DNA of 64,000 nucleotides from positions 62,001 through 126,000 of the forward strand of contig NZ_JADEWG010000003.1 in assembly GCF_015207735.1 (NCBI RefSeq), written 5' to 3'. Positions 1 through 64,000 of this stretch are shown here, one piece after another. Position numbers and translations under genes: made by a program. The stretch is from [Phormidium] sp. LEGE 05292 (GTDB lineage: Bacteria > Cyanobacteriota > Cyanobacteriia > Cyanobacteriales > Aerosakkonemataceae). The number at the start of each line of letters is the position of its first letter. The stretch's first letter is position 1. The notes beneath the pieces are model-generated. The model was not told the origin of the DNA. It saw only the letters and a program-made list of their open reading frames with translations, and searched no databases.

Positions 1-1473
1 GTTAGTGGCGATCGTCACTGCACCTCTACGTCCTGCTTGGGCGATAATTTCCGATTCCCGTTCTACGTTTTCTGGTTTCGCATTTAGCAAATTATGGGGA
101 ACTTCTTTCTGGCGGAGTAACCTACTGAGTACTTCAGATTTTTCTACACTGGTCGTACCCACTAGTACCGGACGACCAAGTTCGTGCATTTCCGCGCATT
201 CTTCAGCAATAGCTACCCATTTCCCATTTTCTTTCTTATAAACTACATCAGAGAGATCGGCCCGACCTGTGGGACGGTTAGTAGGGATAATGCTAACTTC
301 CAGTTTGTAAATCTTTTCAAATTCTGCTTCTTCGGTCTTCGCAGTCCCAGTCATTCCCGCCAATTTAGGATAAAGCAGGAACAGGTTTTGATAAGTGATA
401 GTAGCTAAAGTTTGGGTTTCTGGTTGAATTTCTACCCGTTCTTTTGCTTCGATCGCTTGGTGTAAACCATCACTCCAGCGCCGTCCGGGAAGTACCCTTC
501 CGGTAAATTCATCAACAATCACTACTTCGTCATTGCGAACTATATAGTTTACGTCTTTAATAAACAGTTCTTTGCCTTTAATTGCATTAAAAACGTAGTG
601 TGCCCAAGGATCATTGGGGTCGTAAAGGTCTTTAACTCCTAATAATTTTTCTGCTTCCGCAAAACCTTCATCGGATAGGATAACGTTACGAGCTTTTTCA
701 TCTACTTCATAATGCTCGTCCTTATTCAATCCAGCTGCTACTTCGGAAGCACGGATATATTTTTGACTAGGACGTTCTACTTGACCGGAAATAATTAACG
801 GAGTCCGGGCTTCGTCAATTAAAATCGAGTCAACTTCGTCAATAATGCAGTAATTAAAGGGACGTTGCACGACTTCTGACATGGCAACTGCCATATTATC
901 GCGCAGGTAGTCAAAACCAAGTTCGCTGTTAGTACCGTAAGTAATGTCGCAGGCGTAGTTTTTTTGCCGTTCGGGAGGAGACATTCCTTGTTGGATTAAT
1001 CCAACTGTTAAGCCTAAGAAACGATGAATTTGTCCCATCCATTCTGCGTCCCGACGCGCAAGGTAATCGTTAACAGTTACGACGTGAACGCCTTTGCCGG
1101 AAATCGCATTCAGGTAAGAAGGTAGTGTGGCAACTAAGGTTTTTCCTTCACCTGTTTTCATTTCGGCAATTTGTCCGGTGTGCAGGATAATTCCGCCAAG
1201 TAATTGAACATCAAAATGTCGCATTCCCAAGACGCGCCGACCTGCTTCTCGGACGACGGCAAAAGCTTCTGGGAGAATTTCATCAAGTAATTCTTTCTCA
1301 TGTGCCAGGTTTTTGGCAGCTTTGAGTTTTTGTTTAAATTCTGCTGTTTTGCCTCTTAACTCTTGATCTGAAAGTGCTTTGATTTCTTCTTCCAGTAAGT
1401 TTATTTCGGTAATGTAAGGTTGGTATTTTTTTAGCTTACGAGCGTTTGGATCGCCTAGAAGGGTTTTTAACAT
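1..1473 (-). CDS. secA: Preprotein translocase subunit SecA, N-terminal part (cut by window edge)
   Basis: SecA is the ATPase that pushes unfolded preproteins through SecYEG; cyanobacteria use it at plasma and thylakoid membranes. I translated the complement from the ATG at 1473. It gives 491 codons running off the window start, about half of a usual ~930-residue SecA. Visible are the Walker A region ([10 protein letters not shown]), the ARRDAEWMG segment, the [15 protein letters not shown] Walker B block, and the preprotein-binding region up to [11 protein letters not shown]. The second nucleotide-binding half and C-terminal tail lie outside. It appears intact as far as it can be seen. The gap upstream of its start is long and repeat-bearing, so it probably has its own promoter. 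Confidence 0.96.
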
Positions 1474-1980
1474 GGCAGTAAATTAAATGTTGTTAGTTGT
1501 TTAGTGCAAATGATTCGGATCTAAAAATTTGTTAGCTTTTACTAATTATTTTTATATGGTAAGTGTTCATCTCTGAAGTGGCTTAAATATTCATTAAATT
1601 TTAGGGGTAATGAGAAAAATATTTGGGCATTAATGAACCAAGAGTAAACGCAAGAATCCATTCTTTTTGCCTTTGACCTTTTAAATGTTGGCTGGACAGA
1701 CTTTGGGACAGTGCCAGTATAGCGTTCAATGGCTAGCAAAAGCTGAGTGGCGATCGCGTTGGCTTAGCCTGTGCGTCAGCACATATCGCTTTCTCCTCAG
1801 CCGCTTCTGACTGGCAAAAATTTAATCTATCTTAATAATATTATCATTTTATGGCAGAAGGTAAGGCATAGGTACTGGGGACTGGGGAATGGGGACTGGG
1901 AAAAGTTTTAAGTTTTGTCAGCGTAGCGGTGCTTAGCACGTTTTGAGTTTTGAGTTAATTCACTTCCCCTTGTCCCCTTG
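1474..1980. other. Intergenic region with interspersed repeats
   Basis: About 500 bp without a convincing gene. It holds a HIP1 site followed by a degenerate palindromic repeat (1748-1790), a GGGGACT-type repeat run (1870-1900), another GCGTAGC/GCTTAGCAC remnant (1918-1940) and a CCCCTTGT octamer array entering the next gene. A 65-codon reading frame at 1542-1739 has no recognisable features and I do not count it. Confidence 0.6.
1748..1790. repeat. Cyanobacterial interspersed palindromic repeat, copy 1
   Basis: A GCGATCGC site runs into GCGTTGGCTTAGCCTGTG and then GCACATATCGC. The same family is seen at 32527-32558 (GCGTTGGCGTAGCCTG, then GGCACATCGC) and, in opposite sense, inside the coding sequence at about 19130-19165. 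These degenerate elements are common in filamentous cyanobacterial genomes; their function is unknown. Confidence 0.6.
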
Positions 1981-2007
1981 TCACCTTGTCCCCTTGTCCC
2001 CTTCTTG
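1965..2007. repeat. CCCCTTGT tandem repeat array
   Basis: Roughly five imperfect copies of an 8-9 bp CCCCTTGT(C) unit. It overlaps the 3' end of the dihaem cytochrome gene, so the last codons (reading EGDKGTR) and the stop codon come from the repeat. It resembles the short tandemly repeated repetitive (STRR) sequences of filamentous cyanobacteria. Confidence 0.75.
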
Positions 2008-2568
2008 CCACTCAGCGGAGAGGCTGCGAAAATTATACTTATCAGCTCCAGGATGACAGGTGATACAACTAGCCATTGGGATAGATTGGGGTAGTTTGAC
2101 TTGGGGATGTAATGCTTTAAAATAGCGAGATTGGGCGATGCGGTAGGGGGTACGTTCTTCATATTGCGATCGCACACGGGAAAAAGTCCGCAAATATTCC
2201 CAAACAATCAAGCGTTGTGGATCGACTAACGGTTTGATTTGTGTCCCATAATGTTGAGCATCTTGAATCAAATCTGCCCAAGTTTCTGTAGGTAAAACTG
2301 CTGGGGGTACTCCTATATGACAAGTTGCACAATTTTCTAAATACAGTTCTTGTCCAAGTCGGTAACGTTGGGGAATCACATCTACAGTTCCCACTGATGG
2401 AGTACTAGTTGCTGTTTGACTTTGTACAGGTTGAGGTTGAGTGAATAAAGTTAAACCCCAAGCAAGAATACTACTCCATAAGAGGAGCAATAAGAATAAA
2501 GCGATCGATCGTGGTCTTTGTTTTCGTTTCTGAGTTTTTGACCGGGCAAGGTTTGTCATGTTATACAA
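1981..2568 (-). CDS. Membrane-anchored dihaem cytochrome c (DHC-type)
   Basis: A 195-residue protein with a basic N-terminus and one hydrophobic segment (about residues 22-42), a signal sequence or membrane anchor. Two c-type haem motifs follow: CATCH near residue 80 and CITCH near residue 168. Length, spacing and the cyanobacterial setting fit the dihaem cytochrome c (DHC) family. A role in thylakoid or periplasmic electron transfer is inferred; the partner is unknown. The C-terminal residues after SLSAEWQ are encoded by a tandem repeat, so the original C-terminus may have been altered by repeat expansion. It lies 61 bp downstream of the moxR-like gene on the same strand. Confidence 0.8.
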   Translation of the reverse strand: MYNMTNLARSKTQKRKQRPRSIALFLLLLLWSSILAWGLTLFTQPQPVQSQTATSTPSVGTVDVIPQRYRLGQELYLENCATCHIGVPPAVLPTETWADLIQDAQHYGTQIKPLVDPQRLIVWEYLRTFSRVRSQYEERTPYRIAQSRYFKALHPQVKLPQSIPMASCITCHPGADKYNFRSLSAEWQEGDKGTR

Positions 2569-2629
2569 TCTTGCTGAAGCATTAAGTACATAGTTAATTG
2601 CTCAATAACAATAAACTATGAACCCAATA

Positions 2630-3538
2630 CTAAGGAATAGCAACTTCCTTTAACAATCGCTCTACTATAGTATTAGCTCTTCGTCCTCCTGAAGGAATCA
2701 GGCGATGGGAAAGCACGTAAGGCGCTAAAAACTTCACATCATCGGGAATAGCATAATCTCTACCCAAGAGAAAGGCTAAAACTTGAGTAGCTTTTTGTAA
2801 AGCAACTGCACCACGCGGACTGACACCAAGGGTAATTTCTTCATGTTCTCTAGTGGCACGAACCAAGGTAATAATATACTGTTGCAGAGAAGTTTCTAAT
2901 TTAATGTTGCTACACAAACGGCGTAACTCTAAAACTTCTTCTAAAGAAATGCAAGGTTGTAACTCTTCAACGGTAATCCCTCCTTTAATCCTTTGTAGCA
3001 TTTGCAGTTCTTCTGCTTCGGAAGGATAACCCAGAGAAAGGGATATGGTAAACCGATCCATTTGCGCTTCTGGCAAAGGAAATGTACCTTGATATTCGAT
3101 CGGGTTTTGTGTAGCAATCACAAAAAAGGGATGCGGTACTTGTCGAGATACCCCATCTACCGTTACCTGTCGTTCTTCCATAACTTCTAACAACGCCGAC
3201 TGAGTGCGGGGTGTGGCGCGGTTAATCTCGTCTGCTAAGACAACGTTAGCAAATATCGGCCCTGGTAAAAATTCAAATTCGGCTTTACTTTGATTCCAAA
3301 TATTAGTGCCTGTAATATCGCTAGGCAATAGATCTGGAGTACACTGAATTCTTTGGAACTTGCCATCGATCGATCGAGCTAGAGATTTGGCGAGTAAAGT
3401 TTTTCCTACTCCTGGTACGTCTTCTAGCAAGGCGTGACCACCAGCTAACAATGCTACCAATACTAAACGAATGGCTTCAGTTTTGCCAACCAGGGTCAGA
3501 CCCAAGTTTTCAGTTAGCCGCTCAATACCTGTTCTCAT
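2630..3538 (-). CDS. MoxR-family AAA+ ATPase
   Basis: A 302-residue AAA+ ATPase of the MoxR/RavA class, chaperone-like ATPases that help mature or activate metalloenzymes and envelope proteins. Walker A is GVGKTLLAKS (about residue 44), Walker B is VVLADEIN (about 100), sensor 1 is in IATQNPIEYQGTFPLPEAQ and sensor 2 is in GVSPRGAVALQKA. Length is normal and the protein looks complete. MoxR genes usually sit beside DUF58/VWA genes; here the neighbours are ribF and a dihaem cytochrome, so the client is not revealed by context. Annotation as MoxR is secure; the biological role is open. Confidence 0.92.
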   Translation of the reverse strand: MRTGIERLTENLGLTLVGKTEAIRLVLVALLAGGHALLEDVPGVGKTLLAKSLARSIDGKFQRIQCTPDLLPSDITGTNIWNQSKAEFEFLPGPIFANVVLADEINRATPRTQSALLEVMEERQVTVDGVSRQVPHPFFVIATQNPIEYQGTFPLPEAQMDRFTISLSLGYPSEAEELQMLQRIKGGITVEELQPCISLEEVLELRRLCSNIKLETSLQQYIITLVRATREHEEITLGVSPRGAVALQKATQVLAFLLGRDYAIPDDVKFLAPYVLSHRLIPSGGRRANTIVERLLKEVAIP

Positions 3539-3632
3539 ATTTAAGGTAAAAGGTAAATGGTAAAGAGTACAGAAATCTCTATTTTAGTTTTCCCATTTCC
3601 CAGTTCCTAATCTTCATAATTATCACCTTTAA

Positions 3633-4724
3633 TTAACCCAATACCGATCTTGCTTGCCAACAATCAGCTGTAATCTGTTGTTTGAGTTCTTCTAGGGAGG
3701 AAAATTTTTGTTCTGGGCGCAGGAATTTTTCTAAACTAACTGTTAAAGTTTTACCGTATAGGTCTCCTGTCCAGTCTAACAAATGAACTTCCACTGTTTG
3801 ATTAATCCCGTCTACAGTAGGACGACGACCAATATTCATCACTCCTTTTAAAGGAGTAAGAATAGATGAATTCTCCTCTGTTGTTGTGTTTGGTGCTAAA
3901 ACAGTTTCCGTTTCTTGAGATCGATCGATCGAAACTCGTACCGCATACACACCGAAACGTGGTAAAAACTTATTGACGGGTAATTGTAAGTTAGCGGTAG
4001 GAAACCCTATGGTTCTACCTAACTGCTGACCTTGGATCGCGTAACCGATTAAAGTATAAGGTCTTCCCAATAATTGATTAGCCCTTTCAATTTCCCCATC
4101 AAGGAGAAATTGACGGATAGCAGAACTGCTAATTCTTTCCCCTTCATTGTTTTGAATCGGCACGATCGCTACCTCCACGCCATATTTGGCAGCAATTGCT
4201 TGTAAGTCTGCTGAAGTTCCTGAACGTCCATGTCCAAAACAAAAATCTTGCCCTACACTAATCCATTTAGCTTTCAGCTGTCGCACTAATATCTGTTCGA
4301 CAAACTCTTTAGGGCTTAAATCTGCCATTTCTCGATCGAAAGGTAGTAAAACTAATTGTTCTACTCCCAAAGCAGTCAATAATTCTACTTTTTCATCTAA
4401 CGGCGTTAGTAAAGCACGAGGTTGCCCAGTAAAAAACTCTCGCGGATGAGGATTAAAAGTGACAACGGTGGGTAAAGGGCGATCGCTGGCACTAATACGA
4501 TAATCACTTTCCCAGCAATCATTATCTAGATTTATTAATAATCCGTTGTCTAATCGACGACCCCCTTGAGTTGATACTGCTGGACTACGTGCAGTTTCCG
4601 AACTATGTAACTGAGGCAATACAGGTTTAACTACCTGTTGATGCCCTTGGTGAACGCCGTCGAAATTTCCCAGGGCAACAGCAGTAGGAGTTAAAGCTGT
4701 AGTTAGCGATGAGGTAACCCACAC
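3633..4724 (-). CDS. ribF: Bifunctional riboflavin kinase / FAD synthetase RibF
   Basis: Converts riboflavin to FMN and FMN to FAD. The N-terminal adenylyltransferase domain shows GNFDGVHQGHQQ (about residue 19), TFNPHPREFF (about 88), and ISVGQDFCFGHGRSG and ERISSSAIR further on. The C-terminal flavokinase domain shows GRTIGFPTANL and GVMNIGRRPTVDG. The 363 residues exceed the usual 310-340 because of two inserted loops: about 40 residues at 43-83 (Ser/Arg/Asp-rich, between the GHQQ motif and the TFNPHP strand) and about 24 residues in the kinase domain (after VSIDRSQ). Both look like surface loops and leave the motifs intact. The start at 4724 gives MWVTSSL, a usual cyanobacterial RibF beginning. 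Confidence 0.95.
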   Translation of the reverse strand: MWVTSSLTTALTPTAVALGNFDGVHQGHQQVVKPVLPQLHSSETARSPAVSTQGGRRLDNGLLINLDNDCWESDYRISASDRPLPTVVTFNPHPREFFTGQPRALLTPLDEKVELLTALGVEQLVLLPFDREMADLSPKEFVEQILVRQLKAKWISVGQDFCFGHGRSGTSADLQAIAAKYGVEVAIVPIQNNEGERISSSAIRQFLLDGEIERANQLLGRPYTLIGYAIQGQQLGRTIGFPTANLQLPVNKFLPRFGVYAVRVSIDRSQETETVLAPNTTTEENSSILTPLKGVMNIGRRPTVDGINQTVEVHLLDWTGDLYGKTLTVSLEKFLRPEQKFSSLEELKQQITADCWQARSVLG

Positions 4725-4792
4725 GCTTTACATTTTTACACAAATTGAACAAGTTTTATCTTTCCGAGCAAATCATACTTGGTATTCGTAAT

Positions 4793-5695
4793 TTATACTG
4801 ACATTTTTATATCTTTTAAGTCTTCTGGTTGGGGTGCTGGTGTCGGAAGTTGGATGGACATTCCTTCCCTCGCCATGAGTGTGTTCGGAAATACTTGCGC
4901 TGCTTGTTCTCCAACCAAATCTAGGAAGTTATCATCATGTAAAGGGTCGTGATGAAAAATAACTAATTTTTCCACATTAGCTGCTTGAGCAATTTTAATA
5001 GCTTCTTGCCAAGTCGAGTGGCCCCAGCCAACTTTGCTAGACCTGGGAGAATTGTATTCTTCATCGCTATAGGTAGCATCGTAAATTAATACGTTGGCAT
5101 TACGTGCCAAATACAGCACGTTTTCATCCAAGCGATCGGGATAATGCTCTGTATCAGTCACATAAGCTGCGGAACAACCGCGCCAGTTAACTCTGTAACC
5201 TACTGCTTCTCCTGGATGATTTAACAGCGCCGTCTCCAATGTAATATTATGCTCTTCTAGCTCGATGATATCTCCCGGCTTAAAGTCAAAAAATTTCAAC
5301 TGAGCTCCCATAATTTGTAATGGCACGGGGAAGTTAGGATGAAGCATCTGATCGTGCAGACGTTGCTCTATAGTGGCACCATTGGGAGCAATTGCTCCAT
5401 ATATATTGAAGCGATTTCCTTTGATAAACGCAGGTGTGAAAAAGGGAAATCCTTGAATATGATCCCAATGGGAGTGGGTGAAAAATAGGTAAGCCTCTAA
5501 AGGCATTTGAGACAGGAGAGTTTGTCCCAAAACACGCAACCCAGTACCACCATCAAAAATCAGGTGTTTGCCACCTACTTGCATTTGGATACAAGGCGTA
5601 TTGCCACCGTAACGTACAGTATGTGGGCCTGGACAGGGTATGCTACCTCTAACGCCCCAGAAGTTAATTAAAAATTGGTTTTGCATCACAGACAT
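4793..5695 (-). CDS. MBL-fold metallo-hydrolase, paralogue of the gene at 60027
   Basis: A 300-residue metallo-beta-lactamase-fold protein of the phosphodiesterase/RNase Z-like branch. Key features are [12 protein letters not shown] at the N-terminus, THSHWDHIQG (the HxHxDH metal motif, about residue 93), the DTEHYPD block with metal-ligand Asp/His, and FHHDPLHDD near the C-terminus. Relatives are annotated as cyclic phosphodiesterase-like or only as MBL fold; the substrate is unknown. A second copy sharing all these blocks lies behind aroC. The start at 5695 (MSVMQN) or 5686 (MQN) cannot be separated. It is read alone, with a long gap upstream. Confidence 0.88.
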   Translation of the reverse strand: MSVMQNQFLINFWGVRGSIPCPGPHTVRYGGNTPCIQMQVGGKHLIFDGGTGLRVLGQTLLSQMPLEAYLFFTHSHWDHIQGFPFFTPAFIKGNRFNIYGAIAPNGATIEQRLHDQMLHPNFPVPLQIMGAQLKFFDFKPGDIIELEEHNITLETALLNHPGEAVGYRVNWRGCSAAYVTDTEHYPDRLDENVLYLARNANVLIYDATYSDEEYNSPRSSKVGWGHSTWQEAIKIAQAANVEKLVIFHHDPLHDDNFLDLVGEQAAQVFPNTLMAREGMSIQLPTPAPQPEDLKDIKMSV

Positions 5696-6470
5696 GGGTG
5701 TTGCTCGCTTTTCTTCCTCAAGCAGTCCCTGATTATGGTTTTACATCTTTTCGGATGGCTTTGTACAATCATACCCCAGTAATCTCAAAAGGTAATTTGC
5801 ACTACTCCATCAATTTCACTTTATGTTAACCTTCACCAGGAAAACCAGCTTAAATGCTGGGGTTTGTTTTCACAGGATGCAGCAAAATAAAATGGGTCAG
5901 CTTAGCAGCAAAGGCAGCATTATTGAAGCAATTGATTTCCAGACATTTTGGGTTTGGTTACTCAACTGCGAGTGAGATTACGACTTTTTAGCTTAATTTG
6001 AAATTAAGTCTTTCATCTGTGCTGCCAATTTGGTTAGTACAGAGGCATTCAAGTATAACCTCATAATTAACAATGTAGCTGCCTATTGTGGTTAAAGTGA
6101 TTTTTTATACTCACTTCCACCGATCTCTGAGCCTATCCCCAGTTTACCTAAAGATGATTACCTGTGAGTGTGATATGTAGCACTGGTTGCCATACTTTAG
6201 AAACTTCCTTCCTAAGATTTTACCGCAGAAATTTTTGGGCAGGTTGCCTAAAAAATTAGACCCAAAGGATCGATTTCATATACTATCAGGATGATAATAA
6301 ATGGATCAGTGATCTGAAACACTGAAATATTGTTATCTTTCCAAAGGTGATTTGTGCAGATTTTCTTAATGGATCTGTAATCTGCGGATACCCCTTTCCT
6401 ATCGGGATTTCTAAATGATTTGTTCTGATAGTATTTTTAGCTTATCCTCTATCTTTGATGAAATTGCTGA
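5696..6470. other. Long intergenic region
   Basis: 775 bp without a convincing gene on either strand. I see a terminator-like hairpin for minus-strand transcription at 5842-5864 but no tRNA, no long repeat and no sustained reading frame. The remainder would be 3' trailer of the HAD gene, the promoter of the MBL gene and possibly a small RNA; nothing in the sequence settles this. Confidence 0.55.
5842..5864 (-). terminator. Hairpin terminator, probably of the HAD-phosphatase transcript
   Basis: On the minus strand CCAGC pairs with GCTGG around a six-base ATTTAA loop and is followed directly by TTTT. It lies some 600 bp beyond the end of the HAD gene, so it could instead end a small RNA. Confidence 0.4.
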
Positions 6471-7121
6471 TTAAGAGCGGGGATTTTGCAAAAGTTTAAT
6501 CACTTCTACTAATTGTTGAGGATGTTCTATTAAAAAATCAGGTTTTTGCTGCTTCAGTATGTTTCGGGAATTAAATCCCCAACTAACTGCGATTACCTTG
6601 ATATTACTTTTTTTTGCTGCTTCTATATCCCTCGTTTCATCTCCTACATAAACAATTTCTGCTGGTCGAAGATTAGCTTGGCGCAAAAAATTGTTAATGA
6701 CTCGACTTTTACCAAATATTCTAGTTCCACTATAAATAAAATCAAATAAATCTAATAACTCATTATTTTGCAAAAAAACTTGAACATTTTCTTTGTCGTT
6801 GGAAGTAATGATTCCAAGTTGATTACCTTGGTTTTTTAATTCAACTAAGGCGGTTTTTATTCCCTCAACAGGGGATAATGTATGAATTTTATTGTTTAAT
6901 TCAGCTATAATTTTTCGGATTATAAAAGGTAGTTTATAAATTGCCACACCAGATTGTTGAATAATTTCTCTAGTTGTCAAATCCTTGATTGTAGAGATCT
7001 CTTCAGGAGTAGCGGGTAAATAACCGAATTCCGGGGCTAAATTGTTGCTAATTGTCACTAAGGCATCAAAAGTATCAGCAACTGTGCCATCAAAATCAAA
7101 AATAATTACTTTTATAGTCAT
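6471..7121 (-). CDS. HAD-superfamily phosphatase, phosphoglycolate-phosphatase-like
   Basis: A 216-residue haloacid-dehalogenase hydrolase. Motif I is FDFDGTVADTFDAL (residues 8-21, nucleophile Asp plus general acid Asp), motif II is IITSNDKEN (about residue 107), motif III lysine is in GKSRVINNFLRQ, and motif IV is VGDETRDIEAAKKS. An alpha-helical cap between motifs I and II makes it a subclass I enzyme of the Gph/PpaX type. Phosphoglycolate is a plausible substrate in a photosynthetic organism, but HAD substrates cannot be read from these motifs. It ends 29 bp before queG on the same strand. Confidence 0.88.
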   Translation of the reverse strand: MTIKVIIFDFDGTVADTFDALVTISNNLAPEFGYLPATPEEISTIKDLTTREIIQQSGVAIYKLPFIIRKIIAELNNKIHTLSPVEGIKTALVELKNQGNQLGIITSNDKENVQVFLQNNELLDLFDFIYSGTRIFGKSRVINNFLRQANLRPAEIVYVGDETRDIEAAKKSNIKVIAVSWGFNSRNILKQQKPDFLIEHPQQLVEVIKLLQNPRS

Positions 7122-7150
7122 AGCTAGATAAATCTATATGGAAAGCTCTG

Positions 7151-8122
7151 CTAAGGATGCAAATATTCTAAGTTAGTCTGAGCATTCCGTCGCCACATTT
7201 CTGGTTTAATTCTTCTTAGTGCGGAGGCGGGAAATTGTTTTTCCCACTCTTGGTCAGAAATTTCGGCTAATTCTGCCAAGGTATGGTCAACATTTCCAGG
7301 GTAAGGTTGAAATTCTAAAACGTTTGTTTCTTGGGCGAATCTTTGGTTCCAAGGGCAAACATCTTGACAAATGTCACAACCAGCTACCCAATTGTTTAGA
7401 TGGGGTGCGATCGCAGCAGGTAACTTTTCACTCCGATTTTCGATCGTATGGTAAGCAATACAACGATTAGCATCTACGACAAAAGTTTGCGAATCGCGAT
7501 CGGCATCCGCCAAAGGACGAATCGCATTTGTCGGACAAGCTGTAATGCAGCGAGTACAAGTACCACAGTGATGAGTATGAGGAGTATCTGGAGCCAATTT
7601 TAAGTTAGTCAACACTTCGCCTAAAAATACCCAAGATCCATATTTCCTGGTAATTACATTCGTATTTTTAGCAATCCAGCCAATTCCTGCCCGTTGTGCC
7701 CAAACCTTATCCTGAATTGGGCCAGTATCAGCATAATAACGCGCTAAGATTCCTTCTCCTTGTTGCTCTAACCAACTACTCAGCACTTTTAATTTTTTGT
7801 GCATGATTTTGTGATAATCCCGTCCCCAGCCATAACGGGAGATTTTGGCGTACTCTTTACCTTCTGGATGTCGATCGGGCGTGTAATAGTTTAGCGCCAC
7901 ACAAATCACTGACTGAACTTCTGGCATCAATAAGCGAATATTTTCCCGCTTTGGATTTGCCATCCACTGCATATCCGCTTGATAACCTAAAGCCAGCCAT
8001 TGCTGCAATCTTTGAGTTTCGGCTTCATCTTCTGCGTCAACAGATGCTACCCCAACTTGATGAAACCCTAACTCAGTGGCTTTTTGCTTTACCTGAGCGC
8101 TATTAATTATTGCATTTACCAC
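7151..8122 (-). CDS. queG: Epoxyqueuosine reductase QueG
   Basis: Catalyses the last step of queuosine synthesis in tRNA, reducing epoxyqueuosine with a cobalamin and two [4Fe-4S] clusters. Both ferredoxin-like cluster motifs are present: CGTCTRCITACPTNAI (about residue 185) and CDICQDVCPWNQ (about 249). The N-terminal half carries YARISRYGWGRDYH-like and DTGPIQDKVWAQRAGIGW segments usual for QueG; GIGWIAKN holds the conserved active-site stretch. Length 323 is normal for the cyanobacterial form without a HEAT-repeat tail. Start ATG at 8122. Confidence 0.95.
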   Translation of the reverse strand: MVNAIINSAQVKQKATELGFHQVGVASVDAEDEAETQRLQQWLALGYQADMQWMANPKRENIRLLMPEVQSVICVALNYYTPDRHPEGKEYAKISRYGWGRDYHKIMHKKLKVLSSWLEQQGEGILARYYADTGPIQDKVWAQRAGIGWIAKNTNVITRKYGSWVFLGEVLTNLKLAPDTPHTHHCGTCTRCITACPTNAIRPLADADRDSQTFVVDANRCIAYHTIENRSEKLPAAIAPHLNNWVAGCDICQDVCPWNQRFAQETNVLEFQPYPGNVDHTLAELAEISDQEWEKQFPASALRRIKPEMWRRNAQTNLEYLHP

Positions 8123-8370
8123 AAGTTCTCTGATTTTACGTGGCTAATAAGGTTAACAACTACCAGCTTGTTTCGTCAATAACCGAATACACATATAGAA
8201 AATTTATATACGATAACAACCTTAAATATATAAGGTGTTACCTAATTCAAGTATTTGTAATATTTATTTGCAATTTGTAAAATTTTGTTGCAATATAGAA
8301 ATCAAGGAGTACGAGATTCAAGAAGCCGATCGGCTGTACCAGTAAATCATCAAGAATCTCTTTAGCAGAT

Positions 8371-8892
8371 ATGACTTTTACAGCGGACATTGCTTCAACC
8401 AACTTCTCTAACTTTTTCGCTTCCGACAACCAACTGACTAATGCTGTCCCTGCAACTACAGCGTTATTCAAGCGTCTAAACATCGACGATCAACTGGCTG
8501 TATTGTGGTATGTCTATACAGAATGTGGTCGTTCCATTACTCCTGCGGCACCTGGAGCAGCACGCTTACAGTTAGCTGAAGGATTGTTGAATCAAATTAA
8601 GCAAATGTCTCATGCGGAGCAGCTAGAAGTAATGCGCGATTTGGCTGCGAAGCGTGACACTCAAATTAGCCGTTCTTACGGTATTCTTAGCCCCAACACT
8701 AAATTAGCATTCTGGTATCAATTAGCAGAATGGATGGTACAAGGTTTTGTTGTTCCCATGCCAGCAGGCTATCAGCTTTCTCGCGATGGCGAAAAGGTTT
8801 TAGAAGCGATTAAGCAGCTGGATTTTGGTCAACAAATCACTGTTTTGCGTAACACTGCGATCGATATGGGTGTCGATCCATTAGCAGATTAA
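8371..8892 (+). CDS. Helical carotenoid protein (HCP), OCP N-terminal-domain homologue
   Basis: 173 residues, all alpha-helical, matching the N-terminal domain of the orange carotenoid protein with no C-terminal domain attached. HCPs bind a ketocarotenoid, quench singlet oxygen and in some clades quench phycobilisomes. Assuming a +5 offset, the OCP carotenoid-pocket residues Trp41, Tyr44 and Trp110 correspond to Trp46, Tyr49 and Trp115, and Arg155 (salt bridge/phycobilisome contact) to Arg160 in TVLRNTA. The next gene, 97 bp on, is the matching C-terminal-domain homologue. In Anabaena PCC 7120 the HCP next to CTDH is HCP4, so this one may belong to that clade; a tree would be needed. Confidence 0.92.
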   Translation: MTFTADIASTNFSNFFASDNQLTNAVPATTALFKRLNIDDQLAVLWYVYTECGRSITPAAPGAARLQLAEGLLNQIKQMSHAEQLEVMRDLAAKRDTQISRSYGILSPNTKLAFWYQLAEWMVQGFVVPMPAGYQLSRDGEKVLEAIKQLDFGQQITVLRNTAIDMGVDPLAD

Positions 8893-8924
8893 TCTAATAC
8901 TGCTAATCGCTAAATTTCCCTCTG

Positions 8925-8952
8925 GAGGAGCAGGTATTTCAGCCTGCTTCTC
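8925..8952 (+). promoter_or_regulatory. Intercistronic hairpin between HCP and CTDH
   Basis: GAGGAGCAGG pairs with CCTGCTTCTC (one G-T pair) around an eight-base loop. There is only a short T-rich stretch behind it, so it could be a weak terminator or an mRNA-processing/stability element that sets the HCP:CTDH ratio. It is a structure seen in the sequence; its role is inference. Confidence 0.5.
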
Positions 8953-8989
8953 TGTTTAATTTGGTTTTATACTTGCCCAAGGACGAGGA

Positions 8990-9424
8990 ATGACGATGCA
9001 AACTGCTGATGCTACATCTTTTGTTTTAGATGAACAATTTGATTTAATTATTGAGGGAATAACTGAGAGTACGATATTAAGGTATTTTCAGACGTTAAAT
9101 GCTGGTGATTTTTCGGCAACAGCGGCTTTGTTTGCTGTTGATGGAGTGCTAAATCCTCCTTTTGAATCACCAGTTGTTGGTCGAGATGCGATCGTAACTT
9201 ATCTAGAGCAAGAAGCAACCGGAATGCAGCTAGTACCCAAACAGGGTACTGTTGAAGAAATAGAAAATGATTACACTCAAATTCAGGTGAAAGGAAAAGT
9301 TAAGACACCTTTATTTAGTGTTAATGTGGGTTGGATATTTGTGTTGAATGCTCAACAGGAAATTGCTGCTGCTACGATTAAGCTGCTAGCTTCTCCCCAA
9401 GAGTTATTAAGTTTGCGTCGTTAA
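8990..9424 (+). CDS. CTDH, OCP C-terminal-domain homologue (NTF2-like carotenoid carrier)
   Basis: A 144-residue NTF2-like protein matching the OCP C-terminal domain. CTDHs form dimers that hold a ketocarotenoid and pass it to HCPs. The Tyr in TILRYFQTLN (residue 32) and Trp in VNVGWIFVLN (115) match OCP Tyr201 and Trp288, which hydrogen-bond the carotenoid keto group. The loop before the Trp is about four residues shorter than in OCP, and LLASPQELLSLRR is the usual C-terminus. No cysteine is present, so the disulfide-linked dimer reported for some CTDHs cannot form. GAGGA sits almost against the first ATG, so the ATG at 8996 (MQTADATSF) may be the true start. Confidence 0.92.
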   Translation: MTMQTADATSFVLDEQFDLIIEGITESTILRYFQTLNAGDFSATAALFAVDGVLNPPFESPVVGRDAIVTYLEQEATGMQLVPKQGTVEEIENDYTQIQVKGKVKTPLFSVNVGWIFVLNAQQEIAAATIKLLASPQELLSLRR

Positions 9425-9432
9425 GCTGGCTT

Positions 9433-9873
9433 TTAAGTGACTGAAGCAGCTGGTTGTTGTAGGGAACGCATCAGCATCCGACGACCTAAATCAACGTCTT
9501 TTTCGGAGCATTGCCAGTCTGGATGAGCTGTTCTTAATAGGCTTTCGAGTGTTTCTTGATCGAAGAGGTGCCACACGGGGGCGCTGTTGTATTCTGTGGC
9601 GATCGCAAAGCAATTTTCACTAATGCAGATAATGCTCACGCTTTGGGAAACGCCCGCTAATTCCATTTGTTCTCCAGGTTGTAGTCCCCGGAATTGGCGC
9701 ATAATTTGCTTCCACTCAACTATAGAAGATACGGTCAATCCAGGAATTGATGCTGTAAAAGCAGTTTCACCATTAATACTCATCCAGTAATGACGGGCAG
9801 GATCGATACCTAACAGCCACAAAGATTCATCATCTAGACGGTAACGAGGGCAAAGGAGAAACAGCTGAGTCAT
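9433..9873 (-). CDS. Conserved hypothetical cyanobacterial protein
   Basis: 146 residues with no signal peptide or membrane segment. It begins MTQLFLLCPRYRLDDESLWLLG and is a mixed alpha/beta protein with a Trp- and Leu-rich central part. I do not recognise a family. It converges on CTDH (8 bp apart) and is not obviously co-transcribed with anything, as the next minus-strand gene upstream starts at 10619. Even composition and a normal start support a real gene. Confidence 0.7.
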   Translation of the reverse strand: MTQLFLLCPRYRLDDESLWLLGIDPARHYWMSINGETAFTASIPGLTVSSIVEWKQIMRQFRGLQPGEQMELAGVSQSVSIICISENCFAIATEYNSAPVWHLFDQETLESLLRTAHPDWQCSEKDVDLGRRMLMRSLQQPAASVT

Positions 9874-10196
9874 GACGGTAGGTTAATTTTACAAAACTTC
9901 AGTTTGTGCAAAAACCTTTAGGGTGTTAATTAACTCCTTCAGGGTAAGGATGTTTGAGGCTTTTGCGAATCTTGTACGAATCTTAAGGTTGGTTTACCTA
10001 AAGGTGAAGATGTTTGCAACAAAAATTAGCAAAAGTTATATAACCTATTAAATATACTCACTTCTTAATGAAGTTTTGTAAAATTACGGGAGTTGCGAGT
10101 ATTTAGCACCCTGAATCTAGAGCGGCTGGATATGGGGAATGGAAGCACTCCAAGTGAACTGGCTGATTGGAGGTTGTGGTTTACTTTGAGTTACCT
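9874..10196. other. Intergenic region
   Basis: About 320 bp. It contains a direct repeat (CGAATCTTGTACGAATCTTA, about 9966-9985) and two partially similar GGTTTACC/AGGGTAAGGATGTTTG stretches, likely promoter DNA for the gene at 9433-9873. I see no RNA gene. Confidence 0.5.
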
Positions 10197-10619
10197 TTAT
10201 GTTTTACCAGGCAGACTAGCTTCTAATTTAAGACAATTGCGACCATTTACTTGTAAACGGTACTCTACTCGATCCATTAATCGATTCATTATTAACCAAC
10301 CATAACCGCTTTCTTGTTTATCTTCAGGGCTAGGCGGTAGATAAGTAGATATATCGTATCCTTTGCCATGATCCCAGATTTCGAGAGCTAAATCCCGCTC
10401 TTGGAGTTCTAAGCGAATCAGGATGGGTAAATTAGGTTGGTCTTTGTGAGCATGGCGGACTACGTTAGAATATGCTTCTACCAGTGCTAAACGTAAACGG
10501 TTTGATTGGCGTGGCCAATCAACTGAGTCTCCTAGTTCTACTTCTAAACACCCTAATAACCAGCTTTCAACTATACTTAAAAATTTTAGGTCACTGGGAA
10601 TATGTAACTCCGTTCTCAT
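10197..10619 (-). CDS. RsbW/SpoIIAB-like serine kinase (HATPase_c_2)
   Basis: 140 residues of the GHKL ATPase fold used by anti-sigma serine kinases. The N box is LALVEAYSNVVRHAH (about residue 46), the G1 box is EIWDHGKGYDIS (about 95), and a G2-like ESGYGWLIMNRLMD follows. Such proteins bind a sigma or anti-sigma-antagonist partner and phosphorylate it. It starts 3 bp after the stop of the PP2C phosphatase gene, so the two are almost certainly one operon and act as an opposed kinase/phosphatase pair. No STAS-domain antagonist gene is present in this window; it would have to be elsewhere. Confidence 0.88.
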   Translation of the reverse strand: MRTELHIPSDLKFLSIVESWLLGCLEVELGDSVDWPRQSNRLRLALVEAYSNVVRHAHKDQPNLPILIRLELQERDLALEIWDHGKGYDISTYLPPSPEDKQESGYGWLIMNRLMDRVEYRLQVNGRNCLKLEASLPGKT

Positions 10620-10622
10620 TGA

Positions 10623-12302
10623 CTACAGAACCTCCAACGAAAGTATGGTTTGGTCATCTTCTTGTACTTGGTTTTGTCCGCGAATGCGATCGAGTAAGCG
10701 AGTCAAATTTAAAGGACTAGCCTCTTGGGTGAGTAGAGTCCATAAACCTTCTTGTTTAAGCATAAAACGCTGACCGGGATCGCTACCATTGCTAGTTCCT
10801 GGGGTGAGGTCTTCTTGGGTGACGGTAGCTTCGGTGATGCCATCGCTTGCTAACAGAAGTGCTTCCCCTGGTTTGAGTTGTAAGTCGCCAGCAGTTCCTC
10901 TCCATACTGGTAGTATGCCCAAAGGAACGCCTCTAGCCTTAAGGAAGTTAGGTTCAACTCCATCTATTTTTTTGGCTACATCTTTGTATGACCAGACCAA
11001 GGGATAAATATGACCAGCGTTAGCATAAACCAATTCACCAGTCGAGGCGGTGTAACGTGCCAGAACCATTGTAATGAAGCAGTTGTTGCCGATCAGATCT
11101 TCGGAAAGGCTGCTGTTGAGATTCTGCATCAGGACGTGAGGAGTGGGAGGATTTTCTTGGGAGAGTTCTCTTCGCATGACTGAGATGGCGCTAGCCATAA
11201 ACAAAGCTGCGGGGACACCTTTCCCGGAAACATCTCCAACTGCTAGCCAAATGTCTCCTTTTGGATGAACAAAAACTTCAAAGAAATCGCCTCCGACTTC
11301 TCTGGCGGGGAAGCAACAAGCTTGAACTCTAATTCCATCTAATTCGGGCCAACTTTGGCGGAGCAGGTTATTTTGAATTTGCCGAGCTACTTCGAGTTCG
11401 GCTCGCATTTGCTGTGCTTGTTCTTGGGTGCGTTGGTAAAGTTTGGCTTGGGAGAGCGCAAGTGCTGCTTGTTCGGAGACGCTTTCGATTAATTTTACGT
11501 CTTCGGATGTCCAAGTTTCCCGGTCGCTTTGGTGATACAGGCACAGGATGGCAAGTATTTCCTGCTGACAGATTAAGGGAATGATTAGCTGTGTTGATGG
11601 TTTGCCGTCGTTGTCATTGCTTTGAATGGTTTTTGTTTGTTGGGTTTCTAGGACTGTTTGTAAGCCTGCTGGGTCGATCGTGAATTCAATATCTGTTCCA
11701 GCGGCATGATAGGAAAAGGACTCTGATAGTAAGCGTAAGCCTTCCACTGGTCGCAGTAAACAAGAGGCTGTGCCAAAGGTTTGACCGATGGTTTCCACAA
11801 TTTTTTGCAGCATACTGCGATAATCCAAAGATTCCCGAATGGCGCTAGTCACAGCGTTAAAGATGGTTTCTCGCTGTAAGGCGCGGCGTAGTTCGTCGGT
11901 ACGGCGCTTCAGAACTCCATAAGTTTCGGAAGCTTGTTGAACTACGGCTTTTAATTCGGTAGGATTCCAAGGTTTGGTGATGTATTTAAAGACTTGACCT
12001 GAGTTAATTGCTTCTACTAGGTCTTCTACATCCGTGTAACCTGTAAGCAGGATGCGTATTGTGTCTGGAAAGCGTTCCACTGTCCGACCTAAGAATTCTG
12101 TCCCGTTCATTTGGGGCATTCTTTGGTCGGAGATAATTACCGCCATTTCGCCTTCTTTGTCGAGTACTTCTAGGGCACTTGGCCCACTTTCGGCTTTGTA
12201 TACTTGAAATTCGCGCCGAAAAGTTCTGTACAGCAAATCGAGGTTATCAGGCTCGTCATCCACTACCATGAGTTTGAGTTTGCTGCCATCTCCCCGACTC
12301 AT
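10623..12302 (-). CDS. Response-regulator PP2C phosphatase (REC-GAF-SpoIIE/RsbU type)
   Basis: 559 residues. The receiver domain (about 8-130) has the acidic pair in VVDDEPDN, phosphoacceptor Asp in IISDQRMPQMNG and conserved Lys in YITKPW. A short helical linker leads to a GAF domain (about 150-295). The C-terminal PP2C domain (about 320-559) shows REVGGDFFE, AVGDVSGKGVPAALFMA, YANAGHIYPL and LASDGITEA, holding the metal-binding aspartates. It should dephosphorylate a Ser/Thr-phosphorylated STAS protein under control of a two-component phosphorelay. It is followed 3 bp later by the RsbW-like kinase. No cognate histidine kinase is adjacent. Confidence 0.93.
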   Translation of the reverse strand: MSRGDGSKLKLMVVDDEPDNLDLLYRTFRREFQVYKAESGPSALEVLDKEGEMAVIISDQRMPQMNGTEFLGRTVERFPDTIRILLTGYTDVEDLVEAINSGQVFKYITKPWNPTELKAVVQQASETYGVLKRRTDELRRALQRETIFNAVTSAIRESLDYRSMLQKIVETIGQTFGTASCLLRPVEGLRLLSESFSYHAAGTDIEFTIDPAGLQTVLETQQTKTIQSNDNDGKPSTQLIIPLICQQEILAILCLYHQSDRETWTSEDVKLIESVSEQAALALSQAKLYQRTQEQAQQMRAELEVARQIQNNLLRQSWPELDGIRVQACCFPAREVGGDFFEVFVHPKGDIWLAVGDVSGKGVPAALFMASAISVMRRELSQENPPTPHVLMQNLNSSLSEDLIGNNCFITMVLARYTASTGELVYANAGHIYPLVWSYKDVAKKIDGVEPNFLKARGVPLGILPVWRGTAGDLQLKPGEALLLASDGITEATVTQEDLTPGTSNGSDPGQRFMLKQEGLWTLLTQEASPLNLTRLLDRIRGQNQVQEDDQTILSLEVL

Positions 12303-12403
12303 CTATTACTCCACTTCCAAGTCATAATAATTGGGAATTTTGAATTCTAAATTCTAAAATTTAAAATTTCATAATTTAAAATTCAAAATTCATGGTTTCT
12401 GTT
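12303..12403. repeat. AT-rich heptamer-like repeats between regulators
   Basis: The spacer holds many imperfect copies of AATTCAAAATT / AATTTAAAATT-type units (about 12335-12395). It resembles the short tandem repeats of filamentous cyanobacteria; no clear terminator is seen. Confidence 0.5.
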
Positions 12404-13132
12404 TTATCCTACTAATCCAGAGCGTAGGGCACGCACAGCCGCTTGAGTACGGTCATCAGCACAGAGTTTGTTTAAAATGTTACGGACGTGAGTTTTCACT
12501 GTTCCGACGGTGATATACAGTTTTTCTGCGATCTGCGCGTTGCTGAAACCTTCCACAATCAGTTGTAGCACTTCCAATTCCCTTTCGGTTAGTGGGTATG
12601 CTTCCAGCATATTGGTATATTCTGGCTCTGTGGCTTGGATGGCTACGGTTTTGGAACTAGCGGGAACTTGAGTGGTGTTGGAGGTTGGTTCTGGGGTTTG
12701 TCTGGTTTGACTGAGTACAATTTTAGCGATCGCTGGATCGATCCAAGAGTTGCCTTCTTGTGTCACCTGCAATGCTTCTAGTAATCGATCGAAGCTAATA
12801 TCTTTCATGCAGTAAGAGTCTGCACCAGCGGCAAAAGCTGCCATTACAGCTTCTTCATTATCTTGTAAGGTCAAAATTAAGACTTTTGGCACTGGGTTGT
12901 TTTCGGTTTCCGTTTCTTTTAACTGTTTTGTCAACTCAATGCCGTCTATATCTGGCAATCCAATATCAACTATGGCAATATCTGGTTGAGTCGTCTGTAA
13001 TAACTTGAGTCCCTCAGTACCATTAGCAGCTTCGCCCACAACCGCGATTTCCTCACGTTGTTGCAATGCTGTTCTAATCCCCACACGGGTGAGGTCATGA
13101 TCTTCAATGAGGGCAACGCGAATTTTGTTCAT
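12404..13132 (-). CDS. NarL/FixJ-family response regulator
   Basis: A two-component DNA-binding regulator. The receiver domain (first ~125 residues) carries the acidic pair in ALIEDHD, phosphoacceptor Asp in IAIVDIGLPDIDG, and Lys in YCMKDIS. A Gln/Thr/Pro-rich linker leads to a LuxR-type HTH (PLTERELEVLQLIVEGFSN, then IAEKLYITVGTVKTHVRN). I prefer the ATG at 13132 (MNKIRVALIEDHD) because the receiver core starts there; an upstream start at 13147 adds five residues. It stands 100 bp upstream of the phosphatase gene and may share its transcript. Confidence 0.92.
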   Translation of the reverse strand: MNKIRVALIEDHDLTRVGIRTALQQREEIAVVGEAANGTEGLKLLQTTQPDIAIVDIGLPDIDGIELTKQLKETETENNPVPKVLILTLQDNEEAVMAAFAAGADSYCMKDISFDRLLEALQVTQEGNSWIDPAIAKIVLSQTRQTPEPTSNTTQVPASSKTVAIQATEPEYTNMLEAYPLTERELEVLQLIVEGFSNAQIAEKLYITVGTVKTHVRNILNKLCADDRTQAAVRALRSGLVG

Positions 13133-13787
13133 TGTCAACGTTCCCAATTATTTATGTATTTCACTGGTGCCACACTAGTTTACAAGTGTTTCTAGGGGTT
13201 TAGTTAAAGTACACACCTTGGCAGGAGAGATATTTTCCTAAGCCTCGATAGATTCAATGTATTAGAGTAGTAAGCAATTGCTCACAGGGATATTAGAGTT
13301 TAATGGCAGAATTACCTTCTATATTCTCAATTCTCATCTCCAACAGTCAATCTTAATTACTTGTTACCGCTTATTAAGTATACCTAGTAAGCAGGAGGAG
13401 AATAAATAGGAGTGAGATTGTCTAAAGAGGGTGATTCTCAAAAAAACTTTTTTATTGACCATATAAAATTGTCATAACTCCAGATTGGGTCAATCTGGAT
13501 TTCCCTGTAGGCAGTTAATTAATCCCAATAAGTTGCGATTTTTCCCAAATATTAGCACTTTTCGGTGAACGGTTGTGGATTGTTGGTGTTATGTGCCAAA
13601 TTTATACTCAATGGTATATATAGCTGAGTAGTTAACCAAGGTTGCTTTTGCGCTTTAAGCTGTAAAAATCAAGTATTGGTTGGTAATCAGACTGACATCG
13701 ATCGCATTGAGAGTGGCTAATATCTTACCTGTTTTCGCGATCGTCTGTGGAAGCTAGCCAAGCTGCCGCGCTGCCAACGTATATAAG
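13133..13787. other. Intergenic region
   Basis: About 650 bp between the NarL regulator and rsmH. It is AT-rich with a few HIP1-like GCGATCG sites and scattered in-frame stops. I see no tRNA, strong hairpin or credible small gene. Confidence 0.5.
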
Positions 13788-14696
13788 TTAAATATCGATG
13801 TTTAGCTTTTCGGCTATTCTGAGTTTGGCTGAACGCGATCGGGTATTTCTTTGTATTTCTTGTTCCTGGGGTATAATTGGTTTTTTGGTAATCACCTGTA
13901 AAATAGCTGATTCTTTGAAAGAATGTTTCACTAACCTATCTTCTAAACTGTGAAAGGTAATAATACCAATTCTCCCACCTGATTTTAACCAATTTGGTGC
14001 GGTTTTGAGGAAAGTTTCTAAAGATCCTAATTCTTGATTGACAACTATTCGCAATGCTTGAAATACACGAGTTGCTGGGTGAATTCTGCCATAGCGGTAG
14101 GAACGGGGAACGCTATGAAATATTTCATTTGCTAGTTCGGTTGTAGTTTTAAATGGGCGCTTTTCGACTATTTGTTTAGCAATTCGACGCGATAACCTTT
14201 CTTCGCCATATTTATAAAAAATATCTGCTAATTCTGATTCTGACCATTCATTAATAATTTCGGCGGCGGTTAAGTTTTCTCTTTGATCCATTCGCATATC
14301 TAATTCTGCTTCTTGGCGAAAACTAAAACCTCTTGAACCTGTATCTAAATGAAAGGAACTAACGCCTAAGTCAGCAATTATGCCATCAAATTTTAAATTT
14401 TGTGGTTGATATGTAGCAAAATTACCATGCCAAAAGGTAATACGTTCCGTAAATTCAGCTAATTTATTCTTAGCAGCATTAATAGCTTCTGCATCCCGAT
14501 CGATCGCTACTACTTTTATGTCTGATGCAGCTTGCAAAATTAACTGAGTATGTCCGCCACCACCCACTGTTGCATCAAGATATATTCCTCCAGGATGAAT
14601 TGCTAAACCTGAAATTAATTCATCTGCTAAAACTGATACATGGACAAAGGTAGATTCTGTTTGTTGATTTGTGTCACTGGGATCGATCGCATTCAT
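13788..14696 (-). CDS. rsmH: 16S rRNA (cytosine1402-N4)-methyltransferase RsmH
   Basis: Methylates N4 of C1402 in the 16S rRNA decoding centre. 302 residues with the family's hallmarks: [13 protein letters not shown] near the N-terminus, the SAM-binding [45 protein letters not shown], and [13 protein letters not shown] near the C-terminus. The usual mraZ/ftsL partners of the dcw cluster are absent, as is common in cyanobacteria. The first ~18 residues are variable. Length is normal. Confidence 0.96.
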
Positions 14697-15007
14697 AGCT
14701 AATGATCGTAAGTTGATAATAAATAAATTTTAACCGCTTTATCTATGTAAAAGTCAATAGTAAATTGTATAATTTATTAAATCAAATTTAATATCTACAT
14801 ACTCTAAATTAAAAAATGTATTTTACTCTCAAAAAATATCCTGGACATCACATAATTACTGAGAATATCATGGTAAATAATTAGCCAATTTTCTTTTAAT
14901 AAAAATTGGTTAATAGCTATTTAAAAGAGGTGATTCTTAATCAGGAGTAAAGCAAGGATTGCTTGTTTTTAAGTAGATTTTTCACTCAATTTATTAAGGA
15001 GGAATTC
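14697..15007. other. AT-rich leader/intergenic region upstream of the small secreted protein
   Basis: Very AT-rich. Contains a CCAATTTT...AAAATTGG inverted repeat (about 14884-14910) and a small hairpin AAGCAA-GGA-TTGCTT at 14950-14964 followed by GTTTTT, which could be an attenuator in the 5' leader. Role not provable from sequence. Confidence 0.45.
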
Positions 15008-15307
15008 ATGAGTTTAAATAAATTTATCGCTGGAGTAGCGATCGCTGGATTAGCTGTACTAACAGCTACTCCAACAGTTCCTTCATTTGCGGGGGAAAAG
15101 GTATCTAGTCAAACACAAACACAGCAATTTGCACAGCGCGGTCGAGATTGGGATAGAGACAGGGACGATCGGTGGCGCGATCGCAGTAGCCGTCGTGTCT
15201 GCTATTATGAACGTCGTGGTAGACGTACCTTCTATTGCTGTCGTGAGAGATTTTGGAATGGACGCTATTATGATGTGCGGACTTCCTGCCAACCAGTAAG
15301 AAGGTAA
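15008..15307 (+). CDS. Small secreted Arg/Asp/Tyr-rich protein
   Basis: 99 residues. A Sec signal peptide (KFIAGVAIAGLAVLTATP, with likely cleavage near PSFAG) precedes a mature part with a charged RGRDWDRDRDDRWRDR stretch and then a Tyr/Cys/Arg-rich C-terminus with four cysteines (VCYYERR, FYCCRERFW, TSCQP). The start at 15008 is chosen because AAGGAGG lies seven bases upstream and the signal peptide begins there; an upstream TTG at 14963 lacks this. Family unknown; the cysteines suggest disulfides in the periplasm or outside. A hairpin terminator follows. Confidence 0.8.
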   Translation: MSLNKFIAGVAIAGLAVLTATPTVPSFAGEKVSSQTQTQQFAQRGRDWDRDRDDRWRDRSSRRVCYYERRGRRTFYCCRERFWNGRYYDVRTSCQPVRR

Positions 15308-15327
15308 TTTATTGGTAGTTAAATTTG

Positions 15328-15371
15328 AGGAAAAACCGGGTTTTTATTGGCAAATCAACCCTGGTTTTCCT
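15328..15371 (+). terminator. Hairpin terminator after the small secreted protein
   Basis: AGGAAAAACCGGGTT pairs with AACCCTGGTTTTCCT (two mismatches) around a 14-base loop, 20 bp beyond the stop codon. The U tract is weak. Confidence 0.6.
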
Positions 15372-15574
15372 TTGATAATCAGACATAAATAATGTTAACT
15401 GTCTTAAGTTTTATGAAGACGATCGATCGGCGTGCTGTCAAAAATTCCAAAACTTTTACAAAAGTTCACACAGTATCGTTTACTTTTGTCCGACTATTTA
15501 TCATGTCCGATTGATTAGACATTCTGTAGAAACGTTATATATAATGTCTCTACAAGTTTTGGGTTAAAGAAACT

Positions 15575-17485
15575 TTAGCAACTATAAATACAAGCACCTT
15601 CTATATTGCCTATAATTTTTCCCCATTCCTTATTGTAGCCACTGTAATCGTTCAAAAGAATGATGTAAGCTTGACCAGGAAACTCTACTTCAGAGATGAT
15701 CTTATTCAAAAGTTTCTGGTCTTGGTCAGAAATATGCCATTTATACCAGGCTTTCTGTTGGGTAATACCTAGTACGTAAAATGGCTTTTCGGGAAAGTAA
15801 GTAACTTTTTTGCGAACCAGATATGCTTGCTTAATTTCCGGGTAACGCGATAATTGCTGATAGATTAGAGTAATTTCTTTATCTGGTAAATTGTGAGGGA
15901 TAAACTTATCTCGCTTGTCTACAAAAGAACGTTCTTGCTGTGCTTTTAGGAGTAATTCGTAATGGGTTTTGGCACGCTTTTGATAAATTATTGCTTCTTC
16001 TTCTTTGTTTTGTTGGAGTAAGAAATAGTAAATAATTTCGCAGGCTTCCATAACACAGTCTGGGTCTTTTTTCATGGCATTTTCTAGGTACTCAATACCG
16101 GAAAAGTCATTTTTTTGCAGCAATATTTGACCGAGGCTGTAGTTAGCTGCTGCATGATTAGGCTGATTCATCAGTATCTCTTGCAACAGAGGAATTATAG
16201 CTTCATTTTCCGAAACTTGGGCGGTTAGGCGAACTCGTTCCCACGCTTCTTCATCTGTTAGCTTTTGTTTTGCAGCTTTCTCTTCCAGAGTTTTTAATTG
16301 TTTTAGCGATTGTTGAACCTGAGCATATTGCTGTCGCCAAGTAGTTGAAATTTGCTCTTTCCAAGTCGTATCAAAATAAGCTGCGATCTCATTTAATTTA
16401 TCTTCAAGTAACTGTTGTGCTGCGTTGACTTTAACAATTGAAAGTGATGGCAAATTTTCTGATTTTTCAGCAAAAAAACCTAAAGCTTTTAATCGATCGC
16501 TCAAGCAAGGATGAGTATCTGCATTATTAGTTTTTTGAGCTAAAGCTTGGTTTATGAATTTTCTAGTATCTTCATCAGGCAAACTGCTAGCCAAGGCAGA
16601 GGACATTTTCGTAAAAGTTTTTGTTGGTGGCTCAACTTGATGCTGAACTTGTTTATAAAGATTAGGCCAAAAAGTATTTTCCAAAAATCTCGCTTTGACT
16701 TCCACATTCATCAGTGCTTCGGCAGTATTTTTCGCACCTGCTAATTCTGCGGCACAGCGATCGGCTTCGTATTCATTCATCCGGGCTAAAACAAACGAAT
16801 AAGCCCCAAAAAAGGGGAAATACCATTTAAAAAACGCTTCAAATAGGAAAGAAGAACCATGTTGCCCGCTTTCGTACAACCTTTGCCAAATTTGAGTGTG
16901 TGAGAGGCGGACGCGATAAATCCAGCCAGCAAAACGGCTGTGATTGCCAGACAAATGTCCTAATTCATGGGCGAGTACAGCCTGAAATTGTCTAGGGGAA
17001 AGGGCTTGCATCAACGGTAGCCCCAAAATTAGGTAGTTTTGCTGCCATCCGAACAAACCTAAACGAGGTCTTTGGATAACCGCAGCATTCAATTCATTGG
17101 TGAGTAGAATGTGGTGAAAGCGGGGGGCTTGTAGCTTGGTACTGAGCTCGTCAACGAAAGCAAACAGACGGGGAAATTCTCTGCGGTTAAGTGGTAATCC
17201 CTGGGGAGGGGGAAAAGTTACCCAGAGCGATCGCAAAATAATAAAAATTACAATGAGCAACAAAAAGGCAAACTTAATCACAGCACCATTAATTCTGTGA
17301 CTCCACAATACGAGCAACACCACTAAACCCAACGCTAGCAAAAGTCCCACTAGGACAAAAACAATGTACGCATAGCCAAGGACAGCCAAAAGACCCACTC
17401 GAAGTTTATAACTTGCAGGCTTGCTGTGGGCAAAAATTTCCAAGCGTTTTACCAGTGCATCGAACTTTTCGTCAGTCATCATCAT
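15575..17485 (-). CDS. M48-family zinc metalloprotease with TPR-like region
   Basis: About 636 residues. Two hydrophobic regions near the N-terminus (about residues 38-65 and 70-95) are followed by the zinc motif AVLAHELGHLSGNH (about residue 170) and the third-ligand region NEYEADRCAAELAG, as in HtpX/Ste24-type M48 peptidases. The second half holds a coiled-coil-like stretch and tetratricopeptide-like units (HAAANYSLGQILLQKNDFSGIEYLENAMKKDP region, about 455-500). A membrane protease for quality control is likely; substrates unknown. ATG codons at 17479-17485 follow a weak AGTAGGTG; a GTG at 17503 would add six residues. Confidence 0.88.
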   Translation of the reverse strand: MMMTDEKFDALVKRLEIFAHSKPASYKLRVGLLAVLGYAYIVFVLVGLLLALGLVVLLVLWSHRINGAVIKFAFLLLIVIFIILRSLWVTFPPPQGLPLNRREFPRLFAFVDELSTKLQAPRFHHILLTNELNAAVIQRPRLGLFGWQQNYLILGLPLMQALSPRQFQAVLAHELGHLSGNHSRFAGWIYRVRLSHTQIWQRLYESGQHGSSFLFEAFFKWYFPFFGAYSFVLARMNEYEADRCAAELAGAKNTAEALMNVEVKARFLENTFWPNLYKQVQHQVEPPTKTFTKMSSALASSLPDEDTRKFINQALAQKTNNADTHPCLSDRLKALGFFAEKSENLPSLSIVKVNAAQQLLEDKLNEIAAYFDTTWKEQISTTWRQQYAQVQQSLKQLKTLEEKAAKQKLTDEEAWERVRLTAQVSENEAIIPLLQEILMNQPNHAAANYSLGQILLQKNDFSGIEYLENAMKKDPDCVMEACEIIYYFLLQQNKEEEAIIYQKRAKTHYELLLKAQQERSFVDKRDKFIPHNLPDKEITLIYQQLSRYPEIKQAYLVRKKVTYFPEKPFYVLGITQQKAWYKWHISDQDQKLLNKIISEVEFPGQAYIILLNDYSGYNKEWGKIIGNIEGACIYSC

Positions 17486-17635
17486 GGCACTGCACCTACT
17501 CACCTACTTACTTAGGAGTTAGCTAATCCTTACCCAAAAATTTCGCTATATTAGCTCAGTCAGTTTTAACCGAACTGTCAACCCTCAAGCCAATATAATT
17601 GAAGCTACGAAACAAAATTTAAAAGTTGCTGTTCT

Positions 17636-18820
17636 ATGGCAAGAATCGAAACGAGAACAGAACCAATGGTTCTGAACATGGGGCCGCACCATCCCTCAAT
17701 GCACGGGGTATTGCGGTTAATTGTTACCTTAGATGGGGAAGATGTAGTTGATTGTGAACCTGTAATTGGCTACCTACATCGCGGCATGGAGAAAATTGCC
17801 GAGAACCGCACCAATATTATGTATGTTCCTTACGTGAGTCGTTGGGACTATGCGGAAGGGATGTTCAATGAAGCTGTCACCGTGAATGCGCCGGAAAAGT
17901 TGGCAGGGATTGAAGTTCCTAAACGCGCCAGCTATATTCGCGTGATTATGCTGGAGTTGAACCGCATTGCTAACCATTTATTGTGGCTTGGCCCATTTTT
18001 GGCTGACGTGGGCGCACAAACTCCGTTTTTCTACATTTTCCGGGAACGGGAATATATTTACGATTTGTGGGAAGCGGCAACAGGTTATCGGATGGTGAAT
18101 AACAACTACTTCCGCATTGGGGGAGTGGCGGTAGATTTGCCTTACGGTTGGGTGGATAAGTGTTACGATTTCTGCGACTACTTTATGCCTGTGGTTGACG
18201 AATACGAACGCTTAATTACTGATAACCCGATTTTCCGTCGCCGAACTGAAGGTGTGGGTACTATCACCCGCGAAGAAGCGATTAACTGGGGTCTTTCTGG
18301 CCCAACGTTACGCGGTTCTGGCGTGAAGTGGGATTTGCGGAAGGTCGATCATTACGAATGTTACGATGACTTCGATTGGGAAGTGCATTATGAAAATTCT
18401 GGTGATTGTCTCGCCCGTTATAATGTGCGAATTCGGGAAATGCGGGAGTCGGTGAAGATTATTCGCCAAGCTTTAAAGGGACTTCCCGGTGGGCCTTACG
18501 AGAATTTGGAAGCGAAGCGGTTGGCAGCAGGGCCAAAATCTGAGTGGAATGGTTTCGATTACCAGTACATTGGCAAAAAAGTTGCCCCAACTTTCAAAAT
18601 TCCTAAAGGTGAGTACTACGCCCGTGTGGAAAGTGGTAAAGGGGAATTAGGAATTTACCTGATTGGCGATGATAATGTGTTCCCTTGGCGGTGGAAGATT
18701 CGCGCTGCGGATTTTGTGAATCTGCAAATTCTGCCTCACCTGTTGAAGGGTGTGAAGGTTGCTGATATTGTGGCAATTTTGGGCAGTATCGACATTATCA
18801 TGGGTTCGGTAGACCGCTAG
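17636..18820 (+). CDS. ndhH: NAD(P)H-quinone oxidoreductase subunit H (NdhH)
   Basis: The 49-kDa-type subunit of the cyanobacterial NDH-1 complex, in the hydrophilic arm at the quinone site, serving respiration, cyclic electron flow and CO2 uptake. 394 residues, full length. The N-terminus has [15 protein letters not shown] and [14 protein letters not shown]; the middle has TRGEGVG-like [12 protein letters not shown] and [12 protein letters not shown]; the C-terminus ends DIIMGSVDR. Arg49 in GYLHRG aligns with the arginine of mammalian NDUFS2 that NDUFAF7 methylates. ATG at 17636. A repeat-rich spacer and a MidA-type methyltransferase follow. Confidence 0.98.
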
Positions 18821-18863
18821 AGAAGGCAGAAGGCAGAAGGCAGAAGGCAGAAGGAAAGAAGGC
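18821..18863. repeat. AGAAGGC heptamer tandem repeat
   Basis: About five tandem copies of a 7-bp unit (AGAAGGC) begin at the ndhH stop codon, then degenerate. This fits the STRR heptamer repeats described in Nostoc/Anabaena. Confidence 0.85.
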
Positions 18864-18931
18864 TTAAACAAGACTTTTCCATTTGTTTTTCTGTATACTT
18901 AATTTCTGCCATGCTGCACTAGAAAGATTTG

Positions 18932-19083
18932 ATTTGTAGGGGCGGGTTTAGTAAATAAGTTTCTGTAAATTGACAGAAAAGATGACAATAAAACCCGCCC
19001 TAGATAATGGTTGTCAGGGCGGGTTTTGTTGGAATTCTTCGGCTAGGATGAGAGAATTGTCTGCTAAACCCGCCCCTACAAAT
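18932..19083. mobile_element. Nested inverted-repeat element (MITE-like)
   Basis: A 152-bp element with perfect 20-bp terminal inverted repeats: ATTTGTAGGGGCGGGTTTAG at 18932-18951 and its complement at 19064-19083. Inside is a second perfect inverted repeat, AAAACCCGCCCT (18990-19001) and AGGGCGGGTTTT (19016-19027), and a smaller TTCTGT/ACAGAA hairpin (about 18961-18978). It has no coding capacity. The structure fits a non-autonomous miniature element or a multi-hairpin terminator block between ndhH and the methyltransferase gene. No clear target-site duplication was found by eye. Confidence 0.7.
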
Positions 19084-19100
19084 TAACACTAATTATTTTT

Positions 19101-20303
19101 ATGGATGATTCTAACTTAGGTTTGAGGGGAGCGATACGCCTAACGGCACGCTACGCGATCGCAAATCAAATCTCTTCCCATCCCCAAAAACGCATTACTT
19201 TTGCCGAATTCATGAATTTGGCACTTTATCACCCAGAGTACGGTTACTACGCTACAAATCAAGTTAACATTGGCTCGCAAGGTGATTTTTTTACTTCTCC
19301 CCATTTAGGCGCAGATTTTGGCGAGTTGTTAGCTAGGCAATTTTGCCAAATGTGGGAAGTTATGGGTTGTCCAATACCTTTTAATTTAGTGGAAATGGGT
19401 GCAGGGCAGGGAATTTTAGCGGGAGATATACTGCGTTATTTACACAAGCATCATTTCGAGTTTTTCTCAGCGTTAGATTACATTATTGTCGAAAAGTCAT
19501 CCGCCTTAAGGCTGGAACAACAACAACTGTTGTCCAATTTTCCGCTGCGTTGGTGTGAGTGGGAGGAAATACCCGCTAATTCCCTAGTTGGATGTTGCTT
19601 TTCTAATGAACTGATAGATGCTTTTCCGGTGCATCAGGTAATTTGGGAAAAAGGGGAGTTAAAGGAAGTTTATGTAAGTTTGGGAAATGAAGGGGAGTTT
19701 GTGGAAGTGGTAGGAGAAGCTTCTACAAATCGGTTAGTTGAGTATTTTGATTTAGTGGGAATTGATTTTGCTAAAAATGCTTATCAAGAGGGCTATCGCA
19801 CTGAGGTAAATTTGCTGGCTTTGGATTGGTTAAGCATGATTGCTGATAAAATTCAACGAGGTTATTTGTTAACAATTGATTATGGCTATCCTGCCCATCG
19901 TTATTATAGTTTAGGGCGCAGTCAGGGAACTTTGCAATGTTATTATCGCCACAGTCATCATAACGATCCTTATATCAATATAGGGCAGCAAGATATTACT
20001 GCTCATGTGGATTTTACGGCTTTGGAAAAATGGGGGGAGTTGTGCGGTTTGCGGTGGTTGGGTTTTACGCAACAAGGGTTGTTTTTGATGGCGTTGGGGT
20101 TAGGCGATCGCATTTCCGCTATTTCTGATAGTAACGCCACCCATTTTCAGGATATTCAAAAGGTTCTACAACGTCGCGATGCGCTACACCAAATGATTAA
20201 TCCAATGGGTTTGGGTGGTTTTGGTGTTTTGCTGCAATGTCGGGGTTTAAGGGAGGAGGAAATAACTCAATCTTTGAAAGGTTTTACTGTTCCGAGAAGG
20301 TAG
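19101..20303 (+). CDS. MidA/NDUFAF7-type SAM-dependent methyltransferase
   Basis: A 400-residue class I methyltransferase of the family (Pfam Methyltransf_28) that includes mitochondrial NDUFAF7/MidA, a complex I assembly factor that dimethylates an arginine of NDUFS2. Visible: ITFAEFMNLALYHPEYGYYA, GDFFTSPHLGADFGELLARQ, the SAM loop NLVEMGAGQGILAGDILRY (about residue 90), CCFSNELIDAFPVHQV, LTIDYGYPAHRYY and QDITAHVDFTALE. It follows ndhH, which encodes the NDUFS2 homologue. Residues 10-22 (about 19130-19165) are encoded by a copy of an interspersed repeat, so the annotated N-terminus may be extended. A start at 19101 is taken. Confidence 0.88.
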   Translation: MDDSNLGLRGAIRLTARYAIANQISSHPQKRITFAEFMNLALYHPEYGYYATNQVNIGSQGDFFTSPHLGADFGELLARQFCQMWEVMGCPIPFNLVEMGAGQGILAGDILRYLHKHHFEFFSALDYIIVEKSSALRLEQQQLLSNFPLRWCEWEEIPANSLVGCCFSNELIDAFPVHQVIWEKGELKEVYVSLGNEGEFVEVVGEASTNRLVEYFDLVGIDFAKNAYQEGYRTEVNLLALDWLSMIADKIQRGYLLTIDYGYPAHRYYSLGRSQGTLQCYYRHSHHNDPYINIGQQDITAHVDFTALEKWGELCGLRWLGFTQQGLFLMALGLGDRISAISDSNATHFQDIQKVLQRRDALHQMINPMGLGGFGVLLQCRGLREEEITQSLKGFTVPRR

Positions 20304-20350
20304 TTTTTTAGTAACCGCAGAGGACGCAGAGAGTTTTTTTGAGAGTTAGT

Positions 20351-21490
20351 TTAGATATCTGTTTCTAAAATGGTGAGGACGTATTCTGCTTGGTTGACTG
20401 AATGGTTTGTAGATAGGTCGAAAATTATGCCATTTTTTTCGGCAATAACGTCTATTATAGCAGGTAATTTGCCTTCTTTATTAAAGGAAATAATTTGGTA
20501 AAGTCGCTCTCCTGCTGTTACTAAAGTTGCTAAATTGAGGCGAGTTTGAATTACCCCGCCGATGGGGGCATAGTATTTTTTTATTTGAGTTTTCCGGGCG
20601 TATTTTATCTGATGTGTTGCTGTTTCTGGAAGGGGAAATCCAGGGATTGACAATATACCTTTTTGGGCTAAGTAGTTCTTAATTCCTCGCACTCCTTTGA
20701 CAACTGATTCAGGATTCATTTGCATACCCGAACCTAATTCTAATGTCCACGATTCTAAATCAAATTGAATCGGTTTTCCTTGCTGCGCTAGGGCATCTTC
20801 CAAGGCTAGCCAAGGCTTTAAGAAGGCTTCGTCAAAAGCATCTCCGTCATATTCGTTGAGTAAAATCTCATAGTCTAAAAGAAACGCTTTGGCGCTTTCT
20901 TCCCTACCTTTAAAACCATAAATGTAATCTATCCCTTGATTGCTAGAACTATGGATATCAATAACATAATCGGCATCTAAACATAGAGATTGTAGTTGAT
21001 ATCGATATAAATCAGTTAAAGGAACTCCACTTGGAGAATTAATCTTTTCTGCTAGTTTTTCAAAGCTTTGTTTGATTTGTTGAAGATAATTTTGTCTAAT
21101 AGTATCATGGTGAACATTTAATAGTGTTTTAACAAATATTTCTAAATCTTTACATTCTTTTTCATAGTCCCAAAATATCCGATTCCAATCTTTACCATCA
21201 TAAATGTTAAATCTTCCAGTAGAAAAGTAGTGAGTACGTTGGTTTGTGCTAAAAGGATTACAGAGGGGAACAAGCCAAATTTCACCAGTAATGTTTGTTT
21301 GATTGATATTGTTCAAAAACTCAATTAACTGATGAATGACGGCATTACCAACAATTTCAGCACCATGTAAATTGGCTTGAATATAAGCTTTTTTACCAGG
21401 GGTGGAACCAATGAATTTGTAGATTTGGAGGAAAAAGCGATCGCCAGAGGCGAGTTGTATCAGAGGAAGATGAGAAATTGTCGGAATCAT
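20351..21490 (-). CDS. Succinylglutamate desuccinylase/aspartoacylase-family (M14-like) zinc hydrolase
   Basis: A 379-residue metallo-carboxypeptidase-fold protein. QANLHGAEIVGN (about residue 38) supplies the His and Glu zinc ligands, VIDIHSSSNQG (about 178) the third ligand, and TLELGSGMQM the catalytic-Glu region. A C-terminal beta-rich domain (KKYYAPIGGVIQTRLNLATLVTAGERLYQI) matches the family's biotinyl-lipoyl-like tail. Substrate is not predictable: members deacylate N-acyl amino acids or related amides. AGGAGTTAGAT precedes the ATG at 21490, supporting the start. Confidence 0.85.
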   Translation of the reverse strand: MIPTISHLPLIQLASGDRFFLQIYKFIGSTPGKKAYIQANLHGAEIVGNAVIHQLIEFLNNINQTNITGEIWLVPLCNPFSTNQRTHYFSTGRFNIYDGKDWNRIFWDYEKECKDLEIFVKTLLNVHHDTIRQNYLQQIKQSFEKLAEKINSPSGVPLTDLYRYQLQSLCLDADYVIDIHSSSNQGIDYIYGFKGREESAKAFLLDYEILLNEYDGDAFDEAFLKPWLALEDALAQQGKPIQFDLESWTLELGSGMQMNPESVVKGVRGIKNYLAQKGILSIPGFPLPETATHQIKYARKTQIKKYYAPIGGVIQTRLNLATLVTAGERLYQIISFNKEGKLPAIIDVIAEKNGIIFDLSTNHSVNQAEYVLTILETDI

Positions 21491-21677
21491 ATCTAACTCC
21501 TAAGAAATTAAACCTAATGGCGGTAGGATGACTTCCTCTGAGATTAGCACCGTCAGAGCAAATTTTAGGTAGTGGATGAGCACTCTAGCTGAGATATTGT
21601 CCAAATGTATTAAGCGATCGCTACTTGCGGATAATTCACTACTTAACTAATGCCAGTTACTTTTGAAGATAGGGAAT

Positions 21678-22760
21678 ATGCAAAAACAAAAGCGCATTGG
21701 AATTTTAACTAGTGGTGGCGACTGTGCTGGCTTAAATGCGGCAATTAGAGCAGTGGTATGCCGTGCTGTGGGTACTTATGACTGGAAGGTTTTAGGCATA
21801 CGTCAAGCCACAATGGGGTTAATGAATTCTCCGCCTGACTTTATTCCATTGGAAATCGATACAGTCGATCAGTTGTTAACTATTGGTGGGACGTTTTTAG
21901 GCACCACAAACAAAGGAGATCCCTTTGCTTTTCCTATGCCTGATGGTACTACACGCGATCGCTCATCCGAAATTATCGCTGGCTATCATCAATTAGGGTT
22001 AGATTGCTTAATAGTAATCGGTGGCGATGGTAGCATGGACATTGTGCGAAAAATCGCTCAAAAAGGCGGAATGAATTTAGTTGCTATTCCCAAAACAATT
22101 GACAACGATGTTGGAAGCACAGAACGTTCCATTGGGTTTGATACAGCTGTTAATATCGCCACAGAATCCTTAGACCGCTTGCATTTTACAGCCGCTAGTC
22201 ACAACCGAGTCATGATTTTAGAAGTCATGGGACGTGACGCTGGACATATTGCAATTAGTGCGGGAATTGCTGGTGGTGCTCATATAATTCTCATCCCAGA
22301 AATCCCTTACACTCTGGAGAGTATTTGCGAAAAAATCCGGGAACGTCAAGAGACAGGACAAAACTATTCTTTGGTAATTGTTTCGGAAGCTGTGAAGACA
22401 GAAGATGGCGAAACAATCAAGAATATAAATCGCTTAGGACAAACCAGATATGGTGGGATTGGTCAATATTTGGCTGATAAAATTTGCGCCTGTAGTGGTG
22501 CAGAAACCAGAGTAACTGTATTAGGACATATTCAACGTGGCGGAACACCTTCACCATTGGATAGATTAACTGGTTCTGTGTTTGGAGTAGCAGCAGTTGA
22601 TTTAATTGCTGAAGGTAATTATGATTGCATGGTAAGTTGGCAAAATCGCCAAGTAGTGAGCGTGCCAATTCCTGAAGCGATCGGTAAATATAGTGCAGTA
22701 GATCCTGATGGAATGCTAGTTAAAACTGCTAGAGGTTTAGGCATTTGTTTGGGAGATTAA
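21678..22760 (+). CDS. pfkA: 6-phosphofructokinase
   Basis: Phosphorylates fructose 6-phosphate in glycolysis. About 360 residues: RIGILTSGGDCAGLNAAIRA, VIGGDGSMDIVRK, VAIPKTIDNDV, GRDAGHIAISAGIAGGAH and GHIQRGGTPSPLDR. The phosphoryl-donor loop has Gly (GGDGS), as in ATP-dependent enzymes, but the second discriminating position is Lys (PKTIDND), as in PPi-type and mixed group III PFKs. That Gly/Lys combination is seen in ATP-using group III enzymes, yet the donor is not proven here. I choose the ATG at 21678; a TTG at 21663 would add five residues. A strong terminator follows. Confidence 0.93.
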   Translation: MQKQKRIGILTSGGDCAGLNAAIRAVVCRAVGTYDWKVLGIRQATMGLMNSPPDFIPLEIDTVDQLLTIGGTFLGTTNKGDPFAFPMPDGTTRDRSSEIIAGYHQLGLDCLIVIGGDGSMDIVRKIAQKGGMNLVAIPKTIDNDVGSTERSIGFDTAVNIATESLDRLHFTAASHNRVMILEVMGRDAGHIAISAGIAGGAHIILIPEIPYTLESICEKIRERQETGQNYSLVIVSEAVKTEDGETIKNINRLGQTRYGGIGQYLADKICACSGAETRVTVLGHIQRGGTPSPLDRLTGSVFGVAAVDLIAEGNYDCMVSWQNRQVVSVPIPEAIGKYSAVDPDGMLVKTARGLGICLGD

Positions 22761-22857
22761 CCACAGATTAGTGTTCGGTAAAAGGGGTAATAAATAGTGT
22801 GCTATAGGAATATGTTTCGCCTTAGCAATTGCTCTTGAAAAATTAATTGGTTTTAAC

Positions 22858-22897
22858 ACAAATGCTCATCCGTTCAGGTTGTGGGATGAGCATTTGT
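22858..22897. terminator. Strong hairpin between pfkA and the converging sufR transcript
   Basis: ACAAATGCTCATCC pairs perfectly over 14 bp with GGATGAGCATTTGT around a 12-base loop, with T-rich DNA after it. It can serve pfkA and the minus-strand genes in both directions. Confidence 0.8.
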
Positions 22898-22955
22898 TAT
22901 TTATAAAGTGGTGATTTTCGGATTATCCTTAATAACTAATTATTTACTAAAATAT

Positions 22956-23213
22956 TTACCACTTCAAAAAAGCCGCCTCAATCCCTTCTTCCCGGCGAAT
23001 TTTTCCATCTTTTTCAAACCAAGCAATAATTTGTTGAGTTGTTAAATCTTCAATTGCCACCCCATATTCTTGGGCGATATGTTGCAATAATTTTAAAGAG
23101 GAAATAGTTAATCTAGTTAAAAACTTTTCATGATTAGCCAACAAAGCTGCATCAACCATTGCTGACTCTTCCAAAGTTAAAAATTGCGCTCCTGGTTGCC
23201 CCTGTGGATTCAT
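22956..23213 (-). CDS. Small conserved protein downstream of sufR
   Basis: 85 residues, soluble, predicted mostly helical (EESAMVDAALLANHEKFLTRLTISS and DLTTQQIIAWFEKDGKIRREEG regions). It begins 10 bp after the sufR stop, so it is very likely co-transcribed. I recognise no domain; no cysteine pattern points to cluster binding. The close linkage to sufR suggests a role tied to iron-sulfur assembly, but this is inference from position only. Confidence 0.7.
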   Translation of the reverse strand: MNPQGQPGAQFLTLEESAMVDAALLANHEKFLTRLTISSLKLLQHIAQEYGVAIEDLTTQQIIAWFEKDGKIRREEGIEAAFLKW

Positions 23214-23223
23214 AATTAATAGC

Positions 23224-23889
23224 TTAAATTCGAGATTTTTTCGTAATCATATAACCGCAGCGATGTTGCCCATTAATTAACCAGTGAGTGCGCTCTACAG
23301 TACAGTCTGGTAAAATCGTAGCAAACATTTCTAATTCATGAGAACAAACGCTGGGGAAAGTTTCCGCTACATCGGAAATAGCACAGTTATGCTCAGTAAA
23401 CATGAATTGAGAACAATTGCCATTTTGGGCAGTTTCCGATTCAATGGGATACCATTCTGCCATGTAACCTTCAGCACGACGCAGGTCTACTAACTTAGCA
23501 ACTCGCTCTCCCAGTTTACCGCTACCGATGCGATCGCGATATTCCAACGCCTTTTGTTGCCACTGTTTCTGTAAGATATGATTAACCTGGTCTTTTCCCA
23601 GAGTTTGCGCCATCGTATCCAACAGCGATACAGCGAATTTACCATGATTGTTGGGAAAGCGATCGCGCCCCTTACGACTCAGACGGTAAGCGTGTTGAGG
23701 CCGCCCCATCCCCGCCTGCACCAACTCATACTCGATAAGTTCTTCCGCTTCCAAATCTTTGAGATGACGGCGAACAGCTTGAGGACTAATATCCAAAGCC
23801 TCAGCCAATCCCAGCGCCGTTGCTTGGCCTCGCTGCAATAGATATTCCAGGATATCTTGCTTAGTCGAAGTTTGCTCTGTGGTCGTCAT
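23224..23889 (-). CDS. sufR: SufR, iron-sulfur-cluster-sensing repressor of the suf operon
   Basis: A 221-residue DeoR/ArsR-like winged-helix regulator. The HTH lies at about residues 12-55 (ATALGLAEALDISPQAVRRHL). Four cysteines at 169, 182, 196 and 211 give exactly the C-X12-C-X13-C-X14-C spacing reported for SufR cluster ligation. With its [4Fe-4S] cluster SufR represses sufBCDS; loss of the cluster relieves this. The gene is divergent from sufB, and two GTTG-containing palindromic sites lie in the shared control region just upstream of its start, so it probably represses itself as well. Start ATG 23889. Confidence 0.96.
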   Translation of the reverse strand: MTTTEQTSTKQDILEYLLQRGQATALGLAEALDISPQAVRRHLKDLEAEELIEYELVQAGMGRPQHAYRLSRKGRDRFPNNHGKFAVSLLDTMAQTLGKDQVNHILQKQWQQKALEYRDRIGSGKLGERVAKLVDLRRAEGYMAEWYPIESETAQNGNCSQFMFTEHNCAISDVAETFPSVCSHELEMFATILPDCTVERTHWLINGQHRCGYMITKKSRI

Positions 23890-23934
23890 CTTCTTCCCAG
23901 GACTCCATGCAGAAAAAGTTACTTTGTCACTTTG

Positions 23935-23950
23935 ACAACTTACTAGTTGT
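23935..23950. promoter_or_regulatory. Candidate SufR operator 1
   Basis: A perfect palindrome, ACAACT-TACT-AGTTGT, which contains the CAAC-N6-GTTG form described for SufR sites. It lies 46 bp upstream of the sufR ATG and about 215 bp upstream of sufB. Confidence 0.7.
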
Positions 23951-23974
23951 TAATGTAGCTTAAAATAGACTTAG

Positions 23975-23993
23975 AAAACAAACTAGTTGTTTT
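23975..23993. promoter_or_regulatory. Candidate SufR operator 2
   Basis: AAAACAA-ACTAG-TTGTTTT, an inverted repeat sharing the ACTAGTTGTT half with site 1. The shared halves begin exactly 40 bp apart (23942 and 23982), about four helical turns, consistent with two repressor dimers on one face. The inner spacing differs from site 1, so affinity may be lower. Confidence 0.55.
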
Positions 23994-24128
23994 AGTCATA
24001 CTAGATCCTAACCTGTCTGGCCCTAGATTACCAGAGGGACTGGAAGTTCCGGGACGTAGGACGTAGGACAGGCATCCTGCCTGTGACTGCCTCTCAACAA
24101 CCACCAGTCTTCCATCAAAGAGAAAAAC

Positions 24129-24158
24129 ACCAGAGAACACCAGAGAACACGAGAGAAC
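24129..24158. repeat. CAGAGAACAC decamer repeats in the sufB leader
   Basis: Two perfect and one degenerate copy of a 10-bp unit end just before the sufB start codon. The purine-rich GAGAGAACC part is next to the ATG, where the ribosome binding site would be. Confidence 0.6.
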
Positions 24159-24163
24159 CGATA

Positions 24164-25600
24164 ATGAGTGCCACTGTCAAAACTTTAGTCAATCAGCCAT
24201 ATAAATACGGCTTTGTCACCGACATCGAGGCAGACATCATCCCCAAAGGACTAAGCGAGGATGTAGTTCGCCTCATCTCTGCCAAAAAGAACGAGCCACA
24301 ATTCATGCTGGAATTTCGCCTGCGAGCCTATCGGCAATGGCTAAAGATGACAGAACCAAAATGGCCGCACGTTGAATACCCACCTATAGATTATCAAGAC
24401 ATCATCTACTACTCCGCACCCAAGCAAAAGAAAAAGCTCAACAGCATCGAAGAAGTAGACCCCACCCTATTAGAAACCTTCGAGAAATTGGGAATTCCCC
24501 TTTCCGAACAAAAGCGGCTTTCCAACGTTGCGGTTGATGCTATCTTCGACAGCGTTTCCGTCGCCACTACCTTTAGAGAGAAATTGGCGAAAGAAGGCGT
24601 AATTTTCTGCTCAATTTCCGAAGCTTTGCAAGAATATCCCGAACTAGTGCAGAAATATTTAGGAAGCGTTGTTCCGGTAGCTGATAATTTCTACGCTGCA
24701 CTTAACTCAGCAGTTTTCAGCGATGGTTCCTTCGTTTATATTCCCAAAAACACTATATGTCCAATGGAATTGTCCACCTATTTCCGCATCAATACCGGAG
24801 AGTCGGGACAATTTGAACGGACATTAATTATTGCCGAAGAAGGCAGTCAAGTCAGCTATTTAGAAGGCTGCACTGCGCCGATGTTTGATACTAATCAATT
24901 GCACGCCGCAGTTGTCGAATTAGTAGCTTTAGACAATGCTGAAATCAAATATTCCACCGTGCAAAACTGGTACGCGGGAGACGAAAACGGCAAAGGCGGA
25001 ATTTACAACTTTGTCACCAAGCGCGGACTTTGCCAAGGTGTGAATTCTAAGATTTCTTGGACTCAAGTAGAAACAGGTTCAGCTATTACTTGGAAGTATC
25101 CTAGCTGCGTGTTAGTTGGCGATAATTCTGTTGGCGAATTTTACTCGGTGGCACTGACAAATCATAAGCAGCAAGCTGACACTGGAACCAAGATGGTGCA
25201 TATCGGGAAAAACACCCGCAGCACAATTATTTCTAAGGGAATTTCTGCCGGGAATTCTAAGAATAGTTATCGCGGTTTGGTGAAAATTGGGCCGAAAGCT
25301 GAAGGCGCAAGAAATTATTCTCAATGTGATTCAATGTTGATTGGGGATAATGCTCAAGCGAATACTTTCCCTTATATTCAAGTGCAGAATAACACGGGGA
25401 AATTAGAGCATGAGGCTTCGACTTCTAAGATTGGCGAGGAACAGTTGTTCTATTTCGCGCAACGGGGAATTTCGGAAGAAGACGCAATTTCGATGATGAT
25501 TAATGGCTTCTGTAAGGATGTTTTTAATCAGTTGCCGATGGAATTCGCTGTGGAAGCTAATCGTTTATTAAGTCTGAAGTTGGAAGGTTCTGTTGGTTAA
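24164..25600 (+). CDS. sufB: Fe-S cluster scaffold protein SufB
   Basis: Core of the SufBCD scaffold on which Fe-S clusters are built. From the ATG at 24164 ([17 protein letters not shown]) it is 478 residues, normal for cyanobacteria; an upstream frame start at 24083 would add 27 residues encoded partly by repeats, so I reject it. Conserved stretches include [32 protein letters not shown] (with the persulfide-accepting Cys), [31 protein letters not shown], and [14 protein letters not shown]. It is first in sufBCDS, opposite sufR. Confidence 0.96.
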
Positions 25601-25608
25601 TTCTGTGT

Positions 25609-25682
25609 CCTCTGTGTCCTCTGTGTCTCTGCGGTTAAAAAATCTTTTTTATTGAACCGCAGAGACGCAGAGGACGCAGAGG
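25609..25682 (+). promoter_or_regulatory. Large hairpin between sufB and sufC
   Basis: Arms 25609-25636 and 25655-25682 pair over 28 bp; the two mismatches become G-U pairs in RNA, and the loop is 18 bases. It is built from two inverted copies of the CGCAGAGGACGCAGAGG interspersed repeat, with another copy at about 25735-25765. In the suf mRNA it would form a very stable stem that may uncouple sufB from sufCDS levels or protect the transcript. Confidence 0.65.
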
Positions 25683-25793
25683 AAAGAAGAAGAGTTTCTT
25701 TGGGTTTGTTTGTGGTAGCAAAGATTTTTTTATTGAACCGCAAAGGACGCAAAGAGCGCGAAGAAATAAGAAGAGAAAGAAGAAGGTAAGAAG

Positions 25794-26582
25794 ATGATTG
25801 TTGAGAATAGTCCGGTGATTTTGTCGGTTCGCGATTTGCGGGCGAAGGTTGATGGAAATGAGATTTTGAAGGGTTTGAATTTGGAGATGAGGGCGGGAGA
25901 AATTCACGCTATCATGGGGCCAAATGGTTCGGGTAAGAGTACTTTTTCTAAGGTTTTGGCTGGGCATCCTGCTTATGAGGTGACTGGCGGTGAGGTGATT
26001 TTTCAAGGACAAAATCTTTTGGAGATGGAACCGGAGGAAAGGTCTAGAAATGGGGTGTTTTTGGCTTTTCAATATCCTTTGGAAATTCCCGGTGTGAGTA
26101 ATTTGGATTTCTTGCGGGTGGCTTATAATTCTCACCAGAAGAGCAAGGGTTTGGAAGAGTTGGACGCTTTTGATTTCCAAGATTTAGTGGAACAAAAGTT
26201 GGAAGTAGTGAAGATGAATCCTAGCTTTTTAACCCGCAGTGTGAATGAGGGTTTTTCTGGGGGAGAAAAGAAGCGGAATGAGATTCTGCAAATGGCGTTG
26301 TTGGAACCGAAGTTGGCAATTTTAGATGAGACTGATTCGGGTTTAGATATCGACGCTTTGAAGATTGTGGCGAATGGGGTTAATCAACTGGCAAATGCCG
26401 AGAACACGATGTTGGTAATTACCCACTATCAAAGATTGTTGGATTACATCATTCCTGATTATGTTCATGTGATGGAAGGTGGCAGAATTGTCACTACCGG
26501 AACTAAGGAATTAGCTTTGGAATTGGAAGCACGCGGTTATGATTGGGTAACGGAAGAAAAAGCAACTGAGGTGGTACGATGA
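25794..26582 (+). CDS. sufC: Fe-S assembly ATPase SufC
   Basis: The ABC-type ATPase of SufBCD. 262 residues: Walker [11 protein letters not shown]-loop in [12 protein letters not shown], signature [16 protein letters not shown], Walker [17 protein letters not shown] and H-loop [12 protein letters not shown]. The ETDSGLD variant of the Walker B/D-loop is typical of SufC. Start ATG 25794 follows AAGAAGGTAAG. Its stop overlaps the sufD start by 4 bp (ATGA), so the two are translationally coupled. A long reading frame on the opposite strand is a shadow. Confidence 0.96.
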
Positions 26583-27925
26583 TTACACAAGTTGCTAATA
26601 GAGAAACTTTTCTGCCGGAGTTAGTAAATCAGTGCCGCAAGCAGGGTAAAGGTAAGCGGGAAGGTTGCGCTTATGGGTTGAAAGATTTGCGCGATGCTGC
26701 TGCGGAATATGTGCTTGGTTCTAAGTTTCCTACTACTAAAGATGAGGAATGGCGGTTTACTGATATCTCGCCTCTTTTAGAAATTCCTTTGCAAGTTCCT
26801 GAGTTAACTCATGAACCAAATTTGGGTTTGTCTTCGCTAACTTTACCAGTAAGTTCTAAAGATTCTTTGCCGTTGCGGGTGGTGTTTGTCAATGGTTATT
26901 ATGCACCGCAGTTGTCAACGATGGAAGCATCGCTGTTGCCAACTTTGGCGATGGAGTTTTTTGCTGGGAATTTATCGAATGCGCCGGGAAATTATCACGC
27001 CCGTATCCGCGAATTACTCAATCAAAAACAACAATATAATGATGTGTTCACTGCCCTAAATATTGCAGGGTTGGCGGATGCAGCAGTGGTGTATGTGCCA
27101 AAAAATCAACAGATTGAAACTCCGATTCATCTGTTATTTATTACTATGCCGGGTGAAACGCCAATTTTGGCACAACCCCACTGTTTAATAGTTGCTGAAT
27201 CTGGTAGTAGTGTCACCGTTGTTGAGGATTTTGCAGTTATCGGTAATGTTGCCACTTTCACCAATGCAGTGACACAAATTTGGTTAGGAGAAAACGCAGC
27301 TGTAAATCATATTCGTTTGCAGAGAGAGGGTAGGGAAGCGATTCATGTGGGGAAGAGTGCGATCGCGCAATCTCGCGACAGTCGCTATACTTGTAATGCG
27401 ATTAATGTAGGTGGGAAAATCTCCCGTCATAACCTCGAAGTTTTCCAAACTGGCGAACAAACCGAAACTGTTCTCAACGGTTTAACAATGATTGCTGGCG
27501 AACAACTTTCCGACACCCACAGCGCCGTCAATCTTAGTAAACCTCACGGTACAACTAACCAATTACATAAATGTATTGTCGCCGACAAAGCACACGCCGT
27601 ATTTAACGGAAAAGTCTTCGTTCCCCAAGCAGCACAACTCACCAATGCAGCACAATTAAATCGCAATTTGTTACTCTCCCCCAAATCAAGAGTTGACACC
27701 AAACCTCAACTAGAAATCACCGCCGATAATGTCAAATGTTCTCACGGCGCAACAGTTAGTCAACTGGATGCAGAAGAAGTTTTCTACCTGCAAAGTCGCG
27801 GTTTAAACGAAAACGATTCCCGCAACCTTTTAATTAACGCCTTCGCCGCCGAAATCATCAACAAATTACCTATTCCCTCACTGCGAGAAACCCTTTATTC
27901 AGTAGTGAAACAGATGGAAAGATAG
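26579..27925 (+). CDS. sufD: Fe-S assembly protein SufD
   Basis: Partner of SufB in the SufBC2D complex, needed for iron entry. 448 residues; the N-terminal helical part includes [17 protein letters not shown] and the beta-helix core includes [41 protein letters not shown] and [14 protein letters not shown]. The His of CSHGATV matches the functionally important His of SufD. It starts inside the sufC stop codon. After it comes a spacer with a GGCAGGATGCCTGCC palindrome and CATCTGTG repeats before sufS. Confidence 0.95.
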
Positions 27926-27943
27926 ACGAGGGAATTGAGGATG

Positions 27944-27961
27944 ACAGGCAGGATGCCTGCC
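27944..27961. repeat. GGCAGGATGCCTGCC palindromic repeat
   Basis: ACAGGCAGGATGCCTGCC in the sufD-sufS spacer is palindromic. A related copy in opposite orientation (ACAGGCATCCTGCCTGT, about 24067-24083) precedes sufB. Such units are common scattered repeats in cyanobacterial genomes. Confidence 0.55.
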
Positions 27962-28030
27962 CTACGGAACTGGTGACTGAGGACTAGGAAATAACACAAA
28001 TTAACTTCTCGCCTCCTCACCAGTAACCTA

Positions 28031-28066
28031 CAAAAACCATCTGTGTTCATCTGTGGACATCTGTGG
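28031..28066. repeat. CATCTGTG tandem repeat
   Basis: Three spaced copies of CATCTGTG(T/G) lie shortly before sufS, a short interspersed tandem array of the cyanobacterial type. No function is evident. Confidence 0.55.
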
Positions 28067-28097
28067 TTAAAAAACAATTATTAAAACCTCACCAAAA

Positions 28098-29360
28098 ATG
28101 ACAATCACAAAAGAAAGAACCCTCGCTGAAATAGTCCGTAAAGACTTCCCAATCTTACACCAAGAAGTCAACGGCAAACCCTTAGTTTATCTCGACAACG
28201 CCGCTACCTCCCAAAAACCCTTAGCGGTACTCGATGCGCTGCGAAATTACTACGAACAATATAACTCAAACGTCCATCGCGGAGTTCACACCTTAAGCGG
28301 AAAAGCTACCGACGCTTACGAAGGTGCGCGGGTAAAAATCGCCAAATTTGTTAACGCTAACTTACCCGAAGAAATCATCTATTCTCGCAACGCTTCCGAA
28401 GCAATTAACTTAGTAGCTTATGCTTGGGGTTTAACTCACTTACAACCCGGAGATGAAATCATTCTCTCCGTTATGGAACATCATAGCAACTTAGTCCCCT
28501 GGCAATTAGTAGCTAAAACTACAGGCGCGGTATTAAAATTTGTCGAATTAACACCCAGCGAAGAGTTCGATTTAGAACAATACAAAACCCTAGTTTCCAA
28601 TAAAACTAAACTCGTCTCCGTAGTTCATGTTTCTAACACCTTGGGCTGTATCAATCCGGTTGAAGAAATCACCGAAATTGCTCATAAATATGGCGCAAAA
28701 GTATTAATTGATGCTTGTCAAAGTACACCACATCTGCCTATTGATGTCCAGAAAATTAATTGTGATTGGCTAGTTGCATCTGGACATAAAATGTGTGGGC
28801 CAACAGGTATCGGCTTCCTGTATGGTAAAGAAAAACTCCTGCGGGCGATGCCTCCCTTTATGGGTGGTGGAGAAATGATTGCCGATGTGTTCTTAGAAAA
28901 TTCAACTTATGCGGATATTCCCCATAAATTTGAAGCGGGAACTCCGGCAATAGCTGAAGCAATTGGACTTGGTGCTGCTGTTGATTATTTATCTAATATT
29001 GGCATGGACAAAATTCATGCTTACGAAGCGGAATTAACAGCTTATTTGTTTGAACAATTGCGCCAAATTCCTGAAATTCGAGTTTATGGCCCTCAAGCTG
29101 ATTCTACAGGAGGAAATAGAGCGGCACTCGCTTCTTTTACTGCGGGAAATGTGCATCCTCATGACTTATCTACGATTTTAGATCAAGCTGGGGTAGCGAT
29201 TAGGGCTGGACATCATTGTACCCAACCTTTACACCGTTATATTAAAGCTCAATCTACTGCGAGAGCGAGTTTGTATTTCTACAATACGAAGGAAGAGATT
29301 GATGTTTTTATTGCTGCTTTGAGGGAAGCGATCGAATTTTTTGGCGGAATTTTTGGGTAA
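28098..29360 (+). CDS. sufS: Cysteine desulfurase SufS
   Basis: A group II PLP-dependent desulfurase delivering sulfur from cysteine to the SufBCD scaffold. 420 residues: [14 protein letters not shown] near the N-terminus, [35 protein letters not shown], the PLP-binding Lys in [14 protein letters not shown], and the catalytic Cys loop [13 protein letters not shown]. No sufE is adjacent; cyanobacteria usually encode it elsewhere. It is the last suf gene before a hairpin. Confidence 0.97.
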
Positions 29361-29376
29361 AATCGTAGTCAGATTT

Positions 29377-29409
29377 AGATCCCCGACTTCTTCGAGAAGT
29401 CGGGGATCT
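29377..29409 (+). terminator. Perfect hairpin after sufS
   Basis: AGATCCCCGACTTCT and AGAAGTCGGGGATCT form a perfect 15-bp stem with a TCG loop, 16 bp after the sufS stop. There is no U tract directly behind it. The sequence closely resembles a hairpin often repeated in cyanobacterial genomes, so it is both terminator and dispersed repeat. Confidence 0.75.
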
Positions 29410-29598
29410 GGGCAGAAAGCTTTGCTTATAACTTTTTTATAATAAAAGTTGCGTAAGTACCTATAAGAAAATTACAATCAGGACAAATGTACTATTCTAT
29501 TGCTAGAATGGTGAATAATTTGTTCATTTATTGGGAATCTATCTCCCAGTATTAGAGCATATTGAATTACTTCAATACAATTTAAGTGAGGAAAAATT

Positions 29599-29862
29599 AT
29601 GCGAATTATTTCAGATGAACAATTCGGAACAATTAGGGCAAATCTAATAAGTTTAGTATTTGAGTCAGCTGACAAAGCAAATTTGTGGAGAGAAACCTTG
29701 GATTTGATAGAAGGTGCAGACATATCCTTCGCTCAAGTCACTATACTACCTGAAGATCAAATTAAAATTATTAATAATCACCAACATAGTAACATAACGG
29801 TCTATCTGACAACCCCAGATGGAAAAAGGCTACAAGTGCAGGGAGTTATGCAAATACTTTAG
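29599..29862 (+). CDS. Small hypothetical protein
   Basis: 87 residues, soluble, beginning MRIISDEQFGTIRANLISL. GTGAGGAAAAATT precedes the ATG, a credible ribosome binding site. An N-terminal helical part is followed by a beta-rich part (SNITVYLTTPDGKRLQVQG). I recognise no family. It starts the accessory stretch between suf and tspO. Confidence 0.6.
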   Translation: MRIISDEQFGTIRANLISLVFESADKANLWRETLDLIEGADISFAQVTILPEDQIKIINNHQHSNITVYLTTPDGKRLQVQGVMQIL

Positions 29863-29997
29863 TGCAATAAGCATTTGCCATACTATCTAAGCTTGAACTT
29901 TGAGCAACGAGGCATTTTTGTAGGGTGAGAATACTCGCCCTACCTACTATTAAATGCTTCTCAGCTTTTTTATTTGATATACCTTATCAGTCAGTTC

Positions 29998-30807
29998 TCA
30001 CTGACTGATAAGGTGCTTGAGGGACATTTCAAGAAGGGGTATTTCCTCAGTTTTATAAACACATACCCTATTAGTTCCAATAAGCATTTTTGGTGGTTTA
30101 CGCCCAGTAGTTGACTTATATGTGTCTGCCACTATGTTTGCTAGCCTATGTTTGGCTGATTTGGACAAATTAATGCCTTTGCTCTCTAGCCACTCATTCA
30201 GAGTCACAAAGCCACTAGGTAGGGCTTTATTTTCTGTAAGGTTATTTAGCATCTCATCCAGACCAGGAAACACATTAACTGTTGTCTTCCTGATATTGTG
30301 GTATTCTTCAACAGTCGTTTCCAAGTTGTCTACTTTAGCTATTAGCTGTTGTAATAAACCCAACACCTTACCGTTATCGCCTTCTTCAGCGTAACCAGTC
30401 ACTTGTTTTATCCACTTCCGAATGCCCTTAGTAGCAAATTTTCTGAAGCTATAAAGTGCTACTTGATTCGCCGCTTTTGACTCAAAGGCATAATATTCGA
30501 TAATAACTGCACAGACTTCATCAACAATGATTTTGGCTGGGTTTCCTCCGTTATCACCAATTAGTAATTGCGAGAAAACTCTGCCCTGAAAGCGTTCTAG
30601 ACAATCTGGAGCCTTCCAGTTGATTGCTTGGGGTTTAGAAAGTTTGTCGAGAAGTCCCTTGTCTCGGCCTGGATCGGATAAAGCTGTAGAACTTACCCCA
30701 CATAGCTTGGCTAGTGTAGAGACACTCATACCAGCTTCTTCCCCGTCAGGAGATATATAGAATTCCAACCCATCCTTTTCTATGGGTTTAACCGCAATTT
30801 TGCTCAT
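29998..30807 (-). CDS. HTH / phage-antirepressor-like protein
   Basis: 269 residues from the ATG at 30807 (MSKIAVKP), behind GAGAGAAAAAC; an alternative upstream start adds nine. An N-terminal helix-turn-helix (about residues 27-48, MSVSTLAKLCGVSSTALSD) is followed by a segment (ANQVALYSFRKFATKGIRKW, about 130-149) reminiscent of Rha/antirepressor and related phage regulators, and a basic C-terminal part with GRKPPKMLIGTNRVCVYK. The call is weak: it may be a phage- or plasmid-derived regulator that has become a lone chromosomal gene. The short divergent spacer upstream holds a repeated CCNCTATAG motif that could be its operator. Confidence 0.55.
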   Translation of the reverse strand: MSKIAVKPIEKDGLEFYISPDGEEAGMSVSTLAKLCGVSSTALSDPGRDKGLLDKLSKPQAINWKAPDCLERFQGRVFSQLLIGDNGGNPAKIIVDEVCAVIIEYYAFESKAANQVALYSFRKFATKGIRKWIKQVTGYAEEGDNGKVLGLLQQLIAKVDNLETTVEEYHNIRKTTVNVFPGLDEMLNNLTENKALPSGFVTLNEWLESKGINLSKSAKHRLANIVADTYKSTTGRKPPKMLIGTNRVCVYKTEEIPLLEMSLKHLISQ

Positions 30808-30828
30808 GTTTTTCTCTCTTATGTACCC

Positions 30829-30858
30829 TACCACTATAGCATACCCCTATAGTATATA
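30829..30858. promoter_or_regulatory. Candidate operator with repeated CCNCTATAG
   Basis: CCACTATAG and CCCCTATAG occur 14 bp apart, followed by TATATAG, in the spacer between the HTH gene (minus) and the GNAT-like gene (plus). The placement suits control of both divergent genes by the HTH protein. Confidence 0.4.
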
Positions 30859-30891
30859 GTTGATGTGTTGTCTCTCCCAAGGATCTGTAAG

Positions 30892-31461
30892 ATGGTAGAC
30901 ATCGGCTCGTATCGGGTGCGAGTCATGACACAAGCTGCTGGCGAACAAGAAGCTGTAATTACGCCTGCCACAGTAGATGATATGCCGACTAATTGGACTT
31001 TTAACTGGCAAGAATTATGGCGGCGTACCGACTTTGACTTACAAAATATAGTTAAACTTGTTTATAACCAGCAAATCTGGGGACTAATTAGATATACTGT
31101 TTTTCCCTATCCAGGGCTACCGGAAACTTTAGAAATCGAACAATTAGAAACTAATCCTATTAGTAGGGGTCTGCAAGCTGATCGCCTAATTATACCTATA
31201 GGGAAATGGCTAATTTGGTATGCAACACAACTGGGATTGCGCTATTGTTCTGGAGGCGTAAGAGACACGCTAATCGTCTTAGTGTCCGTCGATTCAGCCT
31301 TTGACTACTACAGGGACATAATAGAGATGGAGTATGTAGGGGCGACCAACATTGCCCCAGGAGAGGATGGATATGTGTTCAAATTCTCAAGAGAAAATGC
31401 CTTTACCTTCAGCCAAAGACAAGAAAGACAATGGGGAGTCCCCCGAATTTTTAACTTCTGA
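30892..31461 (+). CDS. GNAT-like protein of unknown function
   Basis: 189 residues from the ATG at 30892, preceded by AAGGA eight bases upstream. The layout resembles a GNAT acetyltransferase: a beta strand with LEIEQLETNPISRG, then a helix IGKWLIWYATQLGL where the acetyl-CoA loop would lie, then strand VLVSVDSAFDYYRDIIEMEYVG, like the usual A..FY...GF block. The canonical acetyl-CoA R/Q-x-x-G-x-G/A loop is not clear, so activity is uncertain. Its end overlaps the start of the next small gene by about 90 bp in another frame, arguing for a coupled pair. Confidence 0.6.
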   Translation: MVDIGSYRVRVMTQAAGEQEAVITPATVDDMPTNWTFNWQELWRRTDFDLQNIVKLVYNQQIWGLIRYTVFPYPGLPETLEIEQLETNPISRGLQADRLIIPIGKWLIWYATQLGLRYCSGGVRDTLIVLVSVDSAFDYYRDIIEMEYVGATNIAPGEDGYVFKFSRENAFTFSQRQERQWGVPRIFNF

Positions 31462-31597
31462 ACAAGTTCGAGTTGGGACAAAGGCGATCATGACTCATGC
31501 TGAACGGCAAGCTTTTTGGAAAAATTCTGAAGTTGGGAAGTTACTGGGGTTCGATCGCTGGCCCGATGTTAAACAAGAAGATGATCAGCAAAAGTAG
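31367..31597 (+). CDS. Small partner protein overlapping the GNAT-like gene
   Basis: About 76 residues (MDMCSNSQEK...), rich in Lys, Glu and Asp, with HAERQAFWKNSEVGKLLGFDRWPDV near the C-terminus. GGAGAGG lies just before the ATGs at 31367 and 31373. It overlaps the 3' end of the GNAT-like gene by about 95 bp. No known domain is seen. It could be an accessory or antitoxin-like partner, but nothing in the sequence shows DNA binding. Confidence 0.5.
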   Translation: MDMCSNSQEKMPLPSAKDKKDNGESPEFLTSEQVRVGTKAIMTHAERQAFWKNSEVGKLLGFDRWPDVKQEDDQQK

Positions 31598-31682
31598 TAA
31601 AGTGCGATCGCCCAACCAAAAAAAAACACAATGGAAAATGCGATAATTCAGATAAAACCAGGGTAATTAACCCAAAAGGTAG

Positions 31683-32093
31683 GCGAAAACGCAAAATGTT
31701 TTTGATGAATTAGCCGAATATAGACAGAGGCTTGATTTGCCTCCTGCTGGTAGTGAAACCGACAAATCAACTATAGCCAAACTAGAAATAGGCGGTCAAA
31801 ATTTCTTTGGTATTAACTCTGGAAGTAATCCAAATCCTCGGCAAATCACTTTTAATGTAAATCCGATTACCAAAACTCACGCTGAGGCAGATGCTTTCCA
31901 ACAAGCAGCAGATGTAGGAATTAGAGGAGGAAAAGCTCGTTTAATAGTCGATCGCGATCTATGCGCTGCTTGCGGTATAAGAGGAGGTGTAAATTCTATG
32001 GCTTGGCAGTTAGGTATAGAAGAATTGGAAATTATTACTCCAAGCGGTAGTAAAACAATAGCTGTTAAACCCCCAAATAGAAGGAGGCAATAA
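31683..32093 (+). CDS. Orphan SCP1.201/DddA-like deaminase toxin domain (probably N-terminally truncated)
   Basis: A cytidine-deaminase-fold toxin tip. From the TTG at 31737 it has 118 residues: TIAKLEIGGQNFFGINSG, the zinc/catalytic HAE in KTHAEADAFQQA (residues 48-50) and the C-x-x-C pair in RDLCAACGIRGGV (76, 79), then LEIITPSG. This order and the spacing match SCP1.201-like deaminases, the family of the DNA cytosine deaminase DddA. Protein-like coding continues upstream in frame (FDELAEYRQRLDL, from a stop at 31680) but has no ATG, so the toxin seems cut away from its delivery protein. An immunity gene overlaps the stop by one base. Confidence 0.75.
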   Translation, partial: AKTQNVFDELAEYRQRLDLPPAGSETDKSTIAKLEIGGQNFFGINSGSNPNPRQITFNVNPITKTHAEADAFQQAADVGIRGGKARLIVDRDLCAACGIRGGVNSMAWQLGIEELEIITPSGSKTIAVKPPNRRRQ

Positions 32094-32509
32094 TGTTTGT
32101 TTCAAATATCACCATAGAGAACTGGGTTGACAACAAAGATGAAGGTGATTTCATTGAAAATCCTAGTTGGCAAGAAATAGAAACAGCGATTCTGGAATTA
32201 AATGGAAAGAGCAAAACTTTAGTAACATTAGGTGCGGATGAAGAAACTTATATGAGTATTGGCGGTGGTGAAGAGGGAAAATATATCGTCAATGTAACTT
32301 TCGATAATATAAGTTTTTATAACTTGGTTAGTTTCTCCAAATCCGAACAAATAGAAACACTAATTGTTGGTGGACAAGCAGGAGATTACCCTGCAAAAAT
32401 GTGTGTTGATTTACAGACAGTTTTACTCGCAGCTAAAACATTTGTCGAATCGGGAAAACTTGAAAAATCGGTGACTTGGGAAGAAGAAAAGACATTTGTA
32501 ACGCTGTAA
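32093..32509 (+). CDS. Imm1-type immunity protein
   Basis: 138 residues, acidic. The pattern PSWQEIETAILELNG, LVTLGADEETYMSIGGGEEGKYIVNVTF, IETLIVGGQAGDYPAKMCVDLQTVLLAAKTFVESG and a C-terminal VTWEEE fits the Imm1 family, the usual immunity partner of SCP1.201-like deaminase toxins. It starts within the toxin's stop codon (TAATG), so it is translated with it and should neutralise the deaminase by binding. The pairing of both families side by side strengthens each call. Confidence 0.75.
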   Translation: MFVSNITIENWVDNKDEGDFIENPSWQEIETAILELNGKSKTLVTLGADEETYMSIGGGEEGKYIVNVTFDNISFYNLVSFSKSEQIETLIVGGQAGDYPAKMCVDLQTVLLAAKTFVESGKLEKSVTWEEEKTFVTL

Positions 32510-32526
32510 AAAACTGTTTCAGAAAT

Positions 32527-32602
32527 GCGTTGGCGTAGCCTGCCGTAGGCACATCGCCCCTCTCTTCCCTTCGCGCCCTTTGCGTTCTTTGCGGTTTAAA
32601 AA
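32527..32602. repeat. Interspersed repeats after the immunity gene
   Basis: GCGTTGGCGTAGCCTG with GGCACATCGC (32527-32558) is a copy of the palindromic family seen at 1748. It is followed by an inverted copy of the CGCAGAGGACGCAGAGG-type repeat (CCTTTGCGTTCTTTGCGGTTT, 32578-32599). Together they mark the right edge of the accessory stretch. Confidence 0.6.
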
Positions 32603-32729
32603 AGATCGATCGCCCAACCTCCACCCCAAGATAGATGCAGAGAAGCTTACTACCAAAGATTGATTAAAGTGATTCTAAAAACCTGACACAATCACTAAAG
32701 AAACTATTTGTAAAAGCCAAAGTAAAGTA

Positions 32730-33203
32730 ATGATTAAATCTTGGATGGCGATCGGAGCGGTAACATTATTAGTTGCGCTAGGTAGTAATATAATTTTGCC
32801 TAAAGATGTGAAGTGGTTTAAACGGTTGCAGCGTCCCAAATGGCTAACTTTTGAAGCTGCTATTCCCATTATTTGGACTATTGTTTTTATTTGTGGAGCT
32901 TGGTCAGCTTATATTGTTTGGGAAACAGATCCAGGGAGCCAAAAAACATGGTGGTTAATGGGTTTTTACCTGTTAGTGGAAATAGCGATCGTAGCTTATA
33001 ACCCAGTCATGTTAAGGCTCCATAGTTTGAAAGCTGGCACCATTGTTGGCGCTATTGGTTCCATTTTAGGCGTTATTTTAGCCATAACAGTTTGGTCTGT
33101 TTCCCCTTGGGCAACTTTGTTGCTAGTTCCTTATGTAATTTGGAGTCCTATTGGAACTTATACAACTTATGAAATGATGCAACTCAATCCTGAAGATCGG
33201 TAA
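32730..33203 (+). CDS. TspO/MBR-family membrane protein
   Basis: 157 residues with five hydrophobic helices and the family's RLQRPKWLTFEAAIPIIWT stretch (about residues 31-49), then WSAYIVWE, YNPVMLRLH and PYVIWSPIGTYTTYEM. TspO proteins bind tetrapyrroles and sterols, and in cyanobacteria have been linked to stress and pigment regulation. Normal length, single gene, converging on the glycosyltransferase at 33216. Confidence 0.88.
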   Translation: MIKSWMAIGAVTLLVALGSNIILPKDVKWFKRLQRPKWLTFEAAIPIIWTIVFICGAWSAYIVWETDPGSQKTWWLMGFYLLVEIAIVAYNPVMLRLHSLKAGTIVGAIGSILGVILAITVWSVSPWATLLLVPYVIWSPIGTYTTYEMMQLNPEDR

Positions 33204-33215
33204 CAATTAATTAAA

Positions 33216-34565
33216 TTAATGTACTTGTTTCATCAATAGATCGATCTTCTGATCTGCTACTAAGGCTTTACACAAAACTTGTGCATACTCCTTAGCAATA
33301 ATGTCCAGTGTAAAGTTAGACTGAAAGTAACGACGACCAGCTTTACCCATTTGATTAACTAACTGTTTGTTAGCAGCTAAATGGCTAATAAATTCAGCTA
33401 ATTTTGTAGCATCACCGTTACGGAAAGTTTTACCACATTTAGCTTCTTTTACTAGGTCTCGAAGGTAGGAATGATCTTCACAAATTACCGCTACAGGACG
33501 ACCAGCTGCTAAAATACCGTAAAGTTTGCTGGGTGCAACTAATCCTTCCATGCCTTCACTCACGCTCACCAAGGATAAGTCACAAGCAGTCAAAGAATAG
33601 GGAAGATACTGTTTATCTTGGTAAGGTAAAAATAAACAATTCTTTAATCCCAGTGACACTACTTGTTCTTCACAAAGTTTTCGTTTAGCGCCACCACCAA
33701 TAAAGACAAACTGAATTGGTTGATCTTGTAATTGTTGGGCGGCTTCCATAATAGTTTCCATATCATGACAGCGACCCATATTACCAGAATAGAGAACGGT
33801 GAATTTTTCTACCAAGTTATATTTATGAGCAAACCAGTTATCTTTTTTGGGTATGGGAACTATTAAATCAGGATTAGCCCAACTGTGAATTACGGAAATT
33901 TTGTCAGCTACTTCTGGACATTTGGCGACAATGCGTTCTTTCATTGTGGAACTAAGAACAACGATCGCTTTAGCATTTTTCCAAATTTCTCTGTTAACTA
34001 GATTCCAGAATTTAACTAGCCAATGGTGTCCGGGAACAACTTTTAACTCTACTGCTACGTCGGGATACAAGTCGTAAAGTAAGCATACGTAAGGTAAACC
34101 AAACCAAAGATGGGCTAAGTAACCCAAAATCGGTAAAAAGGGAGGCGCAGTGGTGAGGAGGAGGATATCGCCGCGCCAACAGGTTTTTAGTAAATGGAAG
34201 GCAGATCTTAAACAAAATAATAAACCGTTGACGGCTTTGCCGCGAATCCTTTGGGGCCAAAGTCTAGCGGTGCGCGATCGTCTAATTAAAAGTTTATCTC
34301 TACGTTCAATAGCGGGTGCTGATTCTTTTTTGAAAGCATACCCAGGTTGACCTGTAAAAACGTGGATATGCAGACCTTGATGCCTTAACTGTGTAGATAG
34401 TTCCTCAATCAGTTGCCCGGTGGGAGCATAATCAGGGGGATAAAACTGAGTAATAATAGATAGTTTGACTGCTCGTTGTTGTTTAGCTGTATCTTCTTCC
34501 TTAATGCCACTTGGCTGTGGGGTTAAGAATCTCTGCAATTTCCATTTCCCTTGGCTAATTTCCAT
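33216..34565 (-). CDS. Glycosyltransferase family 4, WcaI-like
   Basis: About 449 residues, GT-B fold. The N-terminal domain has QFYPPDYAPTGQLIEELSTQL and HVFTGQPGYAF; the C-terminal has FTVLYSGNMGRCHDMETIMEAAQ and VSEGMEGLVAPSKLYGILAAGRPV with the nucleotide-sugar-binding Glu region. The pattern resembles the colanic-acid/exopolysaccharide WcaI group. I start it at 34565 (MEISQGKWKL); a start at 34604 would add 13 unconserved residues. It is the last gene, in transcription sense, of the polysaccharide locus. Confidence 0.9.
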   Translation of the reverse strand: MEISQGKWKLQRFLTPQPSGIKEEDTAKQQRAVKLSIITQFYPPDYAPTGQLIEELSTQLRHQGLHIHVFTGQPGYAFKKESAPAIERRDKLLIRRSRTARLWPQRIRGKAVNGLLFCLRSAFHLLKTCWRGDILLLTTAPPFLPILGYLAHLWFGLPYVCLLYDLYPDVAVELKVVPGHHWLVKFWNLVNREIWKNAKAIVVLSSTMKERIVAKCPEVADKISVIHSWANPDLIVPIPKKDNWFAHKYNLVEKFTVLYSGNMGRCHDMETIMEAAQQLQDQPIQFVFIGGGAKRKLCEEQVVSLGLKNCLFLPYQDKQYLPYSLTACDLSLVSVSEGMEGLVAPSKLYGILAAGRPVAVICEDHSYLRDLVKEAKCGKTFRNGDATKLAEFISHLAANKQLVNQMGKAGRRYFQSNFTLDIIAKEYAQVLCKALVADQKIDLLMKQVH

Positions 34566-34920
34566 TGATGATGCCCTAAAGGTGTTTGTGAACACAAAAT
34601 TCAAGACTAACTTGCTGCCACATCTTTCCTGAAAGTGTTTAATTTTTACATAGTAAATTCGTGGAAAGGCAGCCTCTACTTAAGTAACCTGTTCTTGTCT
34701 ACTGAAGAGTCCAGGTCACACATTACACCTATTAACTCTACAAAACCTTTCTCCTTATTCCATAATCTAGGCGACAAAAGAGTATAAATTTTTTTGTGTG
34801 AAGGAGGGCGCTCTAATACATTTACCACTGAATTTAGCGATCTAGCCACTCTTATTCAAGGTTTCTTCAACTATGTCATTTTTTATTTGGTGTAGCTGGA
34901 GAACCAAGTGGAGGTTGTGG
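34566..34920. other. Intergenic region
   Basis: About 350 bp, AT-rich, between two polysaccharide-locus genes on the same strand. No hairpin, RNA gene or coding stretch stands out; it should contain the promoter for the GT4 gene at 33216-34565. Confidence 0.5.
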
Positions 34921-35901
34921 CTAGGAGCAGGCTTTTAACTGGCGCTGTAAGCAAAGTTGCCTAAAGAGGTTTTCAGCTATAGCTTGATGACCTTGTATAG
35001 TAAGATGCACATCATCACGAAAGTAGGTTGCTACTGTTGCAGGTGGCAAGGTTGACCAAGCGGTATGGGTGTCAACGATCGGAACTTGTAAAGATTTAAG
35101 CAACCGAAAAAACTCTGATTTATACTTTGGCACATTAGTTTTTGGTATTAAGTCGTCACGATTTGGCGTAAATAGTACGAAAACAGCTATTTTTTTCCCA
35201 CGAATTAGAGTAATTATCTCTTTGAGGTACTCCATATTTTGTTTAAATTGCTGATCTGGGGTGAGAGATATGGGAGATGATGCAAAATCGCCATTTGGTA
35301 AGTTGTAGCCTAATTTACCAAGTACTAAGGGCGAAACATAACGATTCCAGGCATCCTGGGTTGCCAGCAATGGTGGATGGGTGGAAAAAGCTGGATGATG
35401 CCCAACAACGACACTGGTACTGGTAGGCTGTGTGAGGTCATGAGTGCCTATTTGTAGAATTACTGCGTCGGCGTTAAAAGTACCAAATTCCCGTAGATAA
35501 CCCAATGCGTTGCCAATACCCCACGAACCAGCTGAAGCATTTAATACTTCTGCTGGATATCCAGATGCAAACAGTTCTGTCTCAAATAGTTCGGTAATAG
35601 TTTGGCTTTGGTCAGTAGGATTGCCACCATTCAAAACTGAGTCACCAGTCATTAATATTCTCAGTTCTTGCGGTGATTTTGTTAGTGTAATGGGTTCGGA
35701 GCGTTGCGAGTACTGATTGTACTGAACTTTTTTACCAAGTCGTAATAAATTTTGATTTGGTTTAAACCGATAACCAGTAAAAGAATCTGCTTGTACTAAT
35801 ACTGGGTTTCCTAATCCGAATGCGACTCTTAGTATCACCTCCAACCCAACAAAAACAGCAAGTAAAGAAATAGGTATCCAGTACTTTGCAGGTATTTTCA
35901 T
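34921..35901 (-). CDS. Membrane-anchored SGNH/GDSL-family hydrolase-like protein
   Basis: 326 residues with one N-terminal hydrophobic helix (WIPISLLAVFVGLEVILRV). The SGNH blocks are visible: block I MTGDSVLNGG (Ser), block II around NASAGSWGIGN (Gly), block III LQIGTHDL (a His where many members have Asn) and block V DDVHLTIQGHQ (Asp/His). It may remove or transfer acyl groups on a surface polysaccharide. It stands alone, with 100 bp to the upstream YdcF gene. Confidence 0.82.
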   Translation of the reverse strand: MKIPAKYWIPISLLAVFVGLEVILRVAFGLGNPVLVQADSFTGYRFKPNQNLLRLGKKVQYNQYSQRSEPITLTKSPQELRILMTGDSVLNGGNPTDQSQTITELFETELFASGYPAEVLNASAGSWGIGNALGYLREFGTFNADAVILQIGTHDLTQPTSTSVVVGHHPAFSTHPPLLATQDAWNRYVSPLVLGKLGYNLPNGDFASSPISLTPDQQFKQNMEYLKEIITLIRGKKIAVFVLFTPNRDDLIPKTNVPKYKSEFFRLLKSLQVPIVDTHTAWSTLPPATVATYFRDDVHLTIQGHQAIAENLFRQLCLQRQLKACS

Positions 35902-36002
35902 GTTGTACCCTCAAGTTTTAATTGACATCTGTGATAATTCAAAAGTCAAAAGTTAAGAAATGACGTTAAATAATTATTTAATCTTGCTTTTTAACCCATT
36001 AG

Positions 36003-36593
36003 TTAGATTGAAAATTTTGCTTCAAAGTGAGAGTTAAGGCTAGCTCCTGTACGTCCTGTAAAAATCCAGAGTAAGGAACGACCAATGTCACGCAAGATAC
36101 GAAACCAAGATTCGGATGGTTCATCTGAAGGAACAGATATGGGAGTAAATATAATACCTTGACTACCCAGGATTAGGGTAGCAATTGCTTTTGCCCTGGT
36201 TATGTGATACTCAGAGGTAATCAGGTAAAGATGTTGAATTTTTCGACTTTTAAAGTCGTCTATTAAAGTCGTAAAGTTGGTGATGGTATCTACTGCGCGG
36301 TAGTCTAGATGCACTCTGCTTTCTGGGATGCTAAAGGCGCGAAAAATTTGGCTGGCAAATTCGGGAGGTGTACCAGAAGAAACCCAAATGTCTATATTAG
36401 GATGTTTGGTGGCGAATTGGGCGGTAAAGTATTCTCGATCGAGCCAGCTGCCGAGAGTTAGTATAGCTTGTGGCTGAGGTGCTTGGATTTTGGCGATCGC
36501 TATTCGCACCGGAATCCAACTAATTAGCACCACTAAAAAGCTAATGATTGCTAATTTAAGTAATCGATGTCCTTTGCTTTTTCGCTGCCACAC
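36003..36593 (-). CDS. YdcF/SanA-family (DUF218) membrane protein
   Basis: 196 residues. One N-terminal transmembrane helix (LAIISFLVVLISWIPVRIAIA) is followed by the DUF218 core: QAILTLGSWLDREYF, IWVSSGTPPEFASQ, DYRAVDTITNFTTLID, and LYLITSEYHITRAKAIA. The family (ElyC, SanA, YdcF) is tied to envelope polysaccharide and peptidoglycan homeostasis. The apparent start is GTG at 36593. It lies 23 bp behind the methyltransferase gene and is probably in the same transcript. Confidence 0.85.
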   Translation of the reverse strand: MWQRKSKGHRLLKLAIISFLVVLISWIPVRIAIAKIQAPQPQAILTLGSWLDREYFTAQFATKHPNIDIWVSSGTPPEFASQIFRAFSIPESRVHLDYRAVDTITNFTTLIDDFKSRKIQHLYLITSEYHITRAKAIATLILGSQGIIFTPISVPSDEPSESWFRILRDIGRSLLWIFTGRTGASLNSHFEAKFSI

Positions 36594-36616
36594 AATACTA
36601 GCCTGCTGTTAAGTTT

Positions 36617-37336
36617 TTAAACTCTACATACCCAAATTACTGTGCTATTAAGTAAATTGCCACCCCAAGGAAAGGGAGAAAATTTTCGCTGCTGAATTTT
36701 TACTTTCTCACTCAGCAATTTCTCTATTTTACGGTAATCAAAACCTTTATGACCTGTGTAATCATTTTTCTGGGAATGGGATGAGGGAAAACTTTCTACA
36801 TCCCACATAATAGCAGCAGATATCATCTCGTTAGCAGTATATTTTTCGTAACCATAATTGCCTTTGAGATTGGCAAAGTAACGTCCGATTTGTTTGAAGA
36901 AAAGTGATGGCCCAATTTCAATGGGAACAGAGATAATCATCGTCGCTCCCGGTTGGCAATAGGTTAAAATTTTTGTCAAAGCACTTTCCGCATTGCCAAT
37001 ATGTTCTAAGGTTTCAGTGCAGAATATTAGATCGCAACTTTGCGGGGATATTACTTTAGATAATTCTTCTGGTTTACAAAATTGAAATTTTGGGATTTCT
37101 GAAAACATTTCTTGACAGGCTTCTAGCATATAATCTGCTACATCAATGCCAATTCCTGATGAAATTATGCCTTGTTCGTAAGCGATTTTAAGTAACCAAC
37201 CATCGCCACAACCATAGTCGAGTGCTTGCTGATATTTGGTATTACCTAAGAGATTTAAAACAGCACTAAATCTAGAGCGATGTGCTAGTCGGGTTAAGGG
37301 ATTTCCTTGTTGTAATAAACGTTGAGAGTAGGTCAT
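36617..37336 (-). CDS. Class I SAM-dependent methyltransferase
   Basis: About 239 residues. SAM motif I is ALDYGCGDGWLLKIAYE, an acidic GIGIDVADYML follows, then DLIFCTETLEHIGNAE, characteristic of the UbiE/BioC-like small-molecule methyltransferases. I take the ATG at 37336 (MTYSQRLLQQG), because the longer start at 37384 lies inside the preceding glycosyltransferase gene and adds unconserved residues. In this locus a sugar or lipid-carrier substrate is likely. Confidence 0.86.
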   Translation of the reverse strand: MTYSQRLLQQGNPLTRLAHRSRFSAVLNLLGNTKYQQALDYGCGDGWLLKIAYEQGIISSGIGIDVADYMLEACQEMFSEIPKFQFCKPEELSKVISPQSCDLIFCTETLEHIGNAESALTKILTYCQPGATMIISVPIEIGPSLFFKQIGRYFANLKGNYGYEKYTANEMISAAIMWDVESFPSSHSQKNDYTGHKGFDYRKIEKLLSEKVKIQQRKFSPFPWGGNLLNSTVIWVCRV

Positions 37337-37343
37337 TTTGTGC

Positions 37344-38531
37344 TTAAGAGAAATTGATATTGTTGGGAAGTGTTTGTTTTTCAATAATGGTGCGATAAGC
37401 TTCGGTTAGTTGGCAAGCGATCGCATTCCAAGAGTAACGCTCTTTGACTAATTTTTTACCATTTTCACCTAATTGGTAACGCTGTTCTGGAGTTGCGAGT
37501 AATTGCACGATCGCACTTGCGATTGTCTCCTCTTCTCCTGGTACAATTAACCCAGCATTAGCTCTAGAAATTTCCGGCGCAATTTGAATATCTGGGGTAA
37601 TAATCACAGGTAATCCCTCTGCTAACGCTTCTGCTACGGCGATGCCAAAATTTTCCGAAAAAGATGGCAATACAAATATATCCGATCCTTGCAAGAGCAA
37701 GTCTTTATCTTTTCCGGTGACAAAACCAGAAAAGGTAGTTTGAGCAGTTAAACCACTATCTGATACTAATTTTTGTAAATATTCAAGGTATTCAGGCTCA
37801 CCTGTACCTGCCAAAATTAAGTGAAATTTAGTTTGGTTTAATGCTAATTTGCTGAGGGAACGAATTAACAAGTCTGGACGTTTTTTGTAATGTAATCGAG
37901 AGAGAAATAATACTATGGGAGTTGTTTGATTAATCTGATATAATTCTCTAATTTTTTGTTTAGCATCTGGCAAAGTTTCTGGTTGATTGACTCCTAAAGG
38001 TAGGGTAACTGTAGGGGTTTTTATGCCAAAATTGCGGACATCTTCAACTTCTCCTTCTGAAGTGCAATGAATAGCCGCTGCACGATGCAAATTATGACGT
38101 TCAATAAGTAGGCTATATATTTGTTTTTTGCGGCGACTTTGAGCAAGTGCCCAAGGTGCAAGTTGTCCCATTGTGCGAACTGTGTAGGGAATGTTTTGCC
38201 AACGAGCGATCGCACCAGCACAAGTTGAAGCATAAGAAAAAAGATAATGATTATCTAAAATGTCATAATTTTGGATATTTTGCCACAACCATTTAGTAAT
38301 AGCTGGTGAGAAAAAATACTCTTTTAAAGATACAGAAGATTTTGGCAAAAACCACACTGGAACTTGTTCATATTCAGTAAGTTGATATAAGGGCGCATCT
38401 ACATTATCATTTGTCGTAACTATTTCGGCCTCAACTTTACATTCTCGCAAAGCTTTCACTAAATTTAAAACTACTTGTGTTGGGCCACCAAGAGTTGGAC
38501 TAATTGAAGGAATAACGTGCAAAACTTTCAC
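37344..38531 (-). CDS. Glycosyltransferase family 4
   Basis: 395 residues, GT-B fold. N-terminal HVIPSISPTLGGPTQVVLNLVKAL and the C-terminal donor-binding block SDIFVLPSFSENFGIAVAEALAEGLPVI with E-x7-E-like spacing are typical. LPLGVNQPETLPDA and VLFLSRLHYKKRPDLLI mark the inter-domain region. Its start overlaps the stop of the GT4 gene upstream by 4 bp (38528-38531). Sugar and linkage are not predictable. Confidence 0.93.
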   Translation of the reverse strand: MKVLHVIPSISPTLGGPTQVVLNLVKALRECKVEAEIVTTNDNVDAPLYQLTEYEQVPVWFLPKSSVSLKEYFFSPAITKWLWQNIQNYDILDNHYLFSYASTCAGAIARWQNIPYTVRTMGQLAPWALAQSRRKKQIYSLLIERHNLHRAAAIHCTSEGEVEDVRNFGIKTPTVTLPLGVNQPETLPDAKQKIRELYQINQTTPIVLFLSRLHYKKRPDLLIRSLSKLALNQTKFHLILAGTGEPEYLEYLQKLVSDSGLTAQTTFSGFVTGKDKDLLLQGSDIFVLPSFSENFGIAVAEALAEGLPVIITPDIQIAPEISRANAGLIVPGEEETIASAIVQLLATPEQRYQLGENGKKLVKERYSWNAIACQLTEAYRTIIEKQTLPNNINFS

Positions 38532-39676
38532 TTTATCAACTCCGTTTGCATAATTTCTTTTAAGCTTTGTTTAAAGCGATCAAAACCATAAATTTCTCTA
38601 ACTTTTAGGCTTAATGTTTCTGGCTGATACATAATTGGATGGGGATAAGTACCTTGCAATATTTTAATCAAAGTTTGGGCAATTTCTGCTGAATTATCAG
38701 GGTCTACTAAAGCTCCTAATTCGCCATGACAAAGAGCATCAACAGCGCCATCTTTAAAACCTCCTAAAGTTGGTTTACCACAAGCTAAAGCTTCTAGATA
38801 AACAATGCCAAATCCTTCGCCTTTGCTAGGCATAGCGAAGACATCACAAAGATTGTAATGATCGCTAAGTTCATTGTCAGGAATAAACCCTGCTAAGGTG
38901 ACGCAATTTTGCAAATCTAGCTGAGAAATTAATTGCATAATCCGAGATCGATCGCTTCCCTTTCCCCCTAAAATATAATGGACATTCGGAATATGACGAC
39001 GAATTTCTGGCAATACTTGAATAATTTGATCGTATCCTTTATATTGTTCGCTACGATCGAGTCTAGCAACTGTCAGGATAATAGAATTATTAGTTGTTAG
39101 TCCATAACGTTTTAACAGATATTCAGGTTTAGGAGTAATTTGAAAACGACTCGCATCAAAAGTGTTGGGCAACAAGATAACTTTAGTTGGATCTAGGTTT
39201 TGTTCTGCAAGAAGTCGATCGCGAGTGTAACCGCTAACTGAAATAATTTTATCCGCATTTTGCAGCGCAGTTTGTAAGGCAGGGCGATCGATATTCCAAG
39301 CATCAACACCATGAGCAACTGCCCAATAGGGAATATTTGCCATCCGTTTTAACCAATAGGCAGCAATAGTAAAATTTAAATGAGTAGATATGATTAAATT
39401 TGGTCGTTGCCAGAGTCCATATCCAAATATTTTAGTAGCAAAAGATAGCGTTTTCAAAGCAGAAGGCGCAGTTCCCGCAAAGTGAAATTTGGTATCAGGT
39501 AAAAAGGAAAAATTGGGTGATGTAGAAGTATCATGTTTGAGGAAAACATGATAATCTATATTTTGGTGTAAACTTTGTAACGCTTCCAGAAAAAAAGCTG
39601 AATAAGTTTGAATTCCTCCGGTAAATTGAAACATATTAGGAATCCAAAGATGGAGCAGCGATTTATCAGAAAGCAT
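38528..39676 (-). CDS. Glycosyltransferase family 4
   Basis: About 382 residues. LWIPNMFQFTGGIQTYSAFFLEAL at the N-terminus, AVAHGVDAWN, ISVSGYTRDRLL, VARLDRSEQYKGYDQIIQVLP and CDVFAMPSKGEGFGIVYLEALACGKPTLGG identify a retaining GT4 enzyme. I prefer the ATG at 39676; the alternative at 39715 would leave only 12 bp to the divergent FkbM gene, too little for two promoters. Overlaps the next gene by 4 bp. Confidence 0.92.
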   Translation of the reverse strand: MLSDKSLLHLWIPNMFQFTGGIQTYSAFFLEALQSLHQNIDYHVFLKHDTSTSPNFSFLPDTKFHFAGTAPSALKTLSFATKIFGYGLWQRPNLIISTHLNFTIAAYWLKRMANIPYWAVAHGVDAWNIDRPALQTALQNADKIISVSGYTRDRLLAEQNLDPTKVILLPNTFDASRFQITPKPEYLLKRYGLTTNNSIILTVARLDRSEQYKGYDQIIQVLPEIRRHIPNVHYILGGKGSDRSRIMQLISQLDLQNCVTLAGFIPDNELSDHYNLCDVFAMPSKGEGFGIVYLEALACGKPTLGGFKDGAVDALCHGELGALVDPDNSAEIAQTLIKILQGTYPHPIMYQPETLSLKVREIYGFDRFKQSLKEIMQTELIK

Positions 39677-39727
39677 GGTTTGATGAGAAGTTGATATTAT
39701 TTTATAAGTCGGCATTAAAGTAAATTT

Positions 39728-40531
39728 ATGGATACTATTTCTCTGCCCTTTGGTTTACCTTGGTTGCAACCCTTCGACTTTCCTTACAAATTGGGAATAT
39801 GTGATCGAATTTTCGGAAAAGCGATCGCCAAACAAAGAATTTGCTGGGCACAAACCGCCGCTGGTATCCCCTGGAAATTGGATTTGGCAAACCCCGTTCA
39901 TCGCTGGATCGTTTATGGTAAATACGAAGGGCCAGAGTTTATTAACTGGGCTAGAGAGTTTTTACCTTCAGATGGAATCATTGTAGATTCGGGTGCAAAC
40001 ATTGGTCAAATACTACTATACCTGGCTCAGTATGTACCACAAGGCAAAGTATTAGCATTTGAACCGGGAAAAGAGCAAGGAGACTGGTTAGCAGAATGTT
40101 TAGCTGTTAATCCCACCTTACCAGTAGAATTGATTCGTTGCGGTTTGGGTGCAGCCACCACACAATTAAAACTTCGCACTCATGGGCCAGAATATATTCA
40201 TGGTTACTGGTGTCAAGTATCAGAAACCGAAGGCGAACCAATTCAAATTGTTAGATTGGCAGATGAGTTAGAGAAAAGAGCGATCGAAAAAGTCGATTTG
40301 TGGAAATTGGATGTAGAAGGTTACGAAATTCCCGCTTTAGAAGGAGCGAAAGAATTAATTAAAGAAAAGCGAATTCGTGTTATTTATGCGGAACTCATGA
40401 AAGAAAACGGTCAGCGAATTAGAGAGTATTTAGCTAATTTTGGCTATAAGTGCTACTTGTTTAAACCAAACGGCAAACTTTATAGTCCCGATGAATTACC
40501 TATCTACACGAATGGATTGTTTGTACCTTAA
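39728..40531 (+). CDS. FkbM-family methyltransferase (opposite strand to its cluster)
   Basis: 267 residues of the FkbM O-methyltransferase family. SAM motif region IIVDSGANIGQILLYLAQYVPQG (about residues 84-106), AFEPGKEQGDWL, and the characteristic KVDLWKLDVEGYEIPALEGAKELI near the C-terminus. It is the only plus-strand gene within the 20-kb polysaccharide locus. Its last 4 bp overlap the end of the convergent GT4 gene. It likely methylates a sugar hydroxyl of the same polymer. Confidence 0.9.
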   Translation: MDTISLPFGLPWLQPFDFPYKLGICDRIFGKAIAKQRICWAQTAAGIPWKLDLANPVHRWIVYGKYEGPEFINWAREFLPSDGIIVDSGANIGQILLYLAQYVPQGKVLAFEPGKEQGDWLAECLAVNPTLPVELIRCGLGAATTQLKLRTHGPEYIHGYWCQVSETEGEPIQIVRLADELEKRAIEKVDLWKLDVEGYEIPALEGAKELIKEKRIRVIYAELMKENGQRIREYLANFGYKCYLFKPNGKLYSPDELPIYTNGLFVP

Positions 40532-41778
40532 TGCAAAAGTTCTTTCACCCGATTTGCCAATTTTTGCCGATATAAACTCCAGGTTAAATGTTCGGCTCTT
40601 TGACGAGCAGCTTTTCCCATTTGTGCTAATTCTAAAGGATGGCAATAACACCATTCCAATTTTTCTTGAAGTGCTTCTACATCGCGAACAGGGATAATAA
40701 AACCTTCAATCCCATTAGTGATGATATCACCAATACCAGAGTTGGGGGTAGTAATAATTGGAATACCGCAAGCCATTGCTTCTAAAACTACTAAAGGCAT
40801 TCCTTCCACCAAAGTTGGCAAAACCAAAACATTGGCACTGCTGTAGTAATTATTTAAAGAAGCATGGGGAACAGAAGGAACAAAGCGAACTTTTTCCAAG
40901 TATGGCTGCAAGTAATTTTCGGGAAATTCATTCAATCCTACTAGAAGTAATTCCGCTTCTGGTAATTGCAATTTCTGCCATGCTTGGAACAAATAGTGAA
41001 CGCCTTTTCGGGGGCTAACTCTACCGACGAATAAAGCTCTAAATAGAGTATCTGTTTTCGGTTTAGGTTGGAAATAATCAATAGGTGCGCCAAAGGGAAT
41101 CACACTAATTTTTTCTGGTTTTACCCCTGCTTCTACTACAGAATTTTTCACAAAAGAAGAGGCGACAAAAATGTGATCTGCTAATTGGATTTCCTGCTCT
41201 TTTCGCTCAATTTTCCAAGCAGGTTCTCGCGCTGCTTGTAATGCTGATACTAGCTCTGGAAAGTTGTTTGCTTCTTCGGTTTGAATATCACGACTGGCAC
41301 GATAGAAGAGAATTGGCAAATCGTAAAAACAAAAAATTCCCTGTTGTTTAGCAGCTTGAAATGTGGCAGCAGCGCCATCTTCGTAAGCATAAACGGCATT
41401 TAATCCTTGGAGGTGATGTTGGGAAACGTGGCGATCGATCGAAGCATAAATCCAATCTACAGTTTGTTGTAAACTAATCCCTAAACGGTTATGCAATCCC
41501 GTTCTGACTAAAGCAATTCGGAGTGCTTCTTTTTGCGGATGCGATCGCAGAGAAACACCTTCAGGAGCAACCCAAGTACGTCTTCCTAATTCATCAGCAA
41601 CTCGTTTTTTAATAGCACTTGGCAGTAAATTTAAATAGCGGGAAAATGAGCCTTTTGGATCGTAGGCAATTGTAGTAATTATTTCCGATAATAAACCTGC
41701 TTCCGACAAAGCTAATGCAGCTTCACGGGAGTTCGGATTCCCCATCGGGTGAATCAGGGAGATGCGCGGACTGGACAT
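40528..41778 (-). CDS. Glycosyltransferase family 4
   Basis: 416 residues. MSSPRISLIHPMGNPNSREAAL is followed by SLIHP-type N-terminal domain sequence, VISPFGAPIDYF-like ISVIPFGAPIDYFQ, ALFVGRVSPRKGVHYLFQAW and ANVLVLPTLVEGMPLVVLEAMACGIPIITT. The start at 41778 overlaps the membrane-protein gene upstream by 56 bp; the Met at residue 12 (41745) is a shorter alternative. The 3' end touches the FkbM gene on the other strand. Confidence 0.92.
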   Translation of the reverse strand: MSSPRISLIHPMGNPNSREAALALSEAGLLSEIITTIAYDPKGSFSRYLNLLPSAIKKRVADELGRRTWVAPEGVSLRSHPQKEALRIALVRTGLHNRLGISLQQTVDWIYASIDRHVSQHHLQGLNAVYAYEDGAAATFQAAKQQGIFCFYDLPILFYRASRDIQTEEANNFPELVSALQAAREPAWKIERKEQEIQLADHIFVASSFVKNSVVEAGVKPEKISVIPFGAPIDYFQPKPKTDTLFRALFVGRVSPRKGVHYLFQAWQKLQLPEAELLLVGLNEFPENYLQPYLEKVRFVPSVPHASLNNYYSSANVLVLPTLVEGMPLVVLEAMACGIPIITTPNSGIGDIITNGIEGFIIPVRDVEALQEKLEWCYCHPLELAQMGKAARQRAEHLTWSLYRQKLANRVKELLH

Positions 41779-43150
41779 GGAGTTGCCACCAGTATAATTG
41801 TTGTTGCCAATTTGCCATTTGTTCTAGTCTAGGCAATAGGAAAATGAAGCTAGTCAGAAACCAAAAATAGACTGAAAAAGTATGATGAAAAACCAGCTGT
41901 CCATTGAGCCAAATTAGCTGAATTAGGGAAGCTGCAAGTGCTAATTGCCGCAAAAATGGCCTTTTAAGTTTCCAAAATACCAGCAAAAGAGCAATAGCAA
42001 TACTTATTCTCATTCCGTACCATAAAATAAATCCGATCGGTCCTAGTTCCAAAACTATTCGCCCCATTTCTCCCTCAAAACCTACAGGAATTATTTCACC
42101 AGCTGGTAAACCTAATCCTCTGCGAAGTGTGGGAGTTCCTGGGTGTGTTGCTCCAGCGCCATAACCGTCTAAATCCTTATATTTAATAAACTTTAATGGC
42201 TCTGACAAACTGCCAGAAATCCGTTCGCTTATATCTTGGTTTTTAGTTGTTCTTCGTGAGAATTGATCGATCGCTGGAGCAAAGCATATACCAATTACAA
42301 TTGCCACCACAATAACAGGCAATGAAAATTTGAACAACCAACGTAAAGTATTGGAAGGCTGACTGATACCTCTAATCCCTATATAACCCAATAAAAACAA
42401 TACAGAAGCCAAAGTAACAGTCCGAGAGCCGTTCATCACAGAGTTAATAATTATTAGAAAAAATTCCCCAATAGAAAGCCACAGCCATAATTTAGTCTGT
42501 CTGAGAGTCAGCATCGGTACTAGTAAACCGAAGCAGACAAAAAGATATCCTGAATAACTGTTAATGTAAGAAAAAGTTCCAGATACTCTTACTGCTGAAC
42601 TTGCACCAAAACCAAATGTAGCTACTTGCACATTTGTATCACCTGCATAGGCATTTATCGGGCTGGAAACCGGACTGTAAAATTGTAATATTCCAATGAT
42701 TCCCGTGAGAAATATTAATAAAAACTGCGTTCTCAAAAATTTATAAAAATCTTCTTCTGTTTCAAAAATTGTCGGCAAAATCCATATTAAAGGGACATAA
42801 AATAGATAAGCTTTTAATCCCAATAATCCTACTAATGGCGAACCTAAACTAGGATTTAATGCTTGAACTAAGCACCAACCAGCAACTATAAATATTATAA
42901 TATTTATAAAATTATTAGTAATGGGAATTTTTTTTTCATTTCGTAAAAACAAAAAATACTTGATGTAAGCTCCTAATAAAACTAAGTCTTTTAAAAAATA
43001 AATCATCTCGCTAGCTTGAGGTAAGAGCCATTTTCTCAGTGCACCCTCAATTACCAAAATAAAAAATACAGATTTAACAGCAGTACGCCAGTTAAAAAAC
43101 GAAACAAAAAAGATAGCTATAACTATTATTAAAGCTAGAAATTTTATCAC
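41723..43150 (-). CDS. O-antigen polymerase/ligase-like polytopic membrane protein
   Basis: 475 residues with roughly ten to twelve hydrophobic helices. A large hydrophilic loop in the second half (about residues 295-360, including RRTTKNQDISERISGSL and HPGTPTLRRGLGL) is typical of Wzy polymerases and WaaL-type ligases. NGSRTVTLASVLFLLGYIG is a conserved-looking segment before it. It would polymerise or ligate the repeat unit made by the surrounding glycosyltransferases. Its start overlaps the upstream GT4 gene by 4 bp and its end overlaps the downstream one by 56 bp. Confidence 0.82.
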   Translation of the reverse strand: MIKFLALIIVIAIFFVSFFNWRTAVKSVFFILVIEGALRKWLLPQASEMIYFLKDLVLLGAYIKYFLFLRNEKKIPITNNFINIIIFIVAGWCLVQALNPSLGSPLVGLLGLKAYLFYVPLIWILPTIFETEEDFYKFLRTQFLLIFLTGIIGILQFYSPVSSPINAYAGDTNVQVATFGFGASSAVRVSGTFSYINSYSGYLFVCFGLLVPMLTLRQTKLWLWLSIGEFFLIIINSVMNGSRTVTLASVLFLLGYIGIRGISQPSNTLRWLFKFSLPVIVVAIVIGICFAPAIDQFSRRTTKNQDISERISGSLSEPLKFIKYKDLDGYGAGATHPGTPTLRRGLGLPAGEIIPVGFEGEMGRIVLELGPIGFILWYGMRISIAIALLLVFWKLKRPFLRQLALAASLIQLIWLNGQLVFHHTFSVYFWFLTSFIFLLPRLEQMANWQQQLYWWQLHVQSAHLPDSPDGESELP

Positions 43151-44157
43151 TGCATTGCTCTCTCAAAAACTTTTAAATATTCTTTAGCAACCACTGTTTT
43201 TTTATGATTTAATAAATGTAATTTTGCTGGTTTTCTGTATTTATTTAACTTCTCTGAATTAGTCAATAAATCGAACAAAGCTTGGGTTAAAGCCTGAACA
43301 TTACCGTTGGGAAAAGTTACTCCGCAAGGGCCGATCGCATCTTTTAAACCTCCTCCCTCTGAGCCAACAACTACACAGCCACAAGCAATACCTTCCAATG
43401 CGACAATACCAAAAGGCTCTTGCCAGCGTGATGGTACAACTAAAATTTTATGACCATTTAATATTCTAGCTAACTCCTTTTCCAGCTTCACACCAACAAA
43501 GTCTACCTGAGCGTCAATTCCTAAATATTTAGCTTGTTCACGTAGGTTATCTTCTTCTGTACCACTACCGATTATAGTCAGTTTTGGAGTTAATCCCAAA
43601 TGTTTGATATTACCCATAGCTTCTAGTAATAAATCAGCACCTTTATCTGTTACCAAACGTCCCAAAAATACCAGTTCTTTGTTGCGGGATATTTCTGGGA
43701 TTTCGGAGAATATCTCTTCCTGATAAGGATTAGAAATCACAGTTGATGGAGTTGACAAACCAGCCGCAATTGCTTGACTAACAGAAATATTACTAGCAAA
43801 CCGAATACACAATTGTTTCAAATAATCTTGCCAACCAATACTACCATTTGGGCGAGTATACCAGTTATTATGAGATACAATCCAAGGTTTAGGACGAATC
43901 AATAAAGGCCAAAGTCCTTTTAAACTGATAGTAGGTTGAAAATAAACTTCACACCAATCAACTAATTTTAGTAATTTTTGAGGATTTGGCTTGCGGAACA
44001 CTTCAAAAGGAAAATTTTTTGAGTCAGTTGCCACAGTTTGAGTGACTATTTTTACTTCATTTCCTTGAGCAACAAACTCGTCAGCCAAGATAGAAACAAC
44101 TGTCTCTGTTCCGCCAACACTGGGATAGAATAAAGGTGAATAAATCAGAATTTTCAT
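43147..44157 (-). CDS. Glycosyltransferase family 4
   Basis: 336 residues, short for GT4. YSPLFYPSVGGTETVVSILADEF starts the acceptor domain; VFLGRLVTDKGADLLLEAM and LVVPSRWQEPFGIVALEGIACGCVVVGSEGGGLKD form the donor domain with the EPFGIVALEG motif. Start and stop overlap both neighbours by 4 bp, so it is in a coupled run 45089-40528. Confidence 0.92.
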   Translation of the reverse strand: MKILIYSPLFYPSVGGTETVVSILADEFVAQGNEVKIVTQTVATDSKNFPFEVFRKPNPQKLLKLVDWCEVYFQPTISLKGLWPLLIRPKPWIVSHNNWYTRPNGSIGWQDYLKQLCIRFASNISVSQAIAAGLSTPSTVISNPYQEEIFSEIPEISRNKELVFLGRLVTDKGADLLLEAMGNIKHLGLTPKLTIIGSGTEEDNLREQAKYLGIDAQVDFVGVKLEKELARILNGHKILVVPSRWQEPFGIVALEGIACGCVVVGSEGGGLKDAIGPCGVTFPNGNVQALTQALFDLLTNSEKLNKYRKPAKLHLLNHKKTVVAKEYLKVFERAMQ

Positions 44158-45089
44158 TGAGAAGATTTGCGATTAAAAAGGATACTCCAACCTTTATTTT
44201 TCATACGTTGTATTGCCCGCGATGGCTCTTTTGTTGCTAGGTAATTAGGTGGTTCCCAAGGATGAGGTGTACTTTGCTTGGTTGAGGGTTCCAGCAGTGG
44301 CTTCCAAAACCCTTTTTTGATTCTGAATATCGTATATCCCCGATCTTCTAAGAACTGGGTAACAGGAGTGGGATAAGAGTGATGTTCTTCAAATACAATA
44401 TCGCGGATTTGTTGTTGAGTAATTAAGCGATCGGCTCCTTGTAAAACTTCAAATTCATGCCCTTCAACATCAATTTTAATTAAACCTATCTGGGCTTTAT
44501 TATCAATAAATTCATCCAATGTTGTCAAAGGAACTAAATAACTTTGTAAGTCTTTTTTTTCTAGTTGTTCGTCCAAACTACCCGTCTCTGAAGCAAGGGA
44601 AGCTGTCCCTCTATTTTCTGTAAAATTGTTAGGTAATTTCAGCATTCCTTGACCAGATTTATTAGAAAGAGCGATTTGTTTAGTTATAATTTGATGCCAT
44701 CCTAACTCCTTTTGCCATGTCTGGATATTTTCTAATAGTTCTGCATATATTTCCGGTAATGGTTCAAAACTTATAACTTGGCCTTTTTTGCCTACTTTAT
44801 TAGCCAGAATACTGGTTATATAACCAATATTGGCACCCACATCAATAGTTGTCTCCCCAGGTTCAACTAATCGCCAAATTAATTCGCTGATACTTAAGTC
44901 ATAAATACCCATTATCCAGATCGATCGACCAATAACTTCATTGGGACGAATTTTAATTTCTACACCCCAAGGCAGCTTGACTGTTTCAAATTCATGACTG
45001 GGTTTATTGAGTGGATGATAAAGCCGATGATATATTTTGATTGGGTTGAAAATATATTCCGGTCTATTTAGATGATTGATTAGTTGCAT
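44154..45089 (-). CDS. FkbM-family methyltransferase
   Basis: 311 residues. TTIDVGANIGYITSILANKVGKKG (about residues 93-116) is the SAM site, ISFEPLPEIYAEL and IGLIKIDVEGHEFEVLQGADRLI follow as in FkbM proteins. A C-terminal extension with KGFWKPLLEPSTKQSTPHPWE is unusual and may be an acceptor-specific loop. It overlaps the GT4 gene by 4 bp. The spacing of 26 bp to the upstream TylF-like gene suggests one transcript. Confidence 0.9.
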   Translation of the reverse strand: MQLINHLNRPEYIFNPIKIYHRLYHPLNKPSHEFETVKLPWGVEIKIRPNEVIGRSIWIMGIYDLSISELIWRLVEPGETTIDVGANIGYITSILANKVGKKGQVISFEPLPEIYAELLENIQTWQKELGWHQIITKQIALSNKSGQGMLKLPNNFTENRGTASLASETGSLDEQLEKKDLQSYLVPLTTLDEFIDNKAQIGLIKIDVEGHEFEVLQGADRLITQQQIRDIVFEEHHSYPTPVTQFLEDRGYTIFRIKKGFWKPLLEPSTKQSTPHPWEPPNYLATKEPSRAIQRMKNKGWSILFNRKSSQ

Positions 45090-45115
45090 GGCTATAATCT
45101 AGACAGAGCTGTATT

Positions 45116-45814
45116 CTACTGTGGCTTTTGAAAGAAATAAGCTTCCCGATCAATTTGTACCAATTGTACTTTTTCATCCAGATGATTCAGAAATTCGTCA
45201 GTAGCGATTCGACAACCCTGAAAAGCTCCATAGTCATTTATGACTACATATCCACCTGGTTGAACATACTGATAAAAAGTTTCAAGAGAAAGCTTTACTG
45301 GATCGTAAAAGTCGCAGTCAATATGTAGTAAAGCAATCGGGCCTTTTTCAGCTTTTGGCAAAGTATCTTCAAACCATCCAACCACAATTTCAAAGTCTTC
45401 TTCAGGTATATTTAAGCGTTGCATAATTCTACGAGTTTGAGCTTCACTTCCAATGAATTGGCCTTGAATTGCAACTGAATACTTATCGTCAAGTTCTGAA
45501 GCAGCTGGCATTCCAGCAAAGGCATCGTAAAGCCAAAGGCGACGTGCTAATTTGCTATTTATCATTTCATACGCTAAAACTCCTGCACTACCACCACGAT
45601 AAACGCCGCACTCAACAAAGTCGCCAGGAATTCCCATTCTTTCGACGCGCTGTGCTAATTCTTTTAAGAAAAAGAGGTTGAGATTAGAAAGTAGTGTATG
45701 GGGACGCACCGTTTTGATTGGTACTGGTAAGCCCAAATACCGAATGTCTTCTAAAAATTCGACTAATGACAGGGGTAGGATACGGCGAATTATAGATAAA
45801 TTCTTAAACATCAT
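45116..45814 (-). CDS. TylF/MycF-family O-methyltransferase
   Basis: 232 residues. The macrocin O-methyltransferase (TylF) pattern is clear: GDFVECGVYRGGSAGVLAYE, LWLYDAFAGMPAASELDD, ALLHIDCDFYDPVKLSLETFY and GGYVVINDYGAFQGCRIATDEFL, with the metal-binding Asp pair. In antibiotic pathways this family methylates deoxysugar hydroxyls; here a polysaccharide sugar is likely. ATGATG at 45814 gives two possible starts. Confidence 0.92.
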   Translation of the reverse strand: MMFKNLSIIRRILPLSLVEFLEDIRYLGLPVPIKTVRPHTLLSNLNLFFLKELAQRVERMGIPGDFVECGVYRGGSAGVLAYEMINSKLARRLWLYDAFAGMPAASELDDKYSVAIQGQFIGSEAQTRRIMQRLNIPEEDFEIVVGWFEDTLPKAEKGPIALLHIDCDFYDPVKLSLETFYQYVQPGGYVVINDYGAFQGCRIATDEFLNHLDEKVQLVQIDREAYFFQKPQ

Positions 45815-45909
45815 AAGCTGTACTTTTAATAATTGAAAGAACTTGCATTTAGCTAGTAGGTTGGTCTTTTGACAGTAATTTTACACTTAATTTATGATTG
45901 TTGTCTTAA

Positions 45910-47004
45910 CTAATTTTCTTTGTTTTCCGTCAGGTATGAGGCAAAGGTTTTTGCTTGTTGTGACAAATTATGGGTTTGATACCAAGTGTAGGCGTTGTCT
46001 GCGATCGTCTGACCTAATTCCAAACTTAGTTTGCCTAGTGGACGATCTGCTAGCCAGTAATGTTTCCCTACTTCCAATCCATCCCTTGATTCCTCAGCGT
46101 AAAAAGTCCCAATTGGAATCATCTTATGGGCGCAATAAGCAGCAAAGATGGTTGATTTAGCGAGGTAATCTAGGGGATAGTCAAAAAAACCTACTATGGA
46201 ACTAGATAGGATCTTACTTACCTCTTCTGCTGCTGTTTTTCCCATTGCTACCATTGGTACTCCATTGATGTCAGATATTTTCAGTCCGATTGGTGGCCCG
46301 ATATCTATGATTTCCTCAATTGCTAATTCTTGGCAAATATTTCCTAAAGCAGTTAGAGACCTCTGATAAACCCTACGTCTAGTGCTGCTACCACCAAACA
46401 CTACTAACCTTTGGCAACGCTCTGCCAGTGATGGCGCTTGCTCTGGTTCGCCTATATTAGAAAAAACTGGCAGTATGGGAACTTGGCTTTTTTGCCCTAA
46501 ACTTAATTTGTATAGCAAGTTGGCATATATTTGTTTGCTTGTCAGACAGCGATCGCTCAGTCGAGAAAGGCGGGATGCCAAGTTTTTTTGCACAGGGGAT
46601 AACCAAAACGAACTTGCCCATATTGGCCCGGTGGCGTAAAGTTCATGGAACATGGTAACGAGAGTACGATCGCTCCTAGTATTCCGCCACTGCTGCAAGC
46701 CGTCAATTAACCAAAAAGGACAACCCCGCTTGGCATAAGCGTAGCTGACATAGTGTAGCAAAATTACAGTTGATGGGCGAGAATTATTGTTTAGTAGGGA
46801 TAGTAAGGTAGAGACAGAGCGATCGCTCACTTTGCTAACAGAAAATCCTTCAATTTCATCTTCTCCAACCCATTTTGGATTACCAACAATAAAATGTGTA
46901 TCTATAGCGAAGTCTTTACGAAGTTGTTGAGCCAAATTAAGTGCATAATCTCCTACACCATCAATAGTAGGAGGAAGACCAGAGACAATAGAAACTATTT
47001 GCAT
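45910..47004 (-). CDS. Glycosyltransferase-like protein (GT4-type, divergent)
   Basis: About 364 residues. The N-terminus MQIVSIVSGLPPTIDGVGDYALNLAQQL is the GT-B acceptor-domain start, and VMLHYVSYAYAKRGCPFWLI-like text follows. The usual E-x7-E donor motif is not evident; instead the protein has AAEEVSKILSSSIVGFFDYPLDYLAKSTIFAAYCAHKMIP. The sequence may be an altered or non-canonical glycosyltransferase. I start at the ATG 47004; a GTG at 47013 would add three residues. Confidence 0.75.
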   Translation of the reverse strand: MQIVSIVSGLPPTIDGVGDYALNLAQQLRKDFAIDTHFIVGNPKWVGEDEIEGFSVSKVSDRSVSTLLSLLNNNSRPSTVILLHYVSYAYAKRGCPFWLIDGLQQWRNTRSDRTLVTMFHELYATGPIWASSFWLSPVQKNLASRLSRLSDRCLTSKQIYANLLYKLSLGQKSQVPILPVFSNIGEPEQAPSLAERCQRLVVFGGSSTRRRVYQRSLTALGNICQELAIEEIIDIGPPIGLKISDINGVPMVAMGKTAAEEVSKILSSSIVGFFDYPLDYLAKSTIFAAYCAHKMIPIGTFYAEESRDGLEVGKHYWLADRPLGKLSLELGQTIADNAYTWYQTHNLSQQAKTFASYLTENKEN

Positions 47005-47168
47005 TGTACTCACTACTTCTCGACTCAGCAGGTTTTAGGATTAAAATTTTACTATAGTTATCTCGTCAATAGCCTGGTTATACTGATTATTTCCGTTTAT
47101 TTGCCAACAAAATTCTTGCTCAATTCAAGGTAAATAATTGGTACAATAATAATTATCATAATATCTTC

Positions 47169-48290
47169 TTAACTCCGTTTTAAATCCGAAATAGTCCACT
47201 GGTAATAGAGGTTTGACAATTTATTGATATTCTTATCCCATGTTAGCGATCGCACACGCTCCCAGCCGTTTTTCGCAATTTTTATTCGCATTTCTTCATC
47301 TTCCAACAAACGTAAAACGGCATTTTCCATAGCATCAATATCATCAAAATCGCACAATATAGCTTGCTGTTCATTGTCCAATTCTGCACCAAAACCCGTC
47401 GGCGTAGTCACAGATGCACAACTACAAGCCATCGCCTCAGCAAGCGCAATGCCAAAACCCTCATATTGTGAAGGAAAGAAAAAAACCTTTGCTTTGGCTA
47501 AACCGTTGGCTATTTCCCGATTAGAAAGACGAGGATGAACCACTATTTGGGGATGTAAATAGGTCGGAAAATAACTTAATACAGCATCCCTAGCTCCTCC
47601 TGTGCCATAGACATCAAAATACACACTTGAGTTTTTTGTCAAGACTTTGTTCATAACTGCACTTAGCTGGTTTAAACCTTTACGCGCAGTCCAGTTACCC
47701 ATAAAAGCCACTCGATTTTGCTTTTGGGTGATGAAAGGCATGGACAAATATTCTTCATCTAATCCAGGTTCAACTACAGCTGTTCGTTCGACGGGGTAAA
47801 GCCCTAAATTCAAAACCCACTTTCGATCTAATTCGCAAAGTGAGACAAAAGCATCAGCATAAGCGAAGGCCATTTGGGAAAATCGGGCATGAGTTTGTTG
47901 GGCGAACCAATTGTATAATGGATTGCGAATTGGGTTGTAAGCTTGGGAGCGATCGCGATCGATTAACTCTAATCCATTAGTGTGAGCAACCAGCAAAGGT
48001 CGTTTTGGCAACTTCGATAATTGCCAAGTCGCCAACCAAAATTCATCTCCATAAAACTCAATCACATCATATTGAGTCATTCGCAGTTTTTCTCTAACTA
48101 AATTCCAAGCACCCCAAGCTTGACGAAATTTTTTAGCTCTACCTATACCATGCCAAGTTTCGTAATCCTTGGGTTCAGCTACATCAACTGAATGTCCCAG
48201 GTTTTGTAATCCTTGGGAGTACATTAACACAGTTTTTCCCGAACCAGATTTGGGATCTAATGGGCAGTTTGTAAGAGAGAAAATTTGCAT
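47169..48290 (-). CDS. Glycosyltransferase family 4
   Basis: 373 residues. QIFSLTNCPLDPKSGSGKTVLMYSQ at the N-terminus, VAFMGNWTARKGLNQLSAVM and AKVFFFPSQYEGFGIALAEAMACSCASV in the donor domain, the E-x7-E acid pair being in EGFGIALAE. Part of this gene (47839-47905 and 47984-48036) is repeated, degraded, beside the GT9 gene at 49497-49614. Confidence 0.92.
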   Translation of the reverse strand: MQIFSLTNCPLDPKSGSGKTVLMYSQGLQNLGHSVDVAEPKDYETWHGIGRAKKFRQAWGAWNLVREKLRMTQYDVIEFYGDEFWLATWQLSKLPKRPLLVAHTNGLELIDRDRSQAYNPIRNPLYNWFAQQTHARFSQMAFAYADAFVSLCELDRKWVLNLGLYPVERTAVVEPGLDEEYLSMPFITQKQNRVAFMGNWTARKGLNQLSAVMNKVLTKNSSVYFDVYGTGGARDAVLSYFPTYLHPQIVVHPRLSNREIANGLAKAKVFFFPSQYEGFGIALAEAMACSCASVTTPTGFGAELDNEQQAILCDFDDIDAMENAVLRLLEDEEMRIKIAKNGWERVRSLTWDKNINKLSNLYYQWTISDLKRS

Positions 48291-48385
48291 TATTTTATGC
48301 TTAGTTTATATATCTTCATCAATTAACGTGAGTTCGGGATAAAAAGTATTTTAATATTGAGACTTTCTCCGGTATTTCGACAATA

Positions 48386-49483
48386 TTAAATTTCTAATAG
48401 CCTACCAATAAATTTTCTCACCTCTTGTGGAGTATAAACTTCTTGGCGATCGCTTTCTTTCCCCAATATCTGGCATATTCCTGGATAACCCCACTGTGCT
48501 GCGTGCTGTTTCGTTGAGGTAAAACAGTCTCCCAGCAAAACAACCGTAGGAATCGAGAAAGCAGCAGCAGCGTGCATCAACATACTAGAGTTAGAGATTA
48601 CCAAATCGGCAGCAGCAACTAAAGCAAAGCTTTCTCTTAGCGTCAGATCTCCAGCCAGACTTTTAACTGATGGAGAAAGAGCCGCTAATTGTTTGCCAGC
48701 CTCACGATCTTGTTTGCCTCCAATAATAATAACTTCTAGGTTGCTGATTTCCCTCAACATTTTCACCAAATCTGCGTAATTTTCCAACGGCCAGCACTTT
48801 TCGGCAAACCCCCCTCCAGGGCCAATAACTATACGTTTCTCAGTAAGCCGAATTTTTATCGACCACCGACGCTGACCTGCTTCTAGTTCACTCGCACTCA
48901 GAAATATCTGTGGTCTGCATTCTGGCAGTTCAGTCGCCCCTAAAAGTTCGGCAAAACGAAGAGCCGATCGGCCTACCTGTTCGTATGCGTTATACTCAAC
49001 ATATTTTTCTACTGCTGTATGTCCTCCTGCATATCCCTTCACACCCAAGCGATGTGGAATACCCGCCCGTATCATCAACAACGAACCAAAATAACTTCCT
49101 AAAACATCAATCCCTATATCAAAGTGCCTTTTTGCTAATTCCTGACTTTCGGGAGAAAAAGCAATGTAATTGAGCGCATTCCACAGACTTTGATTGGCAA
49201 TAAAATTATTGTGCCAAGGTGCGTTAACTGGCAGTATCTCTGAAATATATGGATTTAGTTTAAGAATTTCGACATTCCAATTACCCATCCCTACAACAAT
49301 ATGAGCATCAGGAAATCGCTGCCTCAGTGACTCGAAAAGTGGCGTGATAATTAAAAGATCACCGATATCGTTATTTCTTAATACAAAAATCGATTTTGGT
49401 ATTTCAGGAATTTTTTTTGATCGACTTATAGACTTGGCTGTTAACAAAAATACTCTGTCGATCACGCTTCTTTTCCAAGACAT
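48386..49483 (-). CDS. Glycosyltransferase family 9 (heptosyltransferase-like)
   Basis: About 365 residues. FVLRNNDIGDLLIITPLFESLRQRFPDA, GRSALRFAELLG, VIGPGGGFAEKCWPLENYADLVK, VIIIGGKQDREAGKQL and ISNSSMLMHAAAAFSIPTVVLLG match the ADP-heptose transferase family. I choose the ATG at 49483 (MSWKRSV), preceded by AGGGG; the frame can be opened up to 49531, but those extra codons belong to a decayed GT4 fragment. It likely adds a sugar in the same polymer or a lipid-A-core-like part. Confidence 0.92.
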   Translation of the reverse strand: MSWKRSVIDRVFLLTAKSISRSKKIPEIPKSIFVLRNNDIGDLLIITPLFESLRQRFPDAHIVVGMGNWNVEILKLNPYISEILPVNAPWHNNFIANQSLWNALNYIAFSPESQELAKRHFDIGIDVLGSYFGSLLMIRAGIPHRLGVKGYAGGHTAVEKYVEYNAYEQVGRSALRFAELLGATELPECRPQIFLSASELEAGQRRWSIKIRLTEKRIVIGPGGGFAEKCWPLENYADLVKMLREISNLEVIIIGGKQDREAGKQLAALSPSVKSLAGDLTLRESFALVAAADLVISNSSMLMHAAAAFSIPTVVLLGDCFTSTKQHAAQWGYPGICQILGKESDRQEVYTPQEVRKFIGRLLEI

Positions 49484-49496
49484 AGAAACCCCTAAG

Positions 49497-49614
49497 AGTG
49501 AGACAAAAGCATCAACATAAGCGAAAGGCATTTGGTAAAATTGAGCGTGAGTTTGCTAGACGAGCAACCAACAAAGATAGTTTTAACAACTTTGATAACT
49601 GCTAAGTGGTCAAC
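49497..49614 (-). pseudogene. Remnant of a second copy of the GT4 gene at 47169-48290
   Basis: 49497-49563 matches 47839-47905 (by eye about 57 of 67 bases) and 49562-49614 matches 47984-48036 (about 43 of 53), both in the same orientation. The 78 bp between the two source segments are missing, and the reading frame is broken by stops and shifts. It ends two bases from the stop of the next gene (49617). This is a scar of a lost or replaced paralogous glycosyltransferase. Confidence 0.75.
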
Positions 49615-49616
49615 TA

Positions 49617-50804
49617 TTAGGAATTTAGTAAACTCCATAGATGTTCTGCACTCTTCTTCCAAGAATATCTTTGGCAAATATTTTGGCATTTCGCCCCGCA
49701 ATTCTTTGCTTCTTCCGGCTTCTGCCAAAAATATAAAATCTGCTCAACCCATGCTTCTTCATCTTCAGAGTCAATCCGAAAATCAGAATATGTTTGAATT
49801 TCGCGCATACTTGAGTTGTCACCACACAGACACAATCTTTTTGCCGCAGCCGCCTCTAATATCGGTAGCCCAAAGCCTTCACTCCTGCTTGGATACACAG
49901 AAAATTCAGCCAATCGATGCAGAGATGCTAAATCTTGATAGCTCAGGCTAGGCAAAGCAATAATTGCTGCTCTGACTGCGGCATTATTCATAGCTGCTTT
50001 AATAGCATAATCGTTTTGAATCAAGCTTTCTGTCAAGCCAACAAATGCACAACGAAAAGATGGATCGGCTTCGTATACTTTACCGCAAACTCGCAAAAGC
50101 ATAGGAATATTTTTTCTCAACGCAAATCCACCCACATATAAAATAAAACCACTAGGCAAATTAAAGTCAGCCTGAACTTTTTGGTTATGGCTTTCGTCGT
50201 ACTGTTCCTCAACCCAACTAGGTGTTGCTAATGGTATTAATGACATTTTTTCCAATGGCACACCTAATTCTTCATGTACATGATTTTTCACAAATTCCGA
50301 GTAAACTACTAACCGATCAGCTCTAGATACTAACCACTCTTCCCAATTACGAAACATTGGGCGAATCGGTAGTTTTCCCCGTAAATTCCACCAAGGTTGG
50401 TTAGGATCTCTAGCACTACTTTCAGGAATAATTTTATAAACTAAGTCTGGAACAAGTACTACATTCTGACGAAGATTTCCATAGTTGTAAAGATAGGGAA
50501 TAAAGTGTCTATAGTTAGAGCCAAAAGTCTTTAGCTTTGCCGCTACTGCATTTCCCCAAGCTAAACGTCCCAAGTAGTCAGGCGATCGATTTTTAAACTC
50601 AATGAAAATCCACTGAACATCCAAATTCTCAAGTTCAAATATCCCTGGATGAAATGACTTTTCCACAAAAACAGCTATTGACTGAGCATATCCAAGCTCT
50701 TGAAATCCTCGTAAAAGTTCAGCAGTTACAAGCCCTAACCCAGTTGCTGGATAACTCAGACGGTATCCGTCAATAGTTACATTAATTTTAGTTTCTTTAG
50801 TCAT
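49617..50804 (-). CDS. Glycosyltransferase family 4
   Basis: 395 residues. TIDGYRLSYPATGLGLVTAELLRGF at the N-terminus, SLIPLATPSWVEEQYDE, FILYVGGFALRKNIPMLLRVCG and AEFSVYPSRSEGFGLPILEAAAAKRL in the donor domain; EGFGLPILE is the acid motif. The ATG at 50804 is preceded by an AT-rich leader. It is followed directly by the GT4 remnant. Confidence 0.92.
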   Translation of the reverse strand: MTKETKINVTIDGYRLSYPATGLGLVTAELLRGFQELGYAQSIAVFVEKSFHPGIFELENLDVQWIFIEFKNRSPDYLGRLAWGNAVAAKLKTFGSNYRHFIPYLYNYGNLRQNVVLVPDLVYKIIPESSARDPNQPWWNLRGKLPIRPMFRNWEEWLVSRADRLVVYSEFVKNHVHEELGVPLEKMSLIPLATPSWVEEQYDESHNQKVQADFNLPSGFILYVGGFALRKNIPMLLRVCGKVYEADPSFRCAFVGLTESLIQNDYAIKAAMNNAAVRAAIIALPSLSYQDLASLHRLAEFSVYPSRSEGFGLPILEAAAAKRLCLCGDNSSMREIQTYSDFRIDSEDEEAWVEQILYFWQKPEEAKNCGAKCQNICQRYSWKKSAEHLWSLLNS

Positions 50805-50888
50805 ATTTAATTCTAATTATTTTTGAGATTATGCCATTTAATTTCATTAATTTCAGCAATTATACATGATTAATTATGTGGTTGATTT

Positions 50889-51617
50889 TCAATATTTTAT
50901 CCTGTGTAAAATTTCTCGCATAAACCACCACTTCACAAGCCTTAATACTAGTATAATTCGTTTGAAACTGAAAAAAACAGCGTCTTGGTAATTTACATAC
51001 CAATCGTTGACACCAGTACGGTGTACTCTTACATAACCGTGCAGTTTAAGATAATTTCTAACACAAACATCTTTTCCTTGAGAATTATCTTCTACAAGTA
51101 TGATTCTCGGTTTAAAATGTTCAATAGAAAATCCTTTTAACACTTCTAACTCTGCACCCTCTACATCAATAGAAAGAAGCTCAAATCCAACAGGAGAATT
51201 ATTTTGATTGAGAATATCATCTAATATAGTAGCTGGTACAGATATCTTTTCAACCTTTCCTCCATACTGATTAATCATCGAAATAAAATTTCCATCGGTT
51301 ACTGTAGTTGATAAACCATCTAGACCCCGAGGGCCACCTACTACCCTATAAAAGTCTATTGTTCCTATTTTTTCTGAAGCTACAACAGCATAATTCATAA
51401 CAATGCTATTAGGTCTAGATTGCAGACAGCAAGGGATTAAATCTGGGTTAGCTTCTACCAATAAACCTTTCCAGCCTTGTTGTTCCAGTAAAAACGTATT
51501 GCTATTTGTTATGCCGTCGTTTGCACCAATTTCTACATAATACGCCAATTTTTTAAAGTTAAAAAATTTTAAAATCTCTAGATCTTCGCCAAATTGTGAA
51601 TAACTTTGTTTGTCCAT
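50889..51617 (-). CDS. FkbM-family methyltransferase
   Basis: 242 residues. SQFGEDLEILKFFNFKKLAYYVEIGANDGITNSNTFLLEQ holds the SAM site, followed by LLVEANPDLIP and LLSIDVEGAELEVLKGFSIEHF, the FkbM hallmark. The C-terminal 25 residues are hydrophobic and basic (IILVLRLVKWWFMREILHR), suggesting membrane contact, different from the other two FkbM genes in the locus. Confidence 0.9.
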   Translation of the reverse strand: MDKQSYSQFGEDLEILKFFNFKKLAYYVEIGANDGITNSNTFLLEQQGWKGLLVEANPDLIPCCLQSRPNSIVMNYAVVASEKIGTIDFYRVVGGPRGLDGLSTTVTDGNFISMINQYGGKVEKISVPATILDDILNQNNSPVGFELLSIDVEGAELEVLKGFSIEHFKPRIILVEDNSQGKDVCVRNYLKLHGYVRVHRTGVNDWYVNYQDAVFFSFKRIILVLRLVKWWFMREILHRIKY

Positions 51618-51673
51618 ATTTTGATTTAAGGTTCCACTATACTTGAGACTCTGAAAACTATAATAATTTGTAT

Positions 51674-52591
51674 TTATGTAAAAGCTATAGCTTTGAATAT
51701 AAATCTTTTCATTGATTTCACCAAAGACTTGAAATAGTCCAATGTTGGATATTGACCTGTTATACTAGCTTTTAATATCCTTTTAATAGCTGCTTTGTAA
51801 AACCTAATAGCAAACCTTAATTTATTTTCATTTGTAAACCTACAAAGTTCATTCAAGTGTTCACTAAAAATATACACTACTTCATCTTGCATTCTTTCTG
51901 TCCTCGTGCCTTCATTTGTTAGCATGGTGCTGTGTCTCCTGTAAATAAATAGCTTCTTCCTTAGATAACATACCTTACAACCAGCCAAAAGATAACGCAA
52001 ATAAAAATCTCCATCACACGCAAAGGCATATTGAGGATTAAATCCACCTATTTTTAATAATAAATCTCTCCTAATTAAGCTAGTTATTGTACAAGGAAAA
52101 GCGTACTTTTGGATTATTTCAGAAACTATTTTTTCTGATTCAAGCAAGGTTCTTTCATCTTTAATTGCAAAGTCTCTCCACCAATTACCCACATTGGAAA
52201 TTTCTCCATTTTCGTCTATTTCATAATAGTCAGGAAATACCAAATCTACCTGTTCTTCAACCACTACTTGATACATTAATTCAAAATAACGTTCATCTAT
52301 TAAATCATCGTGACAAAGAATACATATAAAATCACCCCTGGCGATGTTAGTTAGAGCTACTAAATTCTTGGTAAAGCCAATATTTGATTCATGATGAATT
52401 ATTTTTATATTTGGTCTATCTTTGGCAAATTGTTTTGCTATTTGTAATGTATTATCTATTGAAGCGTTGTCTCCAATAATTATTTCTTGAGGCTGTAAAG
52501 TTTGCTTTGCCAGTGAATTTAGTGAGTCTTTAAGGAATTTTTCTCCGTTATATACTGGCATAATTACACTTATATTGCTCTGGGTTTCCAC
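51674..52591 (-). CDS. Glycosyltransferase family 2
   Basis: 305 residues, GT-A fold. NISVIMPVYNGEKFLKDSLNSLAKQTLQPQEIIIGDNAS is the nucleotide-binding start; ILCHDDLIDERYFELM carries the DxD-like acidic site; GGFNPQYAFACDGDFYLRYLLAG is the later conserved part. The start codon is GTG at 52591, with AGGAG nine bases ahead. Upstream and downstream neighbours are spaced by 50-100 bp. Confidence 0.92.
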   Translation of the reverse strand: METQSNISVIMPVYNGEKFLKDSLNSLAKQTLQPQEIIIGDNASIDNTLQIAKQFAKDRPNIKIIHHESNIGFTKNLVALTNIARGDFICILCHDDLIDERYFELMYQVVVEEQVDLVFPDYYEIDENGEISNVGNWWRDFAIKDERTLLESEKIVSEIIQKYAFPCTITSLIRRDLLLKIGGFNPQYAFACDGDFYLRYLLAGCKVCYLRKKLFIYRRHSTMLTNEGTRTERMQDEVVYIFSEHLNELCRFTNENKLRFAIRFYKAAIKRILKASITGQYPTLDYFKSLVKSMKRFIFKAIAFT

Positions 52592-52688
52592 TTGCTTAAC
52601 TCCTCTAATAAAAATTTATATTTTATTAAAAATTTATAACAATCTTACTTAATTTTTAACTTTCTCTTTATGATTAAAACTTTGAAAC

Positions 52689-53588
52689 CTACTTAAATTT
52701 TTGATATAAGTAGTATTGTTTAGCTGCACGCAAAGACCGTCCTAGCAACCTGAGTATAGAAATGATTTCTAAGCGTGCTTTGATTTTATATCCTAGCATT
52801 GTATCCTGAAAAATAGTTCGCCGTAATAAATACAAGATTGACCAGATTAAATTATTAATTGAAAGCTCCAGCCACAAAGCATGAACAAACAAAACATACA
52901 TTGTACATTCTAATAAATCTTTGAGTTGTTGTACGTCATAGTATCTATTTTCTGATAGTGCATAATGCCAAACAAACGTAGCATCTGAAAAGGAAATCCT
53001 CCAGCCATATTTACGAAGAACTTTACCCCAAAGATACCACAAAGGGCCAAAAGTGTAAGTTTCGTCATAACGCAAACCTTGGTCAAATATCTGCCTGGGA
53101 TAAACAGAAGAACCATCAGCAATCGCCGCACAGTTTGAAGGATCTTTGGGAGTGCAACCACAGCCACTTCGATGCAACTCTGGAGGACAAAGTAAAGGAG
53201 CATTAGGTTCATCATAGTTGCGTTCTGGGAAAATCCACACTCTTTGAGGGTCACTTTCTACAACTTCTAAAATCTTTTCTATATAATCCTGCGGATGGGT
53301 GTGATCGTCGTCTCCTGAGAGAATATGAGTACCTCGACAAGTTAAACTAGCATGATTGCGATTTGCATATAGTCCCCGGCGTGGCCCTCTGGTATAGACG
53401 CAACTAAATTGTTTAGCTAAGTCTTCTATTTTTGGTGCATAGTTTTCATCGGAATCATCTGATACAACTATTTCAAATGGAGCGACACTTTGAGAGCGCC
53501 AACTTTTCAAACAACGTTCTAAACTCTCTGGTCTATTCCTAGTCACCAAGGCAACACTTAATCTAATTTGCTTTGATGGCAGTTGCAT
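52689..53588 (-). CDS. Glycosyltransferase family 2
   Basis: About 299 residues. RLSVALVTRNRPESLERCLKSWRSQSVAPFEIVVSDDSD is the GT2 start; ILSGDDDHTHPQDYIEKILE is the acidic metal site; a His/Cys-rich HRSGCGCTPKDPSNC stretch in the middle is unusual. The C-terminus has a hydrophobic helix (NNLIWSILYLL). I choose the ATG at 53588, but the AGGAGG is 14 bases away, so a TTG at 53600 remains possible. It begins the polysaccharide locus in transcription sense. Confidence 0.9.
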   Translation of the reverse strand: MQLPSKQIRLSVALVTRNRPESLERCLKSWRSQSVAPFEIVVSDDSDENYAPKIEDLAKQFSCVYTRGPRRGLYANRNHASLTCRGTHILSGDDDHTHPQDYIEKILEVVESDPQRVWIFPERNYDEPNAPLLCPPELHRSGCGCTPKDPSNCAAIADGSSVYPRQIFDQGLRYDETYTFGPLWYLWGKVLRKYGWRISFSDATFVWHYALSENRYYDVQQLKDLLECTMYVLFVHALWLELSINNLIWSILYLLRRTIFQDTMLGYKIKARLEIISILRLLGRSLRAAKQYYLYQKFK

Positions 53589-53643
53589 AAAATTTCCCAA
53601 AACCTCCTGATTTTACTTATACACTTGGTTTTATGTCAATTGT

Positions 53644-55893
53644 TTATTTAACCATATTATTTTCTATTTGAGCTGCACTGAGGTTAAATATCTCTTCCAA
53701 TAGAACTTTGGCATCTGGCGCTACAGTTGTCAATCCTATATAATAAATATTTTTTTCATTTAGCGATTCCTTTAATACTTTGGCATAGATATCTCCACTA
53801 AGTGATGTTTTTTCACTGTTCATCCATAAATTTAACTTGATAGTTTTAAAAATATCTATGTTTTGCTCGGTTCTAATTTCTGCTCCTTTGCTTGATAATT
53901 TGACTATACTTGCATCATAGATTTTATCATTTATATGCTTTTCTTCTAAAATAGAGTATTGGAACAGTACTTCCTCTTTTAATGGCAGCAAAATATTTTC
54001 TTCTTTCGGCAAATGGAGGTTGTACTTTCCCTCTATTCCACTTACTTTATAAATTGAAATTGGTTCGTTAAATCCTTTTGGTTGTACCTTCATTTCTGCA
54101 TCTATTTTTACGATTTCTGCTGCTTCTTTGAGGGTAGATTCGGAAATTAAAATTTGACCGCCTACTGTGTAGGATTCAATACGGGCAGTTAAGTTTACAT
54201 GATGTCCAACTACTCCATATTTGGCGCGTTTTGCGGAACCAATATTTCCCACTACTACTTCACCAGTACTAATGCCAATTCCCATTTCGATTTTGGGCAA
54301 TCCTAAGCGTTCATTTTTTTTGTTTACACTGTCCATAGCTAACTGCATTGCTAGGGCGCAAGCGATCGCTCTTTGGGCATCATCTTCTCTTTGAGTTGGT
54401 GCACCAAAAAGCACTAAAATTGCATCACCAATAAACTCATCGATCGTTCCCTGATACTTCATAATTTGATCGGCCATTTCCCCCAAATAAATATTCAACA
54501 TGGAAACGACTGTTTCTGGCGCTAACTCTTCTGAAACTGAGGAAAAACCACGCAAATCTGACATTAAAATTGTCACCTTTCGTCTTTCTCCACCAAGTCT
54601 AAATCCGTCAGGTGATTCCAGCAAATTAGCTACTACTTCATCTGTAAGATAAAGACTAAAAGTTTTCCGAATTTCTCCGGCGGTGCGGGCAATATAGCTT
54701 ATAATAACACTTGCTGAGCCGACAAAAGCAACTACTGGCGGAATTACTGGAATCCACCAACCACCCAAAAAAGCTAGATAACCTGTTAGGAAAAAACCTG
54801 CTATTACTAACAATATACTAGTAGTTCTTTTTACAGAAAACTTGCCCACACCTCCGCGATATCGCCACTGCCAAGTTAAAACTGCGCCTATGGTAGCACC
54901 ACATAAAATCCACAACCATTCTAACGGTTCTGGCAAAGTTTTAATTAAAGGACGACCATCGATAACCGCACTGATAATCATGCTGGTTAAATGAGCATGA
55001 ATTTCTACCCCGGAAATTCTCTGGGGAATACCCACAAAACTGCTACTATAAGGCGTATATAATATATCATTTAAGCTTTCTGCGGTAGAACCAATTAAGA
55101 CAATGCGATCGCGCATCAAATCGTTAGGAATGCGATTTTTTAGCACATCTAATAGCGAAACAATTTTAAAATTCCCCGCCCCCCGAAAGTTTAAGATTAC
55201 CTGATATCCCGCCGCATCAGTACGGACATAACCCCCATCATTCGCTTCAAAAGGAACAAATACTACCTTTCCCAATTGCAAATTATTATTTTTATCTCCT
55301 GTGGCCCCTATACCTTCTTGTTTCAAATACATTAACGCTAATCTCAAACCCAAGCTTTCTGTTTTATGAAGATATAAGAACTGTCGCCGAATTTTCCCAT
55401 CCGTATCTAAAGGTAAATCATTAGCACCAATCTGTCCTTTTTCATTTAAAATTGGCGGCGGATTTACTGCTGGGCCACTAGCACCGCCTACGACTTTTTT
55501 AATGCCAATTAAATTTGGTGTAGTCCTATATAGTTGCAATAATTGCTGATGCTCAGATTCACTTCCTACAGATAAATCACGATAAATATCTAAACCTATA
55601 GCTCTAGGTTTTTGTTGTTTAATTTTTTGCAACAATTCTACTAAAATCTTGTCTTTAATCGGCCATTGTTTTAATTCTTGTAGGTCTGATTCATTAATTC
55701 CCACAATCACAATTCTAGAGTCCCTAGCTTCTCGAGGACGCAAGTGAAATAGTTGATCGTAAGCTGACCATTCCAAGGATTGAAACAACCCCGCAAAACG
55801 TAAAGCAATTACTAATAAAGTGATGCTTGGTGCAGTAATAAATACTCCACGCCATTCCCAAATTAGCTGTTTTAGTTTTAGCTTAGAAAGCAT
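53644..55893 (-). CDS. CHASE2-domain class III nucleotide cyclase with PilZ-like C-terminus
   Basis: 749 residues. One TM helix (about 15-35), an extracytoplasmic CHASE2 sensor (about 40-320), three TM helices (about 325-345, 358-380, 382-402), then the cyclase domain (about 430-615). Metal aspartates are Asp446 (LMSDLRGFS) and Asp490 (EFIGDAILV); catalytic Asn567 and Arg571 are in HVNLTARIES. The base-selecting position, Lys in adenylyl cyclases, is Glu486, and the second position is Gly560 (KYGVVG), a pattern pointing towards GTP. The tail (about 640-740; IVKLSSKGAEIRTE, YIGLTTV) resembles a PilZ domain but lacks a clear RxxxR motif. Confidence 0.9.
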   Translation of the reverse strand: MLSKLKLKQLIWEWRGVFITAPSITLLVIALRFAGLFQSLEWSAYDQLFHLRPREARDSRIVIVGINESDLQELKQWPIKDKILVELLQKIKQQKPRAIGLDIYRDLSVGSESEHQQLLQLYRTTPNLIGIKKVVGGASGPAVNPPPILNEKGQIGANDLPLDTDGKIRRQFLYLHKTESLGLRLALMYLKQEGIGATGDKNNNLQLGKVVFVPFEANDGGYVRTDAAGYQVILNFRGAGNFKIVSLLDVLKNRIPNDLMRDRIVLIGSTAESLNDILYTPYSSSFVGIPQRISGVEIHAHLTSMIISAVIDGRPLIKTLPEPLEWLWILCGATIGAVLTWQWRYRGGVGKFSVKRTTSILLVIAGFFLTGYLAFLGGWWIPVIPPVVAFVGSASVIISYIARTAGEIRKTFSLYLTDEVVANLLESPDGFRLGGERRKVTILMSDLRGFSSVSEELAPETVVSMLNIYLGEMADQIMKYQGTIDEFIGDAILVLFGAPTQREDDAQRAIACALAMQLAMDSVNKKNERLGLPKIEMGIGISTGEVVVGNIGSAKRAKYGVVGHHVNLTARIESYTVGGQILISESTLKEAAEIVKIDAEMKVQPKGFNEPISIYKVSGIEGKYNLHLPKEENILLPLKEEVLFQYSILEEKHINDKIYDASIVKLSSKGAEIRTEQNIDIFKTIKLNLWMNSEKTSLSGDIYAKVLKESLNEKNIYYIGLTTVAPDAKVLLEEIFNLSAAQIENNMVK

Positions 55894-55924
55894 ATTCAGT
55901 ATACCAATTGGTACTTACTAAATC

Positions 55925-56716
55925 CTAGTTATGTTCGGATGTACAGCAATTAAGCATTGGTTGTTCTACAATTACATTTAATCCGACCGAATCTAGGAGT
56001 TTTTTCCATTTATTTTTTAAGTTGCGGTCATCCGGTTTCTGGCGGAGTAACTCAACTAAAGTGGTTAAACTGTCATGCCAAAGACCAGCTGCTGCATATA
56101 AGGATGGACGATCGCTTGGTGCAGCTTTTTCTAACTTACTCACTAAACTAGGACTTAATTCCGTTCGCTCCACCCATCCGTCTACGATAACATTTCCACT
56201 TTTGTCTGGAAGTTCTTGGTCTGAGTTAGGTGGACAGACCATTGTGAAGAACCAATGATACATTTTGCCCACCTCTAAAGGTGCGGATAATTCATTGTTG
56301 GGTAAGGTAAAACTGACAATACCTGAATTCTCAGGAACAGGAAGAGTTTTTTGGTAAATTACTTCACCATTTGTACCGTCTAGCAGCTTAAATTCCAATG
56401 CTTCGGCGCTCGATTTGGGAACATACCAAAAGAATGTAGGATACCCTGTTAGCGTTAATCCTAAATTATTTTTAGGCATTAAGGAAGTGAGAACTCCTGT
56501 ACTTTCTATACAGCCTCCTCGCGAAGCACCTCCTGCTGTAGATGAAGGTGCGCTTCTGTCTGGCGGCTGGTAACTCTGACTGACTTCCCAGGCTAAATTT
56601 TTGACTCTAGTTACTTGTTGATTTTGTCCCTTAACCTCTGATACTAAGTTGGGAGCGATCGCTAATCCTAAACTAAGACTCACCAGCAAAGTCTTCCCAG
56701 TGAGAGCTAACTTCAT
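55925..56716 (-). CDS. DUF928-family secreted protein
   Basis: About 263 residues with a signal peptide (MKLALTGKTLLVSLSLGLAIAP, cleavage near VKGQ). The DUF928 pattern is visible: GGASRGGC, TSLMPKNNLGLTLTGYPTFFWYVP, ALEFKLLDGTNGEVIYQ, MYHWFFTMVCPP, and VDGWVERTELSP. GAGG lies seven bases before the ATG at 56716, which I prefer to 56728. DUF928 genes often neighbour CHASE2 cyclases in cyanobacteria; it may modulate the periplasmic sensor, though that is inference. It lies 31 bp upstream of the cyclase gene. Confidence 0.87.
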   Translation of the reverse strand: MKLALTGKTLLVSLSLGLAIAPNLVSEVKGQNQQVTRVKNLAWEVSQSYQPPDRSAPSSTAGGASRGGCIESTGVLTSLMPKNNLGLTLTGYPTFFWYVPKSSAEALEFKLLDGTNGEVIYQKTLPVPENSGIVSFTLPNNELSAPLEVGKMYHWFFTMVCPPNSDQELPDKSGNVIVDGWVERTELSPSLVSKLEKAAPSDRPSLYAAAGLWHDSLTTLVELLRQKPDDRNLKNKWKKLLDSVGLNVIVEQPMLNCCTSEHN

Positions 56717-56837
56717 ATTCATCCTCAAATTTTATTCTCATCTATAACAAGATAGACTCTAGTTTGGCTTAAATTGCTCCTGAATGTCAGCAATTTTTAT
56801 TATCTACAACGATCTGATATCAGTTATACTAAAGCTC

Positions 56838-57734
56838 ATGTGGCCTTCTTTTATTCCCAATTCCGTCGAGCAACTAACAGAATCTACCTCGATTGCTCTG
56901 GCACAAAACATCCAATATCAACCAATTTTCACTCCGTTAAGTACACAACCAATTGGCACAACTTACGTCAATTTGGGTAAAATTGGCACACCAATTTTAT
57001 TACTTCATGGTTTTGATAGTTCAGTATTAGAGTTCCGCCGACTGCTACCCATTCTTGCCGAAAAACAGGAAACTTGGGCGATCGATCTCTTAGGCTTTGG
57101 TTTTACGGAAAGAAACCCGCAACTTACCTTTAGTCCAAGTGCGATCGCGACTCACCTATACTATTCCTGGAAAACTTTAATCAAACAACCTGTTATTTTA
57201 GTCGGCGCTTCTATGGGAGGCGCAGCAGCAATTGATTTTGCCCTGACTTATCCCCAAGCAGTTAAGAAATTAGTTCTCATTGATAGTGCAGGTTTCACCG
57301 CAGGACCCGCTATGGGAAAATTTTTATTTCCCCCCTTGGGTTATTTAGCTACTTCCTTTTTGCGTAATCCTCAAGTCCGTCAACGCATTAGTATTAACGC
57401 TTATTGTAACCCTAACTTTGCTTCTGCTGACGCTCAATTATGTGCAGCTTTGCATTTACAAACATCCGGTTGGTCACAAGCTTTAATTGCTTTTACCAAA
57501 AGCGGTGGTTACGGTTCTTTTAGACAAAAACTTAAAGATATTGGGCAACCAACTTTAATTTTATGGGGAGAAGCTGACCGAATTTTAGGTATTGCTGATG
57601 CGGAAAAATTCGCTAATGCGATCGCCAATAGCAAACTAATCTGGATCGCCAATTGTGGTCACGTACCCCACTTAGAAAAACCAGAACTTACAGCCCAACA
57701 TATTTTCAACTTCATCACCGAAACAGACCGTTAG
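56838..57734 (+). CDS. Alpha/beta-hydrolase-fold protein
   Basis: About 298 residues. PILLLHGFDSSVLEFRRLLP (oxyanion HG), nucleophile Ser in LVGASMGGAAAIDFA, Asp in LWGEADRILG and His in NCGHVPHLEKP form a complete triad. The ATG at 56838 (MWPSFIPNSV) is preferred; an ATG at 56784 would add 18 hydrophobic residues that could act as a signal anchor, so membrane attachment cannot be excluded. Substrate unknown; epoxide-hydrolase- or lipase-like enzymes share this fold. Confidence 0.85.
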   Translation: MWPSFIPNSVEQLTESTSIALAQNIQYQPIFTPLSTQPIGTTYVNLGKIGTPILLLHGFDSSVLEFRRLLPILAEKQETWAIDLLGFGFTERNPQLTFSPSAIATHLYYSWKTLIKQPVILVGASMGGAAAIDFALTYPQAVKKLVLIDSAGFTAGPAMGKFLFPPLGYLATSFLRNPQVRQRISINAYCNPNFASADAQLCAALHLQTSGWSQALIAFTKSGGYGSFRQKLKDIGQPTLILWGEADRILGIADAEKFANAIANSKLIWIANCGHVPHLEKPELTAQHIFNFITETDR

Positions 57735-57798
57735 CAAGTTGAACAATTGCCGAGCTTTACGGAAAATTTAAATAAACTTTTTCTAATTTAGCGTCCGC

Positions 57799-58233
57799 TT
57801 AGTTTTTCAGTACTATTTGTTCGCACATCCTTTGTTCCAAATGTTCTAACAAAGTATCCACATCTTTCGCCACTTCAGTAAAACAATCAGGTGGTGAAGG
57901 TTCCGGTTCAAACTGCACCAACTTAATCTGACCACTACCGATGCCGATGAGCAAAACTTCTTGCTTAGGATTATGTGCATCTAAAATGCCCAAAATTTCC
58001 TGAAGTTGATTCTCGACCTTGTGATTTAATGCTTCGATCGCATTTCTAGGGCAGTAGACAAAATGCGGTGATGGTTCCAGATCGATACCCAAAGTATCTT
58101 CACTTTCTCCCCTTTGTTGCATTAGCCCCCAAGCTAAGGCAGCTAATTCTTTCTGATTTTGCTTGACGAATTCATTTAACTGTTGTCGCCAGTTATTCGC
58201 GCCCTGATTTGACTGGGTACTACCAAACATCAT
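57799..58233 (-). CDS. Conserved cyanobacterial protein of unknown function (possibly CcmS-like)
   Basis: 144 residues, acidic, soluble. A helical N-terminal half (NNWRQQLNEFVKQNQKELAALAWGL) leads to GIDLEPSPHFVYCPRNAIEALN, ILGILDAHNP, and IGIGSGQIKLVQFEPEPSPP near the C-terminus. I recall a resemblance to the small beta-carboxysome assembly chaperone CcmS, but cannot confirm it here; no ccm genes are adjacent. It converges on the alpha/beta-hydrolase gene. Confidence 0.72.
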   Translation of the reverse strand: MMFGSTQSNQGANNWRQQLNEFVKQNQKELAALAWGLMQQRGESEDTLGIDLEPSPHFVYCPRNAIEALNHKVENQLQEILGILDAHNPKQEVLLIGIGSGQIKLVQFEPEPSPPDCFTEVAKDVDTLLEHLEQRMCEQIVLKN

Positions 58234-58924
58234 AATTATTTGCGTTCTGTCGTTGCCAATGTGAATTCAAATTTCTACTTAGACTACACTCGCCAAAGGT
58301 TAGCATAAAATTTCCCTCGATCGAGTAATTCTTTGTTTTGTTTCAGAATCTACTACTTTGCCATCTTTACCATAATTAATTACTAGAGATAGCATAGTTT
58401 TATCAAACAAGTGGTAGCTTCTGGATTAAGTCTTAAGCTTCTGCTATCTTAACGGTTATTATCACCTCTGGAAGTATATTTCAAAACTACCATAAGTAAT
58501 ATTGGCAGCAATCTCGCCAGGAAATTAAAAGACAATTCGCCGAACTAGGTCGAAAAAATTCCAGAATCGCAGCATCATCGAACCCGATTCAATGCCATCA
58601 AGAGTAATTCTTTACAGGTCGAACAGTACCATAGTAAATTCTACTCACTTAATTCTGACAAATCTCCGAAAATCGACTTTACCCAACTTTTTCCTTCCTG
58701 GAATATGCAAAAAAACTCAAATGCACCTGTACCAGACCAAACTAACATCATTAATATTAACGCCTATTTCCCACAGATCAATAAATTAAGAGATGATTTC
58801 TCCATTATTTGCGCTCTGTATGGAAAGCAGTTAGCTAAAATTTAGTTAAGTTCAGCTACTCAGCCTGCAACCCCAAACACCAATCGCTGATAAAATCAAA
58901 GCTTTCAGCATCCTCAACAACATC
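58234..58924. other. Intergenic region, with a possible decayed coding stretch
   Basis: About 690 bp. One plus-strand frame, 58549-58845, is open for 98 codons and reads protein-like (QHHRTRFNAIKSNSLQVEQ... ending QLAKI) but has no early start codon. An adjoining frame just upstream (58500-58607, WQQSRQEIKRQFAELG) looks like its 5' continuation after a frameshift. It may be a dead gene; nothing identifies it. The last ~80 bp should hold the aroC promoter. Confidence 0.4.
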
Positions 58925-60037
58925 ATGGGTAACATTTTCGGACATTTATTTCGCATTACCACATTTGGTGAATCTCATGGCGGAGGAGTCGGAGTAGTCA
59001 TCGACGGTTGTCCACCGCGACTAGAAATAACTCCCGCAGAAATTCAACAAGAATTAGACAGAAGAAGACCCGGACAGAGTAAAATTACCACCCCCCGTAA
59101 AGAAGCAGACAGCTGCGAAATTCTTTCCGGTGTTTATGAAGGTAAAACATTAGGAACTTCTATCACAATTTTGGTGAAAAATCAAGATACTCGACCCCAA
59201 GATTATGATGAAATGGCGGTAAAATATCGCCCATCCCATGCCGATGCTACCTACGACGCGAAATATGGAATTCGCAACTGGCAAGGTGGGGGGCGTTCCT
59301 CGGCGCGAGAGACAATCGGGAGAGTGGCAGCGGGTGCGATCGCTAAAAAAATCCTTAAACAAATCGCCAACGTAGAGATTATCGGTTACGTTAAACGCAT
59401 CAAAGACCTCGAAGCAGTCGTTGACCCCAACACAGTCACGATGGAACAAGTAGAAAGTAACATCGTTCGCTGTCCTGAGTCCGAATGTGCAGACCGGATG
59501 ATTGAACTAATCGAGGAAGTAAGACGAGAAGGCGACTCGATCGGTGGTGTAGTAGAGTGTGTGGCTCGCAACATTCCTCCCGGATTAGGTGAGCCAGTAT
59601 TCGATAAACTAGAAGCAGACTTAGCAAAAGGTGTGATGTCCTTACCCGCCAGTAAAGGATTTGAAATTGGTTCCGGCTTTGCAGGTACTTTACTAACAGG
59701 CAGCGAACACAACGACGAATTTTATACTGACGCAGAAGGTCACATCCGAACCGTCACCAACCGATCGGGCGGTATTCAGGGTGGCATTTCCAACGGTGAA
59801 AATATCATCATCCGAGTAGCGTTTAAACCAACTGCTACGATCCGAAAAGAACAGCGTACTGTAACCAATGAAGGAGAAGCAACCACCTTGGCAGCCAAAG
59901 GAAGACATGACCCTTGCGTATTACCTAGAGCAGTGCCTATGGTAGAAGCAATGGTTGCCTTAGTGTTGTGCGATCACCTTCTGCGGCAACAGGGGCAATG
60001 CGGCACCTTGAAATTTGAAGTTACACATGGAAAATAG
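58925..60037 (+). CDS. aroC: Chorismate synthase
   Basis: Makes chorismate from 5-enolpyruvylshikimate 3-phosphate, the last step of the shikimate pathway. 370 residues: [23 protein letters not shown] at the N-terminus, [75 protein letters not shown] and [19 protein letters not shown]. Flavin and phosphate-binding residues are conserved and the length is normal. Its stop overlaps the start of the MBL-fold gene by 11 bp, so the two are coupled. Confidence 0.97.
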
Positions 60038-60881
60038 CCATTCTTCTGATGAATTTCTAGTTCAATTCTGGGGTGTCCGAGGTAGTATCCCCACCCCTGG
60101 AAACCAAACTGCGCGTTACGGAGGGAACACCTCCTGTATCGAAATGCGAATTGGCGGCAAACGCCTAATTTTCGATGGCGGTAGCGGCTTGCACGTTTTG
60201 GGTAGAGAACTACTCAAAACTATGCCCGTTGAAGCCTATATGTTCTTTACCCATTACCATTGGGATCATATTCAAGGCGTACCAATGTTTATTCCAGCTT
60301 TTGTTGAGGGTAATCATTTTCAAATTTTTGGCGCGGTTCCCGATCAAAATGGCTCTTTAGAACAACATTTTATGGAGCGAGTGCTTCACCCCAATTCCCC
60401 AGTTCCTATTAAAGGAATGCAGGCAGATATAGAATTTTGTCACATTTCTTGCGGGGAGACAATTAAAATTGACGATATTATCATTGAAACAGGCCCCTTA
60501 AATCATCCAAACGGCGCAATGGGTTATCGCGTCAGCTGGCAAGGACATTCGGTATTTTACTGCACGGATACAGAACATTATCCAGACCATATAGATGAAA
60601 ACGTGCTGCTATTAGCTAATAATGCAGACTTGTTAATTTACGATTCTATGTATACCGATGAGGAATATCATAATCCCAAATCTCCTAAAGTTGGTTGGGG
60701 GCATTCAACTTGGGAGGAAGGAGTAAAAGTATGCGAAGCGGCAGGAGTCAAAAGGTTTGTGAAATTTCATCACGAACCTGTTCATAGCGATGAGTTTCTC
60801 GATCGCCTCGAAGAAAAAATCCTCGCTGTCTCTCCTAATGCTGTGTTAGCTAAAGAAGGCATGATTTTAAAAGTAGTTTAA
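60027..60881 (+). CDS. MBL-fold metallo-hydrolase, paralogue of the gene at 4793
   Basis: 284 residues from the ATG at 60027, inside the aroC 3' end. It has [22 protein letters not shown], the metal motif [40 protein letters not shown] and [11 protein letters not shown], all shared in order with the MBL gene at 4793-5695 (roughly 60% identical by eye). It is probably translated with aroC. The shared function is unknown; a cyclic nucleotide or tRNA-type phosphodiester is possible. Confidence 0.9.
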
Positions 60882-60968
60882 GAGAATTGTTCAGTTGTAA
60901 AAAATGGCAAAGAGTTTACAATTTGAAATATTTACACTCTATATCTATTTTCCCTGGAATAAGCAGCG

Positions 60969-62294
60969 ATGACTACTACAACTGATAATTCTCGGACACT
61001 ACCTTTGCCACCTGGAAATTTTGGTTTACCTTTGATTGGAGAAACAGTTGAGTTTCTTCGCGACCCTGATTTTATTGAAAAGCGCCAAAAGAAATACGGT
61101 TCTATTTTTAAAACCCGGATCTTTGGTGCTGATTCAATTGCGATCGTCGGAGCCGAGGCAAACCGCTTTATTCTCACCAATAACCAATATTTTGCTGTTA
61201 GTTGGCCCCCAAGTACAAAAATTCTTTTGGGGCCGAATTCTTTAACCTTACAAGAGGGTAGTCAACATCAATCTCGGCGCAAATTGCTTTCTTATGCTTT
61301 CCAACCCAAAGCATTAGCAGGTTATCTTCCGGGAATGGAAAAGATTACTCAAGAATATTTACAAAAGTGGGAAAAAATCAATACCTTAACTTGGTATCCT
61401 GAACTGAGAAATTACACTTTTGATGTTGCTAGTACTTTATTAATCTCAACAGAATCAGGTTCTCAAACATCTTTAAGCAAACTGTTTAAAGATTGGTGCG
61501 ATGGACTATTTAGTATTCCTCTTGCTTTACCTTGGACTAAATTTGGTCGGGCGTTGCGTTGCCGAAAAGAACTGTTAGCTGCAATTGAAAAGATTGTACT
61601 AAGTCGCCAAAAGGAACAGGAACCAGGGAAAGATGCGCTTGGTTTAATGTTACAAGCTAGGGATGAAGAAGGTAACGGTTTCACTTTACCAGAACTCAAA
61701 GATCAGGTTTTACTTCTGTTATTTGCTGGACATGAAACCCTAAATTCTGCACTGGGTACTTTCTGTTTATCTTTAGCGAAGTATCCAGAAGTTCGGGAAA
61801 AATTGCGTGCGGAAATTAGCCAAGTAGTTGGTAATGATTCTTTGACGCTAGAACATTTCAAGCAAATGACTTATCTGGAAATGGCGATCAAAGAAGTATT
61901 ACGAATAGTTCCTCCTGTAGGTGGTGGTTTTCGCAAGGTGGTTAAATCTTGTGAGTACAATGGCTATTATATTCCTGAAGGTTGGAATGTACTTTACCAA
62001 ATAGGTAGAACTCATGCAGATGAGTCTATTTATTATCAACCGGAAAAGTTTGATCCTGAGCGTTTTTCTCCTGAAAGAAGTGAGGATAAAAAACCTTTTA
62101 GTTATGTACCTTTTGGCGGCGGAATGCGCGAATGTTTGGGTAAAGCTTTTGCTCAATTGGTCATGAAAGTGTTTGCTGTGTATTTAGTGCGAGATTATAG
62201 TTGGGAACTTTTACCTGAGCAAAATTTGGAATTAGTAACCATACCGACACCGCATCCGAAGGATGGTTTAAAGGTAAATCTCCAACATATATAA
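60969..62294 (+). CDS. Cytochrome P450, CYP120-like
   Basis: 441 residues, soluble P450. LPLPPGNFGLPLIGETVEFLRDP is the proline-rich start; I-helix AGHET at 253-257; ExxR at Glu309-Arg312; haem loop FGGGMRECLG with ligand Cys389. Overall resemblance is to cyanobacterial CYP120, whose Synechocystis member binds and hydroxylates retinoic acid. A retinoid or apocarotenoid substrate is therefore plausible. No redox partner gene is adjacent. The next feature downstream is an AACCGCAGAGG repeat. Confidence 0.92.
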   Translation: MTTTTDNSRTLPLPPGNFGLPLIGETVEFLRDPDFIEKRQKKYGSIFKTRIFGADSIAIVGAEANRFILTNNQYFAVSWPPSTKILLGPNSLTLQEGSQHQSRRKLLSYAFQPKALAGYLPGMEKITQEYLQKWEKINTLTWYPELRNYTFDVASTLLISTESGSQTSLSKLFKDWCDGLFSIPLALPWTKFGRALRCRKELLAAIEKIVLSRQKEQEPGKDALGLMLQARDEEGNGFTLPELKDQVLLLLFAGHETLNSALGTFCLSLAKYPEVREKLRAEISQVVGNDSLTLEHFKQMTYLEMAIKEVLRIVPPVGGGFRKVVKSCEYNGYYIPEGWNVLYQIGRTHADESIYYQPEKFDPERFSPERSEDKKPFSYVPFGGGMRECLGKAFAQLVMKVFAVYLVRDYSWELLPEQNLELVTIPTPHPKDGLKVNLQHI

Positions 62295-62330
62295 TACTAA
62301 ATCAGGGTGAAAAATCTCCTTTATTAATGA

Positions 62331-62362
62331 ACCGCAGAGGACGCAGAGGACGCAGAGGAAAG
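62331..62362. repeat. AACCGCAGAGGACGCAGAGG interspersed repeat
   Basis: AACCGCAGAGGACGCAGAGG followed by further GACGCAGAGG. Members of this repeat are at about 20311-20332, 25609-25682 (inverted pair), 25735-25765 and 32578-32599 (degenerate, inverted). All lie between genes. Confidence 0.8.
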
Positions 62363-62526
62363 AGGGAGAAGATAGAGGGGGTAATTAACCCGGATTTGGT
62401 ATAACCACTAAAATTGGAAGTGGTACTGTTAATCAATCAAATCTCATCATCTAGTTATTAACAATCAATGAGAAATGAGTTTTTGGTAATGACAGCGATC
62501 GCTTCCTTCATATCCGGTTCTATATT

Positions 62527-63204
62527 ATGAAAAAATATAGCTGGTTAAATTTCTTTGCCTTGATGCTCTGTTCGTTATTAGTTTTTACTAGTTGCAGCAA
62601 CTATATTGATTCGGTCAAAAATTTGAAAGCAGGTGCAGGTAAACAAGTTATAGTTTTAGGAGATAGCATTGCTTCAGGTTATGGCGTAGAAGAAACAGAA
62701 GCTTTTCCCAGTGTTTTGAGTCAAGAATTAGGCTTACCAATTATTAATCGGGGGGTGAGTGGTGATACCACTGAAACGGGATTAAAACGCTTACAAAGTG
62801 ATGTAATTACGGCTGAACCTTGGCTAGTCATTGTGGAACTTGGTGGCAATGATTTTTTAAGAAAAATTCCTAAGTCGGAGACTGAACAAAACTTACGGCA
62901 AATTGTTACTTCGGTTCAAGAGAAGTCAGCAATCGTTGTACTTTTGGGCATGAATCTTGGTTTATTTACTGATGAATACAAAACCCTTTATCAGCGGGTA
63001 GCTAAGGAAACTAATGCTTATTTAATTCCCGAAGCTTTAAAAGGAATTTTGGACAATCCACGTTATCGCCAACAAGATTTTATTCATCCTAATGCTGAGG
63101 GGCATAAATTATTAGCCACTCGCGTTGCTACAGAATTAAAGCCTTTATTAGCAAAAGCTTCTTGGCCTTCTGCTTTAATGCAATTTCGCCCAATTAAAAA
63201 GTGA
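62527..63204 (+). CDS. GDSL/SGNH esterase, probable lipoprotein (TesA-like)
   Basis: 225 residues. A hydrophobic N-terminus ending LLVFTSCSN looks like a lipoprotein signal with Cys near residue 23, though the lipobox is imperfect. GDSL blocks: block I VLGDSIASGYG (Ser), block II NRGVSGDTTETG, block III ELGGNDFLR (Asn) and block V DFIHPNAEGH (Asp/His). It resembles TesA arylesterase/lysophospholipase, likely acting on lipids at the membrane or in the periplasm. Confidence 0.88.
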   Translation: MKKYSWLNFFALMLCSLLVFTSCSNYIDSVKNLKAGAGKQVIVLGDSIASGYGVEETEAFPSVLSQELGLPIINRGVSGDTTETGLKRLQSDVITAEPWLVIVELGGNDFLRKIPKSETEQNLRQIVTSVQEKSAIVVLLGMNLGLFTDEYKTLYQRVAKETNAYLIPEALKGILDNPRYRQQDFIHPNAEGHKLLATRVATELKPLLAKASWPSALMQFRPIKK

Positions 63205-63421
63205 TGCAGATCGTGCAAAGCTCCGATCAAACAAAATATTTTATCTTTTAGTTAAATTCTGTAACAAATGATTCGGTTTTCTTTTGCTACTTCTGCATAG
63301 CGATTCTGGGAATTTTGTGGGCAATTAAACTTAAAATAGTGAAAAAAAATTTATTCTTTCTCTACCCTTGTACTCTAAAATAGAGATTTGGCTTTTAATA
63401 TGTATGACCCGCATCTATTCC

Positions 63422-63476
63422 TGAGACTTTGACTAGGGGTAGGTTCACTGCGGCTTATGTATAAAGTCTCAAGCCG
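63422..63476 (+). promoter_or_regulatory. Leader with two mutually exclusive hairpins upstream of the arginine dihydrolase gene
   Basis: TGAGACTTT (63422-63430) can pair with AAAGTCTCA (63463-63471); CGGCTT (63451-63456) can pair with AAGCCG (63471-63476). The pairings share a base and interlock, so one stem or a pseudoknot could form, 25-80 bases ahead of the ATG. A regulatory leader is possible but unproven. Confidence 0.35.
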
Positions 63477-63500
63477 TAAAGTTGAGCTAGTTGATTTATT

Positions 63501-64000
63501 ATGACCGATCCGATTCGCTTCCTCATGTGCTCTCCCGACCATTACGATGTAGATTATGTAATTAATCCTTGGATGGAGGGTAATATACACAAATCTTCCC
63601 GCGATCGCGCTGTCGAACAGTGGGAAAAATTACACCATGTTCTTAAAGATCATGCGTTAGTCGATTTGGTTAAACCGGAAAAAGGTTGGCCTGATATGGT
63701 ATTTACCGCTAACGCAGGTTTAGTATTAGGTAAAAATGTTGTTTTGAGCCGTTTTTATCATAAAGAACGCCAAGGGGAAGAACCGTATTTTAAAAAATGG
63801 TTTGAAGACCAAGGTTACACAGTTTACGAGTTACCTAAAGATTTACCTTTTGAAGGTGCGGGTGATGCTTTACTCGATCGCGAAGGTCGTTGGTTATGGG
63901 CGGGTTATGGTTTCCGTTCTGAATTAGATTCACACCCTTATTTAGCAAAATGGTTGGATATTGAAGTACTTTCGCTGCGTTTAATTGATGAACGATTCTA
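63501..64000 (+). CDS. argZ: Arginine dihydrolase / AgrE-type enzyme, N-terminal part (cut by window edge)
   Basis: 166 codons visible, running off the end. MTDPIRFLMCSPDHYDVDYVINPWM, GWPDMVFTANAGLVLG and LPFEGAGDALLDREGRWLWAGYGFRSE match the amidinotransferase-fold domain of ArgZ (Synechocystis) and AgrE (Anabaena), which convert arginine to ornithine, CO2 and ammonia in the cyanobacterial ornithine-ammonia cycle. The catalytic His/Cys and any C-terminal LOR/SDH or proline-dehydrogenase part are outside the window, so single-function ArgZ and bifunctional AgrE cannot be told apart. Confidence 0.88.
   Translation, partial: MTDPIRFLMCSPDHYDVDYVINPWMEGNIHKSSRDRAVEQWEKLHHVLKDHALVDLVKPEKGWPDMVFTANAGLVLGKNVVLSRFYHKERQGEEPYFKKWFEDQGYTVYELPKDLPFEGAGDALLDREGRWLWAGYGFRSELDSHPYLAKWLDIEVLSLRLIDERF

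Follow-up and report, generated by a model that had tools for sequence, protein, structure and literature searches.

A MidA/NDUFAF7-family methyltransferase gene beside cyanobacterial ndhH and its association with the Arg-Gly site of NdhH and NuoD

In the 64,000-nucleotide stretch of [Phormidium] sp. LEGE 05292 DNA analysed here (the window), ndhH is followed on the same strand by a gene for a MidA/NDUFAF7-family methyltransferase (Table 1), and the reading best supported by our sequence comparisons is that this neighbour would methylate NdhH at Arg49, the residue corresponding to the dimethylated Arg85 of mitochondrial NDUFS2. The preliminary description of the locus had reached the same proposal from the conserved arginine and the adjacency of the two genes, and these are not its main grounds here. 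Stronger support than either comes from the link between the enzyme and a glycine directly after the arginine (the HRG motif), and from two genomes (G021 and G041) in which the enzyme gene stands before nuoABCDEF.

The locus and its two proteins

The methyltransferase gene lies downstream of ndhH as had been described, with both ORFs present and profile-matched. With a minus-strand gene on either side, the two form an isolated, co-directional pair. The gap of 283 bp between them contains no ORF of at least 60 aa, and scanning 17400-19200 for consensus motifs gave no promoter-like or terminator-like sites within it; the two genes in the window may or may not be co-transcribed. A tandem repeat (18821-18848) in this gap is followed by a nested palindrome of 158 bp (18929-19086) with outer arms of 36 nt that are 83% complementary and an inner hairpin, and the outer-arm motif has no other occurrence within the window.

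Table 1. Features of the ndhH-methyltransferase locus, in window positions
Feature	Position	Strand	Details
M48-family peptidase gene, flank of ndhH	15575-17503	-	
ndhH, NDH-1 subunit H (NuoD/NDUFS2 homologue)	17636..18820	+	394 aa; NF005649 844.5 bits
Codons of Arg49 (predicted to be methylated) and Gly50 (predicted to serve recognition) in the HRG motif	17780..17785	+	translation
Intergenic region with tandem repeat and nested palindrome	18821..19100	.	resembles a small non-coding inverted-repeat element
MidA/NDUFAF7-family (PF02636, COG1565) SAM-dependent methyltransferase gene	19101..20303	+	400 aa; PF02636 256 bits
AstE/AspA-type protein gene, flank of methyltransferase gene	20351-21490	-	

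In profile searches the window NdhH scored 844.5 bits with the NCBIfam model NF005649 (cut-off 583) and 345 bits with PF00346, and its closest solved structure is the NdhH chain 6hum_H (E 3e-244). Its site reads GYLHRGMEK, with the target Arg49 directly before Gly50, and all three plastid NdhH chains in the structure-sequence alignment likewise read GYLHRG. The proposed correspondence between Arg49 and Arg85 of NDUFS2 is right, since both residues correspond to a Thermus threonine: Arg49 aligns with the threonine of Thermus GYLHTG, and PMC3750175 places bovine Arg85, dimethylated in the peptide KCDPHIGLLHRGTEK (residues 75-89), where the Thermus subunit has threonine. The same source reports dimethylation of the corresponding arginine in human, Pichia and Paracoccus, finds Arg249 of E. 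coli NuoCD unmodified, and notes that in most cases a methylated arginine has glycine directly after it.

Conservation of Arg49, by contrast, turned out to be uninformative and was rejected as evidence for modification. Arg49 is present in 138 of 138 NdhH proteins of the window's class, Cyanobacteriia (137 full, 1 fragment), including those of all five NdhH-bearing genomes that lack the enzyme, and the E. coli arginine is unmodified according to PMC3750175. Conservation of this arginine has a structural reason of its own; in Yarrowia, the arginine R121 is described as needed for cluster N2, in a motif named HRGXE (PMC8042128).

By profile and family residues, the 19101-20303 gene is a cyanobacterial member of the MidA/NDUFAF7 family. 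Its product matches PF02636 (Methyltransf_28) at 256 bits against a cut-off of 23.3, over profile positions 1-249 of 249; it is the single PF02636 match in the window's genome, and no NCBIfam model matches it at E 0.001. Among solved structures it matches bacterial 4f3n (E 4e-46), bacterial 1zkd (1e-34) and the Dictyostelium NDUFAF7 homologue 5ztz (6e-23). The residues common to the window enzyme and Dictyostelium MidA are E98-x-G-x-G-x-G104, E170, D173, D260-Y-G, G295, D298 and Q325. We aligned 57 family members, namely the window enzyme, 33 others of its class, 5 from other classes of the phylum, 15 from a second phylum (that of genome G325) and the three structures. The SAM motif and the acidic residues are common to these sequences: E98, G100, G104, E170, D173, D260, Y261, G295, D298, Q325 and L329 occur in 57 of 57, G102 in 56 and H284 in 54. 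Among 14 control genomes including E. coli, only Caulobacter, Synechococcus elongatus and Haloferax have PF02636 matches. Another candidate for the cyanobacterial enzyme, Slr0320, was rejected, as PMC8065906 describes B12-binding and radical-SAM domains in it.

Linkage of the two genes across the phylum

PF02636 was found in 143 of the 292 genomes of the window's phylum. Within the class it occurs in 133 of 139 genomes; the other 10 carriers lie outside the class, and 4 of them have only weak matches under 36 bits. An enzyme gene co-directional with ndhH and at most 1.6 kb downstream of it is present in 17 of the 133 enzyme-bearing genomes of the class (G000, G005, G008, G022, G024, G039, G042, G074, G099, G101, G185, G195, G203, G229, G231, G233 and G289). 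These span seven family codes (f1, f3, f4, f6, f7, f18 and f23), with order and strand identical in all 17 loci, and two further genomes (G068 and G167) keep the same order and strand at a distance of about 10-13 kb. Adjacency exceeds chance, random placement being expected to give about 0.02 adjacent genomes where 17 of 133 were observed, related genomes not being independent. The count is a lower bound, because adjacency is invisible where the two genes sit on different contigs.

The arrangement is thus not unique to this genome and is constant in order and strand, but it is a minority one: the genes are not neighbours in 116 of the 133 genomes, and a conserved ndhH-methyltransferase operon as the rule across the class was rejected. 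Adjacency changed at least eight times on a 139-row NdhH tree (FastTree; without G005) that cannot separate gain from loss. This is the picture that an ancient, frequently separated pair would give, and the pair is probably an old linkage that has been broken in most genomes. The genome comparisons suggest that the two genes belong together, which would mean that the predicted modification, of the mitochondrial Arg85 type, probably occurs in cyanobacteria.

The loci also differ in what separates ndhH from the enzyme gene. In five of the 17 (L092, L103, L104, L105 and L107; family f6) it is a GAF-domain gene on the same strand, encoding about 180 aa, in one a Uma2-family gene, and in others various ORFs. 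In G005 (L101 and L102), ndhH is broken at contig ends: its C-terminal 57 aa lie beside the methyltransferase gene, and N-terminal pieces of about 80 aa are on two other contigs.

The 116 genomes in which the genes lie apart favour a different reading, that the enzyme methylates a target other than NdhH (a different protein, a small molecule or a nucleic acid) and that its place after ndhH is chance or a relic linkage. Against this, the enzyme gene stands directly before nuoABCDEF in G021 and G041, which belong to another class of the window's phylum (NuoD and the enzyme were profile-matched there, and the nuoABCDEF names were read from translations). In the second phylum, 4 of the 85 enzyme-bearing genomes tested (G383, G396, G439 and G532) have the enzyme gene and NuoD on one strand, with the enzyme gene 2-3 kb upstream.

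Presence of the enzyme and the residue after the arginine

In the class, we read NdhH from 138 genomes, that of G005 from an N-terminal fragment. All 133 enzyme-bearing genomes have HRG, whereas the five with NdhH and without the enzyme have HRS in three cases (G085, G193 and G241) and HRG in two (G243 and G282), an association with a Fisher p of 2e-5, uncorrected for kinship. Elsewhere in the phylum, G035, G047 and G053 have HRS and lack the enzyme, and other enzyme-less genomes have HRG. A search with the window's enzyme protein found nothing in G051, G085, G241, G243, G282, G035, G047 or G053; in G193, it gave one match of 12.8 bits over 55 residues (E 0.07), which we take as chance. The sixth class genome without PF02636, G051, also lacks ndhH. 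We rejected this as a case of co-loss: ndhA is kept, and because ndhH and the enzyme gene adjoin in G233, of the same genus, the double absence is read as one missing stretch. Second ndhH copies occur in five genomes (G068, G101, G185, G174 and G289; L198, L201, L203, L204 and L205); they are 76-89% identical to the window's NdhH and all have HRG.

In the second phylum, 88 of 199 genomes have PF02636 above cut-off. The NuoD search covered 80 of the 199, 35 with the enzyme and 45 without, and five genomes with PF02636 under 28 bits (G349, G371, G384, G409 and G497) were left out of both groups. Twelve of the 35 enzyme-bearing genomes had no HRG copy among the NuoDs first read; for 11 of them an HRG second copy was predicted, and it was found in 11 of 11 when fetched, both listed NuoDs of the twelfth, G491, having already been read. 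As read, an HRG NuoD is present in 34 of 35 enzyme-bearing versus 19 of 39 enzyme-less genomes (Fisher p 1.7e-6, uncorrected); six of the 45 enzyme-less genomes are outside this comparison, five without a NuoD match and one (G378) not fetched. Reading effort was unequal, which counts against a fair comparison: of 21 enzyme-less genomes without HRG at first, six had a further copy fetched (one HRG), two had two copies already read, five have a single match and eight have further matches unread. In the worst case, with all eight of these HRG, the comparison becomes 34 of 35 versus 27 of 39 (p 0.002).

A further 50 enzyme-bearing genomes of this phylum all have NuoD, which is therefore present in 85 of 85 tested; the 5 of 80 genomes without NuoD all lack the enzyme. 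One copy was read in 30 of the 50, giving 26 HRG, three HTG (G346, G463 and G474) and one HRC (G419). Combined, an HRG copy was read in 60 of 65 enzyme-bearing versus 19 of 39 enzyme-less genomes, again with unequal effort; for G419, G463 and G474, the copy read is non-HRG and a second is unread. The apparent exceptions are G491, with a divergent PF02636 match of 86.8 bits and two NuoDs that read HRC and HTG, and G346, with a PF02636 match of 147 bits and HTG in its only NuoD-like match above 91 bits. A third phylum (that of G302) was rejected as a replicate: matches above the cut-off occur in 22 of its 193 genomes, the best at 59.5 bits over positions 14-114, and because there is no clear MidA there, it offers no contrast.

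The contrast between HRG and HRS leads to the prediction that the enzyme should be missing where the residue behind the NuoD arginine is not glycine. We looked for such sites with a degenerate DNA pattern encoding PxxGYLHR followed by C, S or T and recovered at least 119 loci, all NuoD-type and aligning with NdhH over the site; among the 119 listed, 102 are HRC, 15 HRS, one HRT and one HSS, in which the arginine itself is changed. PF02636 was above cut-off in none of the 50 genomes searched out of these 119 (69 lie outside the search), the best and only match reaching 18.8 bits. The number of independent cases is below 50, because many of these genomes belong to groups in which the enzyme may be missing throughout. 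The HSS case (L288, GYLHSSLEK) has serine in place of the arginine, in a genome without PF02636. NuoDs with HSG or HCG (L370, L371 and L373 in G376, G389 and G363, and L390 in G353) are further natural replacements of the arginine, also in genomes without PF02636.

To correct for kinship, we used a NuoD tree in which each of 110 genomes (74 of the second phylum and 36 chosen from the window's) has a single sequence, with the columns around the motif left out and pairs taken on supported branches. We scored G004 and G010, whose PF02636 matches are weak (under 36 bits), as lacking the enzyme; G018 and G038, with similarly weak matches, are outside the set. Over 13 independent pairs differing in the enzyme, HRG agrees in 4.6 on average, disagrees in none and shows no difference in 8.4 (median p 0.0625); over eight independent pairs differing in HRG, 5.1 agree and almost none disagree (median p 0.0625). 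After correction, the association is thus consistent in direction and borderline in strength, and the test is further weakened because the NuoD tree follows a single gene and includes paralogues.

HRG is not dependent on the enzyme, because it is kept by two of the five class genomes that lack the enzyme, by at least 19 of the 39 such genomes of the second phylum and by several from other classes of the window's phylum. This would suit an enzyme with some other substrate, as would G491 and G346, which have PF02636 and no HRG NuoD as read, and the DNA methylation claimed for Wolbachia MidA (PMC12455994); the literature searched yielded no cyanobacterial substrate. We nonetheless regard another substrate as unlikely: the enzyme goes with HRG NuoD in two phyla, it is absent from all 50 non-HRG genomes searched, and all 11 predictions of a second HRG copy were borne out. 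Less likely still, and in our judgement quite improbable, is that the enzyme acts on NdhH in another way, by methylating a different residue or chiefly as a chaperone of assembly. Belonging to the family does not dictate which residue is modified, and a need for arginine near N2, as described for Yarrowia R121 (PMC8042128), would by itself explain the conservation; yet the variation seen in enzyme-less genomes falls on the neighbour of Arg49, and the window enzyme has the SAM motif.

Proposed modification and comparison with known systems

Methylation of NdhH Arg49 by its neighbour fits the pattern in that the glycine beside the arginine tracks the enzyme, as recognition of an Arg-Gly site would have it (compare PMC3750175). 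We consider it probable that the enzyme binds newly made NdhH before NdhH and NdhK come together around cluster N2, and that, like NDUFAF7 on NDUFS2 Arg85, it dimethylates Arg49 of the H-R-G-x-E loop; the glycine after the arginine would be needed for recognition. For the cyanobacterial enzyme, we infer substrate, symmetric chemistry, timing and assembly role, and the last three are carried over by analogy from mitochondria, as described in PMC3829151 and PMC9006661.

Together with the enzyme's family and its recurrent location close to complex I genes, the glycine makes methylation of the NuoD/NdhH HRG loop by bacterial MidA the simplest account. More tentatively, and with somewhat less than even confidence, MidA may be a complex-I-dedicated arginine methyltransferase across bacteria, beyond the proteobacterial-mitochondrial line, that reads the H-R-G-x-E loop; where the enzyme is lacking, the glycine would be free to become Cys, Ser, Ala or Asn. 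If these readings are true, cyanobacterial NDH-1, and perhaps plastid NDH, would have beside N2 the modification demonstrated for mitochondria and Paracoccus. The HRS, enzyme-less lineages near the base of the NdhH tree would then be unmethylated, a natural contrast to methylated lineages for the study of N2, and enzyme-less lineages in general would offer a natural test of the role of methylation at this cluster. A co-occurrence rule (enzyme present, HRG NuoD present) would predict modification status from genomes.

According to PMC12455994, MidA function in prokaryotes had been inferred only in silico, and DNA methylation is reported there for Wolbachia MidA expressed in E. coli. For alphaproteobacterial homologues, PMC9006661 describes NDUFS2 methylation as indicated by bioinformatic and structural evidence; the source behind this statement is Shahul Hameed et al. 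2018 (Cell Rep), cited in both PMC9006661 and PMC12455994. In the literature searched, we found no modification data for cyanobacterial NdhH and recognised no paper on the cyanobacterial enzyme or its site.

The closest known system is NDUFAF7/MidA of human and Dictyostelium. The window enzyme belongs to the same Pfam family (PF02636), has the SAM motif and acidic residues of Dictyostelium MidA, and the target arginine is present in its partner subunit; by sequence score, it is nearer to bacterial 4f3n and 1zkd than to Dictyostelium 5ztz. Unlike NDUFAF7/MidA, it is bacterial, its gene lies beside ndhH, its partner belongs to cyanobacterial NDH-1, and its activity is predicted. Among bacteria, complex I of Paracoccus denitrificans has a dimethylated arginine, Arg65, at the corresponding position of its 49-kDa subunit homologue (PMC3750175); unlike the window's genome, Paracoccus belongs to another phylum, and PF02636 presence was checked in Caulobacter instead. 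E. coli NuoCD, like the window NdhH, has arginine at the site (PMC3750175), but there it is reported as unmodified, and the E. coli control genome is without PF02636, whereas the window's genome has the enzyme.
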